Below, in pieces: positions 1-44,837 of a DNA stretch of 44,837 nucleotides. The notes beneath the pieces were generated by a model. That model ran no database searches. It was not told where the DNA came from and was given only the letters and a program-made list of their open reading frames with translations. The translations under genes were made by a program, and so were the position numbers. Within the stretch, counting starts at the first letter, position 1. Each line of letters opens with the position of its first letter. This DNA comes from Candidatus Methanoperedens sp. (lineage in GTDB: Archaea > Halobacteriota > Methanosarcinia > Methanosarcinales > Methanoperedenaceae), in NCBI GenBank assembly GCA_026552955.1, contig JAPMTS010000054.1:1-44837 (forward strand), in the 5' to 3' direction.

Positions 1-118
1 GAGATGATACTGTAAAGCATATACAGAATGTGCTCCCCTATCCAGTTTGTATTTCATACTTTCTTATATTCCAAGAAACTATATCTGCTTATCCCATGCA
101 GGGCGAAAGTATTATTGC

Positions 119-170
119 AAAGGGTGAGCTAAGTCCCCTCCCTTGCGGAAGGGGACTTAGCTCACCCTTT
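119..170. terminator. Perfect 21-bp inverted repeat, hairpin
   Basis: The arms at 119-139 and 150-170 are exact reverse complements (AAAGGGTGAGCTAAGTCCCC plus one more pair) around a 10-nt loop. The hairpin lies 33 bp past the stop codon of the minus-strand acyl-CoA dehydrogenase, so it probably ends that transcript. It is longer and more perfect than an ordinary terminator and could also be a small repeat element. The 118 bases to its left hold nothing I can identify. Confidence 0.6.
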
Positions 171-202
171 GAACCCAACGAAGTTAAATTTTTTATCGAT
201 TG

Positions 203-1387
203 CTAAGAACTATAATCTTTTCCCAATAGTTCCCTTGCTATTATTAACCTCATAATATTCTGGGCACCTTCTGCCCCAACGATATAAGACATGACACCCC
301 TTAACCCTCTCTCAAGTCCTGCTTCTTTTGTATATCCGTACGCGCCGTGCCACATCATCACTTCCCTGATAATATCAAAAGCCACAGTTGGGGCTACAAG
401 TTTGGCTGCTGCTACTGCTTTATTTAATTCCTGGTTGCTGAACCTTTTTTCATCAAGCATCCAGGCAGCCTTATGAACGAGAAGCCTTGCCGATTCAAGT
501 TTAATATAATTCTCCGCTAACTGGAACTGAAGGCCTTGAAATTTAGCAAGAGGTGAGCCGAAAACATTTCTTTCTTTTATAAAGTCAATGCCAGCTTCCA
601 AAGCCTTCTCGGCAGCCCCTAGGCATGCTGCGGCAACAAGCGTCCTTGCACAGTTAAATCCTTCCATCGCATAATAGAAACCTTTGTTCCATTCACCGAT
701 CAGATAATGCTCTGGTATCTGCGCATTTTTAATATTTATGATACCATTTGACATTCCTTCCCTTCCCATCTGTTTGAGGGTATTGACCGTAACTCCGGGT
801 TGATCTTTGACCGGAAGATAACAAAAGGATAAACCTTTATGCCCAAGTCCCGGGTCTGTTTTTACGATCGTCACATAGCCTCCCCCGTATTTTGCGGCTT
901 CCTGTACCCCGCTTATGTATGTCTTTGTACCATTCAAAATGAGTTTCCCATTCTTTTTTTCCATCAACGTAGAAGTGGAAGCAATATCCGAGCCTCCGGT
1001 AGCTTCTGTCGAAGCTATCCCCAGGAATGTGTCTCCTTTTGTAACACCTGGAAGGATCTCTCTTTTTGCCTCTTCTGTCCCATATTTTTCAAATAAATAA
1101 CCCCAGCCAGCCTCTACAAGATAATATACCGCAGTAGCCATGCTTATATCAGCCCTTGCTATTTCCTCGGCAGCTATGGCAGCAGTTGTGATATCAGCGC
1201 CTGACCCCCCATATTCTTCTGAGATTGTTATTCCAAAAAGACCAAATCCAGCCATGTCTTTAATGACACCTCGTGGTATCTCCCCGTTCTCATCTATTCC
1301 AGCGGCATGAGGTGCAAGGTTTTTTTCGCAGAATTCCCTGACAGACTTCCTGAAAAGCTCCTGTTCTTCTGTAAATGAAAAGTCCAT
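203..1387 (-). CDS. acyl-CoA dehydrogenase
   Basis: This 394-residue flavoprotein has the usual acyl-CoA dehydrogenase length. It would oxidise an acyl-CoA to the 2-enoyl-CoA and pass electrons to ETF. Visible family features are the N-terminal helical domain (FTEEQELFRKSVREF), the middle beta domain (ASTEATGGSDIAST, LNGTKTYISG) and the C-terminal flavin region (WHGAYGYTKE, RLIIARELLG). The likely catalytic Glu373 lies in GAEGAQNI, where most members have an EGT triplet. It faces away from the main beta-oxidation operon and so has its own promoter. ATG at 1387 follows AAGGGGAA. The substrate cannot be read from sequence; ring-carboxyl-CoA and short-chain dehydrogenases both belong to this family. 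Confidence 0.93.
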   Translation of the reverse strand: MDFSFTEEQELFRKSVREFCEKNLAPHAAGIDENGEIPRGVIKDMAGFGLFGITISEEYGGSGADITTAAIAAEEIARADISMATAVYYLVEAGWGYLFEKYGTEEAKREILPGVTKGDTFLGIASTEATGGSDIASTSTLMEKKNGKLILNGTKTYISGVQEAAKYGGGYVTIVKTDPGLGHKGLSFCYLPVKDQPGVTVNTLKQMGREGMSNGIINIKNAQIPEHYLIGEWNKGFYYAMEGFNCARTLVAAACLGAAEKALEAGIDFIKERNVFGSPLAKFQGLQFQLAENYIKLESARLLVHKAAWMLDEKRFSNQELNKAVAAAKLVAPTVAFDIIREVMMWHGAYGYTKEAGLERGLRGVMSYIVGAEGAQNIMRLIIARELLGKDYSS

Positions 1388-1392
1388 AATTC

Positions 1393-1426
1393 CCCTTGCA
1401 ATATCTGGATTTCAGAGTATAAAAAT
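1393..1426 (-). promoter_or_regulatory. TATA box and RBS of the acyl-CoA dehydrogenase
   Basis: On the minus strand a TATA-like CATTTTTATACT (1416-1426) lies about 30-40 bp upstream of the ATG at 1387. A purine-rich AAGGGGAA at about 1393-1400 sits at ribosome-binding distance. The arrangement fits an archaeal promoter with a very short leader. Confidence 0.45.
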
Positions 1427-1467
1427 GCTTCCTTGTTTGGAGATGGGTCCGAATAAAGGTGGTTAAT

Positions 1468-1620
1468 TTGAGAAAAATAAATGGAAATTTGAAAATTCTT
1501 ATTATCCTAGGAATAATTATCTCGGGAGCAATTTTATTTAGCGGCTGCACAGAAAAAAACTGGAAAACAAATCGGTGAGAGTACACCCAAAGTAACTGAA
1601 TCTGGTGGTATTACACCTCC
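1468..1620 (+). pseudogene. lipoprotein gene remnant, frameshifted
   Basis: A TTG start at 1468 after GGTGG (1457-1461) opens a 36-codon frame. It encodes a basic N-terminus, a hydrophobic stretch (LIILGIIISGAILF) and a lipobox-like SGCTE, then stops at 1576. Just after the Cys is a run of seven A residues. Reading on with one A fewer gives SGCTEKTGKQIGESTPKV, a typical linker of an archaeal lipoprotein or solute-binding protein. The continuation to about 1770 has no recognisable domain. I read this as the signal-peptide end of a lipoprotein gene that lost its body and carries a frameshift. A short genuine lipoprotein is less likely. Confidence 0.5.
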
Positions 1621-1770
1621 CTTAAGATGGGGGAACTCTTTTTATAATATTCTGCACAGGATAACTACAAACACCAATTATATTGGTCTCCTTTTTCCAT
1701 CTCTCCATCTTCTCCCCAATATCCTCCCCAAAAAATGCCATCAAAATCTAGATATATCGTCAAAGACAAT

Positions 1771-1835
1771 TATTTAAAAAACAGTTAGTGTGTGCCCTAT
1801 TGTTTCTGAAAAAAAATAATCAGGTCTGGAGAGAT
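1771..1835 (+). promoter_or_regulatory. Promoter and RBS of the beta-oxidation operon
   Basis: TATTTAAAAA at 1771-1780 is a good archaeal TATA box. GGAGAGAT at 1828-1835 is the ribosome-binding site for the ATG at 1841. The implied leader is about 35 nt. From here to 6768 every gene is on the plus strand with gaps of ten bases or fewer, so one promoter may serve thiolase to fixX. Confidence 0.5.
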
Positions 1836-1840
1836 AATTC

Positions 1841-2434
1841 ATGCCCGGGAAAGTTGTTCTGGTAAGTGGAGTAAGAACGGCTGTCGGTAAATTTGGCTTT
1901 GGATTTAAAGATGTCCCAGTACAGCGATTGGGATCTATTGTGGTGAAAGAGGCCGTAAAGAGAAGTGGTCTTCAATTACATGATATCGAGGAAGTGATTA
2001 TGGGCAATGTGGTTTCTGCGGGACTTGGCCTGGCTTCTGAGAGCAGGGCACAGGAACTTGGCATCAAACCACGTGCCAAAATAATTGATTATACGACCTC
2101 AGGTACAAAACCCGAGAATGTAATGGAAGCACCGATATTTGCAGTCAGGAAACTTCTTGGAAAAACAGGATTTTCAATCGATGAAATTGATCTTATCGAA
2201 CATAATGAAGCCTATGCTACCGCTTCTATCGCGATCGCAAAGGAACTGGATATCACGCCTGAAAAGTTAAATGTTTTTGGCGGAGCAATTGCACTGGGGC
2301 ACCCTATAGGATGCAGCGGCGCAAGGTTGCTGGTTACACTTCTTCATGCACTTGAAGAAAGGAAGCTTAAAAGAGGACTGGCTACACTTTGCCTTGGAGG
2401 AGGTAATGCTGTTGCCATGATAATAGAGAGGTAA
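1841..2434 (+). CDS. thiolase with large internal deletion (probably inactive)
   Basis: Thiolase would split 3-ketoacyl-CoA with CoA to release acetyl-CoA, the last beta-oxidation step. Residues 1-63 match the normal N-terminus (SGVRTAVGKFG to IMGNVVSAGLG). Residues 64-197 match the C-terminal half (ASESRAQELGIKPRAKI, HNEAYA, GGAIALGHPIGCSGARLL, CLGGGNAVA). The roughly 195 residues normally between them are missing, with no frameshift; the family is about 390 residues long. His154 of GHPIG and Cys184 near the C-terminus remain, but the nucleophilic Cys of the NxxCxSG motif (Cys89 in Zoogloea numbering) is gone. The junction is near nt 2030. The product should be inactive unless the deletion is an assembly artefact. 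Confidence 0.88.
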   Translation: MPGKVVLVSGVRTAVGKFGFGFKDVPVQRLGSIVVKEAVKRSGLQLHDIEEVIMGNVVSAGLGLASESRAQELGIKPRAKIIDYTTSGTKPENVMEAPIFAVRKLLGKTGFSIDEIDLIEHNEAYATASIAIAKELDITPEKLNVFGGAIALGHPIGCSGARLLVTLLHALEERKLKRGLATLCLGGGNAVAMIIER

Positions 2435-2435
2435 T

Positions 2436-3602
2436 ATGTTCTACACAATGGAGCAGAAAAATATAATTGAAATGATGTTTCCGGATGCTGAGGAATATAA
2501 TCTAATACTTGGGTCAATCGGGGATTTTGTTGAAAAAAAAATACTACCCCATGCTGCAAAAATTGATGAAGAAGAGATATTCCCCAGGCAGAATTTAGAA
2601 AATGTAGAAAAGCAGGGAATTATGGCCATTCCTTTCCCACAGGATTATAACGGCCTTGGGCTTCCCTATCCTTTGTATGTTGCCGCTCTTGAGATGCTTG
2701 CAAAAGGCTGTTCTAATACAGCCCTCCAGGTTTCTGTTCAGGGAATGGTTTGCGAAGGGATACGATTATTTGGTAACGAGAAGCAAAAAAACGAGTTCCT
2801 GAAACAAAAAGGTCTTGTAGAGGGAAAAAGCCTTGCCGCTTTTGCTCTCACAGAACCCTGCTGCGGCTCGGATGCAAAATCCATCCAGTCAAAAGCAAAA
2901 AGAACCGGTGAAAATTATATCCTCAATGGTACCAAAACCCTTATTACAAGTCCGGGAGAAGCTGATCACATTCTTGTTTTTGCAGGATCAGACCGGGGGA
3001 TTTGCGCATTTTTTGTGCCCCGGGATACACCCGGGTTCACTATTACAAAGTTGATCCCTAAACTTGGATTCAGGGGAACAAAGTTGTCAGAAGTTCATCT
3101 TGATAATTGTGAAATACCTGTTGATAACCTCATCGGGGAAGAAGGAAAAGGTCTTGAATATGGAAAGCAGATACTTAATTCAGGAAGGATGACAATTGCA
3201 GCCATGGCTATCGGGATAGCTCAAGCTGCATATGAAAAATCCCTTTCTTATAGCAGGGAAAGGAAGGCATTCGGTGACAGTATCTCGCAATTCCAGCTGG
3301 TGCAGGAGAAACTTGCAGCCATGGCTACAGAGATAAATGCAGCAAGACTTTTGACCTATTATGCAGCCCATTTAAAAGATAAGGGAAAAAACATTGCATT
3401 AGAAGCTTCCCAGGCCAAGCTTTATTCAACTGAAATGGCATTAAGAGTATGTGATAATGCAATCCAGGTACATGGAGGCTATGGATATACGGATGAATAT
3501 GATATCCACAGGCACTGGAGAGATGCAAGGCTCCTGACTATCGGTGAAGGTACGTCTGAAATAATTAGACTTCTAATAGCCCATCTGGTTTTGAAACAGT
3601 GA
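2436..3602 (+). CDS. acyl-CoA dehydrogenase
   Basis: This second acyl-CoA dehydrogenase (388 residues) is clearly diverged from the one at 203-1387. It shows FALTEPCCGSDAKSI, LNGTKTLITS, SRERKAFGDSISQFQLVQ, AIQVHGGYGYTDEYDIHRHW and the canonical GEGTSEIIR, with catalytic Glu371. It would form the trans-2-enoyl-CoA and reduce ETF. The start at 2436 lies one base past the thiolase stop and is preceded by GAGAGG. An in-frame ATG at 2451 is possible. It belongs to the same operon as the hydratase and 3-hydroxyacyl-CoA dehydrogenase, so it is the better candidate for the main chain-shortening pathway. Confidence 0.94.
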   Translation: MFYTMEQKNIIEMMFPDAEEYNLILGSIGDFVEKKILPHAAKIDEEEIFPRQNLENVEKQGIMAIPFPQDYNGLGLPYPLYVAALEMLAKGCSNTALQVSVQGMVCEGIRLFGNEKQKNEFLKQKGLVEGKSLAAFALTEPCCGSDAKSIQSKAKRTGENYILNGTKTLITSPGEADHILVFAGSDRGICAFFVPRDTPGFTITKLIPKLGFRGTKLSEVHLDNCEIPVDNLIGEEGKGLEYGKQILNSGRMTIAAMAIGIAQAAYEKSLSYSRERKAFGDSISQFQLVQEKLAAMATEINAARLLTYYAAHLKDKGKNIALEASQAKLYSTEMALRVCDNAIQVHGGYGYTDEYDIHRHWRDARLLTIGEGTSEIIRLLIAHLVLKQ

Positions 3603-3611
3603 GGATTTATT

Positions 3612-4463
3612 ATGGACATTTTACGCATCGGGATAATTGGGGCAGGAACTATGGGAGGAGGAATAGCCCAACTGGCGGCTCAGAATGGTTTTTCTGTGGT
3701 TCTTGAAGATATCAATGAAGAGTATGTTACCGCTGGATTGAAAAAGATACAGGAAAGACTTGAAAACCGCGTTCATGAAGGAAAGATGAATGTCGTAGCT
3801 ATGGAAAAAATTCTCTCAAGGATCAGGATAAGTACAGATATGGAGGATTTTAAAGACTCAGACCTGATAATCGAGGCAGTGGTTGAGAATGATGAAATAA
3901 AAAAACAGGTGTTTAGTAAATTAGATAAAATATGCCGTAAAGATGTTATTTTTACTTCCAATACCTCTTCCATTTCAATAACACGGCTTGCCCAGGCAAC
4001 TGTCAGGCAGGATCGGTTTGCAGGAATGCATTTCATGAATCCTGCATTTATTATGAAATTAGTGGAGGTTGTGCGAGGTTTGCGAACTTCACAGGAGACT
4101 ATTGATACAATTTTATCCCTTTCTGGAAAAATGGGTAAAACACCTGTTATTGTCAATGATTCCCCTGGTTTTATCTCAAACCGGCTGCTTATGCCAATGA
4201 TAAATGAGGCGGTCTATTGTCTTTATGATGGTATTTCATCTATTGAAAGCATTGATACGATCATGAAGCTTGGAGCCAATCATCCCATGGGCCCGCTTGA
4301 ACTTGCAGACCTTATCGGACTTGATGTATGCCTCTACGTACTTGAAACCCTTCATAAAGACCTGGGTGGGAAATACATGCCTTGTCCATTATTGCGAAAA
4401 ATGGTCGAGGGAGGAAAGCTGGGGAAAAAGAACGGAGAGGGATTTTATGATTACAGGAAATGA
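3612..4463 (+). CDS. hbd: 3-hydroxyacyl-CoA dehydrogenase
   Basis: This is the NAD-dependent oxidation of (S)-3-hydroxyacyl-CoA to 3-ketoacyl-CoA. The protein has 283 residues, the normal length for the single-function bacterial enzyme. The Rossmann motif is IGIIGAGTMGGGIAQ (Gly10, Gly12, Gly15). The catalytic pair is His140 (GMHFMNP) and Glu152 (KLVEVV), with Asn190 in DSPGFISNRLL. The C-terminal domain has NHPMGPLELADLIGLD and ends in GEGFYDYRK as in the family. It lies 9 bp after the dehydrogenase and overlaps the hydratase by 17 bp. In the reverse direction it could serve 3-hydroxybutyrate metabolism. Confidence 0.94.
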   Translation: MDILRIGIIGAGTMGGGIAQLAAQNGFSVVLEDINEEYVTAGLKKIQERLENRVHEGKMNVVAMEKILSRIRISTDMEDFKDSDLIIEAVVENDEIKKQVFSKLDKICRKDVIFTSNTSSISITRLAQATVRQDRFAGMHFMNPAFIMKLVEVVRGLRTSQETIDTILSLSGKMGKTPVIVNDSPGFISNRLLMPMINEAVYCLYDGISSIESIDTIMKLGANHPMGPLELADLIGLDVCLYVLETLHKDLGGKYMPCPLLRKMVEGGKLGKKNGEGFYDYRK

Positions 4464-5223
4464 ATATCTTAAGATCGAGCAGGAAAAAAATATCACAACG
4501 ATTATATTGAACAGACCGCAAGTCAGGAATATTCTTGATTCAGGGATTTTAACAGAGCTGGAAAATAATCTTACCGAACTTGAAAATGATGCACAGACAA
4601 AAGTAATTATATTAACAGGAACTGATAATTTCTGCGCAGGGGCAAATATTAAGGAATTAATGGAAAAGCATCCTGTGGAAGCTGAAACTTATTCAAGGTT
4701 GGGTCATAAAGTTTTTAACCATATCGAAAATATGAGAACGCCTGTGATAGCTGCTGTTAACGGTTATGCCCTGGGAGGTGGATGTGAGCTAGCTATGGCA
4801 TGCGATATAAGGATCGCTTCTGAGAACGCAAAATTTGGTCAACCCGAAATTAACCTGGGACTTATTCCTGGTTTTGGTGGGACGCAAAGGCTTTCGAGAC
4901 TTGTCGGGATAGGCAGGGCAAAGGAATTGATATTCACGGGAAGGATTATCGATGCAAAAGAGGCAGAAGCTATAGGATTGGTCAATAATGTCGTAAGAGA
5001 GGAGGAATTATTGGATCGGTCAAAGGAGATGGCTCTTGTGCTTGCACAAAAAAGCCCGTTGATCCTTAAGGTCGCAAAGAATTTGATAAATAGTAATCAT
5101 GATATTAAAAAGGTGCTTGAGATGGAAATTATGGACTTTTCTGAAGTATTTGCATCAGAGGATCATCTTGAAGGAATAAAGGCATTTCTTGAAAAGAGAA
5201 AACCAAAGTTCAGGGGTACTTGA
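4447..5223 (+). CDS. crt: enoyl-CoA hydratase (crotonase)
   Basis: Hydrates trans-2-enoyl-CoA to 3-hydroxyacyl-CoA. The protein has 258 residues, the standard crotonase length. The oxyanion-hole regions are NFCAGANIKEL and NGYALGGGCELAMACD. Both catalytic glutamates are present: Glu114 in GGCELAMA and Glu134 in GQPEINLGLIPGFGGTQRL. The start at 4447 is supported by GGAGAGGG just upstream. A longer reading from 4270 would only translate the preceding gene out of frame. Overlap with the hydroxyacyl-CoA dehydrogenase gene suggests translational coupling. Confidence 0.94.
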   Translation: MITGNEYLKIEQEKNITTIILNRPQVRNILDSGILTELENNLTELENDAQTKVIILTGTDNFCAGANIKELMEKHPVEAETYSRLGHKVFNHIENMRTPVIAAVNGYALGGGCELAMACDIRIASENAKFGQPEINLGLIPGFGGTQRLSRLVGIGRAKELIFTGRIIDAKEAEAIGLVNNVVREEELLDRSKEMALVLAQKSPLILKVAKNLINSNHDIKKVLEMEIMDFSEVFASEDHLEGIKAFLEKRKPKFRGT

Positions 5224-5230
5224 TCGAAAA

Positions 5231-6496
5231 ATGTCCGAAAAATTTGACGTAATAATCGTGGGCGCAGGCCCTGCCGGTTCTGCAGCCGCATATTCCCTGG
5301 CAAAAATGGGATTTAATGTCCTGATAATCGAGCGCGGTAAATATCCCGGCGCCAAGAACGTAATGGGAGGCAGGATGTATGCATATGCATTGAACAGGTT
5401 GATCCCGGAATTCTGGAAAGAAGCGCCAGTAGAACGAAAAGTTACCCGTGAAAAATTGACTTTTCAGGGTGAAAAAGCATCTTTTACCCTGGATTTCATG
5501 GATGAAGAGCTTCGTGAACCCCCAAACAGTTTTACAGTGCAGAGGGCAAAGTTCGACCAATGGTTCGCGAATAAAGCAGTTGAGGCGGGAGCTACATTAG
5601 TTCCTGGCATCAGGGTTGATGATCTCATATGGGAAAACAAAAAGGTCGTTGGAATCGTTGCAGGAACTGATAAGATCGAAGCAAATGTGGTAATTGCTGC
5701 AGATGGCGCTGTTTCCCTCATAGCAGAAAAAGCCGGGCTTAAGAAATTCGATGTTAAACAATTCGCGCTTGGTATGAAGGAAATTATAGAACTACCTGAG
5801 AAAACGATCGAGGAGCGGTTCAACCTGGCAAGCGGGGAAGGAGCAGCACAGCTATTTGTAGGCCAGTGTACAAAAGAGATACCGGGCGGAGGTTTTATTT
5901 ATACCAACAAATCGAGCCTTTCGGTCGGGATCGTTATATACATAGACAGGCTCATTAAAAAGAAAATTGAATCCCATAACATCATCCTGGAGTTTAACAC
6001 AAATCCTGAGGTGGCAAGACTGATAGAAGGCGGGAAAATTCTTGAATATTCAGCACATGTGATCCCTGAAACCTCACGAAGTGGACTTTTCATCGATGGT
6101 TTGCTCGTTGCAGGCGATGCAGGAGGATTGGTGGTAAATAGCGGACTCACCCTACGCGGAATGGATATGGCCATCGCTTCAGGTGTGGCGGCGGCTGAGG
6201 CTGTGAAAAAAGCTGCTGAAAAAAATGATTTTTCAAAGGAAATCCTTTCTTATTATGAAGAACTGCTAAAAAGAGATTTTGTGCTTCGGGATAAAGAAAC
6301 TTTCAAAAAAGCACCGGAATTTTTACAGAATGAAAAGCTGTACACACTCTATCCTGATTTTGTTTGTAGGCTCTTTCACAGGCTTACCCTGGTGAATGGA
6401 CCAAAAAAAAGGGTATTTGATGAAATATTAGAAGAATCAGAGGGTAAAAGGATCCAGATGTTCCTGGATATGTTAAGAGGTATGAGGGCACTATGA
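5231..6496 (+). CDS. fixC: FixC-type electron-transfer flavoprotein:quinone oxidoreductase
   Basis: This 421-residue FAD protein of the geranylgeranyl-reductase/ETF-QO superfamily takes electrons from ETF to a membrane quinone. The N-terminus has the dinucleotide motif VIIVGAGPAGSAAAYSL, followed by the family's GAKNVMGGRMYAY. The middle shows VVIAADGAVS and the second FAD motif GLLVAGDAGGLVVNSG. The start at 5231 is an in-frame ATG immediately before SEKFDVIIVG; upstream starts would overlap the hydratase. It lies 7 bp after the hydratase and overlaps fixX by 4 bp. In nitrogen fixers FixABCX bifurcates electrons, but here the link to beta-oxidation genes favours quinone reduction. Confidence 0.92.
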   Translation: MSEKFDVIIVGAGPAGSAAAYSLAKMGFNVLIIERGKYPGAKNVMGGRMYAYALNRLIPEFWKEAPVERKVTREKLTFQGEKASFTLDFMDEELREPPNSFTVQRAKFDQWFANKAVEAGATLVPGIRVDDLIWENKKVVGIVAGTDKIEANVVIAADGAVSLIAEKAGLKKFDVKQFALGMKEIIELPEKTIEERFNLASGEGAAQLFVGQCTKEIPGGGFIYTNKSSLSVGIVIYIDRLIKKKIESHNIILEFNTNPEVARLIEGGKILEYSAHVIPETSRSGLFIDGLLVAGDAGGLVVNSGLTLRGMDMAIASGVAAAEAVKKAAEKNDFSKEILSYYEELLKRDFVLRDKETFKKAPEFLQNEKLYTLYPDFVCRLFHRLTLVNGPKKRVFDEILEESEGKRIQMFLDMLRGMRAL

Positions 6497-6768
6497 ATAT
6501 TAGTATTGAGGAGAGGCTGGGGCTGGTAAGCTTTGAAATTGATAACGAGAAACATATCAAAGTTGATACCAGCCTGTGCAGTGAATGTGATGAAAAAACG
6601 TGTCTTTATTTTTGCCCTACAAAGAGGTTCACCCTTGAGAACGGGAAGATAAAACATGATTATGAGGGGTGTATCGAGTGTGGAACCTGCAAGTTTGCCT
6701 GCCCGAAAGGTGTTGTAGATTTTAATTATCCGAGAGGGGGGTACGGTGTGTATTATAAATATGGGTAA
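6493..6768 (+). CDS. fixX: FixX ferredoxin-like protein
   Basis: The 91-residue partner of FixC carries the iron-sulfur centre that passes electrons to quinone. Cysteines 29, 32, 37 and 41 (CSECDEKTCLYFCP) and 60, 63, 66 and 70 (CIECGTCKFACP) are present. The second set is a standard CxxCxxCxxxCP. The first has the wider spacing usual for FixX and may be structural only. The ending FNYPRGGYGVYYKYG is characteristic of the family. ATG overlaps the fixC stop, so the two are translationally coupled. The 56-bp gap to the convergent etfA holds a run of seven T residues that may end transcription. Confidence 0.93.
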   Translation: MNISIEERLGLVSFEIDNEKHIKVDTSLCSECDEKTCLYFCPTKRFTLENGKIKHDYEGCIECGTCKFACPKGVVDFNYPRGGYGVYYKYG

Positions 6769-6824
6769 CATTTATCGAATATATAGCTGATGATGAAAGA
6801 AGATCCTGGTGGTTTTTTTCTTAA

Positions 6825-7748
6825 TTATACCTGTTTCTTCAATTTCTCAGTCAATTTCGGCACGATCTCATAAAGATCTCCAACGATTCCGTAATCACAG
6901 GCCTTGAAGATAGGAGCATTCGGATCGTTATTTATTGCTATGATCGTTTTGGCATCCCTTATGCCTGCAATATGCTGAACCTGGCCTGATATCCCAATAG
7001 CGATATAGAGTTTGGGTTTAACTTTATGACCCGACAATCCAACCCAGCGTTCTTCAGGCAGCCATTTCAGATCAGCAGCAATAGACCTTGAGCAGCCAAC
7101 TGCACCCCCAAGGGCCTGCGCAAGGGATTCTATAAGTTTGATATCCTCTTTCTTCTTCAGCCCCCTGCCAACTGAGATAATGATATCCGCTTCTTCGATT
7201 TTGAGCTCTTGAGGCGCTTTTTTCTTGACTTCCAGGATATGGACTTTTGATTCTACTGGATTATATGGAATTTTTATTATTTCACCATTTCTGGTTTTAT
7301 CAACCTTTTTTATAAATTTCCCTGGAAGTAATGTAGCTATCAACGGTTTTCGTAAAAGCCTGAGGGTTTCCAAAAATCTTCCGCCCAGCACAAAGCGTTT
7401 TACTATCAGGTGTCCCTTTTCTATTGAACAGTCAATACAATCTGTGGCACAACCAACACCTGATCTTTGAGCGATCCTTGGGGCGACCTCTTTTCCCAGT
7501 TTAGTTCCTCCGATTAAGATGATTTCTGGTTTGTATTGATCATTGAGGTTTGAGATGACCTCTACGATGTGGTCTGAAGAAGACGCAATATTGATGGAAT
7601 ATATTTTATCTGCTCCGGAAGCAAATATGGTTTCTTCGTTCCCAAAAGAAATTGCTCCAAGTTCTATTTTCATGGAATCTGCAATCTCTCTTCCTTTTCC
7701 AAGGATCTCCAATGCAGTTTCATTATCATCGGAAAAAATTAAAATCAT
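6825..7748 (-). CDS. etfA: electron transfer flavoprotein, alpha subunit
   Basis: Carries the FAD of the ETF heterodimer that collects electrons from acyl-CoA dehydrogenases. The protein has 307 residues, normal for EtfA/FixB. The C-terminal FAD-binding region is easily recognised: VGRGLKKKEDIKLIESLAQ, GCSRSIAAD, WVGLSGHKVKPKLYIAIGIS, GQVQHIAGIRDAKTIIAINN and DPNAPIFKACDYGIVGDL. The N-terminal domain is diverged, as is usual. It follows etfB by 13 bp on the minus strand and converges on fixX. The fix/etf set is therefore split into two facing operons instead of the single fixABCX unit of bacteria. Confidence 0.94.
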   Translation of the reverse strand: MILIFSDDNETALEILGKGREIADSMKIELGAISFGNEETIFASGADKIYSINIASSSDHIVEVISNLNDQYKPEIILIGGTKLGKEVAPRIAQRSGVGCATDCIDCSIEKGHLIVKRFVLGGRFLETLRLLRKPLIATLLPGKFIKKVDKTRNGEIIKIPYNPVESKVHILEVKKKAPQELKIEEADIIISVGRGLKKKEDIKLIESLAQALGGAVGCSRSIAADLKWLPEERWVGLSGHKVKPKLYIAIGISGQVQHIAGIRDAKTIIAINNDPNAPIFKACDYGIVGDLYEIVPKLTEKLKKQV

Positions 7749-7761
7749 TTATTTACCCCCA

Positions 7762-8478
7762 TCATTTTTCAGAAAGTATGACCTTTGCGAGTTCATCGAT
7801 CTCTTTTACTATAACTTCCTTGCGTTTCATTTCGACAGCCAGAATACTCAATATTTTAACTCCCACCTCTTGTTTCATTGGGCTCATTTCAGTTATTGAT
7901 TTTTTTGAAGCACCAAGGATCTGCAATAATGTAGGGATCCTGGGTTGATTGATCTCTTTTGTAACAGTCACCAAAGCGGGAAGTTTAGTTTTTGATACCT
8001 CATATCGATTTTCAAGCTCCCGCTCAACAATGATCTCACCATCATTCAGCTCAATTTTTCTTGCATAGGTTAAAACTGGAATTCCAAGAACTTGTGCTAA
8101 TCTCGGACCTGTCTGAAAGGAATACTCATCTATGGAAGCTTCCCCGCATAGAATAAGATCATATTTTAGCTGTTGAATAGATCCGGCAAGGATAGCTGCT
8201 ATTCCCAGGTGATCGATCTCTTCGGTATATTGATATATAAAAGCTTCATCTGCGCCCATAGCCAGGGCTTCCTTTGCAGCATCTTTTGTGCCATAGATTA
8301 TAGCTATGACCTTTCCGCTGTGTTTTTCCTTAATTCTCAGTGCCTCTTCAAGTGCATTCTTATCAAAATCGCTAAGCTTTCTGGCAACACCTTCTGTTAA
8401 AGGACATTTGGTTGAAGTATCTACTCGTATCTGCCCCAGGTCGAATATCTGCTTTAAACATACAATGATTTCAGGCAT
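7762..8478 (-). CDS. etfB: electron transfer flavoprotein, beta subunit
   Basis: EtfB/FixA, 238 residues, binds the AMP or second flavin of ETF. It starts with the family's MPEIIVCLKQIFD. Other marks are RVDTSTKCPLTEGVARKLSDFDKNALEEALR in outline, VIAIIYGTKDAAKEALAMGADEAF, DLILCGEASIDEYSFQTGPRLA and the late stretch LPALVTVTKEINQPRIPTL. ATG at 8478 is chosen because GAGGAG lies just upstream at 8481-8487; a longer frame to 8529 has no such site. Whether it bifurcates (second FAD) or binds AMP cannot be decided by eye. Confidence 0.93.
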   Translation of the reverse strand: MPEIIVCLKQIFDLGQIRVDTSTKCPLTEGVARKLSDFDKNALEEALRIKEKHSGKVIAIIYGTKDAAKEALAMGADEAFIYQYTEEIDHLGIAAILAGSIQQLKYDLILCGEASIDEYSFQTGPRLAQVLGIPVLTYARKIELNDGEIIVERELENRYEVSKTKLPALVTVTKEINQPRIPTLLQILGASKKSITEMSPMKQEVGVKILSILAVEMKRKEVIVKEIDELAKVILSEK

Positions 8479-8606
8479 TTCTCCTCTTGATGAATATGGT
8501 CTTGTATTAAGATTTTTAAATAGAACCAACTGAACCCTGATTATAATTGGAATGCACAGAATAAAACCCTTTGCATCATTTGAATAAATCTGGCGAATAA
8601 TAAAAA

Positions 8607-8765
8607 TTATCTTCCTAAAATATCCGGTTTACCAGATAAGGCTGCGTATAGATCATCTTTTTCTTTCTGGGGTGCATTGAACTTTTCAAGCGTTGCAGTC
8701 AACAGTTTCATCTCTCCTTGCCAGTTGCTTTCTGGTATGTTAAGCCCTGTATGTATTTTTGCGAT
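8607..8765 (-). pseudogene. C-terminal remnant of a group 1 truncated haemoglobin
   Basis: The 52 residues from IAKIHTGLNIPESNW through LTATLEKFNAPQKEKDDLYA to the stop match the last third of group 1 (TrHbN-type) truncated haemoglobins: the (K/H)xHxGLxI motif, a Trp or Phe two helical turns on, and the tail TLxKFxVPxxExxEL. The frame upstream (to 8882) is AT-rich and encodes no globin. The haem-binding F helix and the distal B/E helices are therefore missing. This is a 5'-truncated gene fossil. A new short protein built on this fragment cannot be excluded. Confidence 0.55.
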
Positions 8766-8868
8766 TGAACATAAATTATATCTGGATACGCAAAATATAA
8801 AATAAACAAATGAATTAAATTTAATAATTATTAATACATATATATATAATTTGGAAGTCAGATATAAA

Positions 8869-9333
8869 ATGCCCGATAACATCGATATCCTTCACTCTAA
8901 AGTTCTCGATCGTTACATCGAGATACAATCTTGGTGTAAATTGTGTTCACTCAGGTTTGTCCCGCCAGGAAAAAAACCTCAAGAAAAAAAAACATATGAC
9001 ATTACTTTCGAATTAGAACGCTATTTTGAAGGGGAAATTATTGATTTTTCATTTGATGTTGATATCTCCTATCTATCCCCCTTTGAGCAAAAAGTGCTTA
9101 CCCAAACCAGAAAAATCAAATATGGTAAGACAATCACCTATTCGGAACTGGCAGAAAAAATAGGCAGCAGGGCATATCGGGCAGTGGGAAATGCGCTTTC
9201 TAAAAATCCTGTCCCAATTATTATTCCCTGCCACAGGGTCGTGGCAAAAAAAGGTATCGGCGGATATTCGCAAGGTTTAGAAATTAAAACCAGATTGCTT
9301 GAACTTGAAAAAAGAAATCTCAATAACCTTTAA
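8869..9333 (+). CDS. ogt: methylated-DNA--[protein]-cysteine S-methyltransferase
   Basis: A suicide DNA-repair protein that removes O6-alkyl groups from guanine. It has 154 residues from ATG 8869; a TTG at 8851 would add six. The acceptor Cys121 lies in IIIPCHRVV, preceded by SRAYRAVGNALSKNP (helix-turn-helix and Asn hinge) and followed by GGYSQGLEIKTRLLELE. The N-terminal domain is diverged, with a CKLC pair, as in many archaeal Ogt proteins. It stands alone, 27 bp before a tRNA gene. No strong ribosome-binding site is visible for either start. Confidence 0.93.
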   Translation: MPDNIDILHSKVLDRYIEIQSWCKLCSLRFVPPGKKPQEKKTYDITFELERYFEGEIIDFSFDVDISYLSPFEQKVLTQTRKIKYGKTITYSELAEKIGSRAYRAVGNALSKNPVPIIIPCHRVVAKKGIGGYSQGLEIKTRLLELEKRNLNNL

Positions 9334-9360
9334 TATGTCAAAAAGGAATGTGGGGTCAGA

Positions 9361-9432
9361 GCCCCGATGGGGTAGCGGATATCCTTTGAGATTGCGGATC
9401 TTAAGACCCGGGTTCAATTCCCGGCCGGGGCG
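9361..9432 (+). tRNA. tRNA-Arg (anticodon GCG)
   Basis: The 72 bases fold as a cloverleaf. The acceptor GCCCCGA pairs with CCGGGGC, with one A-C mismatch at the seventh pair. The D arm contains TAGCGGAT. The anticodon stem TGAGA/TCTTA holds the loop TTGCGGA, with anticodon GCG at 9394-9396, which reads CGC (Arg). The T arm is CCGGG-TTCAATT-CCCGG and the discriminator is G. No CCA is encoded, as usual in archaea. The anticodon stem is weak (one GC pair and one GT) and the 7-66 mismatch is unusual, so it may be drifting. The identity rests on the anticodon. Confidence 0.85.
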
Positions 9433-9467
9433 CTCAAAATTTTTAGCAATACCCAGTTGAAAAAAAA

Positions 9468-9834
9468 TTAATGAACAACCTGTTTTGTTTTCATTCAAAA
9501 CAGGAATCGCAGGACATTGACTCGTTTGATCACAAGGTCATACAGTGCAATTATCAGGGTAAATGAAGTAAAAACCCGGTTATGGTCATAAGTACACCCA
9601 ACAGCAGCGCAATATTTCTATGCTTTTCAATGCTCCATGAATTGTGCGTTTGATGCGACCAGATAGCCGATTATGAAGAAAAACAGATATGTAAACGGAC
9701 TCCAGCCGCCAAAATTTCTCATACCTATGCCGTCCGGCTGCTGGTTGACAATCAGCTCCATGAAAAAGAAATATCATAAGCATTGCAAGCGCTCTTAGCC
9801 AATCAATATCGTAGCGCCTTTCATTATTCCCCAA
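9468..9834 (-). pseudogene. acyltransferase-3 (OafA-type) gene, broken
   Basis: Pieces of an integral-membrane acyltransferase of the acyltransferase-3 family appear in order but in different frames. The start is MGNNERRYDIDWLRALAMLM followed by IFLFHGA. A middle piece reads GMRNFGGWSPFTYLFFFIIG and YLVASNAQFMEH, then IEKHRNIALLLGVLMTITGF. The last piece is ALYDLVIKRVNVLRFLF, a stop in place of the usual Gly, then MKTKQ. At least two frameshifts, a nonsense codon and large internal deletions (a full gene is about 1.1 kb) make it non-functional. Its start faces the 3' end of the Ig-like protein gene; its 3' end points at the tRNA. Confidence 0.7.
9479..9504. terminator. Hairpin CCTGTTTTG/CAAAACAGG after tRNA-Arg
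   Basis: The exact 9-bp inverted repeats at 9479-9487 and 9496-9504 enclose an 8-nt loop, 46 bp past the tRNA. They also lie over the last codons of the broken acyltransferase gene. A terminator for either transcript is plausible. Confidence 0.4.
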
Positions 9835-9906
9835 TTCCGAATTCCTCCCATATTAACAGAACTCTGACAATTAATTGTATTGTACTTTTCTGTTAAATAA
9901 AGAATT

Positions 9907-11148
9907 CTAAGAATTCCTTTTCATCCTCAGATAGAATACAGCCGCTGTAATTATGGAAATAATGGAGCCCATTATTCCCATTGTGGGAAGGCTGCGAGCC
10001 GCAGGATTGACGGTTATGGGGACAGTCCGCCTGAATATAACCACGTTGTTCTTCTCATCGATGCCCCTTAATTCGACATCAAGCAGATATTTCTTTGCCG
10101 CAGCATTCGGATCGACTTTCACGCGCAAAACGGCATCGCCGCTGTCACCCTTTTCAAGTTTTCCTATGAAATCAGACTTCTCATTGAATTCAAATGGCTG
10201 CGATGCATCCTTAAAAACCCGCAGAGAAACGGAGTCTGCTTTTTCATTGCCCGTGTTCTTGACCTTTATCCTGAAATCCGCGCTGGTCCCGGGAACAAGA
10301 TTCTCCGGTGTGGTATTTATCGATTCTACTATCAGATAAGGAGCAGGCTTGATGGGTATAAGGAGGTCAAGAGTTTTTGTGTTATAGGTACTGTTCTCAT
10401 CATTCTCATCCCTGTAAGTGATCTCAAGCTGCGCTTTATATTCCCCTTCCCTGATATTTTCATCAACATCTACATAGAAATTCGTGGTCTTGCTTGTACC
10501 CTTCTGGATAATGCCGGGGCTGTCCTCATCCGAATAGCTGTATGTGGGTTTGAAACCTGTTGGTAACAATAGTTTGACCTTAACATTCTCTGCATTGCCT
10601 TTTCCGATATTATCAATATTTACTGATAGTTTTGCTTCCTTGGTATCCGCAATGATCTTTTCAGGGGAGGTCACAAGCGCCCCAACCACGAAATCGGCTC
10701 TTTTGGGATCGATATAGATGGGGAACTCTTTTTGCGTCCAGCCGTCTCCCGTATTCCAGTTAAGCGTAATGGTATATGTTCCTTTGAGTGCGTTATCTGC
10801 AACTCTTAATTTATAATGCAGTACATAATATAATTTGTTATCATTTGTACCCATAGATGCCCCGAGATCTTTATCAGGAGAATCCCCGGTTTCAAATAAA
10901 AAGGGGTATTCGGCATCCAGGTGGAATTTCAAGGCTTCAACTGTTCCAGGTATGGTGTTTATTATCTGCCATCTTAAATCCACATCTTTTCCCGCATCAG
11001 CAGGATCAGGATCCTGGTTCATAAAATTTGCCTGTATCCTGCTTCCCTGAGCGCCTGTAAGCGGAGCAGAAGAAACAGGATTAACTATCATCAGCAATAG
11101 CCAGAAAACTATTCCCGTTATTGCGATCTGCTTAACCATTCTATTCAT
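9907..11148 (-). CDS. secreted, membrane-anchored Ig-like protein (COG1361-type)
   Basis: The 413-residue protein has an N-terminal signal peptide (IAITGIVFWLLLMIVNPVSS), several Ig-like domains and a C-terminal membrane helix followed by RMKRNS. The Ig-like parts carry COG1361/CARDB-like phrases such as VNIDNIGKGNAENVKVKLLL, VPGTSADFRIKVKNTGNEKA and LDVELRGIDEKNNVVIFRR. Most of the protein would face the outside. It overlaps the RND half-transporter gene by 4 bp (ATGA) and is last in that operon. It is therefore probably an accessory or adaptor part of the exporter. The cargo is unknown. Confidence 0.8.
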   Translation of the reverse strand: MNRMVKQIAITGIVFWLLLMIVNPVSSAPLTGAQGSRIQANFMNQDPDPADAGKDVDLRWQIINTIPGTVEALKFHLDAEYPFLFETGDSPDKDLGASMGTNDNKLYYVLHYKLRVADNALKGTYTITLNWNTGDGWTQKEFPIYIDPKRADFVVGALVTSPEKIIADTKEAKLSVNIDNIGKGNAENVKVKLLLPTGFKPTYSYSDEDSPGIIQKGTSKTTNFYVDVDENIREGEYKAQLEITYRDENDENSTYNTKTLDLLIPIKPAPYLIVESINTTPENLVPGTSADFRIKVKNTGNEKADSVSLRVFKDASQPFEFNEKSDFIGKLEKGDSGDAVLRVKVDPNAAAKKYLLDVELRGIDEKNNVVIFRRTVPITVNPAARSLPTMGIMGSIISIITAAVFYLRMKRNS

Positions 11149-12329
11149 TTTCGTGCCTCTAATCTTTTAATAAATTTCATATGTTTCCTGATATCAGTTG
11201 TATCGATTATTATCACAAGCGCAGGGACTATTGTTATGGCTGCGACCATACTGGCTGCCACACCGTAGCTCATGATCGTTCCCATATCACCAAGGAAGGT
11301 AAGTTTTCCGAGAGACATTGCCTGGAAACCTATCAGCGCGGCAAGTGTTGTGGTTAACATGGGGATTATTACGTTGTTCAGGGTCACTGCCATAGCATCC
11401 TTTGGACCAATATCCAAATCCGGATGGCGTTCCTTCAGACCCGGGATATTTTGCAGCTCAAACCTGTAGCGTGTTACAACCTGTATCCCGAAATCAATTC
11501 CAATGCCCATGATCATGGATAAGACCCCGGATGTCTGGGAACTCATGCCCATACCGATAAATCCCACATAGCCCATTGCCCAGAGCGTCCCGAATATTAT
11601 TGTGGTCATGGGTGTGAACCCATATTTTATGGAACGGAAGAGCACCAGGATAATTACCAATATCCCAATAAGGGAATACAGGGAAGTCTTTGCCATATCA
11701 GGCCCGATATTCTTCTCCATGACAACCCCTTCCATCGCCGCACCACCGACAGTTGTTTGTATTCCGGGTGGCGGGGATAGTTCATGTATTATCTTATCAA
11801 GCTCGTTTTCCAATGACTTGAGATCTACATCATCGGTGGTTTGTATCTTTACAAGAGCCAGGGTATAATCCTTGCTGATATAATTATCAAGCAGGCCGTT
11901 CTTGCCTGCCAGTTCCTCTACTTCCCTTTCGGACTGGGGAATATGTCCTTGATTAATGTTTTTGAGGACAGTCGCCGCACTTGTTACCTCAATAACATTG
12001 TCAGTATGGGCAAAAAGCTCTGACAGCTGGTTCATATAGAGCAGAACCCGCCCTTCACGGACATCGCGCACTTCATCGGATCCACTATAAGAAGGATCTA
12101 TCTCGACTGCGATAAGAGCAAAGTTGGTGCTTCCGAATTCATTTTCAATGCTGTTCAGGGTGGTTATTGAATCCACATCCCTGGGAAGCATTGATTTCAT
12201 ATCGGATTTTTTTGTTTCGATCGTGCTTATCATCTGGATGGCGTAAGCCGATACCAGAAGCATGATCACAAGCACAGTGAAAGGGTGTCTTGTAATGAGC
12301 TGGGAATATTTTTCAAGAGGTTGAATCAT
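11145..12329 (-). CDS. RND/MMPL-family half-transporter (second half)
   Basis: The 394-residue protein has six predicted helices: one near the N-terminus (FTVLVIMLLVSAYAIQMI), a large outer domain, then five (SLIGILVIILVLFRS onward). This is half of a normal 12-helix RND protein. GIGIDFGIQVVTRYRFEL is the MMPL helix-4 motif with an acidic residue for proton relay. It follows the other half by one base and overlaps the Ig-like partner by 4 bp; GAGGT precedes the ATG. The closest known group is the archaeal HAE3 branch. Two different halves would have to pair as a heterodimer. Confidence 0.88.
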   Translation of the reverse strand: MIQPLEKYSQLITRHPFTVLVIMLLVSAYAIQMISTIETKKSDMKSMLPRDVDSITTLNSIENEFGSTNFALIAVEIDPSYSGSDEVRDVREGRVLLYMNQLSELFAHTDNVIEVTSAATVLKNINQGHIPQSEREVEELAGKNGLLDNYISKDYTLALVKIQTTDDVDLKSLENELDKIIHELSPPPGIQTTVGGAAMEGVVMEKNIGPDMAKTSLYSLIGILVIILVLFRSIKYGFTPMTTIIFGTLWAMGYVGFIGMGMSSQTSGVLSMIMGIGIDFGIQVVTRYRFELQNIPGLKERHPDLDIGPKDAMAVTLNNVIIPMLTTTLAALIGFQAMSLGKLTFLGDMGTIMSYGVAASMVAAITIVPALVIIIDTTDIRKHMKFIKRLEARK

Positions 12330-12330
12330 T

Positions 12331-13512
12331 TTACCTCACCCTTTGCGAGTGTACTTCTTTTAGTTTGGAAAGTTTTTCAAACTTCCTGCTGGTATTCCAG
12401 TATTCATAGTCCTCTTCCAGAAGAATGAATACCGGATTGATAAAAAGAGCGGCAAGGAGACAATAAGCTATACCCAGGGCAAGAGTCTGTCCAAGATGCT
12501 GGATCATGGGAACGGTCGCAAATGAAAGCACTCCAAAACCAACAATGGTCGTCATGCCTGAACCGATGACAGCTGTACCGATCGCATGAACGGTGGTCTT
12601 CATTGATTCAAGCTGGCTTATGTTCTTTGCCCTTTCTTCTTTATACCTGCTCAATACGAATACCCCGTATTCTACTCCCAATCCCAGGATCATGGAGGAA
12701 AGACCCACTGTCGCTACGGAAAGCGGTATTCCGAGCCATCCAAGTGTTCCCATTGTCCAAATCAATCCCAGGGAAAGGGGAGCAAATACCAGCAAGCCAT
12801 GCGTATATGAGCCTTCCATTACAAATAGCAGGAGCAGAATTATGACCGCAGAGACAATAAGTGTCAGGATTGCATCCCTTTTTAACAGGTCAAAAATGGT
12901 CATACGGATAATTGGGGCCCCTGTTATACCAAATTTTACACCGGTGGGTTTTGGTGTGTTTTTGATATGCTCCTGGATCAAATTATCAAAATTTTGAATT
13001 TGTTCTTCCCCAGTTCCTATATCGGCATTCACAAACATAAGCGCCATCTTATAATTCTTACTGAAGAATCCGTCTGTCATGGGATTGCTGCGAAGGGTAT
13101 GTGTGATATTTTCAGGGGTAACCCCTTTTTGCCCCCTGAAAAAACTTGCAGGCGAACTGACGCTTGTTACACTTGTCTCTCCCCTTAAATCTTCATCAAG
13201 GAGGATCATGGCCTGTATTACCCTTGGATCGCGGATATCCCTGACGGCAGTTTTTGAATCCACTGTATCATCAAGCTCTATTGCGATGACCACAGAATCC
13301 TGTCCCCCGAATTTGTCCGTTATCCGGTCGTTGAGTTTAAAGATGGGAAGTTCTTTTGGCATTTCCTTCCTGAAGTCCGAATTTATGGTCAGGTCCCGAA
13401 GGCCGATTCCCAGGAATATTGTCATAAAAATGACTGCTATTGCTAAAATTTTGGTATGCTTTTTTTGTATTTGTGCAAGTTTTGTCAGATAGATTTGAAG
13501 GAAATCTGCCAT
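12331..13512 (-). CDS. RND/MMPL-family half-transporter (first half)
   Basis: This 393-residue paralogue of the next gene has the same 1+5 helix layout. Helix 1 is ILAIAVIFMTIFLGIGL, the outer domain spans about residues 40-215, and helices follow from AILTLIVSAVIILLLLFV. The helix-4 motif reads GLGVEYGVFVLSRYKEE, with Glu where the partner has Asp. The outer part opens with NSDFRKEMPKELPIFKLN, typical of RND porter domains. ATG at 13512 follows AGGTGA. It is the first gene of the exporter operon, divergent from a TrmB-type regulator over 120 bp that holds a palindrome, so regulation by that protein is likely. Confidence 0.88.
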   Translation of the reverse strand: MADFLQIYLTKLAQIQKKHTKILAIAVIFMTIFLGIGLRDLTINSDFRKEMPKELPIFKLNDRITDKFGGQDSVVIAIELDDTVDSKTAVRDIRDPRVIQAMILLDEDLRGETSVTSVSSPASFFRGQKGVTPENITHTLRSNPMTDGFFSKNYKMALMFVNADIGTGEEQIQNFDNLIQEHIKNTPKPTGVKFGITGAPIIRMTIFDLLKRDAILTLIVSAVIILLLLFVMEGSYTHGLLVFAPLSLGLIWTMGTLGWLGIPLSVATVGLSSMILGLGVEYGVFVLSRYKEERAKNISQLESMKTTVHAIGTAVIGSGMTTIVGFGVLSFATVPMIQHLGQTLALGIAYCLLAALFINPVFILLEEDYEYWNTSRKFEKLSKLKEVHSQRVR

Positions 13513-13550
13513 TTAGTCACCTGAATTTTATCTCTATTTGTAAATGCAGG

Positions 13551-13610
13551 TATTTAAAATATTGTGTTTTAAACAACCCATCAGTTGTTTAAATTGAAAA
13601 CATTTAAATA
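13551..13610. promoter_or_regulatory. Divergent TATA boxes around the operator
   Basis: On the plus strand ATTTAAATA (13602-13610) ends 22 bp before the GTG at 13633, which implies a leaderless or nearly leaderless mRNA. On the minus strand ATTTTAAATA (13551-13560) lies about 40 bp upstream of the exporter ATG at 13512. The palindrome lies between the two boxes. Confidence 0.5.
13568..13593. promoter_or_regulatory. Palindromic operator TTTAAACAAC-N6-GTTGTTTAAA
   Basis: The perfect 10-bp inverted repeats at 13568-13577 and 13584-13593 are separated by CCATCA. They lie in the 120-bp divergent region between the exporter operon and the TrmB-type gene. A dimeric winged-helix regulator would fit this geometry. 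The site lies just upstream of TATA boxes on both sides, so binding could control both directions. Confidence 0.65.
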
Positions 13611-13632
13611 GCAATATGGTAAATAATCCCAT

Positions 13633-14481
13633 GTGATTGAAAGATTAAAGAAACTCGGACTTACAAGCTATGAATCACAGGCTTATATTGCCCTTATTAA
13701 ACTCGGAGATGCCGAGGCTGACGAAATAGCGCAAAATGCAAAAATACCCATGGGCAGAATATATAATGTGCTTTCAGGCCTCGAGGAAGCTCATCTTGTC
13801 CGGGCGCAGGATACAAGACCTCGGCGGTATGCTTGTGTTGATCCTGCTACGGCGCTAATGCGTCTTTCAAATGCGAAACAGGAAGAATTAAGACAGGCTT
13901 CACAGGAAATCCAGGATCTTGCCGATGACCTTACAAATGAACTTTCCGGAATTGTTTCGAGAAAGACAGAAAAGAGCTTCTGGACAGTAGCCATCGGGAA
14001 AAAGTCACATGAACTTATAAGGGAGATCATATCCGGGTCAAGAAAAGAATTACTTTTCTTTATGGCTTCGAAGATGACCTCTGAGAGAATAAGAAAAGAA
14101 CTATTGAAGGAAGATTATGTTGAAATTATGACCGCTCTTTATGACGCCATAAAACTGGGGGTCGAGGTTAAAGTAATTCTTAACAATGACGTAGATTTCA
14201 ATAAGCTTGAAGATTCACCAATAGTCAAGAAAATGATGATTCACATTGGAAAGGAATTCAATTGCAGGCTTGCAACTATTCCCGCAACGCCTTTTGATAT
14301 CATCGATGGGGAAAATGTATTGCTCCAGATGCTGAATCCACTTAACCCTGATGAACTTTTTGCGGTGGTCAATATAAGGGATGAAAAACTTGCAGAAGAG
14401 TTGAGGAATAAATTCTTTACAATATGGGATAAGGCAGAAGTGTATTGTGGAAAAAAACATAACTCTTATATAGAACATTAA
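13633..14481 (+). CDS. TrmB-family transcriptional regulator
   Basis: The 282-residue protein has an N-terminal winged helix (LKKLGLTSYESQAYIALIKLG, IPMGRIYNVLSGLEEAHLV), a coiled linker rich in Glu and Gln (about 85-115), and a C-terminal effector domain of the TrmB type (SHELIREIISGSRKELLFF onward). The start is GTG 13633; the nearby ATG at 13631 is out of frame and stops at once. Family members sense sugars or other small molecules. The divergent split-RND operon and the shared palindrome suggest that it controls that exporter and itself. The ligand is unknown. Confidence 0.88.
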   Translation: MIERLKKLGLTSYESQAYIALIKLGDAEADEIAQNAKIPMGRIYNVLSGLEEAHLVRAQDTRPRRYACVDPATALMRLSNAKQEELRQASQEIQDLADDLTNELSGIVSRKTEKSFWTVAIGKKSHELIREIISGSRKELLFFMASKMTSERIRKELLKEDYVEIMTALYDAIKLGVEVKVILNNDVDFNKLEDSPIVKKMMIHIGKEFNCRLATIPATPFDIIDGENVLLQMLNPLNPDELFAVVNIRDEKLAEELRNKFFTIWDKAEVYCGKKHNSYIEH

Positions 14482-14496
14482 CTCTGGTAAGATTGC

Positions 14497-14550
14497 GATG
14501 GGCAGGTCATTTTTTATATACACTAACCCCCACTCCCCAACCTGTCCATC
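14497..14550. repeat. 54-bp hairpin repeat, copy 1
   Basis: This copy is identical over all 54 bases to the one at 14729-14782, in the same orientation. The ends GATGGGCAGGT and ACCTGTCCATC are inverted repeats with one mismatch, enclosing a TATA-like TTTTTTATATA and a C-rich stretch. It starts 15 bp after the TrmB gene stop. It could be a terminator or a member of a dispersed REP/MITE-like family. Confidence 0.75.
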
Positions 14551-14728
14551 GTCACTTGTTTTCGAAATTTTTTAATTTATTTGGAGAAATTATCCATCAC
14601 AAGTAAGATCAATGGCCAAGCTTTGACCGTTCCTCAATGGAATCTGTGCTTTCTAAATCCGGCGATAATAAAAAGTCCCTTGTTTCAAGCGTTAACTATA
14701 TATATTATAATATATCATCAAGACTATT
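14551..14728. other. Spacer between the two 54-bp repeats, no gene seen
   Basis: This is 178 bases of mostly AT-rich sequence with no convincing coding frame, ending in an (AT)-rich tract at about 14697-14716. On the minus strand a short stretch reads like protein, but I recognise no family. Confidence 0.5.
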
Positions 14729-14782
14729 GATGGGCAGGTCATTTTTTATATACACTAACCCCCACTCCCCAACCTGTCCATC
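14729..14782. repeat. 54-bp hairpin repeat, copy 2
   Basis: An exact copy of 14497-14550, 232 bp further on. It lies 17 bp past the stop of the minus-strand riboflavin synthase gene. Each copy therefore follows the 3' end of one of two convergent genes, which fits a two-way terminator role. Confidence 0.75.
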
Positions 14783-14799
14783 ATTGTGTTCATAGTATG

Positions 14800-15264
<465 letters not shown>

Positions 15265-15388
15265 CTATTCAATCAAAATAGCTTTTAACATATACTAAGT
15301 TTTTGCCGATAATAGATTAAATATTGGCTTATATGGTAGATTCATAAGGGTATAAGATCGGCATTAGATAGTTTTTGTGATGCATGAA

Positions 15389-15431
15389 TATATAACCAAT
15401 ATACATGGAAACTATATAACCAATACACATG
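15389..15431. repeat. Two 19-bp direct repeats, TATATAACCAATAyACATG
   Basis: Copies at 15389-15407 and 15413-15431 differ at one base and are 24 bp apart. They lie in the 195-bp gap between riboflavin synthase (starting at 15261, minus) and the end of a histidine kinase gene. They may be a regulatory site upstream of ribC or a small duplication. Confidence 0.4.
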
Positions 15432-15456
15432 TTTATAACATTTTTGATTATAAACC

Positions 15457-16572
15457 TCATGTATCTTTTGTAATTATTGGTAATGTAAAAGTGAATATAG
15501 TTCCTTCACCATATCTGCTTTTGACCCATATTTTCCCCCCATGAAGCTCGATTAACTTCTTAGAAATGACAAGCCCTAAACCGGTGCCGCCATATTGTCT
15601 TGAAGCCCCTTTATCTAGCTGTTCAAATTCCTTAAACAATCTTCCAATATCCTCTTCTTTTATCCCGATTCCTATATCGCTCACTGAGATCTGGGCCATA
15701 TCACCTTCTTTTCTTGCAGTTAAGGTAACAATCCCCATAGGTTTGGAAAATTTTATAGCATTGTTTAGAATATTAAAAAGCACCTGTCTGATACGATCCC
15801 TATCAGCTTCTATGAAGTCTAATTCCGGGTCAATTTCTGTTATTACTTGAATTTTTTTCTGTTTGGCAAAATCTTTAACGATGGCTATTGATATATTTAT
15901 TACATCAGCTATAGACATTTTTTCGAATGATAAATCGATTTTATCTGCTTCCACTTTTGAAAGATCAAGAATATCATTGATTATCATCAACAGATTGTTT
16001 CCACTTACGTGGATGTTATCAATATATTTTTTCTGGACTTCGTTCAATTCCCCAAATTCCTTTTTTTTCAAAAGGTCTGAAAAACCAATGATCGAGTTCA
16101 ATGGAGTCCGCAATTCATGGCTCATAGCCATCATGAACTCTGATTTTGTTTTGCTTGCCCGAATAAGCCCCTCATTTTCAAGACTCATTTTTTGAATTTT
16201 GTGTTTAAAAAAAGCAATGTCAATGTTTATCTGCAATTCCCTTTCTTTTATTGGTTTTAGCATGTATGCATAGGGCTCTGTAATTTTTGCCCGTTCAATA
16301 GTTTTTTCATCAGAATAAGCGGTCATGAATATGACTGGAATATCAGAAAAAGAATGAATTTGTGATGCTGCTTCGATCCCGTCCATTTCACGATTCAGGT
16401 TGATATCCATTAACACCAGATCGGGATTATTTTCCTTAACCTTTTCAATAGCTTTCTCTCCTGAGGATACTACAACAGGGACATTATATCCCAGGTTTTT
16501 CAATCTTCTTTGTATATCCATTGCTGTAATTGCTTCATCTTCAACGACCAGGATCTGTTTTTTCCCTGTCAT
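15457..16572 (-). CDS. response-regulator/histidine-kinase hybrid (REC-HisKA-HATPase)
   Basis: A cytoplasmic 371-residue protein. The N-terminal receiver has acidic Glu11/Asp12 and phospho-acceptor Asp56 (LVLMDINLN), with Lys in MLKPIKERE. A HisKA domain with His152 (AMSHELRTPLNSIIGFSDLL) follows, then an HATPase with boxes NILNNAIKFS, SDIGIGI, LFKEFEQ and GGTGLGL. It overlaps the upstream sensor kinase by 4 bp. It probably receives phosphate from that kinase at Asp56 and relays through its own His. No DNA-binding output is present. Its receiver is a close paralogue of the one at 20085-20900. Confidence 0.92.
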   Translation of the reverse strand: MTGKKQILVVEDEAITAMDIQRRLKNLGYNVPVVVSSGEKAIEKVKENNPDLVLMDINLNREMDGIEAASQIHSFSDIPVIFMTAYSDEKTIERAKITEPYAYMLKPIKERELQINIDIAFFKHKIQKMSLENEGLIRASKTKSEFMMAMSHELRTPLNSIIGFSDLLKKKEFGELNEVQKKYIDNIHVSGNNLLMIINDILDLSKVEADKIDLSFEKMSIADVINISIAIVKDFAKQKKIQVITEIDPELDFIEADRDRIRQVLFNILNNAIKFSKPMGIVTLTARKEGDMAQISVSDIGIGIKEEDIGRLFKEFEQLDKGASRQYGGTGLGLVISKKLIELHGGKIWVKSRYGEGTIFTFTLPIITKDT

Positions 16573-19500
16573 TTTGTCCCTCTGAAATTAACTTGAAACT
16601 CTGTCCCGCTGTCTCTTTTGAGAATGATCTCACCATTGAGTTGATTCTCTGCAAGGCTGGTGACCAATCTTAAACCCAATGATTCAGTATTTCGTATATC
16701 CAGATCTTTCGGAATACCTATGCCATCATCACTTATTGAAAGTTGGATCATATTATTTTCTTTTGATTTAACTAAAATTCTGATTTTCCCCTGTCTTTCA
16801 TCAGGAAATGCATATTTTAAGCAGTTTGTAACAAGTTCATTAATTATTAGCCCACATGGAACTGCATAATCGATTTTTAGGGGAATGTCTTCTACATCAA
16901 GATCAAATGTTATATTGCTTTTTGTACAATAAGATTCAAATATATTTGAGACTATACTGTCGATATAATCTTTGAAATTAATCTGCGCAAGGCTTTCAGA
17001 TTGATACAGTTTTTGGTGGATAAGGGACATTGAATCTATCCTGGTTTGGCTTTGAATAAAAATATCTTTGTACTTTTTATCCTCGATATTCTGGGATTGA
17101 ATTCCTAGAAGACTGGAAACTATCTGCATATTGTTTTTTACGCGATGATGGATTTCCCTGAGAAGCACTTCTTTCTCTTCGAGAGAAGCCTTGATTTTAA
17201 CTTCAGCAACCTTGCGCTCGGTGATATCATGTGACACATGAATGACTTTAGTGATTCTTCCATGTTCATCCAGTATTGGGGATGTAGAGACCTCTACATA
17301 TTGCTTTTCTCCATCCTTTTTATAATGCACATGCTCGGCTGCCGAATGCTCACCCGATTTCAAAGTTTCTCTTAGTGGGCAGATATCATAGGGAGGAATA
17401 CAAGGTTCTGAACGTTTATGAGTAATCTCATAGCAGCTTTTTCCTATCACTTCTTCTTTCTTCATTCCATAATTCTTCAGGAAAACTGAGTTTACATCGA
17501 TAATCTTGAAATTATTGACATTAATAATACAAATAGCGTCTTTCATACTGCTTAGAACTGTTTCAGCAAATTCTTTTGATTTATTCAGTAATTCCTCTGC
17601 ACGCCTGCGTTGCGTAATGTCAGTTATGATAGCGAGGACTTCTTCCTCTCCAAAAACAACAGTTCGAGCTTCATAATAGCATATGTTGCTTTCTTTTATG
17701 AGCTGATACTGGAAGATTTGCTTTTCTTTGGTTAGTAATGTTTGTTCTACGTGACCCATGATCTGCTCTGCGACATTTTGCGGCATGACATCCCGTATAT
17801 TTCGTCCTATACACCCCTGGAAAAGAGCCATCTGATTCTTATCTTTTGCACCATTGTATTTGGAAATAGTTCCATTTTTTTTGATCTGAAGTATTGAATC
17901 TGGCATTGCTTCCAGTATGGCTCGATTATTCGCCTCGCTTTTGCTCACCTTTTCCTGAGATTTTTCAAGAGCATCCAGCATATTGTTGAGAGAACCTGCC
18001 AGGTTGGATAATTCGTCTTTTCCTTCGACAACTACTCGTGATGAAGTAGTACCACTTTTTCCAATATTTTTCACCTCAGAATCAAAACGATTCAGCCTGC
18101 GTAGTACAAAGATCTCTAATAATGCCACAATCACAATACTGAATACCGAACAAATCATTATAAGAGAGAGAATAAAATATCTCATTGTTTCTATTCCCTG
18201 TTTGGATATTCCTCTTGGCACCTCAACTTTCAGTACAACCCCTGGTTTTCCATAAATATCATCTACGAAGGTATATCCTGCAATTGACTCTGTGCTGACC
18301 GGTCGGATATATATCGGTTCATCCTTTGAAAACAATGGAAGAACCGACTGGAAATCAGAAGGCATCTGATTATCATCAAAACGATAGATAGAAAGAGGGA
18401 GGTGTATTATTCCGGAAATCCGCTCTATTTCCTTTGAATTCAGAAAGCGTCCCATGATCATGGTTCCTCGAATCGGGCCAATTCTGTCATTATCCAAAAT
18501 AGGTTGTGAGGAAACAAGCATTGGACTCTCAGGAATAAGTAATATTCCTGTTTTATTGCTCTCATTGTCGAAATGCTGCAGGAGATAGTCATCCGGGGAT
18601 AGTTTATCTTTAAAATATCGTGGAACGGGTACTTCAGTCTGGTTTTCAAGATCAAATGCTTTTCCATAGACAATGTTACCTGAAGAATGTATGAACATCA
18701 TTAGATTTACCCTGAGGTTGGTAAAAATTTCCAAACGCAGATTTGATCTTATATACTCCTCATTCCTATCATTGATGAATAAATAAGTATCATTCCACGA
18801 AGCCCAATCCGTTTCTGTGGTGCTTAGTTTATTGATATCATCCTTTAGCGTATCCCGAACAAGTTGAGTTTTTTGGTGGGAATATTGTTCCTCCAGGCTG
18901 GTGAATCTATCCATCACGATTATTTGAGAAGCTGTAAAAAGAAGAATGATCAATAAAAGAAAAACGGTACCCATAATGAGTAATATTTTATTGCGCAGGG
19001 TCAGTGATTCCATCATTTTATTGAGGTTTCGATTACCCGTTGATAACTTCCCAATTCTTCCTATCGAGACTCTCGAAAAAATGTCTCTACTTCTCCTAAT
19101 GTCCTGCACCTGCGCATCGAGGTTGTTAAGCCTCGTTAATACAAAATATTTAAGAATATATAAAAAAACTGCTACAAATATTATCCCTATTATGACAAGC
19201 AAAAGGAGAAAATAATCAAGTGTTTCTTTTCCTTGATCATGAACTACTCTTAATGTTTCTACCTTTAAAATAAGAGCTGGATTGCCATAGATGTCATTTA
19301 TTAGAGTATATCCGGCAATCGATTTATCAGAAAGCTGTTGGATGAAAATCGGATTATCTTTGGAGAGGAATGAAAGCGCTGTTTGAAAAGCTGAGGGCAT
19401 CTGTACATCATCCAATCTTTGAATAGTAAGAGGTAAATGAGTGATTCCTGATAAGCGCTGGATTTCGGATTCGTCCAGGTAACGCCCCATGATGATCGTT

Positions 19501-20033
19501 CCGCCCACAGGAAGTTCTCCTTTATTGGTGATAGGCCATGAAGAAAGAAGCATTGGACCTTCAGGAAGGAGAATTATACCTTTCATGGTGCTTCCAACTC
19601 CATGATGCTGCACAAGAACATCGCTGTCAGAAATATCCGAAAAATAAGGTGGAACAGGTATTTCATTCTGGTTTTCAAGATCAATTGCTGTGCTACCCAC
19701 TATTTTCCCGGATAAATTCGTGTACACCATAAGGTTAATCATTAAATTGTTATTAGTATCAGCGTTCAGATACTCCCTGGAAAAGTTTTCATTCTGATCA
19801 TGAACAAAGAAGTAGGAGTCATCCCATACAGCCCAATCTCCTGTCGTACTGTCAATTTTGATTATGGACTCATTAAGGGCATTCTCTGCGATTTCAACAT
19901 TCTCCCGTGAATACTCTTCATCCATTTTGTCGAAGCTATCCATCAGGATGATTTGAGAGGCTCCATAGATACACAGTACCATTACAGCAACTGCTAAACT
20001 AACGATTAACAAGGTTTTTTTGTATAAGTTCAT
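16569..20033 (-). CDS. sensor histidine kinase with two tandem CHASE4 domains
   Basis: The 1154-residue layout is: helix about 7-30; CHASE4 (DWAVWDDSYFF, 66-76) to about 270; helix 275-297; degenerate HAMP; helix about 348-372; a second CHASE4 (DWASWNDTYLF, 409-419) to about 610; helix 618-642; HAMP (GKDELSNLAGSLNNML); PAS 700-810; PAS 822-940; HisKA_2 with EIHHRVKNNMQ (His962/963); HATPase (NELVTNCLKYAFPD, SDDGIGIP). The second PAS holds the Cys-rich stretch CYEITHKRSEPCIPPYDICP. The two sensor units look like an internal duplication. The phosphate acceptor is probably the overlapping downstream receiver protein. The ligand is unknown. Confidence 0.9.
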   Translation of the reverse strand: MNLYKKTLLIVSLAVAVMVLCIYGASQIILMDSFDKMDEEYSRENVEIAENALNESIIKIDSTTGDWAVWDDSYFFVHDQNENFSREYLNADTNNNLMINLMVYTNLSGKIVGSTAIDLENQNEIPVPPYFSDISDSDVLVQHHGVGSTMKGIILLPEGPMLLSSWPITNKGELPVGGTIIMGRYLDESEIQRLSGITHLPLTIQRLDDVQMPSAFQTALSFLSKDNPIFIQQLSDKSIAGYTLINDIYGNPALILKVETLRVVHDQGKETLDYFLLLLVIIGIIFVAVFLYILKYFVLTRLNNLDAQVQDIRRSRDIFSRVSIGRIGKLSTGNRNLNKMMESLTLRNKILLIMGTVFLLLIILLFTASQIIVMDRFTSLEEQYSHQKTQLVRDTLKDDINKLSTTETDWASWNDTYLFINDRNEEYIRSNLRLEIFTNLRVNLMMFIHSSGNIVYGKAFDLENQTEVPVPRYFKDKLSPDDYLLQHFDNESNKTGILLIPESPMLVSSQPILDNDRIGPIRGTMIMGRFLNSKEIERISGIIHLPLSIYRFDDNQMPSDFQSVLPLFSKDEPIYIRPVSTESIAGYTFVDDIYGKPGVVLKVEVPRGISKQGIETMRYFILSLIMICSVFSIVIVALLEIFVLRRLNRFDSEVKNIGKSGTTSSRVVVEGKDELSNLAGSLNNMLDALEKSQEKVSKSEANNRAILEAMPDSILQIKKNGTISKYNGAKDKNQMALFQGCIGRNIRDVMPQNVAEQIMGHVEQTLLTKEKQIFQYQLIKESNICYYEARTVVFGEEEVLAIITDITQRRRAEELLNKSKEFAETVLSSMKDAICIINVNNFKIIDVNSVFLKNYGMKKEEVIGKSCYEITHKRSEPCIPPYDICPLRETLKSGEHSAAEHVHYKKDGEKQYVEVSTSPILDEHGRITKVIHVSHDITERKVAEVKIKASLEEKEVLLREIHHRVKNNMQIVSSLLGIQSQNIEDKKYKDIFIQSQTRIDSMSLIHQKLYQSESLAQINFKDYIDSIVSNIFESYCTKSNITFDLDVEDIPLKIDYAVPCGLIINELVTNCLKYAFPDERQGKIRILVKSKENNMIQLSISDDGIGIPKDLDIRNTESLGLRLVTSLAENQLNGEIILKRDSGTEFQVNFRGTK

Positions 20034-20084
20034 AAAATATATTTGAAAGTTACCAGGATTTGTGTCCCCTATTAATGATTTGGT

Positions 20085-20900
20085 TTAATGTGATTTTCGC
20101 GCTTCATAAATTCTGTTGCGTTCAACAATATCATAGAAAATCAGTACAACACCAATGATTCTATCCATGTCATCTTTGATTTGTGTCCCGATAATATCAA
20201 CAGGAATTCTTGTCCCGTTCTTAGTAATCAAAAACGTTTGATCTGCAAGGCCATAAAACATACCTTCTCTTATCACTTTATTAACAGGATCGTCTACATT
20301 TTTACCGGTATCTTCACAGGCAATATTAAAGACAAGTGGCAAGGTTTTATCAAGAGAATCTTCCTTATTCCAGCCGGTCAGTGCTTGAGCTATGGGATTT
20401 ATTAGTTTAATTATTCCATTTTGATCTGTTGCTATGACTGCATCAGCTATATTGTCAACAGCAGCCTCTAACCACTTTTTACTTTCTCTTAACTTCTCAT
20501 AACTTTCTTTTAACTTCTTCTCCATCGTGTTTCTATAGAAAGCAATTTCAAGATTTATCTGTAATTCTCTGTCTTTAAATGGTTTTACTAAGTATGCATA
20601 AGGTTCTGAAATTTTTGCCCGTTGAAGAGTTGTATCATCGGAATATGCAGTCAGGTATATTACGGGAATATCTGAAAAAGAATGGATTTTTGATGCTGTC
20701 TCGATCCCATCCATTTCTCTATTCAAATTAATATCCATTAACACAAGATCGGGATGATTTTCCTTTACTTTTTCAATGGCTTTCTCTCCCGAGGACACTA
20801 CTACAGGGACATCATATCCCAGGTTTTTCAATCTTCTTTGTATATCCATTGCTGTGACTATTTCATCTTCAACGACCAGGATCTGCTTTTTTTCTGTCAT
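20085..20900 (-). CDS. response regulator, receiver plus PAS
   Basis: The 271-residue protein has a receiver domain (Asp56 in LVLMDINLN, Lys in LVKPFKDRE), a short coiled linker and one PAS domain (AAVDNIADAVIATDQNGIIK to GVVLIFYDIVERNRIYEARK). It ends just after the PAS, with no kinase or DNA-binding output. The first 120 residues are nearly the same as those of the 15457-16572 protein, showing that the two cassettes are duplicates whose downstream parts differ. It overlaps the upstream kinase by 4 bp. It could be a truncated hybrid kinase or a real REC-PAS relay protein. Confidence 0.88.
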   Translation of the reverse strand: MTEKKQILVVEDEIVTAMDIQRRLKNLGYDVPVVVSSGEKAIEKVKENHPDLVLMDINLNREMDGIETASKIHSFSDIPVIYLTAYSDDTTLQRAKISEPYAYLVKPFKDRELQINLEIAFYRNTMEKKLKESYEKLRESKKWLEAAVDNIADAVIATDQNGIIKLINPIAQALTGWNKEDSLDKTLPLVFNIACEDTGKNVDDPVNKVIREGMFYGLADQTFLITKNGTRIPVDIIGTQIKDDMDRIIGVVLIFYDIVERNRIYEARKSH

Positions 20901-22609
20901 TTTGTCCCTCTAACATTGATTTGAAATTCTGTCCCCCGATCTCTCAATAATATGATCTCACCATCGAGTTGATTTTCTACAAGTTGCGTCACCATATTTA
21001 AACCCAATGTTTTGGTATTTCGAATATCCAGATCTTTCGGAATGCCTACGCCATCATCACTTATAGTAAGTTGGAGCATATTATTATCTTTTTGTTTGAA
21101 TGTAATTTTTATTGTTCCCTGTCTCCCATCCGGAAAAGCATATTTTAAGGAATTCATGAGAAGTTCATTGATTATCAATCCACATGGAACTGATTTATTA
21201 ATATCCAGGATAACATTTTCCACGTTAATTTCTAATTTTACGTTGCCTGTCCTCCCATAAGAATTCAGGAGATTGGATGCCAGTTCATGAATGTATTCTT
21301 TGACATCAATGCTTTCAAAGTCCTTGGATTGGTAGAGTTTTTCATGAATAAGGGCTATAGAAAGTATGCGGTTATTACTATCATTAAAAATATTGATATA
21401 CTTTTGATCTTGGATATTTTGGGTTTGAAGTAAGAGAAGACTGGAAACTACCTGCATATTATTCTTGACACGATGATGGATTTCCCGGAGAAGCACTTCT
21501 TTTTCTTGAAGTGACTTATTAAGCTGCAACGTGCGTACTTCAACCATTTCCTCAAGGTGGTCGCGGTGTTTTTTCAATTCTGTCATCATTTTGTTGAATA
21601 CCCCAGAGAGGTTTGATAATTCATCCTCACCTTCAATCGCAAGAGGTACTGTGAGATTGCTGGATGTACTAATCTCACTCATTTTAGAGCTGAGAATAGC
21701 TAACCTGGATAATACATTATTCTCGAGAAGCCAGAGAATAACAATGCCAAAGATGAATCCTGATCCAATGATCGAGACCACGAGATAATTCATCGTATTC
21801 TGTCCTTGCATGTGAATTCCTCTGGGTATCTCTGCTTTTAACACAATAGCCGGTTTTCCTTCAATGTCATTAAGAAGAATATTTCCAGCAATTATTTCAT
21901 TGCTTATTGGTTGAATGAATATTGGTTTTTCTGGTGATAATGTTTTTATTGCTAAAAGAAAATCAGAAGTGCCCGGGTCGTCGAATCGACGGTAGGAAAG
22001 GGATAAATGGGTAATACTTGACAACCGCTCAATTTCCGTTGAATCCAGGAAGCTCCCAATGATCAGAGTTCCCATGATGGGGCCCTCACGTGCACTCGTA
22101 ATAACAGGTCTTGAAGCGATAAGGACTGGACCTTCAGGGAGGTTAATAATCCCTTTCATGCTACTATTTAAATCTTTATGTTTTAAAAGAATATTATTGG
22201 CAAAGGAGTCATGTTCAAAGAATTCTGGAATATCGATCACATCGTGATTCTCATTATCTATTCCCATACCAAAAAGCAAGGTTCCAGAAATATTATAGAA
22301 CAGCATATAATTAATACGGAGGTTAGCAAGAGCAGAAGGAATGACATTGGCTTCGACAAATGCTCTATTGCCATCCTGAACATAAATATAGGTGTCATCC
22401 CATGCAGCATAATCACCTGCAATACTATCCAATCTTTTAGTGTCATCGAGGAGAGCATCTCTTGCTCGTTCAATATTCTTCTGAGTATCTTGCTCTTCCA
22501 ATTGTTTAAAGCTTCCCAGTAAAATGAATTGCGAGGTCGTATACAATATTGCTATAAGACAAAATAAGGTTATCCCGATTATTAATAGTGTTTTCTTGCG
22601 TAGTTGCAT
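20897..22609 (-). CDS. sensor histidine kinase, CHASE4-HAMP-HisKA_2
   Basis: A 570-residue membrane kinase. Helix about 7-29 is followed by an outer CHASE4 domain (DYAAWDDTYIYV), a second helix (VVSIIGSGFIFGIVILWLL), HAMP (AIEGEDELSNLSGVFNKMM), a coil, HisKA_2 (LREIHHRVKNNMQVVSSLL) and an HATPase (NELLMNSLKYAFPDGRQG, ISDDGVGIPKD). The C-terminal half is very similar to that of the 1154-residue kinase, which adds a second CHASE4 and two PAS domains. The promoter is presumably in the 230-bp gap upstream; GAGGAT precedes the ATG. Confidence 0.92.
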   Translation of the reverse strand: MQLRKKTLLIIGITLFCLIAILYTTSQFILLGSFKQLEEQDTQKNIERARDALLDDTKRLDSIAGDYAAWDDTYIYVQDGNRAFVEANVIPSALANLRINYMLFYNISGTLLFGMGIDNENHDVIDIPEFFEHDSFANNILLKHKDLNSSMKGIINLPEGPVLIASRPVITSAREGPIMGTLIIGSFLDSTEIERLSSITHLSLSYRRFDDPGTSDFLLAIKTLSPEKPIFIQPISNEIIAGNILLNDIEGKPAIVLKAEIPRGIHMQGQNTMNYLVVSIIGSGFIFGIVILWLLENNVLSRLAILSSKMSEISTSSNLTVPLAIEGEDELSNLSGVFNKMMTELKKHRDHLEEMVEVRTLQLNKSLQEKEVLLREIHHRVKNNMQVVSSLLLLQTQNIQDQKYINIFNDSNNRILSIALIHEKLYQSKDFESIDVKEYIHELASNLLNSYGRTGNVKLEINVENVILDINKSVPCGLIINELLMNSLKYAFPDGRQGTIKITFKQKDNNMLQLTISDDGVGIPKDLDIRNTKTLGLNMVTQLVENQLDGEIILLRDRGTEFQINVRGTK

Positions 22610-22839
22610 TGGTTTATCCTCTGTAATTTATATGTATGAGAAGATATGATATAATAGTGTCTGTGTCATTATTATTATAACTATGCATATTGTTCAAATA
22701 CCTTATGCTCATATATTGGATGAAAAATGATAATGAAATATTCATGCAACTTGAAAATAGCATTCATACGACTCTATCGACTGAAGCGATGACTTAATTA
22801 TAAATATTATCCTGTTGTAGAAGTCCTGAGACGGCTGAT
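22610..22839. promoter_or_regulatory. Divergent intergenic region with TATA box for the glycosyltransferase
   Basis: This is 230 bp between the kinase (minus) and glycosyltransferase (plus) genes. TTATAAATA at 22798-22806 is a good TATA box about 35 bp upstream of the ATG at 22840. On the kinase side several AT-rich stretches could serve, and none stands out. No gene is seen. Confidence 0.45.
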
Positions 22840-24330
22840 ATGCAAAAAAGAATTGCGTTTCTCTGTGTATTCGTAATAGCATATACGATATATTTTATTA
22901 ACCTCCCCCCCTGGTGGGATGGCATTACAACAGCCATTACTGCACTGGATACCGTGAAAAATAATATTGACCTCTACGTTGATTTTTTTGGCAAACCCCC
23001 TTTCGTTTTTCTCTCCCTTGGCATATTATTCAAAATATTCGGATATTCACCTGAATTGATCCACATATATATGATGGTATTTTCCCTGGGGGCGATCATC
23101 TTTACATACAAAGTCGGAGAAATTCTTGCAGGCAAGGACGTAGCATGCTCTGCATCGTTTCTCCTTGCGTTTTCCCCCCTGTTCATAGCTCAATCGGTAA
23201 ACCTGAACTTTGACCTTCCAAGCATGGCTCTTTTGATGGCAACATATTATTACCTGTTAAAGAAGAACCATGTTTTTGTGGCCCTTTCCGGCATAATACT
23301 TGTGATGACAAAAGAAATCGGGATTCTATTCATGGCGGCTGCATTACTCAGTACGATTTTGATCAATTATACAGGAGAAAGAAAAATTGGAGAACAACGT
23401 GCTGCAATAACAGCCCACATCATTCCGATCATCGTATTCATTATATGGGCATACGGAAACTACACAAGAAGGGGCTGGTTTCTCTTCCCAAGGGATTCCC
23501 CGATTATCAAGTTAGAATCAATATTTAATGAAAATTTCATTATGCGTCTTGAACAGTTATTCGTGATCAACTATAATTGGATTTTGACAATTGTGATCTT
23601 ATGTTCTCTTTTCCTGCTTGCGTACAGGCGGTATGAAAGAATTGATCGTGAAAAAATTAAAATGGTATTGCCATTAATACTTTTTTCCGTCTTTTTTTTC
23701 ATGGTAGTGGCGCCTATAAGGGATTTTAACCTTCCGAGGTATGTAATTGTTTTATATCCTGCACTTTATCTTGCCTCAGCATGGGGAATTCATAGGTTGT
23801 CAGGAAAGAACCGGAAAATATCCGGGATGCTCCTGGTTTCCATGATGCTGATATTTGCAGCACAAACCGTATATAGCATTTACACCCCTGATCCTTATGT
23901 TTTTCTTGACCCGGCCACACAGGAAATATATGGTATGGATCCCTCTATTACCCTGGGTGGCTCGGAGGTAATGGAGATCAACCTGAAATATGTGGATTAT
24001 GTAAAAGCGGATAAGGAGCTTGTTGATTTTATCAATACAACGGAGCCTTTCTCCCCTTTATTATTGAACCGTTTCAATCATTACGGTATTTTTAACGCAG
24101 CCAATAAAGGAATAGATATCGGATACGGTCAGAAGTCAAAAAAGATATATAAAGAACTGGGTGATTTCACCAGGTCACCTGGAACGATCTCATTTCCCGC
24201 TATTCTTATTATTGAAGATTTCAATAGATTCGACCTTGAAAAAATTCATAATATGTATGATGTAACATTGTTGAAACAGATCAGGGTAAATGGTGTGGGT
24301 GCAGATGTTTATAAGATAGATAAAGAATGA
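22840..24330 (+). CDS. GT-C membrane glycosyltransferase (PMT/ArnT-like)
   Basis: A 496-residue protein with about 10-12 membrane helices and the layout of the dolichyl-phosphate-mannose mannosyltransferase superfamily (GT39-like). The first outer loop has PPWWDGITTAI, with the acidic residue expected of GT-C enzymes, and then FGKPPFVFLSLGILFKIFG, the usual KPP motif. A soluble C-terminal domain starts at about residue 350. It would transfer a sugar from a polyprenyl-phosphate donor to protein or lipid on the outer face. The acceptor is unknown. It overlaps the frame of the rhodanese gene by a few bases if the longer start of that gene is used. Confidence 0.82.
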   Translation: MQKRIAFLCVFVIAYTIYFINLPPWWDGITTAITALDTVKNNIDLYVDFFGKPPFVFLSLGILFKIFGYSPELIHIYMMVFSLGAIIFTYKVGEILAGKDVACSASFLLAFSPLFIAQSVNLNFDLPSMALLMATYYYLLKKNHVFVALSGIILVMTKEIGILFMAAALLSTILINYTGERKIGEQRAAITAHIIPIIVFIIWAYGNYTRRGWFLFPRDSPIIKLESIFNENFIMRLEQLFVINYNWILTIVILCSLFLLAYRRYERIDREKIKMVLPLILFSVFFFMVVAPIRDFNLPRYVIVLYPALYLASAWGIHRLSGKNRKISGMLLVSMMLIFAAQTVYSIYTPDPYVFLDPATQEIYGMDPSITLGGSEVMEINLKYVDYVKADKELVDFINTTEPFSPLLLNRFNHYGIFNAANKGIDIGYGQKSKKIYKELGDFTRSPGTISFPAILIIEDFNRFDLEKIHNMYDVTLLKQIRVNGVGADVYKIDKE

Positions 24331-24371
24331 TGACCAAAATTTTTAAGCCGGACAGGAATAATAACTCTATT

Positions 24372-24776
24372 ATGGTAAAATTCAGAATAATTTTGTTGAG
24401 CGTCATAATGATGGCAATATTTTCAGGATGCTTAAGCGACACACCCGGAAAAACACAGTACACAGGCGTCAGTGTCCAGCAGGGAAAAGGAATGATCGAC
24501 AGAGGAGAAGTTTTTATTCTTGATGTAAGGACACCGGAGGAATATGCATCCGGGCATATCAATGGTTCAACATTACTGGCGGTTCAGGATATACCGGGAC
24601 AGGAGCTTGCTGAAAAGCTGAAGGAAATCCCGAAGGACAGGAAGATCCTTGTTTATTGCAGAAGCGGTCGTCGCAGCGCCCAGGCCAGCGCGATACTAGC
24701 TGAAAATGGATTTGCCCAGGTTTACAATATGCAGGGCGGGATCACAGAGTGGATGAATGCAGGATATGAAGTTTAG
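24372..24776 (+). CDS. rhodanese-domain lipoprotein
   Basis: From ATG 24372 the protein has 134 residues: a signal peptide with lipobox IFSGC (Cys20), then a single rhodanese domain. The active-site loop is VYCRSGRRSAQA with catalytic Cys96; FILDVRTPEEYASGHINGS is the family's first motif. It would sit outside the cell on a lipid anchor and handle sulfane sulfur or act as a thiol carrier. A longer reading from 24327 (15 more residues) would put charged residues before the signal peptide, so the shorter start is preferred. Confidence 0.88.
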   Translation: MVKFRIILLSVIMMAIFSGCLSDTPGKTQYTGVSVQQGKGMIDRGEVFILDVRTPEEYASGHINGSTLLAVQDIPGQELAEKLKEIPKDRKILVYCRSGRRSAQASAILAENGFAQVYNMQGGITEWMNAGYEV

Positions 24777-24983
24777 AAAAGTGAAATCTGATAAAATTTC
24801 TATTTAATTTATATATTTATTATGCGGAAAATCCATAACGGTGAACATTTCAAACGATTTTTCATTAAAAATAGTGGTGCATAACCGCATTATCCAAAAT
24901 AAACCGAATAATTTAAGTAGGTAGTCTCCTATGCAGAATCAAATTCAAAACGAAACTATTATTTTGCATCATAGAGGAATTCA
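24777..24983 (+). promoter_or_regulatory. Promoter region of the ATP synthase operon
   Basis: This is 207 bp without a gene. TATA-like stretches lie at about 24802-24825 (TATTTAATTTATATATTTA) and 24908-24917 (ATAATTTAAG). The second would give a leader of roughly 40 nt before the ATG at 24984. AGAGGA at 24973-24978 is the ribosome-binding site. Confidence 0.45.
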
Positions 24984-25310
24984 ATGACCAAAGCTGAAAT
25001 TTTATCTGATATCAAACAGGCTGAAGATGAAGCCAGAAGTATGGTAATCCAGGCACATGAAGACAGAAATAAAAAAGTAAATGAAGCGAAATCCCAGGCC
25101 AGGGAGATCTTAAAATCAGCAGAAGAAGAAGCAGCCCAATATTTTGTATCCGAAATCAACAAAGCAAAAAACGAGAGTAAGATAGAAAAGGAAAAATTAA
25201 CCAAGAAAGGATATCAGGAAGCAGACGAGATAAAATCAAAGGCAAGAAAGAATATTTCATATGCCACTAACTTTATTTTAACTGAGTTTGAGAGTGTGGC
25301 GAATGCTTAA
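24984..25310 (+). CDS. ahaH: A1AO ATP synthase subunit H
   Basis: The 108-residue, almost wholly helical, charged protein (EDEARSMVIQAHEDRNKKVN, LKSAEEEAAQYF) forms the peripheral stalk coiled coil with subunit E. It is first in the operon, as in Methanosarcina. The start is ATG 24984 after AGAGGA. Its end overlaps subunit I by 8 bp. Confidence 0.88.
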   Translation: MTKAEILSDIKQAEDEARSMVIQAHEDRNKKVNEAKSQAREILKSAEEEAAQYFVSEINKAKNESKIEKEKLTKKGYQEADEIKSKARKNISYATNFILTEFESVANA

Positions 25311-27276
25311 AACCACAAGGATGACAAAGGTGGTAATAGCAGGCACAAAAGACCAGCTAGAACCTGCCATTTCAGTCTTTCACAGGTTGAATGTACTTCA
25401 TATAACTGATTTCTCAAAAGAAACCGAAGATTTCAAGATTGGTCGTCCTTTAAAAACAGCATCTAAATTCTCAGAATATCTTCTTTCCCTCCGGGCGATT
25501 TCTAACCAGCTGGGACTGAAGGAAAGCGAATCCGGGAGAATAACCAAATCAGGCGAAATATCTTCAGATATCGATGAAAAAATCACAAAACTTCAAAAAG
25601 AGGTCTCATCCCGCTTTGATGAATTAAGAAATATCGAGTTCAAGCTTAAAGAAAAAGAAGACCTTTTATCCTCGGTGAAACCATTCTTTGGCCTGCCCCT
25701 GTCCCTTGATTCTTATTCCGGATATGAACGTGTAAAAGTATTTACGGGCTATATAGATATCGATATTGAATCCAGGATCATTAAAATTCACAGTAATTTC
25801 GAGTTATTTGTGGGAGAACATGAAAAAAGAAAGATCTTTGCCCTCTTTATTCCAAGAGAATTTGAAAGAGAGGTTCAAGAGCTCCTCCAGGAAGAGCGTA
25901 CTTATGTGGAAGTAAAAGTTCCCCCGTTAAAAGGTAATCCGCCAATCATATTGGATGAACTCACAAAAGACATTTCAAATCTCAAGGAAAATTCCAATAC
26001 ATTGAGAACGGAACTTGATAAGCTAAAGGAAGAATATTCCGAATTCATAATTGCGGCGGATGAACATCTTTCAATTGAAACCCAGAAGTCTGAAGCACCT
26101 TTAAGATTTGCCACAAGTGCAAATGCGTTTATCATAGATGGCTGGATTCCTTCGAATAAATTTGATGAAATTGAAATTGAATTGCAGAAAAGTACAGGTG
26201 GAAAAGTATATTTGACTAAGATTACGGAAGAAATCGATGAAAAAGAAATCCCTATAGAGCTTGAAAATCCATCAGCTGCAAAACCTTTTGAACTTTTGAT
26301 CGATACGTTTGCAACTCCAAAATATAGTGAGATAGATCCATCTTTATTTTTATTCGTTACTTATCCAATGTTTTACGCCCTTATGCTGGGGGATGTGGGA
26401 TATGGATTGATCGTGACTGCTATAGGCTTTTTGATAATACAGAAATTTAAGACCGGAGGGCTCAATGCGTTAGCAATGATATTATTGATATCAGGATTAC
26501 TTTCAACAGTTTTTGGTGTAATTTATGGGGAATTCTTCGGCTTCCCCATATTTAATCTGGAATTCAAGGGGCATTTTGAAGCAGGAATCCTTGGTATTGC
26601 AGGGCCTGCAATAGCAGGATTACATCTACCTGTTCATCGTTTTGAGTCGGTCAAACCGTTGCTTCTTCTGTGTTTCGGTATAGGAATATTCCATGTTATT
26701 CTCGGATATATCATTGGATTCAGAAACCAGGTACTAATGCATGATCTGAAGCATGCGATCTATACAAAGGCAAGCTGGATGATGATATTAATCGGAGGAG
26801 TTATGGCAATAGCAAAGATAATGCCTTCATTGATGTCAAAATCTCCCATGCCAACAGGTGACCCGATTTTGATGGTTGGATCCGGATTATTCATCATTGG
26901 AGTGATCCTATTAATAATAGGAGAGGGCTTTATTTCAATTCTGGAATTACCAACACTTCTGAGCAATATATTATCTTACTCAAGGATACTTGCAATTGGT
27001 CTTTCTTCTGCAGGAATAGCACTTGCAGTAAATAAGATGTCAATGAATCTTATGATCAAGCCGGACGGCGTTCTTATGGGAGGAGGAATACTTCTTGCCC
27101 TTGCAGGGGTCGTAGTTTTGTTCATAGGGCATGTTATAAACCTATTATTAGGGATACTCGGGCCGGGATTGCATTCACTGAGACTTCAATATGTGGAGTT
27201 CTTTACTAAATTTTATGAAGGGGGCGGTACAAAATACCTTCCCTTTGGTCATAATAGAAAATATACGGAGGAATGA
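25303..27276 (+). CDS. ahaI: A1AO ATP synthase subunit I (a-type)
   Basis: The membrane stator holds the ion half-channels. It has 657 residues from ATG 25303 (MLKTTRMTKVVIAGTKDQ); a TTG at 25288 is less likely. The N-terminal cytosolic half (to about 345) is coiled coil and alpha/beta. The C-terminal half has 7-8 helices beginning near FLFVTYPMFYALMLGDVGYG. The essential Arg561 lies in NILSYSRILAIGLSSAGIAL. It is placed between H and K as in Methanosarcina. Confidence 0.95.
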   Translation: MLKTTRMTKVVIAGTKDQLEPAISVFHRLNVLHITDFSKETEDFKIGRPLKTASKFSEYLLSLRAISNQLGLKESESGRITKSGEISSDIDEKITKLQKEVSSRFDELRNIEFKLKEKEDLLSSVKPFFGLPLSLDSYSGYERVKVFTGYIDIDIESRIIKIHSNFELFVGEHEKRKIFALFIPREFEREVQELLQEERTYVEVKVPPLKGNPPIILDELTKDISNLKENSNTLRTELDKLKEEYSEFIIAADEHLSIETQKSEAPLRFATSANAFIIDGWIPSNKFDEIEIELQKSTGGKVYLTKITEEIDEKEIPIELENPSAAKPFELLIDTFATPKYSEIDPSLFLFVTYPMFYALMLGDVGYGLIVTAIGFLIIQKFKTGGLNALAMILLISGLLSTVFGVIYGEFFGFPIFNLEFKGHFEAGILGIAGPAIAGLHLPVHRFESVKPLLLLCFGIGIFHVILGYIIGFRNQVLMHDLKHAIYTKASWMMILIGGVMAIAKIMPSLMSKSPMPTGDPILMVGSGLFIIGVILLIIGEGFISILELPTLLSNILSYSRILAIGLSSAGIALAVNKMSMNLMIKPDGVLMGGGILLALAGVVVLFIGHVINLLLGILGPGLHSLRLQYVEFFTKFYEGGGTKYLPFGHNRKYTEE

Positions 27277-27281
27277 AAAAT

Positions 27282-27539
27282 ATGGTAGATCCATCAGTTT
27301 TAGATCCATCAATGGTTGCAGCAAATGCGAAAGGAATGATAGCGATCGGAGCAGGAATAGCAGTAGGACTTTGCGGAATTGGAGCAGGAATGGGTGAACA
27401 GGCCATCGGGGCCGCAGCAGTAGGCGCAATGGCAGAAGATGAAAAATTCTTCGGTAAAGGTCTTTTAATGACCGTTATACCCGAATCCATTGCAATTTTC
27501 GGGCTGGTTGTCGCACTCATCTTGTTGTTCGTATTCTAA
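27282..27539 (+). CDS. ahaK: A1AO ATP synthase subunit K (c-ring proteolipid)
   Basis: The 85-residue rotor protein has two membrane helices: GMIAIGAGIAVGLCGIGAGM and TVIPESIAIFGLVVALILLF. Glu68 in IPESI is the ion carrier, followed by Ser69. In helix 1, Glu39-Gln40 (GAGMGEQAIG) lies where sodium-type rings have a Gln. GGAGG at 27267-27271 is well spaced for the ATG at 27282 and too close for the in-frame ATG at 27273. H+ or Na+ coupling cannot be settled by eye. Confidence 0.93.
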   Translation: MVDPSVLDPSMVAANAKGMIAIGAGIAVGLCGIGAGMGEQAIGAAAVGAMAEDEKFFGKGLLMTVIPESIAIFGLVVALILLFVF

Positions 27540-27547
27540 AGGTAAAC

Positions 27548-28099
27548 ATGGGACTTGAAGCGATAGTTGAGGAAATTAAGGCCAAGGGCAAGGCAGAAGC
27601 CTATAAAATAAATCAGGAGACGTCTTTGGAAGTTTCTAAGATTATTGCAGATGCCAGGGCCGGCGCCGCTAAAATAAAAGCCGCTAAACAAGAGGCTGTA
27701 AAAAAAGAAATAGAGAGAATAAAGCAGCAAGAGCTGTCAAGTGCCAATCTTGAGGTCAAAAAAGCAAAACTCAATGCCCGCAAGGAAATCCTTGATGCGG
27801 CCTATGAGGAAGCAAGAGAGGCTATCTCAAAACTGCCGGCTGAAAAGAACCAGACGATCCTGAAATCCATTATTGAAAAGAACCAATCGGGTAATAGTAA
27901 AATATATTCGAGAAGTAAAGACAAATCAATAGTTACAAAAATGACGAAGCTGGAATTTGCAGGTGAAATTGATTGCATCGGCGGCATTATTATGGAAAAC
28001 GCTGATGGAAGCGTAGTTCTGGACTTCAAGTATGACATGATCCTTAAAAATGTCAGTGAACAATCCTTGAAACAGGTTTCTGAAATATTATTTGGGTGA
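27548..28099 (+). CDS. ahaE: A1AO ATP synthase subunit E
   Basis: The 183-residue peripheral stalk subunit has an N-terminal coiled coil (VEEIKAKGKAEAYKINQETS, DARAGAAKIKAAKQEAVKKE) and a C-terminal globular part (EFAGEIDCIGGIIMENADGS, LDFKYDMILKNVSEQ) that binds the catalytic head. The start is ATG 27548 after AAGGT. The last codons overlap the GTG start of subunit C. Confidence 0.92.
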   Translation: MGLEAIVEEIKAKGKAEAYKINQETSLEVSKIIADARAGAAKIKAAKQEAVKKEIERIKQQELSSANLEVKKAKLNARKEILDAAYEEAREAISKLPAEKNQTILKSIIEKNQSGNSKIYSRSKDKSIVTKMTKLEFAGEIDCIGGIIMENADGSVVLDFKYDMILKNVSEQSLKQVSEILFG

Positions 28100-29127
28100 A
28101 AAAAGGAATGGGTAAATCACAAGCTGTCAAATATGCATATATTGTGGCCAGAGTTCGGGGTATGAAGGGAAAACTTATCCCGAAGGAGATGTATCCCAAA
28201 TTCCTTAACATGGATATACCTGAGATCACACGATTCATCGGGGAATCCGAGTATAAGAAAGACGTTGATGAACTTGGAAAGAAGTATAAAGGTACTGATC
28301 TTTTTGAACATGCATTGAACCAGAATCTGGCTTTGACCTATCGCAAATTGATCGAAGTATCCCAGGATGAAGCAAATTACATAATAACTGAATATCTTCG
28401 ATACTGGGATATATGGAACATCAAAACCATACTGCGCGGAAAGTTTTCAGGGGCAAGCGATGATGATATCCTTGAAGATGTAGTTTCTGCGGGCCAGTTA
28501 AGATACAGGGATCTATTGGAGATCATAAAGATAGGGACCATTGAGGGTGTTATTGCGGCATTATCAAAAACCCCCTATTATCCTGCACTTTCGGGATACA
28601 AAGGAGTCCTGGCAGATATTGAGAACAATCTGGATAAAATGTATTATGGCAGCCTGATCAAAGCAGGAGAAAGTTCCCAGGATCAATTTTTCCTGAAATT
28701 CCTCAGGACGGAAATAGATTTGAAGAACTTGAAAATCCTCTTCAGGATGAAACGAGCCGGAATGGAACGCGAGGAAATCATCAAACTTCTGATCCCGGGC
28801 GGCATAGAATTTAATGAAACACAACTTGGAAAACTTGCATCTTTGCCTTTTCCCGAATTTGTTCGGGCCCTTGAAGAATTTTCGTACTGGAAGGTAATAG
28901 CAGATATAAGTGGAGAATTGACCTCCCTTATCAATATTGAAACACGGCTTGATAAATATGGTCTCCTTAATATTACCAGAATATCATATTATTATCCGCT
29001 TTCAATTCTTCCGGTCCTTGATTATATTGTGAGCAAAAAAATGGAAGTTGATAATTTAAGAATAATCGTGCGTGGAAAAGAAACAAAACTTCCAGAGGAA
29101 ATAATAAAAGCCCACCTGGTGATGTAG
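28096..29127 (+). CDS. ahaC: A1AO ATP synthase subunit C
   Basis: The central-stalk cup links the rotor ring to the axle. It has 343 residues from GTG 28096, overlapping the E stop. ATG 28108 is the alternative and has no better ribosome-binding site. Family stretches are KYAYIVARVRGMKGKLIPKE, LNMDIPEITRFIGESEYKKD, LRYWDIWNIKTILRGK and MEVDNLRIIVRGKETKLPEE. Confidence 0.92.
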   Translation: MKKGMGKSQAVKYAYIVARVRGMKGKLIPKEMYPKFLNMDIPEITRFIGESEYKKDVDELGKKYKGTDLFEHALNQNLALTYRKLIEVSQDEANYIITEYLRYWDIWNIKTILRGKFSGASDDDILEDVVSAGQLRYRDLLEIIKIGTIEGVIAALSKTPYYPALSGYKGVLADIENNLDKMYYGSLIKAGESSQDQFFLKFLRTEIDLKNLKILFRMKRAGMEREEIIKLLIPGGIEFNETQLGKLASLPFPEFVRALEEFSYWKVIADISGELTSLINIETRLDKYGLLNITRISYYYPLSILPVLDYIVSKKMEVDNLRIIVRGKETKLPEEIIKAHLVM

Positions 29128-29427
29128 ATGGAAATAGCAGTTGTTGGAAATAGTGATTTTGTCATAGGATTTCGACTTGCAGGTATTCGAAAAATTTTTG
29201 ATACAACCTCATCAGATATTGAATCAAAGATCCAGGACGTATTGAATGATAAAAGTGTAGCCATTCTTGTTGTTCATAATGATGATCTAAGAATGTTATC
29301 TCCCCATATGCAGCAAACACTTGATGACTCGGTTGAGCCAACAGTGATAGCGATCGGCGGAAAGGGTGAGAGTACGAACCTGAGAGATAAGATAAAGCAA
29401 GCGGTGGGTGTGGATCTCTGGAAATAA
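29128..29427 (+). CDS. ahaF: A1AO ATP synthase subunit F
   Basis: The 99-residue central-shaft subunit has the Rossmann-like start EIAVVGNSDFVIGFRLAGI, then VAILVVHNDDLRM and PTVIAIGGKGES, all typical of V/A-type subunit F. ATG follows the subunit C stop directly. Confidence 0.93.
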   Translation: MEIAVVGNSDFVIGFRLAGIRKIFDTTSSDIESKIQDVLNDKSVAILVVHNDDLRMLSPHMQQTLDDSVEPTVIAIGGKGESTNLRDKIKQAVGVDLWK

Positions 29428-29459
29428 TTCTAATTAAAGTAAAATAGCAGGTGTCACAG

Positions 29460-31196
29460 ATGAAAAATAAAGGTGAAATTTATAGGATATCAGGGCCTGT
29501 CGTAATTATTACCGGCTTAAATACCAAGATGTATGATGTGGTAAAAGTCGGAAATGAAGGTCTGATGGGTGAAGTAATAGGCATTGAAGGAGATAAATCC
29601 ACAGTACAGGTTTATGAGGAAACTTCGGGCGTAAGGCCCGGCGAACCCGTAGAAAATACCGGCATGTCCCTCTCAGTTGAGCTTGGTCCGGGACTGCTTG
29701 AGAGTATATACGATGGGATTCAGCGCCCTCTTCCTGTATTAAAGGAAAAAATGGGTGATTTCATTAAACGTGGTGTTTCTGCAAATGGCCTGTCGCGAGA
29801 GAAAGAATGGGATTTTGTTCCCATGATTAAAAAAGGTGATAAGCTCAATGGCGGGGATATAATCGGAACGGTTCAGGAAACAAAGAACATTGAACACAGA
29901 ATTCTTGTCCCGCCAGCGATTTCCGGAACAGTAAGTGAAATCAAGAAAGGAAAATTCAAAGTTGATGAAGTGATCTGCACTCTTGCTGACGGAAAGACCC
30001 TTACAATGATGCAAAAATGGCCTGTAAGGAAGCCAAGGCCGGTAAGCAAAAAACTGACACCCAGCACACCACTGATAACTGGCCAGAGGATTCTTGATGG
30101 CATGTTCCCCGTTGCAAAAGGTGGGACAGCAGCAATTCCAGGTCCTTTCGGCAGCGGAAAAACAGTTACGCAGCAGCAGCTTGCAAAATGGAGCGATACA
30201 GAGATTGTAGTATATATCGGATGCGGAGAACGCGGCAACGAAATGGCGGACGTTCTTTATGAATTCCCGGAGATCAAAGACCCGAAAACAGGCCGGCCTT
30301 TAATGGAGCGCACGGTTCTTATCGCGAATACGTCCAACATGCCGGTAGCAGCAAGAGAAGCCTCGGTTTATACGGGTATTACGATCGCTGAGTATTACAG
30401 GGACATGGGTTATGATGTATCCTTGATGGCGGATTCCACATCCCGCTGGGCGGAAGCCATGAGAGAAATATCCTCACGTCTTGAAGAAATGCCAGGCGAA
30501 GAGGGATATCCTGCTTATCTTGCCGCAAGATTATCAGAATTCTACGAGCGTGCAGGAAAAGTAAAAGCCCTTTCGGGAAAAGACGGCTCTATTACTGTCA
30601 TCGGGGCAGTTTCACCTCCCGGTGGTGACTTTTCGGAACCTATCACACAGAACACACTCCGTATCGTAAAAGTATTCTGGGCTCTTGATGCCAAGCTTGC
30701 ACAGAGAAGGCATTTCCCATCAATTAACTGGCTTAACAGTTATTCATTATATACCAAAGCCCTTGGGCCGTGGTATGATGAACATGTGTCTCCTGACTGG
30801 GTAAAACTCAGGAACGATGCTATGGAATTATTGCAAAAGGAATCCGAACTCCAGGAAATTGTCCAGTTAGTAGGTTCTGATGCCCTTCCTGAAGACCAGC
30901 AATTGACGCTTGAGGTTGCAAGAATGATCCGTGAATATTTCCTTCAGCAGAATGCCTACCATGAAGTGGATACGTTCTGTCCTATGGATAAACAATTCAA
31001 ACTACTGAAATCTATTATGTCATGGGGCGATAAAGCTCATAATGCCCTGGATGGGGGAGCACCCATCGAAGATATAATGAAATTGAAATCCAAAGACGAC
31101 CTTGCCAAAGTCAAATATGAGAAAGAATTCGACACCGCGCTTGGTGTGATCCTGAAAACCATGGAAGATGAGTTTGCCAAATTGAGAGGTAAGTAA
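29460..31196 (+). CDS. ahaA: A1AO ATP synthase catalytic subunit A
   Basis: The catalytic subunit, 578 residues from ATG 29460. A GTG at 29451 would add three residues, but AGGTG at 29449-29453 is better placed as ribosome-binding site for the ATG. The A-type P-loop is [11 protein letters not shown] (Gly228-Thr235, with the Ser typical of archaeal enzymes). The non-homologous insert spans about 115-190. Catalytic-region motifs are [31 protein letters not shown] and [20 protein letters not shown]. Confidence 0.97.
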
Positions 31197-31197
31197 C

Positions 31198-32583
31198 ATG
31201 ACAAAAGAATATAAGACAATCAGCCAAATCGCAGGCCCGCTTATCTTTGTGGAAAAGACTGAACCGGTAGGTTATAATGAACTGGTCAATATCAATCTTC
31301 CGGACGGCACCACCAAGAGAGGACAGGTACTCGATACTTCCAATGACATCGTTGTAGTTCAGGTTTTTGAAGGAACAGGCGGCCTTAACAGGGATTGCGG
31401 CGTCAGGTTCACAGGCGAAACGATCAAACTGCCGGTTTCAAAAGACCTTCTGGGAAGGATCTTATCAGGCGCCGGCGAGCCTCTTGATGGAGGGCCGCGC
31501 ATAGTTCCCGAAGACAGGATCGAAATAACAGGTGCTGCTATCAACCCATACGCCAGACTTCCGCCAAAGGATTTTATCCAGACCGGCATATCCACAATAG
31601 ACGGTATGAATACGCTTGTTCGCGGACAGAAACTTCCCATTTTTTCGGGTTCGGGTCTGCCACATAATGAGATAGCACTTCAGATCGCACGACAGGCAAG
31701 GGTAAGGGGTTCAAATGAACCATTCGCGGTAGTATTTGCTGCAATGGGTATCACCAATGAAGAAGCGCAGTACTTCATGAGCGACTTTGAGCGGACAGGT
31801 GCGCTGGAAAGAGCAGTGGTTTTCTTAAACCTTGCAGATGACCCGGCCGTTGAGCGTCTCATCACGCCAAGACTGGCACTTACTGCTGCTGAGTACCTAG
31901 CATATGAACATGATATGCATGTACTGGTCATCCTTACTGATATTACGAATTACTGTGAAGCGTTGCGCCAGATGGGCGCGGCAAGAGAAGAAGTGCCCGG
32001 CAGAAGAGGTTATCCGGGGTACATGTACACCGACCTTGCTTCATTATACGAACGCGCAGGTGTCGTAAAGGGAAGAAAAGGCTCGGTTACCCAGTTCTCC
32101 ATATTATCAATGCCAGGGGATGATATCACACATCCGATCCCTGATCTTTCAGGATATATTACCGAAGGACAGATAGTAATTTCAAGGGAACTTCACAGGA
32201 AAGGCATCTACCCGCCGGTAAATGTACTGCCATCATTATCAAGACTTATGAACTCAGGGATAGGCGCAACAAGGACAAGGGAAGACCATAAAGCAGTGTC
32301 TGACCAGTGTTATGCGGCATATGCCGAAGGTAAGGACTTAAGAGGACTTGTTGCTATCGTGGGCAAGGATGCCCTTTCAGAGAGGGACAAGAAATTCCTG
32401 GAATTCGCAGACATGTTCGAGGACAGGTTCGTGCGCCAGGGTATTGATGAGAACAGGGATATAGAGACGACCCTTGGCATTGGCTGGGAACTGCTGGCCG
32501 AATTACCGGAAGCGCAGCTCACAAGGATAGATAACAAATATATCCAGAAATACCATCCTGCCCATAAGGCAAAACAGGAATAG
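31198..32583 (+). CDS. ahaB: A1AO ATP synthase regulatory subunit B
   Basis: The 461-residue non-catalytic nucleotide-binding subunit alternates with A in the head. It has no P-loop Lys, as normal: [20 protein letters not shown] stands in that place. Further marks are [40 protein letters not shown] and [23 protein letters not shown] is preceded by GAGAGGT and follows the A stop by one base. Confidence 0.97.
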
Positions 32584-32584
32584 T

Positions 32585-33205
32585 ATGTCAATAAAGGACA
32601 ACATAAAACCCACGCGTTCAGAACTTATAGATCTTAAGAAGAAGATCAAGCTCAGCCAGGGCGGTCATAAGCTTCTGAAGATGAAGCGTGACGGCCTGAT
32701 ACTTGAGCTGTTCGAGATACTTGAGAAAGCAAAGGACATAAGGAGCGAAGTGGAAAAGCAATTCGCTCTTGCTACACTGAAAATTTCCATCGCCAAATCG
32801 GTCGAGGGTGTTGTCGTTGTGAAATCCACAGCATTTGCACTTAAGGATACTCCCAAACTTGAACTTCAAAGTAAGAACGTAATGGGTGTAGTTGTCCCTA
32901 AAATCGAGGCTTCAAGCGTCCATAAGAATCTTCAGGAGCATGGTTACGGAATTATTGGCACAAGCTCACGCATTGATGAAGCAGTGGATTCTTATGAAAT
33001 ACTTGTTGAGAAGATAATCCTTGCCGCCGAGATCGAGACCACAATGAAAAAACTGCTTGAGGATATCGAGAAGACCAAGCGCAGGGTAAATGCCCTTGAA
33101 TTCAAGGTCATCCCGGAACTTGGGGAGGCCAGGGATTTCATTGTTTTGAGGCTTGAAGAGATGGAAAGAGAGAATACGTTCAGGCTAAAGAGGATAAAGG
33201 GCTAA
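32585..33205 (+). CDS. ahaD: A1AO ATP synthase subunit D (central axle)
   Basis: The 206-residue rotor shaft is two long antiparallel helices. The N-terminal one is KPTRSELIDLKKKIKLSQGG and on, with HKLLKMKRDGLILELFEI. The C-terminal one is LLEDIEKTKRRVNALEFKVI to LRLEEMERENTFRLKRIKG. It closes the operon: no subunit G gene follows, and its stop codon touches the stop of the convergent regulator with no base between. Confidence 0.95.
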   Translation: MSIKDNIKPTRSELIDLKKKIKLSQGGHKLLKMKRDGLILELFEILEKAKDIRSEVEKQFALATLKISIAKSVEGVVVVKSTAFALKDTPKLELQSKNVMGVVVPKIEASSVHKNLQEHGYGIIGTSSRIDEAVDSYEILVEKIILAAEIETTMKKLLEDIEKTKRRVNALEFKVIPELGEARDFIVLRLEEMERENTFRLKRIKG

Positions 33206-33724
33206 TTATCCCATCTTTTTTGCAGCAAGCTCGATCGCTTCGATCAGGCTGTCTTTGGGCATGATAGAAGTAACAGGTATTCGAAGTATCTTTTCGACCG
33301 TAGTGCTTACAATAGGGGCGCACACGAGCGCTTTTGCACCGTCCCTTTCAGCTTTTACTGCGGCTATAATGGCTTCTTCCATGGAAGTTGCAGAATATTC
33401 CCTGATAGTGAGGAGCCTGCCTGCCACTTTCAATTTCTTCTCTGTTATATAATCAAGGACAGGGCGGGCTGCGATGACGGCTATGAATTCAGGTTTATCC
33501 GTTCCTTCAATTTTACGAAGCACAGCGATTATCTGCCTCAATGTCTTGATATTGGGCTCGCGCTGGCCTGATAATAATTTATATAATGTACTTGAAGAGA
33601 TACCTGATTTTTCACTGAAATCCGCTGCTGTGGAATGAAGTTCTTCTTTAATTGTTCTCTGGAATTCCTTGATGAAAGCTTCATCCGATTCCATTGCCGC
33701 CCGTATCAGATCTTCTGATGCCAT
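33206..33724 (-). CDS. HTH transcriptional regulator with PrpR-N-like C-terminal domain
   Basis: A 172-residue protein from ATG 33724 (a GTG one codon earlier is possible). An Xre-type helix-turn-helix spans about 30-75 (FSEKSGISSSTLYKLLSGQR, PNIKTLRQIIAVL). The C-terminal part (TSMEEAIIAAVKAERDGAKA, VCAPIVSTTVEKILRIPVTS, DSLIEAIELA) resembles the ligand-binding fold of PrpR N-termini. Similar regulators are widespread in methanogens. The effector and targets are unknown. It converges on the ATP synthase operon with no gap, so the two transcripts should overlap at their 3' ends. Confidence 0.8.
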   Translation of the reverse strand: MASEDLIRAAMESDEAFIKEFQRTIKEELHSTAADFSEKSGISSSTLYKLLSGQREPNIKTLRQIIAVLRKIEGTDKPEFIAVIAARPVLDYITEKKLKVAGRLLTIREYSATSMEEAIIAAVKAERDGAKALVCAPIVSTTVEKILRIPVTSIMPKDSLIEAIELAAKKMG

Positions 33725-33794
33725 CACAATTGTAGATATTGTATTGGTTATTAATACTTTTGCTGGAAAAAATAAAAAATATCTATATATTTCG

Positions 33795-34475
33795 TTACTT
33801 TACGACAAGATTATAAATTACGTTGACATCAAATTTCTTAGCTCCTTTACCAACTGTTCCATGTATTCTGATTTCGTGATTACCCCCGCTCAACGGCCAA
33901 AGCATAATCCAGAATCCATCAGATACAGCAGGATCATATTCACCTGGTCCTAATCCAAATACATTGTTCTCCGGGAGATCGACATCGAAGGCAGGTGAAG
34001 CAGCTCTATATTTTTTCAATTCTTGTAACGGGACTCCATCAACTTTTACATCAAGTAAGGTAGTCTTATCTATGAAGTCTTTATTGATTTGACGCCCCAT
34101 TTCTTCCGTATCACCAGGTTCAGTAGCAACCCAAACACTATTGACTATTGGGAAAAAAATCGCTTTTCCAGAAGGGATGGTGCATGTGCGTGTAGCAGGG
34201 CCGCCAAATGTTCCAGCCAGGTACCATACCTTGCCCGACTGTCCTTCAGCACAATTTGCACCGGAATCATCGAGATTGGGGTTCTTATCCGCGGGAATTC
34301 CGAGTAACCACTGCCACCATTTCGCACTCCACTCACTGTATGTTAATCCTTGAAGTTCAGAGTCTGGCGGCAAGACACCCGGATTTGGATTACTGCTTGC
34401 CTCCATAGCTGCTACACTCATGGTTGCTCCAAATAAGACCACGAGGACGATTCCTAACAAAAATATTTTCTTCAT
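33795..34475 (-). CDS. secreted protein of unknown function
   Basis: The 226-residue protein has a clear signal peptide (MKKIFLLGIVLVVLFGATMS, cleavage near VAAMEA). The mature part is rich in Trp and Gly: YSEWSAKWWQWLLGIP, GKVWYLAGTFGG, CTIPSGKAIFFPIVNSVW and a late FWIMLWPLSGGNHEIRIHGT. Two Cys flank the Gly-rich region and may form a disulfide. A strong AGGAGG at 34480-34485 sets the ATG at 34475, so the longer frame to 34538 is not used. I recall similar proteins mainly from bacteria. No function can be assigned and no neighbour explains it. Confidence 0.75.
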   Translation of the reverse strand: MKKIFLLGIVLVVLFGATMSVAAMEASSNPNPGVLPPDSELQGLTYSEWSAKWWQWLLGIPADKNPNLDDSGANCAEGQSGKVWYLAGTFGGPATRTCTIPSGKAIFFPIVNSVWVATEPGDTEEMGRQINKDFIDKTTLLDVKVDGVPLQELKKYRAASPAFDVDLPENNVFGLGPGEYDPAVSDGFWIMLWPLSGGNHEIRIHGTVGKGAKKFDVNVIYNLVVK

Positions 34476-34694
34476 TTTTCCTCCTTTTTTGTATTTGACG
34501 CACTTACCACACCACCATAAATGGCAATCCCCATGCATCTCGGATTTTTTAAAAGCGTGGTTTATTTGAAATATTGATTTGTCATTGTCAAAGCATTATC
34601 AGATATGGTTTTTTCCACCCGACCATCTCTTTACTGAGGGTATGAACTCATAATATATATAGCTTTCATTCTTAAATTCCTGTACATCAAAAAA
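34476..34694 (-). promoter_or_regulatory. Upstream region of the secreted-protein gene
   Basis: This is 219 bp. The AGGAGG at 34480-34485 is the only perfect Shine-Dalgarno of its length in this part of the window. Possible minus-strand TATA boxes are at about 34547-34560 and in the AT-rich stretch around 34650-34662. No gene is seen. Confidence 0.35.
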
Positions 34695-35681
34695 TCAAAC
34701 AATTAACCCGAGGTCATTTTTTATATTATGTTTTTCAAGATCAGCAGGTTTTTTCGGAAAATTTAATATCTTTGAAAATTTTTCATTTGCCATTGGCCTG
34801 TTACAGTCAGGACATCCAGAAGTCTGGAAAGCTTTTCCATCTTCAATAGTCTGAAGAATGACATCTGCATCCACACCGTAATCAATAATAACTCCCTCTT
34901 TAAATACCATCTCAGGAAAAGATGCGAGCTTTTCAAGTATCAGGTGCCTGGCAAGTTGCACGGTTCGATAGTGCCTGATGATCTCATTTTCCGTTTTATC
35001 GGATGCTATTGACTGTGTCCCTGGTATGTAAGTATATGAAAACAGCGCAGTATTCACGTTATTATTTGAAAGATTTGAAATTATCCTGATCGCATCTTCA
35101 TCGCTTTCACCAAGACCTATTATCAGGTGTGTCCCCACCCTTTCAAATATTGCGGATGCCAATTTCATACCTTCAATATGTCTTTCCCATGAATAAGGTC
35201 CGCCCGTTGCCTTTCCTTTGATCTTGTCGAATAATTCGGGCGTGCAGGCATCAAGGGGTATGACAAGTTCATTGACTCCCATTTCTCTCAATTCTTCATA
35301 TTTTCCGGTATCCAGGGGAAAAACCGACAGGGAAATGGGAATCTGGCTCTCTTTGCGGATTCTTTTTATGAGATAAACCGTATCTTCCCACCAGGTATCA
35401 TAAAGTGCTGTCTGTATGCAGGTGCGGGCAAGATATTCCCGCTCATAAGCCATCTTGATCCTGCCCACTACTGCTTCAAGGTCAAAAGGTATGTACATGC
35501 CGCGCGCAATATGAGTCAGGTCGGCGAACGAGCCCTTTGCCTGGGCGCAGAACTGGCAGTTTGCCTTGCAGCGTTTTTCGGTGTATATCTGAAGATATGC
35601 TGTAGTGGGAGGGGTATCCATCTGCACAAGTTCAAGCCCGAGTGCGCCCAGGGTTCCCATCGAAGCCCTGACCTTTTTCAT
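34695..35681 (-). CDS. radical SAM protein, BioB/LipS-like
   Basis: The 328-residue protein has the radical SAM cluster CKANCQFC (Cys38, Cys42, Cys45) near the N-terminus and a TIM-barrel body. The C-terminal SGCPDCNRPMANEKF could bind a second cluster. The nearest groups are archaeal lipoyl-synthase-like (LipS1/LipS2) and biotin-synthase-like proteins, which insert sulfur into unactivated carbons. No second LipS partner or lipoate ligase lies nearby, so the substrate stays open. A ferredoxin gene 9 bp upstream in the same operon is a likely electron donor. Confidence 0.8.
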   Translation of the reverse strand: MKKVRASMGTLGALGLELVQMDTPPTTAYLQIYTEKRCKANCQFCAQAKGSFADLTHIARGMYIPFDLEAVVGRIKMAYEREYLARTCIQTALYDTWWEDTVYLIKRIRKESQIPISLSVFPLDTGKYEELREMGVNELVIPLDACTPELFDKIKGKATGGPYSWERHIEGMKLASAIFERVGTHLIIGLGESDEDAIRIISNLSNNNVNTALFSYTYIPGTQSIASDKTENEIIRHYRTVQLARHLILEKLASFPEMVFKEGVIIDYGVDADVILQTIEDGKAFQTSGCPDCNRPMANEKFSKILNFPKKPADLEKHNIKNDLGLIV

Positions 35682-35690
35682 GTTTCTTTA

Positions 35691-35903
35691 TCAACAGGAA
35701 TTATGCTTGATCGCCTTTGTGGGGCATGCATCAACACATGCACAGCATTCGATGCAATCTGCGACCCGCGTGGCTTTTGATTTTCCATCTACGAGTTCAA
35801 AAACAGTAGTGGGGCAAACATTCACACATTCGCCATCGCCATTGCACTTATCTTCATCAATTTCAATCGTTATTGCGCCTTCACTGTATTTCTTAACTGC
35901 CAT
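35691..35903 (-). CDS. 2[4Fe-4S] ferredoxin with Asp in the first cluster site
   Basis: A 70-residue ferredoxin. The second site is a full CIECCACVDACP (Cys50, 53, 56, 60). The first is CNGDGECVNVCP (Cys20, Cys26, Cys30), with Asp23 where the second Cys is expected. This is the arrangement known from Pyrococcus furiosus ferredoxin, whose Asp-ligated cluster converts readily to 3Fe-4S. It is placed directly before the radical SAM gene, probably as its reductant. GGAGA precedes the ATG. Confidence 0.92.
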   Translation of the reverse strand: MAVKKYSEGAITIEIDEDKCNGDGECVNVCPTTVFELVDGKSKATRVADCIECCACVDACPTKAIKHNSC

Positions 35904-35956
35904 GATTTTCTTTCTCCAATTCGGTTAGTGTTTTTATCCAAGATTAAATGTTTTGG

Positions 35957-36115
35957 TTACCTGCTCAATTTGATATTTACATTCTTCCAATCATCTTCTA
36001 CCCCGCGAAGGGTTTCAATTGAGCCTTTGACCATTCCACAAAGGATTTTTTTTACAAACCCGTTCATGGGTATTTTTGTCCCATCTATCTCAAGGACCAT
36101 TTCGATATCTTCCAT
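35957..36115 (-). CDS. small conserved-looking protein, 52 residues
   Basis: A short frame reads MEDIEMVLEIDGTKIPMNGF, then KKILCGMVKGSIETLRGVED and ends DWKNVNIKLSR. GGAGA (36122-36126) lies seven bases before the ATG. Alternating polar/apolar residues predict strand-helix-strand. It resembles small uncharacterised proteins I recall from Methanosarcinales, but I know no function. It is co-directional with the ferredoxin (53-bp gap) and may head that operon. Confidence 0.7.
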   Translation of the reverse strand: MEDIEMVLEIDGTKIPMNGFVKKILCGMVKGSIETLRGVEDDWKNVNIKLSR

Positions 36116-36215
36116 AGTATTTCTCCATTCATATTATGTCGGATTTTCAATATAGTTCTATTGTTTGCCCATATCTGGAAAGATTTTATGCATATGAAAA
36201 TGATTATACAGGTAA

Positions 36216-36914
36216 ATGCAGGAATATAAGATAAAGATCCTTGATATGCAAAAAGATGAAAGGCCGCGCGAGAGGCTGATAAAGAACGGCGCGTCGGCAT
36301 TGAGCGATTCTGAACTTCTTGCAATAATCCTGAGGACGGGTTCAAAGCAGGAAAATGTCATAAACCTCTCCCAGAGGATCTTAAAAGAATACAATATTAA
36401 ACAGCTCTCACAGGCAAATCTCAAACAATTAATGAGGATACATGGTATCAAGGAAAGCAAAGCTGCGCAGATAGCAGCCTGTTTTGAGATAGCACGGCGC
36501 CTGGAGTCCTTCAAGGATGGGGGAAAACAAAAGATCAGCTCTCCTGAAGATGTTTACAGGCTTATCTATCCGAAAATGAGGGAGCAGAAAAAAGAACTTT
36601 TTATCGAACTATGCCTTGATACAAAAAATCAGGTAATCAGGGAGGAAATAATTTCCGTTGGTTCATTGAATGCAAATATCGTGCATCCCAGGGAAGTATT
36701 CAAACTTGCTTTGGCAGAATCGGCAGCACATATAATAGTGGTCCATAATCATCCCTCCGGCGACCCGGCACCAAGCAGGGAAGATATCGAAATCACAAAA
36801 AAACTGGCACAAACCGGAATTATTATGGGGATCACCCTTCTTGACCATGTAATAATTGGCGACGGACGGCATTTCAGCATGAAAGAGGCGGGACATATCC
36901 AGAACAGGGAGTAA
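36216..36914 (+). CDS. radC: RadC-family JAB/MPN protein
   Basis: A 232-residue protein (UPF0758). The N-terminal helix-hairpin-helix part is ERPRERLIKNGASALSDSEL and MRIHGIKESKAAQIAA. The C-terminal JAMM metal site has Glu in REEIISVGSLN, His177-Asn-His179-Pro-Ser-Gly (HNHPSGDPAPSREDI) and Asp190. These look like intact metalloprotease or nuclease residues. The cellular role of RadC is still unsettled. It is first in a tight plus-strand run with the mobA remnant, fdhD and mobB. Confidence 0.93.
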   Translation: MQEYKIKILDMQKDERPRERLIKNGASALSDSELLAIILRTGSKQENVINLSQRILKEYNIKQLSQANLKQLMRIHGIKESKAAQIAACFEIARRLESFKDGGKQKISSPEDVYRLIYPKMREQKKELFIELCLDTKNQVIREEIISVGSLNANIVHPREVFKLALAESAAHIIVVHNHPSGDPAPSREDIEITKKLAQTGIIMGITLLDHVIIGDGRHFSMKEAGHIQNRE

Positions 36915-36915
36915 C

Positions 36916-37125
36916 ATGGCGTATTCTGCAATTATCCTTGCAGGGGAAAAGGAAAACGCATGGGTGAAGACACAGAAAGCTATCAGGAATGGAAACAAAA
37001 AGATCCTTGCTCTCATGCATAGGATGAATGTTAATTATGTGGAAATCGAAGAAATCAGGAAAATTGATCCTGATTTAAAAACATTTATCAATATCAATAC
37101 ACTAGAAGATTTGGATCAATTCTGA
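36916..37125 (+). pseudogene. mobA: mobA remnant, in-frame internal deletion
   Basis: The 69-residue frame begins like MobA (molybdenum cofactor guanylyltransferase), MAYSAIILAG, and ends like it: RNGNKKILALMHRMNVNYVE, then TFININTLEDLDQF. The central 120 or so residues are missing, including the GGxSxRMGxxK nucleotide loop (here EKENAWVKTQK) and the catalytic core. MobA is normally about 200 residues. It is placed one base after radC and one base before fdhD, exactly where a functional mobA would be expected. It cannot be active as it stands. Confidence 0.7.
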
Positions 37126-37126
37126 C

Positions 37127-37879
37127 ATGTATATAATAAATTATTCTGCACTTGAGCTTAAAGGCGGTATATCTCATAAAAAAAACCATATGGTAGCGGT
37201 AGAGAATACGGTAGAGCTTTTTATAAACAAAATCCCTATCGCATCAATACTTTCAACTCCGGAAATGTTAAAAGAGCTGGCCATCGGATATCTGATATGC
37301 GAAGGCCTCGTAAAAAACCCAGATAGCATAAGGAATTTGAAAATTGATGGGAACCGGATTTATGCCGTGATCGAACAGTCCGAACATCTTGAACTCTGGC
37401 ATGAATTAAGGTCATCGGGATGCGTGGGTGTCAGGTGGGAGGAGAATGAGAATATTTCGATCGATTCTGATACAAGATTCAGTGCAAATTCAATTGAGGA
37501 GAGCCTTGGGTTCCTGGAATCCGATATATACAGGGAAACGCATGGAACGCATGCTGCATGTCTCATAAATGTGAGAGGGGAATGCGTGGCTAAAGCCATA
37601 GATGTGGGAAGACACAATGCTTTTGATAAAGTTGTGGGATATGCATATCTTAATGGGATAGAGGTGAGGGAGCATTTCATCATATCCACGGGACGCCAGT
37701 CGGCAGGCATGGTGTTAAAGGCTGCCCGGGCCGGGATCCCGCTTGTTGCCACAAAGACAGCACCTCTTAATTCAGGAATAGATGCCGCCCAGAGGTGCGG
37801 AGTATGTCTTGTATGTTTTGTTTCAAATGATCGGATCTCGGTTTTTTCTCATCCTGAGAGGCTTCTATGCCACGTGTAA
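37127..37879 (+). CDS. fdhD: FdhD sulfurtransferase for molybdoenzyme maturation
   Basis: FdhD carries sulfur from a cysteine desulfurase to the Mo/W-bis-PGD cofactor of formate dehydrogenases and related enzymes. It has 250 residues. Family marks are ENTVELFINKIPIASILSTP, LAIGYLICEGLV, DVGRHNAFDKVVGYAYL, FIISTGRQSAGMVLKAARAG and VATKTAPLNSGIDAAQRCGV. The loop that carries CxxC in E. coli has only Cys99 (SSGCVGVRW), as in some other FdhD proteins. ATG follows the mobA stop by one base. Confidence 0.93.
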   Translation: MYIINYSALELKGGISHKKNHMVAVENTVELFINKIPIASILSTPEMLKELAIGYLICEGLVKNPDSIRNLKIDGNRIYAVIEQSEHLELWHELRSSGCVGVRWEENENISIDSDTRFSANSIEESLGFLESDIYRETHGTHAACLINVRGECVAKAIDVGRHNAFDKVVGYAYLNGIEVREHFIISTGRQSAGMVLKAARAGIPLVATKTAPLNSGIDAAQRCGVCLVCFVSNDRISVFSHPERLLCHV

Positions 37880-38328
37880 TTTGTATTGTGGGGACGAGCA
37901 AGACCGGAAAAACAAAATTAATGGAAGAATTGATAAAAAACCTGAAGGGTCGCGGCCTGAAGGTAGGGGCTTTAAAATACCATAAACACGGGGATTTTGA
38001 AATAGATGTAAAAGGCAAAGACACATGGAAATATGCAAAGGCCGGCGCAGATACCGTTGCAATAACCTCCTCCGTGAAATTTGCCGTTATCAAGAACGAA
38101 AATGTAATGAGTGATATTGACGGGATATGTGAGACCTATTTTTATGATACTGATCTTGTCCTTGCGGACGGATTCACTCAGTCCGACAAGCCCCGGATCA
38201 TTGTGGTTGAGAATGAGAAGGATGCGGGAATTTTCAAAAGGGGATGCAGGGTGATATCCATTACTGATGAAAAGATCAAAGATTTTAAAAGTGTTTTTCA
38301 AAATGTGCTTGAATTCCTGGCAACATGA
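37867..38328 (+). CDS. mobB: MobB, molybdopterin-guanine dinucleotide accessory GTPase
   Basis: The 153-residue P-loop protein CIVGTSKTGKTKLMEELIKN (Gly9-Thr16) assists guanylation of the molybdenum cofactor. It shows the MobB pattern GLKVGALKYHKHGDFEID, DTWKYAKAGADTVAI and DLVLADGFTQSDKPRIIVVE. It overlaps fdhD by 13 bp; GAGAGG lies upstream. With mobA broken, its usual partner would have to come from elsewhere in the genome. Confidence 0.92.
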   Translation: MPRVICIVGTSKTGKTKLMEELIKNLKGRGLKVGALKYHKHGDFEIDVKGKDTWKYAKAGADTVAITSSVKFAVIKNENVMSDIDGICETYFYDTDLVLADGFTQSDKPRIIVVENEKDAGIFKRGCRVISITDEKIKDFKSVFQNVLEFLAT

Positions 38329-38363
38329 ATAAATTATTATAGGGCCAACCCCAATACTTAAAT

Positions 38364-38741
38364 ATGGATTATTGGTTAGGCAATTTTATCAATGATTATG
38401 TCCTTTATAAAATAATTGAAGGAATCATAGCGATTCTCTCTATGATCATGGTTTATTTGGGCATCCATATAGCTTTGAGCTGGAAATTCATAAACCAGGA
38501 AATTCCGGATTCAAACGAAATAATCTCGCAAAAACAAAGTTTTTATAGAAGTTCATTGTTTATTTTTATTGCCGGTTTTTTTATGATCATCCATGAATTT
38601 TTTGAAGGCCTTGAGAAACAAGCGCCTGATTACGCGACGTATGAATTGCTGGAAATGGTCGCGCTTTCCGGATTGGTATTGTTTTTATATGAATGGCACA
38701 AAATATTGTTGAAATTAAAAAAGAGTAGATCCGTTAAATGA
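38364..38741 (+). CDS. small membrane protein, unknown
   Basis: A 125-residue protein with three predicted helices: IIEGIIAILSMIMVYLGIHI, SLFIFIAGFFMIIHEFFEGL and LEMVALSGLVLFLYEW. The C-terminus is basic (LKLKKSRSVK) and probably inside. I recognise no family. It starts 35 bp after mobB with TACTTAAATA directly before the ATG and no ribosome-binding site, so the true start or a leaderless mRNA is uncertain. Confidence 0.65.
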   Translation: MDYWLGNFINDYVLYKIIEGIIAILSMIMVYLGIHIALSWKFINQEIPDSNEIISQKQSFYRSSLFIFIAGFFMIIHEFFEGLEKQAPDYATYELLEMVALSGLVLFLYEWHKILLKLKKSRSVK

Positions 38742-38751
38742 TCCAGGATAA

Positions 38752-39294
38752 TTATTTTTCTCCCGTCAACTTTATTGTTGCTATCCAGAAGCAAAGTACT
38801 GTGAAAGGATAGGCTATTAACCATCCAACTCCCACGGTACCTCCTATGGCATTTATCACCATAAGCACACCTCCGAGAATCAGGGAAAACTCAAAGTTCT
38901 CCCGTCCAATTCCATAACTCTTTTTGAGAGAATCAATCGCACCGGCTTTCGTTGATATTGCGATTGGAATAGCATACTGGAAGAGCAACATGAGAATCAA
39001 TCCCGGGATAATAAATAGGATTAAACCTGCAAGGATCGCCAGGCCCCCGACTATCAACATAACCCAGCTGACCAAAAAATAATCAAAACCTTTGAAAACA
39101 TCTTTGATTTCTATATCTTCACCCCGGACAATTTTCTGTCCCATAACATATAATCCGAAAAATAACGGAGGTGCCGTAATGATCAATAATGATCCGATTC
39201 CTGCGATGGCGGTAGCAACAATAAATATGGCAAAATTCTTTTTATAAAGGTCGAAACCTTCACTGAGAATATCTTCCACTTTAATAGAATCCAA
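38752..39294 (-). CDS. multi-pass membrane protein, unknown
   Basis: A 180-residue protein. After [17 protein letters not shown], a start shared with many archaeal integral-membrane proteins of unknown function, come about five helices ([58 protein letters not shown]). The only start in frame is TTG 39294, directly after AGGAG, or GTG 39279. Both are unusual. It converges on the previous gene with a 10-bp gap. Confidence 0.7.
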
Positions 39295-39321
39295 CTCCTA
39301 TGATAGGATTATCAGGCAAGG

Positions 39322-39331
39322 TATTTAAATA
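39322..39331 (-). promoter_or_regulatory. TATA box for the membrane-protein gene
   Basis: TATTTAAATA is a symmetrical, strong archaeal TATA box about 27 bp upstream of the TTG start at 39294. Transcription would then begin almost at the start codon, so a leaderless or very short-leader mRNA is likely. Confidence 0.5.
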
Positions 39332-39484
39332 TTTCATCACGGTTCGATCTATAGGCAGGAAATTTGATAGGCATGGAGATATGCGGTATTTCTAAATATT
39401 ATGATAAATCCCCACTCATCATACGCATTTCCGCAAAAAAAGAAAAGGGGATAGCAAAATCACCCTAGTACATTTTCAACCATG

Positions 39485-39775
39485 TTATTTGGCTTTGAGT
39501 ATTTCCTCTAACTCGCTAACTTCCAGAAACGAGAACGTCTTATGATTGGTGAATTTGGCATACTTTGATATTTCCATATGGATCTCTTGTTCTGTTCCCT
39601 CGCGGATGACATAACCCTTAAATCCGCCAACAAACTCTCCAAACCCTATAGTTTTGCCGTTCTTCATATCCTCCTTGATCATATTCAGAAGCATAGTCCA
39701 ATATTGAATTTGCTCTTCAGGACTATCAGGGATCTTAGATCTATCTATTTCCCACAGCGTCATAAATTTCGTCAC
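39485..39775 (-). CDS. small conserved hypothetical protein
   Basis: A 96-residue soluble protein: FMTLWEIDRSKIPDSPEEQ, then GKTIGFGEFVGGFKGYVIRE and a C-terminal FLEVSELEEILKAK. It looks like an alpha/beta-barrel (ferredoxin-like fold) domain of a family I recall from methanogens; no function is known. GTG 39775 is chosen because the strong GGGAGGTGAG at 39780-39789 is well spaced for it and too far from the ATG at 39763. Confidence 0.7.
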   Translation of the reverse strand: MTKFMTLWEIDRSKIPDSPEEQIQYWTMLLNMIKEDMKNGKTIGFGEFVGGFKGYVIREGTEQEIHMEISKYAKFTNHKTFSFLEVSELEEILKAK

Positions 39776-39919
39776 TTATCTCACCTCCCTTTGAATTTCT
39801 CCCAAAATTTATAAATTAAAATAAGTGTTTCCGGGATTTATAATTGTTGCTTGTCGGTATAAAATTCTAGAAGTTATCTTGTGCCTATTGCAACCATATT
39901 TATTTGTGCTGAAAAACAA

Positions 39920-39974
39920 GGCGACGAGAGGGGGACGTGAACCCCGAGCTCCTGCGGAACACAGGGTTAGCACC
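39920..39974 (-). other. tRNA-Ser-like 3' fragment
   Basis: On the minus strand the 55 bases read like the 3' half of a tRNA-Ser. First comes an anticodon-loop-like TGCTAA (GCT at 39969-39971). A long variable arm CCTG-TGTTCCG-CAGG (39951-39965) follows. Then comes a T arm GGGG-TTCACGT-CCCC (39931-39945) and an acceptor-like tail. The 5' half is absent, replaced by a run of 11 T. The T loop lacks the conserved A58. It may be the remnant of a tRNA split by an integrated element. The other bases of 39776-40049 hold only the downstream gene's promoter. Confidence 0.4.
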
Positions 39975-40049
39975 AAAAAAAAAAATCTCGGAATGTTTTT
40001 ATAGCTTTGCATCGTTTCATTTATCATAATCACGAGGATAGGTGGAAAC

Positions 40050-41201
40050 ATGGATAAAGCTCATATGAGGCGTGCCCTCAGGATCGCAGTGGGAATAACA
40101 ATGCTGGCATTACTGCTGGCGGGCAAAGTAGGATCGGAAACAAATATCACGAATGGGGGAGAAATACTTATTTCAGCAGATGGTGCAGCTCCTGATTGGA
40201 GTCCTGATGGAACTAAGATAGCTTTCAAATTTGGTGGGATATATGAAAGTGGGATATGGGTAATGGGAACAGACGGGAATGGAAAAAGACAAATCGATGC
40301 ACGAGGCTACAACCCTGATTGGAGTCCTGACGGAACAAAGCTAACGTTCATATATAATGGGATATGGATAATTAACGTTGATGGAACCGGAAAAAGACAA
40401 ATAACACCTAATACGGGAAGTTTAATTACTCCACATTGGAGTCCGACAGGAGATAAAATATCTTATTTTGAATCTTCAGCTAATGGCGAAGATTGGGATA
40501 TCTATACAATAAATGAAGATGGATCCGGTCTAACAGATATTACTAACGGAAGTTCTTGGTGGGAAACGTACCATACCTGGAGTCCTGATGGATCAAAAAT
40601 AGCTTTCGCAACTGGTGATGGAAATGGTATCTGGGTAATGAATTCAAATGGCAGTAATAGAAATCAACTGATTTCAGATACTAGTGCACGAGGTGATCTC
40701 GATTGGAGTCCTGATGGATCAAAAATAGCCTATACAACAGAAAAATCTGGAGATGCTGATATATGGATCATGAACTCAGATGGTACTGGACAAACACAAC
40801 TAACATCACATGTTTCTTCGGATGAATATTCTCTATCGTGGAGTCCTGATGGAACAAAGATAGTTTATTCTCATTGGCCTGAAGGCATCGTTGTTATTAC
40901 ATTAAACATAACTACTATACTTCCACGGTTCATTAATGGTACCGTGGTGGAAAGTGCCAATAAAACGGGCATCACCGGTGTAAGAGTATCAACCAACACA
41001 AACCATTCCACTACCACCAATGAATCAGGTTTCTATTCGCTGGCCGTTACTGAGGGTACATACAATCTTACGGCGAGGTTCGAGCCGACGTATTATTCGA
41101 ATACTACAACGGTCTCGACGATCGAAAGCGCTGTTGTAATACAGGATATTGAACTTCTCAAGAAGCCGACAGGAAATATTACTGGATGGGTTACAACCTA
41201 A
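40050..41201 (+). CDS. secreted TolB-type beta-propeller with carboxypeptidase-like Ig domain
   Basis: A 383-residue secreted protein: signal peptide (RIAVGITMLALLLAGKVGS), then six PD40/WD40-like blades, each with WSPDGTKIAF or a close variant, forming a TolB-like propeller. Next is a carboxypeptidase-regulatory-like domain (TGVRVSTNTNHSTTTNESGF in outline). The last residues, NITGWVTT, look like the start of another such domain cut off by the stop, so the gene may be 3'-truncated. AGGTGG precedes the ATG and TTTTTATAG near 39994 is the likely TATA region. The role is probably surface binding; many N-glycosylation sequons are present. Confidence 0.8.
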   Translation: MDKAHMRRALRIAVGITMLALLLAGKVGSETNITNGGEILISADGAAPDWSPDGTKIAFKFGGIYESGIWVMGTDGNGKRQIDARGYNPDWSPDGTKLTFIYNGIWIINVDGTGKRQITPNTGSLITPHWSPTGDKISYFESSANGEDWDIYTINEDGSGLTDITNGSSWWETYHTWSPDGSKIAFATGDGNGIWVMNSNGSNRNQLISDTSARGDLDWSPDGSKIAYTTEKSGDADIWIMNSDGTGQTQLTSHVSSDEYSLSWSPDGTKIVYSHWPEGIVVITLNITTILPRFINGTVVESANKTGITGVRVSTNTNHSTTTNESGFYSLAVTEGTYNLTARFEPTYYSNTTTVSTIESAVVIQDIELLKKPTGNITGWVTT

Positions 41202-41255
41202 ATATTACTACACGTCCTTATTTACTGAAACCTTTTTGAAAGCCCCGGAATTTTC

Positions 41256-44200
41256 TCAGGATATTTTCTTCTGTATCCTTTCTATTAATCCAAGAGGACC
41301 AACATTACCTTTCTGATGGTACCCGGATGGAGCATGACATGCTTTGCATGTGGTCATACCATGCATGAAATCACTTTTAATAAGAGAAGGATCAACCACC
41401 CTTACGATGCCGCTGTCGTTCGAATGACAGGCTCCGCACAAATACACATTGCTCCGATTCATATCCTTCTGGAAGTGGCATGTCCAGCAGTCATTGTTGG
41501 TAACATTTCCGGGACCATCGCTAATATTGATATCTGCATGCCTTCCAAATAGGGAAACATTTGCATCACCCGGTGAATGGCATGAGGTGCAATTAGTGCC
41601 TCCTATTCTCATAATATTGTGGTCTCGTTTATCTGTGCCTCCATGGCAATCCAGACATGCCGAATTATTGCCTTTTCCTATCGCATGAAAATTATGTGGC
41701 GGCAAATCCGGCCCTGACAAAGGCGGTTCACCAGGAAGCGAATGACAATCCGTACAGAAGGATTCAGACTTCCATAGGTGTGATTTGCTGTCTTCATTCA
41801 ATATTATATCCAGATTTGTTCCATTTGATCTTAATGTGAAGCCTGCATCAGTATGACACACTAAACAGCCTTTGTTATTGAAAGGCAAGCCGGTAGCCGT
41901 ATCATTTACAAGACGTGCATGAGCACTTGTTCCGATCTTGCTGCCTATAAAAACAATGTTAAAGTAATATCCAGGAGGCACCTCAACTTCATCAGGCACA
42001 TTATGGGCTGGAGATTCCCAACCTACCAGCAAAGAGTGGCAATCTGTACACTTTGTGACGCTGATCTCATGAGGTGTTGGCAATGGGTAAACAGGATAAT
42101 TTATCCATAGGTTATGACATCCAACATAACAAAATAGTCCTGTACCATTAATCAGGGTATTTTCTTTATTGTGTCCGAAATCCCTGATCTTCTGTGCATG
42201 GCAGTTGATACAGACAATGTTCGGATCCCTGTTTCCACCATCAAATGTTCCAGGGTATCTCCCTGGTGCAAAGGGATTGGAATGTCGTGAAAACATATAT
42301 TCTTCCTGGTTAACTTTAAATAGCGAATTATCAGAAACAGTTGTATCCTTCATATGCGTCATATTCTGCCCGGTAGATGCAGGGCCAATGGCGTATCCAT
42401 CAACAATTTCCTGACCTATTTTTCGGGCTGGATTAGTGTAAATAGTATAACCTGACCTGATATGAGGAGGCTGTGTATCAATATCCCGTCCATGACAGTC
42501 AATGCAACCATATGGATTTGTGGTTCTGTCCGGATGGTCCCGCGGTTGAGTCCCATCTGACTGGTGACACCCCCAGCAAACCCTGTTATCAGTACGTAAT
42601 CCAGGTGGAACGATAACATCAAAGTTGAGATTGCGATGCACCGAATTATTTAAGATATTAACATTTACCTGTTTTGTGCTGATACCTCCATTGTCATGGC
42701 AGGATATGCAATCCGGTCCCCCTCCACGGGTTACATTATGCGTATCGCCGTGACATGAAAGGCATTGTGTTTGATTGTATTGTGAAAAATACGGTTCGCT
42801 TATTGGATGGTTTGCGGGCGCCATAGCATGGCAATACTGGCAGGTTTTTACAGTAATATTGTGCATCGAATTATGGCACATCCTGCACTGAATATCAAGA
42901 GTTCCATCCCCATTTGTATCAGCATGTGCAAAACCAGGATTCCAATCAGGGATTGTGTATTTTGAATATCTTTTCTCCTCAGGAATAGAATCTTGATTAT
43001 GACAATCGTTGCATTCCGGAATAATAATATTTGGTTTTATTCCCATTGGATAATTGCTGATAATAGTATAGTTTATTGTACCTTCCTGCAATCTTGTTAA
43101 TTTGGCCAACCATTTACCATTATTGGGATTTGTGATATTCATAACAAGAGGTTCACTAAGATATTGTGTTTTCTCACAGGGAATATTTTCCGAAGGCCCG
43201 CATGGTGTCTGCAATCCTGTTGAACTATTATCTACCGGACCAATTAAATATAATGAAACATAACCTGATGTTGGTGAAATAAAATCATCTCCAATGACCC
43301 TGATTTCCAAAGCCTGAGTCCCTTCTTCATTGGTTCCATCAATATTTATTTCATACATATCTGAAACCGATAAGGATGATGTAAATGTGGGATTATAGCT
43401 CCCAAGCGTCCCCTGGAAGATAGTCATTTCCCCGGACCAAGGACCTGGTCCAAAATGGCATTGTACACAGGTAATATCTGAATGCTTACCCGATGAGAAG
43501 CTGATATTATTACCGTAAAGGGTATAGTTTGCGATATTTGCGATATCTGTTCCTATACTATCATGAATAAAAGAAGTGTGACATTCTTCGCATAGAGCAA
43601 CAGTTCTATGGGAATAGATATTATATGGTGGTTGCGAATAATTTGAACCTTCCAGGAATCCACCGCTGTGCCCATATTCCATATCATGGACATGCATGGG
43701 GTTTGCGTTAACCGGGGGGCCATATAATGGAGGTTCCAATAATGGATAAAAGCCTTTTGAGCCCCCATGGCATTTGTAAGCGCAGTATTCGTACTGTTCT
43801 CCATCCAATTCCCCATGAATGAAACTTGTTTCTAAATTATCAAGTTTTCTATTGTGACATTTCTGGCATCCATAAATAGTAGTCTGGAATTGGGATGCTG
43901 CTGTAACTTGTTTACCATTTATCATGGAATCATAAGTGACCGTATAATTACCTGAATATTGATCTCCAAAGGAATTGTATATGAAATATCCAGAATATGT
44001 ACCTGGATGATCCATTTCTTCTTGGAGATATACAGGTTGTACCCGTTGAGTATACATCAATGGTGTCGAACCGTCCATAGGATCGGGAGAATATATCTGA
44101 TTTACATGTGGATATATGACATCTACCAGCGGTATAAGACCTGAAACAGGACTTATATTACCTGAAGTTTCATTCAACAACATCAATGTTATGAGATTCT

Positions 44201-44414
44201 TTTGCTTTCCTGCTATGTCATCTCCACCCCACCATGACCAGCCAGTCAACCCATTACCAAAGAAAGGACCAATTTGTAACGGTGTTTGTCCTATCTCAAG
44301 AATAGCAGTATAATTGGATTCCGCCTTTGCGGGAGTCACCATACAAGACATTAAAATCCATATCGAAAAGATCAAAAACACATTAGAAAAAATCTTAAAA
44401 TTATATTTAGACAC
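41256..44414 (-). CDS. secreted multihaem c-type cytochrome, 21 haem motifs
   Basis: From GTG 44414 the protein has 1052 residues: signal peptide (FKIFSNVFLIFSIWILMS, cleavage near AKAES), then 19 CxxCH and two CxxxCH sites (CAYKCH near 43777, CYVGCH near 42124). A haem-poor Ig-like stretch separates the fourth and fifth CxxCH sites. There is no C-terminal membrane helix, so it is secreted or pseudo-periplasmic and probably moves electrons between the membrane and outside acceptors. The GTG follows GGAAGTGA and starts a clean signal peptide. The longer frame to 44519 would put a charged segment first. Confidence 0.9.
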   Translation of the reverse strand: MSKYNFKIFSNVFLIFSIWILMSCMVTPAKAESNYTAILEIGQTPLQIGPFFGNGLTGWSWWGGDDIAGKQKNLITLMLLNETSGNISPVSGLIPLVDVIYPHVNQIYSPDPMDGSTPLMYTQRVQPVYLQEEMDHPGTYSGYFIYNSFGDQYSGNYTVTYDSMINGKQVTAASQFQTTIYGCQKCHNRKLDNLETSFIHGELDGEQYEYCAYKCHGGSKGFYPLLEPPLYGPPVNANPMHVHDMEYGHSGGFLEGSNYSQPPYNIYSHRTVALCEECHTSFIHDSIGTDIANIANYTLYGNNISFSSGKHSDITCVQCHFGPGPWSGEMTIFQGTLGSYNPTFTSSLSVSDMYEINIDGTNEEGTQALEIRVIGDDFISPTSGYVSLYLIGPVDNSSTGLQTPCGPSENIPCEKTQYLSEPLVMNITNPNNGKWLAKLTRLQEGTINYTIISNYPMGIKPNIIIPECNDCHNQDSIPEEKRYSKYTIPDWNPGFAHADTNGDGTLDIQCRMCHNSMHNITVKTCQYCHAMAPANHPISEPYFSQYNQTQCLSCHGDTHNVTRGGGPDCISCHDNGGISTKQVNVNILNNSVHRNLNFDVIVPPGLRTDNRVCWGCHQSDGTQPRDHPDRTTNPYGCIDCHGRDIDTQPPHIRSGYTIYTNPARKIGQEIVDGYAIGPASTGQNMTHMKDTTVSDNSLFKVNQEEYMFSRHSNPFAPGRYPGTFDGGNRDPNIVCINCHAQKIRDFGHNKENTLINGTGLFCYVGCHNLWINYPVYPLPTPHEISVTKCTDCHSLLVGWESPAHNVPDEVEVPPGYYFNIVFIGSKIGTSAHARLVNDTATGLPFNNKGCLVCHTDAGFTLRSNGTNLDIILNEDSKSHLWKSESFCTDCHSLPGEPPLSGPDLPPHNFHAIGKGNNSACLDCHGGTDKRDHNIMRIGGTNCTSCHSPGDANVSLFGRHADINISDGPGNVTNNDCWTCHFQKDMNRSNVYLCGACHSNDSGIVRVVDPSLIKSDFMHGMTTCKACHAPSGYHQKGNVGPLGLIERIQKKIS

Positions 44415-44668
44415 AATTAATTCACTTCCATCATAGAACCAAATCCTATCCTTTCTTTGCAATCCCGTTTTCTTGAATAACAAATATAGACTTACTTTTG
44501 GGATAATAAATATATCCATCTCCCCATGATGACTACTAAAATAAACAATATTCTACCTTATTTTTGAATAATCAAGAAAATCTATACTTTCCATATAAAA
44601 AGACATTTTAATAAATTCAAAAACAAAATTTAAAGTAAAATAGAACCGAAAAATTTATTTTGGAGGAA

Positions 44669-44837
44669 TTATATTACTTCCAGTATCCCTTTACCTTGAT
44701 ACTTCTTTAATAGTCTTAGTCTATCAATATCAGCACTCAATAGTATTTTACCCCAACTTTGAGTAAATTTTATCCAAAAATTTCCAATAATCAACATGTA
44801 TAGAGCCAATAATGTTAAAAAACAGTTACAAATCTGT
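44669..44837 (-). CDS. C-terminal part of an unidentified gene, cut by the window edge
   Basis: An open frame runs in from the right edge to a stop at 44669. The readable part starts hydrophobic (CFLTLLALYMLIIGNFW) and ends soluble and basic (SADIDRLRLLKKYQGKGILE). I do not recognise it. It may be the end of a membrane protein or a chance frame in AT-rich DNA. The 254 bp between it and the cytochrome start would hold the cytochrome promoter. Confidence 0.35.
   Translation of the reverse strand, partial: QICNCFLTLLALYMLIIGNFWIKFTQSWGKILLSADIDRLRLLKKYQGKGILEVI

Follow-up and report, generated by a model that had tools for sequence, protein, structure and literature searches.

The two identical 54-nt hairpins that lie between convergent genes in the window, by which we mean the whole 44,837-nt stretch of Candidatus Methanoperedens sp. 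contig JAPMTS010000054.1 analyzed here, are very probably complete sRNA genes, each independently transcribed from the + strand and both belonging to a multi-copy family. Comparative evidence at the sequence level establishes the family, its RNA structure, its coding strand, the position of its promoter, its vertical inheritance and the homogenization of its copies. The hairpins apparently represent a new, undescribed sRNA family of Methanosarcinia, whose breadth and loop conservation are unusual.

The hairpin pair and its neighborhood

The initial annotation reported two 54-bp copies identical at every base, loop included, and 178 bp apart, and this is exactly what we find (100% identity; Table 1). 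On the + strand the RNA of each copy folds into a single 11-bp stem, with one G.U pair, closed by a 32-nt loop (−15.0 kcal/mol, z = −3.8; 0 of 200 shuffles equally stable); the − strand of the 54-mer folds at chance level (z = −0.8). The loop of copy 1 carries U6 in its 5' half and a conserved C-rich core, CTAACCCCCACTCCCCAACC, in its 3' half, and the hairpin arms are strongly over-represented in the window relative to expectation. The covariance model of the family, R1, scores copy 1 at 69.5 bits (E 9.4e-13 in a search of the window). The copies lie 15 and 17 bp from the stop codons of the convergent trmB and ribC-like genes, as had been noted, and the predicted promoter of copy 1 overlaps the final trmB codons. 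The DMRL_synthase-family neighbor is probably the archaeal riboflavin synthase RibC, and ribC-related genes adjoin the sRNA site in about 10 further loci.

Two other repeats were seen elsewhere in the window: an inverted repeat at 118-171 (25-bp arms, 96% complementary, 4-nt loop), forming a long hairpin unrelated to the 54-mers, and duplicated neighboring segments in histidine-kinase/response-regulator genes at 15457-21514, whose stretches, separated by 4328 bp, are 84% and 75% identical.

Table 1. Features of the predicted sRNA genes in the window, their neighbors and related hairpins in the same genome (G000)
Feature	Position	Strand	Evidence or remark
TrmB-family transcriptional regulator	13633..14481	+	Pfam PF01978, E 2.2e-21
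Predicted promoter, sRNA copy 1	14450..14472	+	Sequence; family-wide TATA position
BRE-like purine-rich stretch, copy 1	14450-14458	+	
TATA box CTTATATA, copy 1	14465-14472	+	32-25 nt 5' of hairpin
Predicted sRNA copy 1	14497..14550	+	Hairpin arms GATGGGCAGGT / ACCTGTCCATC
T-rich tail (TTGTTTT..., TTTTTT), copy 1	14556..14579	+	Probable terminator; sequence, family-wide downstream T-tracts
Predicted promoter, sRNA copy 2	14690..14704	+	CGTTAA BRE-like and TATA stretch; sequence, family-wide TATA position
TATA stretch CTATATATA, copy 2	14696-14704	+	~33-25 nt 5' of hairpin
Predicted sRNA copy 2	14729..14782	+	54 nt as in copy 1
T-rich tail TTATTTTATTT, copy 2	14800..14810	+	Overlaps 3' end of convergent gene; sequence
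DMRL_synthase-family protein	14800..15261	-	Pfam PF00885, E 9.5e-19
Related hairpins (G000)	C28:85496-85547; C46:15454-15506 and 15634-15686; C28:119569-119771		
Related hairpins (G000)	C26:10846-10901; C51:22349-22397; C5:194166-194224; C37:77590-77642 and 77772-77824		
Related hairpins (G000)	C46:67778-67835; C27:6591-6647		

An invariant loop on a covarying stem

To characterize the RNA structure we used an alignment (A2) of 42 distinct copies on the C-rich strand, which had been gathered by the loop with the stem left out of the selection. In this alignment 95.9% of the cells of the 10-bp stem are paired, both sides have changed in 7 of the 10 stem pairs, and the stem covariation is 0.499, as against 0.238 ± 0.017 for shuffled and at most 0.16 for slid alignments. 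This is the covarying, conserved secondary structure expected of an archaeal intergenic sRNA gene. While the stem sequence varies, the loop core of about 19 bases, UAACCCCCACUCCCCAACC (CUAACCCCCACUCCCCAACC), is nearly invariant; a run of U occupies the 5' half of the loop in nearly every copy, and the Methanolobus- and Methanosarcina-type copies carry the C-rich motif twice within one loop. The stem, in other words, needs only its pairing, and the exposed loop must retain its sequence: judged by its comparative record, this is the anatomy of a small trans-acting RNA. The non-Watson-Crick stem pairs further identify the strand. Read on the C-rich strand they comprise 17 G.U and 2 A.C pairs (13:2 when distinct stems are counted); hence, the structured RNA is that of the C-rich strand, i.e., the + strand of the window. 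A coding role was also considered and ruled out: loop length differs by single bases among copies, so the element is non-coding, and start codons are not kept.

Predicted promoter and transcript boundaries

Read along the C-rich strand, the flanks show an archaeal TATA box that begins about 31 nt 5' of the hairpin. We assessed it on 85 non-redundant copies with unrelated flanks, for which the promoter was not a selection criterion: 68% have a match of at least 7/8 at −38..−26 and 32% have none at that level; the corresponding frequencies are 3.5% for the mirror side, 4.4% for shuffled flanks and 1-7% for the remaining upstream windows. Both window TATA boxes are good matches, short of perfect. 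At the other end, a run of at least four T residues occurs within 40 nt downstream in 68% of the copies, as against 25% upstream. Most copies thus possess the BRE/TATA promoter of their own, at a fixed distance, that marks an archaeal intergenic sRNA gene. In Methanolobus psychrophilus, TATA boxes are placed 19-22 nt from the start site where promoter spacing is described (PMC5378194), a spacing by which the predicted start falls at the stem or immediately 5' of it; for copy 1, the RNA 5' end is predicted within a few nt of 14497.

Some promoters bear further elements. Subfamily-specific palindromes occur at the sRNA promoters of L162, L163, L165-L167 and L169 of the same genome and of L079, L093, L098, L106 and L128 from Methanolobus and related genomes. 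They are of two kinds: TTCG-N8-CGAA, which lies between the TATA box and the start, and a ATCATNATGATGAT-like motif 5' of the TATA box, conserved in some Methanolobus copies. Both are candidate operators on the strength of their placement, and that such promoter-proximal palindromes differ between loop classes suggests condition-dependent expression.

These boundaries bear on the proposal of the initial annotation that the hairpins might be dual terminators, and on the related one, raised here, that they are stabilizing 3'-UTR structures of both convergent mRNAs. Such a role would fit the closeness of each window copy to a stop codon and the T-tracts that follow the hairpins on the + strand. 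Against it, the T-tract lies mainly on one side rather than on both strands; the − strand hairpin, which the ribC mRNA would carry, folds at chance level, with the G.U bias likewise opposing a role there; the TATA box of copy 1 precedes the trmB stop; and other copies stand upstream of genes or in other orientations. A terminator does not require an invariant 19-nt loop, whereas here the loop is the conserved part and the hairpin opens a predicted transcription unit of its own, with no requirement for gene 3' ends. We therefore abandon this proposal as very improbable. The many copies that come after a + strand stop had at first led us to read the element as the 3'-UTR of the G-strand gene upstream of it; the G.U test and the promoter profile made us drop this.

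A hairpin acting at the DNA level, as a single-stranded protein-binding or recombination site, deserves mention since the tandem pairs, about 120-240 bp apart, resemble pairs of recombination sites and G.T pairs are tolerated in DNA as well. Nevertheless, it would leave the fixed upstream promoter and the downstream T-tract unexplained and sits poorly with the vertical inheritance described below; we regard it as highly unlikely, if marginally less so than the terminators.

Distribution, inheritance and homogenization

BLAST of the same genome recovered, besides the pair, copies that share chiefly the loop, and a DNA-level search of relatives found copies in 52 of 60, frequently paired on one strand at a distance of 120-240 bp. 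R1 matches occur in 175 of the 186 genomes of the order (117 of the 118 good ones), representing 25 of its 27 genera with 1-16 copies per genome. When 393 genomes were sampled from the phylum, each of the 84 R1 matches fell inside the class, a second family, f6, included. Seven R1 matches at E <1e-4 are present in the 2.48-Mb assembly of the genome itself, and Methanosarcina has two or three copies; the genome that we take to be that of M. psychrophilus R15 (G118) has only 3-5 matches, which serves as a lead only. An exact scan of GTDB genomes for the 19-nt core returned 105 stretches, from the Methanosarcinales group (Methanoperedens, Methanolobus, Methanomethylovorans, Methanococcoides, Methanohalobium and ANME-2) or, for a few, under broader or uncultured-archaeon titles; a Treponema match (L108) proved to be a G-rich repeat and was excluded from the family. 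The exact core has no match in viral contigs. Rfam 15 matched only a tRNA (9361-9432) in the window, with no family for the hairpins, and gave nothing relevant at E up to 1 for the loci L001, L003, L004 and L005; the core strings were not found in the full-text literature searched. It is because of the absence of both an Rfam match and the core strings in that literature that we regard the family as new.

In gene context the copies are intergenic throughout the family and occur in all four gene orientations; hence, the association with gene 3' ends is incidental, and the convergent setting of the window pair, real as it is, is a local one. Sites judged orthologous by their flanking genes are common to up to seven loci, some of different genera, and the ribC site is common to many Methanoperedens. 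Such orthology across species and genera points to vertical inheritance rather than mobility.

Thus, the suggestion of an undescribed REP/MITE-like family held in one half: there is an undescribed multi-copy family, with matches across the order, and its members share with REP elements and MITEs their short, palindromic, multi-copy and intergenic nature. Yet a transposase-spread mobile or repetitive DNA would be expected at non-orthologous sites in many recent copies and with conserved ends, whereas we find a mere 1-16 copies per genome at orthologous sites, a stem that varies around an invariant loop, a promoter at fixed distance predicting an RNA gene, a G.U bias towards one strand and an exact core absent from viral contigs. 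We consider this alternative the least credible but one of those weighed here.

The history of the window pair itself can be read from three relatives. Their trmB-side copy matches the window copy at 57/57, 57/57 and 55/56 positions, and their ribC-side copy has a different loop allele, with substitutions and indels. Both flanks align with the matching window flanks, weakly in more distant relatives, and window copy 2 combines flanks like those of the relatives' ribC-side copy with 54 nt equal to copy 1. As the relatives' trmB-side copy is the same or nearly so and their ribC-side copy different, the identity of the window pair would be due to gene conversion, and the simplest reading of the alignments is that the ribC-side copy was converted in this lineage over its RNA-coding part only. 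Further tandem pairs are likewise alike within one genome. The identity, which had been ascribed to recent copying or selection, reads as the outcome of both. A recent local duplication of no wider meaning would also yield a perfectly identical pair, and had been named as the simpler reading should these be the only two copies anywhere; it is refuted by at least seven strong copies in the genome, by copies in nearly all genomes of the order, and by flanks whose counterparts in relatives are two distinct, older sites.

Related loop classes in the same genome

The genome additionally encodes weaker paralogs (L161-L171, L245 and L255; Table 1), which display the same scaffold and their own TATA-like boxes with different C-rich loops, namely UACCACCCACUCCCC, UACCACCAUAAUCCCC and CACUCCCACACACCUAUCCAACG; several again form tandem pairs. 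Together with the main family they probably constitute an sRNA superfamily, to go by their shared scaffold. A broader version has, in our estimate, an even chance of being right: a class-wide, near-universal superfamily with a fixed hairpin/U-run scaffold, exchangeable C-rich loops and, in some classes, a promoter operator of its own, counting class I and at least three related loop classes, about 15 genes, in this one genome. If this is true, Methanosarcinia would possess a hitherto unknown global riboregulator or RNP system of modular build.

Possible mechanism of action

Briefly, we advance the following mechanism. From the BRE/TATA promoter, transcription would begin at the hairpin or a few nucleotides 5' of it, to yield a transcript that is more or less the hairpin alone: a GC-rich stem of 9-11 bp closed by a loop of about 30 nt, whose 5' half holds U5-9 and whose 3' half holds the C-rich 19-mer that hardly varies. 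A T-rich tail would end the transcript, for a total of about 60-90 nt. The genome holds a family of such predicted genes, several in tandem pairs, and conversion confined to the transcribed part appears to have homogenized the window pair. We infer from sequence comparison that the RNA is produced, where it ends, and that it regulates in trans through the exposed C-rich loop, which would pair with specific mRNAs or bind an RNA-binding protein; the U-run is a possible Lsm/SmAP site.

Target tests constrain this last step. Against translation-initiation regions the loop pairs no better than shuffles, 25 of 40 shuffled loops pairing at least as well, and its complementarity to ribosome-binding sites does not exceed that due to composition, unlike an anti-SD sRNA. 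Exact 9-mer complements of the loop outside the sRNA genes number six in the genome, equal to the reversed-pattern control total, with none at a ribosome-binding site; a search for long mRNA complements was negative. A pairing test against rRNA was also negative. With three target tests negative, either a small number of targets is recognized through short seeds or a protein binds the loop, and we slightly prefer the former. Pairing with mRNAs in trans is accordingly put forward as a tentative proposal, falling somewhat short of an even chance.

A little less probable still is that the same sRNA genes yield an RNA that acts as sponge or RNP scaffold for a C-rich/U-rich RNA-binding protein, which it would bind or titrate, with no mRNA pairing. 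It would account for a loop more invariant than variable mRNA targets usually permit, for the doubled motif of single loops of the Methanosarcina and Methanolobus type, for the U-run in the loop of nearly all copies and for the lack of enrichment of complementary sites; on the other hand, the partner protein is still putative, and the altered C-rich loops of the paralogous classes resemble diversified seeds.

Two complements of the loop were considered individually as targets. In a Methanosarcinales MAG (L126, JAUWTY010000001.1, position 5275, reverse strand) one complement, perfect over 19 nt and with no hairpin, lies behind a promoter-like sequence, 7 nt before the ATG of a 29-codon ORF; it is possibly a target, a decoy or a chance match. 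In the genome itself (L019, G000:C34:13281) the leader of a uvrC-like gene contains a 17/19 complement, located 171 nt upstream of the start, which may be due to chance.

Significance and comparison with known systems

To our knowledge, archaeal sRNAs of known function are few, and mostly single RNAs at the level of a genus. Multiple copies, an invariant loop and retention across the methanogens and anaerobic methane oxidizers of one class together make the present sRNA a strong candidate for the role of core regulator in methane metabolism or stress. The family is directly testable in the genetically tractable Methanosarcina, and a covariance model derived from it can be used to annotate Methanosarcinia genomes.

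Among bacteria, the alphaproteobacterial 'cuckoo' RNAs CcsR1-4 are sibling sRNAs whose loops are C-rich or of the anti-SD type. The likeness, which we draw by analogy, is that both would be small tandem or multi-copy RNAs presenting a conserved pyrimidine-rich loop on a stem; they differ in that the CcsR RNAs are bacterial, with other sequence and organization, and the loop of the present family has no generic anti-SD preference.

Closer in phylogenetic terms are sRNA154 and sRNA41 of Methanosarcina mazei, likewise intergenic archaeal sRNAs and of the same order, with loop 2 of sRNA154 and sRNA41 described as masking ribosome-binding sites (PMC5867862). They are described there as individual RNAs rather than a multi-copy, class-wide family, and sRNA154 has two loops, unlike the single hairpin found here; it is by description that they are set apart, and some Methanosarcina members of the family are possibly identical with one or the other. 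Members may indeed stand unrecognized in the sRNA catalogs of M. mazei and M. psychrophilus (PMC5867862, PMC5378194). In M. psychrophilus R15, cold is described as inducing nine sRNAs, all highly conserved and preceded by a 'cold box' (PMC5378194). Compared by that description, these are multi-copy, conserved and in a genus that carries the present family, and the ATCATNATGATGAT-like motif of the Methanolobus promoters is possibly this very cold box.

Follow-up and report, generated by a model that had tools for sequence, protein, structure and literature searches.

Molybdenum cofactor guanylyltransferase (MobA) is represented by the models TIGR02665 and NF001457 and by the solved structures 3ngw and 1e5k. 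The N-terminal nucleotide-binding core of the enzyme carries the LAGG loop together with the GPLAG and DMPF stretches. In prokaryotes, a resident gene may undergo xenologous displacement, in which a homologue gained by horizontal transfer assumes its role while the resident copy decays. The relevant passages of PMC6650914 describe MobA as essential and MobB as non-essential for the formation of bis-MGD. For Methanoperedens, passages of PMC8561730 suggest at least three horizontal acquisitions of respiratory NarG-like molybdopterin oxidoreductases; those passages discuss neither cofactor genes nor the loss of a resident mobA, and the terms "moaA" and "cofactor biosynthesis" are absent from the main text of that paper. 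Among the papers listed by literature searches on Methanoperedens and molybdenum cofactor genes, no title or abstract opening reported such a mobA displacement.

The window, i.e., the whole stretch of 44,837 nucleotides analyzed here, corresponds to contig C9 in the draft genome G000 (2.48 Mb in 54 contigs, 95% complete). It contains an operon with the gene order radC-mobA-fdhD-mobB of the Methanoperedens genus, in which the place of mobA is occupied by an open frame of only 69 codons (Table 1). The radC, fdhD and mobB genes around this frame were found to be open and conserved, each over the cut-off of its model, in agreement with the earlier note on this DNA. Among the five mobB-like matches listed for G000, the operon mobB is the only intact stand-alone gene; two of the other four represent a single relic on contig C26 (see below), and two are mobB-moaE fusions. 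Downstream of the operon (41256-44519, minus strand), the window also encodes a protein of 1087 residues with many CxxCH motifs, seen by eye, which is apparently a large multihaem cytochrome.

Table 1. Features of the radC-mobA-fdhD-mobB operon in the window
Feature	Coordinates	Strand	Evidence
radC, intact, first gene of the operon	36216..36914	+	NF000642, 263 bits, over cut-off; 96.6% identical to G005
mobA relic head (start codon and residues 1-10)	36916..36945	+	Alignment with G005, G024, G006, G004 and G017
Lesion 1: frameshifting loss of 1 nt within the LAGG loop	36943..36946	+	Alignment
mobA DNA past lesion 1, in the wrong frame	36946..36965	+	Alignment
Lesion 2: joint of a net 383-nt loss, original frame restored	36963..36970	+	GPLAG and DMPF stretches gone
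mobA relic tail (about 51 C-terminal codons and stop)	36970..37125	+	NF001457 positions 144-192; 82% identical to G005
fdhD, intact	37127..37879	+	TIGR00129, 195.5 bits, over cut-off
mobB of the old pair, intact	37867..38328	+	TIGR00176, 100 bits, over cut-off

The 69-codon frame (36916-37125) resembles MobA at both of its ends. Residues 18-68 correspond to the C-terminal end of the 200-position model NF001457 (E 9.6e-7), with a score far under the whole-protein cut-off of the model, as expected for a fragment. At the other end, residues 1-10 can be aligned with the start of the full-length mobA genes of five relatives. The nearest of these, G005 (FeB_1), whose fdhD is 91% identical to that of G000, carries a full-length mobA at the same place, and the relic tail matches this orthologue over 50 residues in a tblastn comparison. 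A chance similarity of the frame to MobA was ruled out by this match together with the synteny. An RNA element was also considered; at gathering thresholds the window yielded only a tRNA at 9361.

Relative to the operon mobA of G005, the relic is 384 nt shorter, by way of two lesions. The loss of 1 nt in a short run within the LAGG loop shifted the frame, and the second lesion removed a net 383 nt; since the two losses add up to 384 nt, the frame closes again after lesion 2. Consequently, frame residues ∼11-18 come from MobA DNA translated out of frame. The earlier note had pictured the first ten residues of MobA joined directly to the last fifty or so, which describes the two ends correctly but is incomplete as to the second lesion and the frameshifted middle. 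At the joint, 8 nt (GTGAAGAC) match part of the interior of the G005 gene, so that the exact position of the joint is ambiguous, the outcome being compatible either with one deletion and a small change at the joint or with two deletions. In total, residues 1-10 and about the last 51 residues are left; the missing part amounts to about two thirds of the enzyme and contains the nucleotide-binding core with its LAGG, GPLAG and DMPF stretches. The proposal that a full mobA once stood here is confirmed, and the orthologous position and disabling lesions identify the operon mobA of G000 as a pseudogene.

The earlier note raised the question of who makes the guanine dinucleotide cofactor, implying that no maker was left, and advised a search for another mobA in the genome. 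A search for MobA-like domains in G000 revealed 12 places, eight of them over the cut-off, and the best (C26:23121-23717) is an intact, full-length relative of MobA, termed mobA2 here; the puzzle fails because of this second gene. The mobA2 product contains both the MobA-like NTP transferase domain (PF12804, 123 bits, over the cut-off) and the C-terminal half, covering positions 4-194 of 200 in NF001457 and 1-185 of 186 in TIGR02665, and it matches the solved MobA 3ngw over 6-197 (E 1e-25). In the alignment it retains the LAGG, GPLAG and DMPF stretches. It differs from typical members in remaining under the NCBIfam equivalog cut-offs for MobA (124 of 164 and 105 of 152 bits). The mobA2 product would presumably transfer GMP to molybdopterin and thereby make the guanine dinucleotide cofactor. 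G000 has clients for the cofactor: formylmethanofuran dehydrogenase, whose subunits A, B and D are encoded in two sets, and a TtrA-like oxidoreductase of 1073 residues. The second-best place, a gene on C28, was rejected as a substitute MobA: it is CobY-like, matching best with TIGR00454 and a CobY model (both under their cut-offs) and not with the MobA models.

On C26, mobA2 follows a mobB-moaE fusion and precedes a broken mobB (mobB2), which has stops and two missing stretches. This mobB2 is open in G013, G022, G030 and both copies of G023. As the operon mobA and the cassette mobB2 are the broken members, each of the two pairs in G000 has lost a different gene. A further mobB-moaE fusion occurs in this genome on C36. 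The possibility that C26 is a foreign contig was dismissed, as its argG is closest to that of G005 (94%) and follows the species relation. A gene further along (L091:13875-15575) was found in only 4 of 34 genomes, and that side of C26 is therefore accessory.

The state of the operon was analyzed further across the family, in which 32 of 34 genomes were matched by an FdhD search and 30 loci were read. Two genomes (G008 and G032) gave no fdhD match at 1e-10, and in two others (G014 and G026), both of which have a full mobA, fdhD was in pieces or cut. A full-length mobA was located beside fdhD in 25 of the 30 loci. The operon of G015 is divided between two contigs (L097, L098), one carrying radC-mobA and the other fdhD-mobB, mobA having moved together with radC. 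In G000 the gene is broken, as alignment with the full-length genes of its relatives established, and no mobA was found at the operon place in G030, G022 and G023. In the latter two genomes, radC is followed directly by fdhD, the start of which (ATGGCGTAC) resembles that of mobA itself, as if the deletion had fused the start codon of mobA to fdhD; in G030 a short spacer lies between radC and fdhD. The losses have thus left different scars. The ATGGCGTAC stretch stands right behind the radC stop at ∼1485-1510 (fdhD orientation) of L037 (G023) and L038 (G022).

Two explanations that dispense with a decaying gene were weighed against these data. It is very improbable that the short frame is an artefact of assembly, in which a full mobA was collapsed or mis-joined, for example by recombination with the C26 copy. 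The genome is indeed a draft metagenome assembly of 54 contigs, but the tail derives from the operon copy (82% identity to the operon gene of G005 versus 55% to mobA2), two separate lesions are present, and no long repeat occurs at the joint, the sole match of at least 8 nt to the inner G005 stretch being the one of 8 nt. Moreover, mobB2 is broken as well, on a different contig. Hardly credible, in turn, is the view that the 69 residues form a functional short protein or that the frame was kept open to couple the translation of radC and fdhD. The frame does run from start to stop with the operon spacing preserved, and 384, the net number of nucleotides lost, is divisible by three; yet two random indels would leave an open frame perhaps once in five times by chance (a rough estimate, not computed), and a protein of this kind would lack the nucleotide-binding core. 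A conserved 69-residue MobA-like protein, which according to the earlier note would have spoken against a truncated gene, was not encountered: of the 30 loci read, only that of G000 has a short form, the 29 others comprising 25 with a full mobA, the relocated gene of G015, and G030, G022 and G023 with radC adjoining fdhD. Production of a short peptide from the open relic frame is possible.

The origin of the cassette was examined by means of a MobA tree of 41 rows, including seven outgroup rows picked by hand. The five operon loci that lack a full mobA (G000, G030, G023, G022 and the fdhD locus of G015) were not included, the mobA of G015 was taken from its new place, and a 35% match (G025:C26) was left out. 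The six cassette copies are united in a single clade (100/100) that is separate from the operon copies and branches deep among the MobA proteins of the family. Within this clade, the copy of G000 groups with those of G013 and G023 copy a (98/93) rather than with that of G030, the closer relative at the species level; forcing it together with G030 gave a borderline result (p-AU 0.05). The birth of mobA2 from an operon copy of the G000 lineage was rejected, since a tree joining the G000 cassette with the operon copy of G005 had a p-AU of 2e-7. The two cassettes of G023 (L093 on C60 and L094 on C100) belong to different subtypes; the mobB-moaE fusion is present in only one of them, and their mobA2 genes are 74% identical.

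Silent distances between the mobA2 genes were compared with the values for native genes of each genome pair. Between G000 and G013 the distance is 0.24, versus 0.90-2.25 for radC, fdhD, atpA and atpB, and between G000 and G023 copy a it is 0.27, versus 2.08 to saturated for the same genes; the lowest values are thus about as small as the native distances between G000 and its sister G005 (0.26-0.43). Distances to G022 and G023 copy b amounted to 0.81-0.82, versus native values of 1.91 to saturated. In view of the trees and the distances to G013 and G023 copy a, the cassette looks to have been acquired horizontally. No match above 53% identity was found outside the family, among the matches listed for 237 genomes of the class, and the cassette therefore seems to circulate within the family. 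A virus-borne cassette was also considered, but no relative was detected when viral contigs were scanned.

An ancient duplication within the genus, after which both pairs descended vertically and were lost differentially with no recent horizontal transfer, is an improbable alternative to such an acquisition. It would accommodate the deep branching of the cassette clade and the partly common surroundings of the cassettes (G022 C35 and G023 C100; tauE in G013 and G007), and the silent distance between the mobA2 genes of G000 and G030 (0.67, within the native range of 0.59-1.01) would, taken alone, fit vertical descent. It is contradicted by the silent distances among the cassettes of G000, G013 and G023 copy a, which are several-fold smaller than the corresponding native distances, and by surroundings that otherwise differ among the six cassettes. 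In addition, G005 has no mobA beyond its operon copy at E <= 1e-20, and the genes of C26 beyond argG have no counterpart in the 19.9-kb stretch around argG of G005, apart from one weak match (35%) to an ABC transporter.

The imported mobA2 is under purifying selection, with a dN/dS of 0.175 between G000 and G013. The tail of the operon mobA, compared with that of G005, displays a value of 0.33, versus 0.06-0.12 for the flanking genes, and the one measured piece of the mobB2 relic is near neutral (0.93). When changes were polarised to the G000 branch, the mobA tail showed two silent and four replacement changes, and the flanking genes 32 and 13, respectively (Fisher p 0.087), so that the excess of replacement changes in the tail is only suggestive.

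The occurrence of the cassette and the loss of the operon mobA were then compared. The operon mobA was lost in four of the five cassette holders and in none of the 25 other loci, which include G015 with its moved mobA and G007 with a dead cassette (Fisher 1.8e-4, a value that ignores descent). On a RadC+FdhD tree, built from two genes of the operon itself, the cassette requires four changes and the operon mobA loss three, all in cassette holders; the count of three losses rests on this tree, since the AtpA+AtpB tree does not group G022 and G023 with support. Among the independent pairs, three differed in the same direction, none in the opposite direction and one showed no difference (p 0.25), and with only four such pairs the association cannot reach significance. 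Two copies of atpA are present in G002 (C30 and C159; 97% and 88% identical to that of the window genome), one of which groups with G004; contamination of this assembly is possible, and the place of G002 in trees based on atpA and atpB is unsure.

In G013, the fifth holder, a full-length operon mobA is kept in the presence of the cassette; its branch is twice as long as that of the sister G017 (0.30 vs 0.15), and the operon mobB was not found in the stretches searched. The reverse outcome is apparent in G007, in which the operon pair is intact and a dead cassette, reduced to a stop-containing mobA2 tail and a frameshifted mobB2, lies elsewhere (L104, C31, ∼5343-5903) beside tauE, a neighbour it has in common with the cassette of G013. 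A lone mobB2-like fragment of ∼57 residues in G004 (L105, C5, 5505-5675), a genome without mobA2, is possibly another scar of the cassette.

The surroundings of the cassettes suggest how they may have moved. That of G013 adjoins a DMSO-reductase type II cluster (alpha, beta and ethylbenzene-dehydrogenase-like subunits), in a region that also contains cytochrome c and cupredoxin genes, moaA, moeA, FmdE and tauE. The neighbour of this cassette is thus a cluster of respiratory molybdoenzymes, the group considered in the passages of PMC8561730. C26 of G000, by contrast, carries none of the three PF00384 molybdoenzymes of that genome. Copy a of G023 is near an NrfD gene, a nitrate-reductase-delta-like chaperone and an IS66 transposase gene, with a formate-dehydrogenase-like alpha subunit ∼11 kb away. 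One gene each was tested near the cassettes of G022 and G030, and neither is a molybdoenzyme. Genes on one side are common to G022 C35 and G023 C100; besides these and the shared tauE, the surroundings differ. The cofactor genes may thus have travelled along with horizontally acquired molybdoenzymes.

Taken together, the 69-codon frame is, with high confidence, the decaying relic of the operon mobA in a genome that received a horizontal cassette, in which reciprocal loss has left mobA2 and the native mobB. The cassette, consisting of the mobB-moaE fusion, mobA2 and mobB2, would have entered the lineage from within the family, providing the cell with two mobA-mobB pairs, so that one copy of each gene would have been free to decay. 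The old operon would then have lost mobA by frameshift and deletion, and the cassette mobB2 by stops and two missing stretches, although we infer the order of these events. In the end state, the cell would have one working mobA (imported, on C26) and one working stand-alone mobB (native, in the window), and MobA2 presumably works with the native MobB.

We regard this as gene displacement in progress, a familiar type of event of which the present case is a new and unusually clear instance. As in other xenologous displacements, the acquired homologue appears to have taken over and the resident copy decays; in contrast to these, a two-gene pair was resolved reciprocally, with the survivors at different loci, and several stages are visible among close relatives. 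An apparent gap in an essential pathway thereby becomes a datable gene replacement, and the case serves as a warning that calls of gene absence from one operon of a draft genome can mislead. More speculatively, cofactor-synthesis genes in Methanoperedens might ride on islands of respiratory molybdoenzymes and repeatedly overwrite the housekeeping mobA-mobB pair; mobile islands would then set the maker of a cofactor essential to methane oxidation, through formylmethanofuran dehydrogenase, and the mosaic of G000 would imply that imported MobA and native MobB are interchangeable. Within one genus, genomes are found with the resident pair only, with the cassette beside a remaining operon mobA, with a mosaic of both, with the imported pair only, and with the resident pair and a dead import. 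These stages constitute a natural series for asking how a cell settles on one of two duplicate cofactor genes, and whether MobA and MobB must co-evolve.
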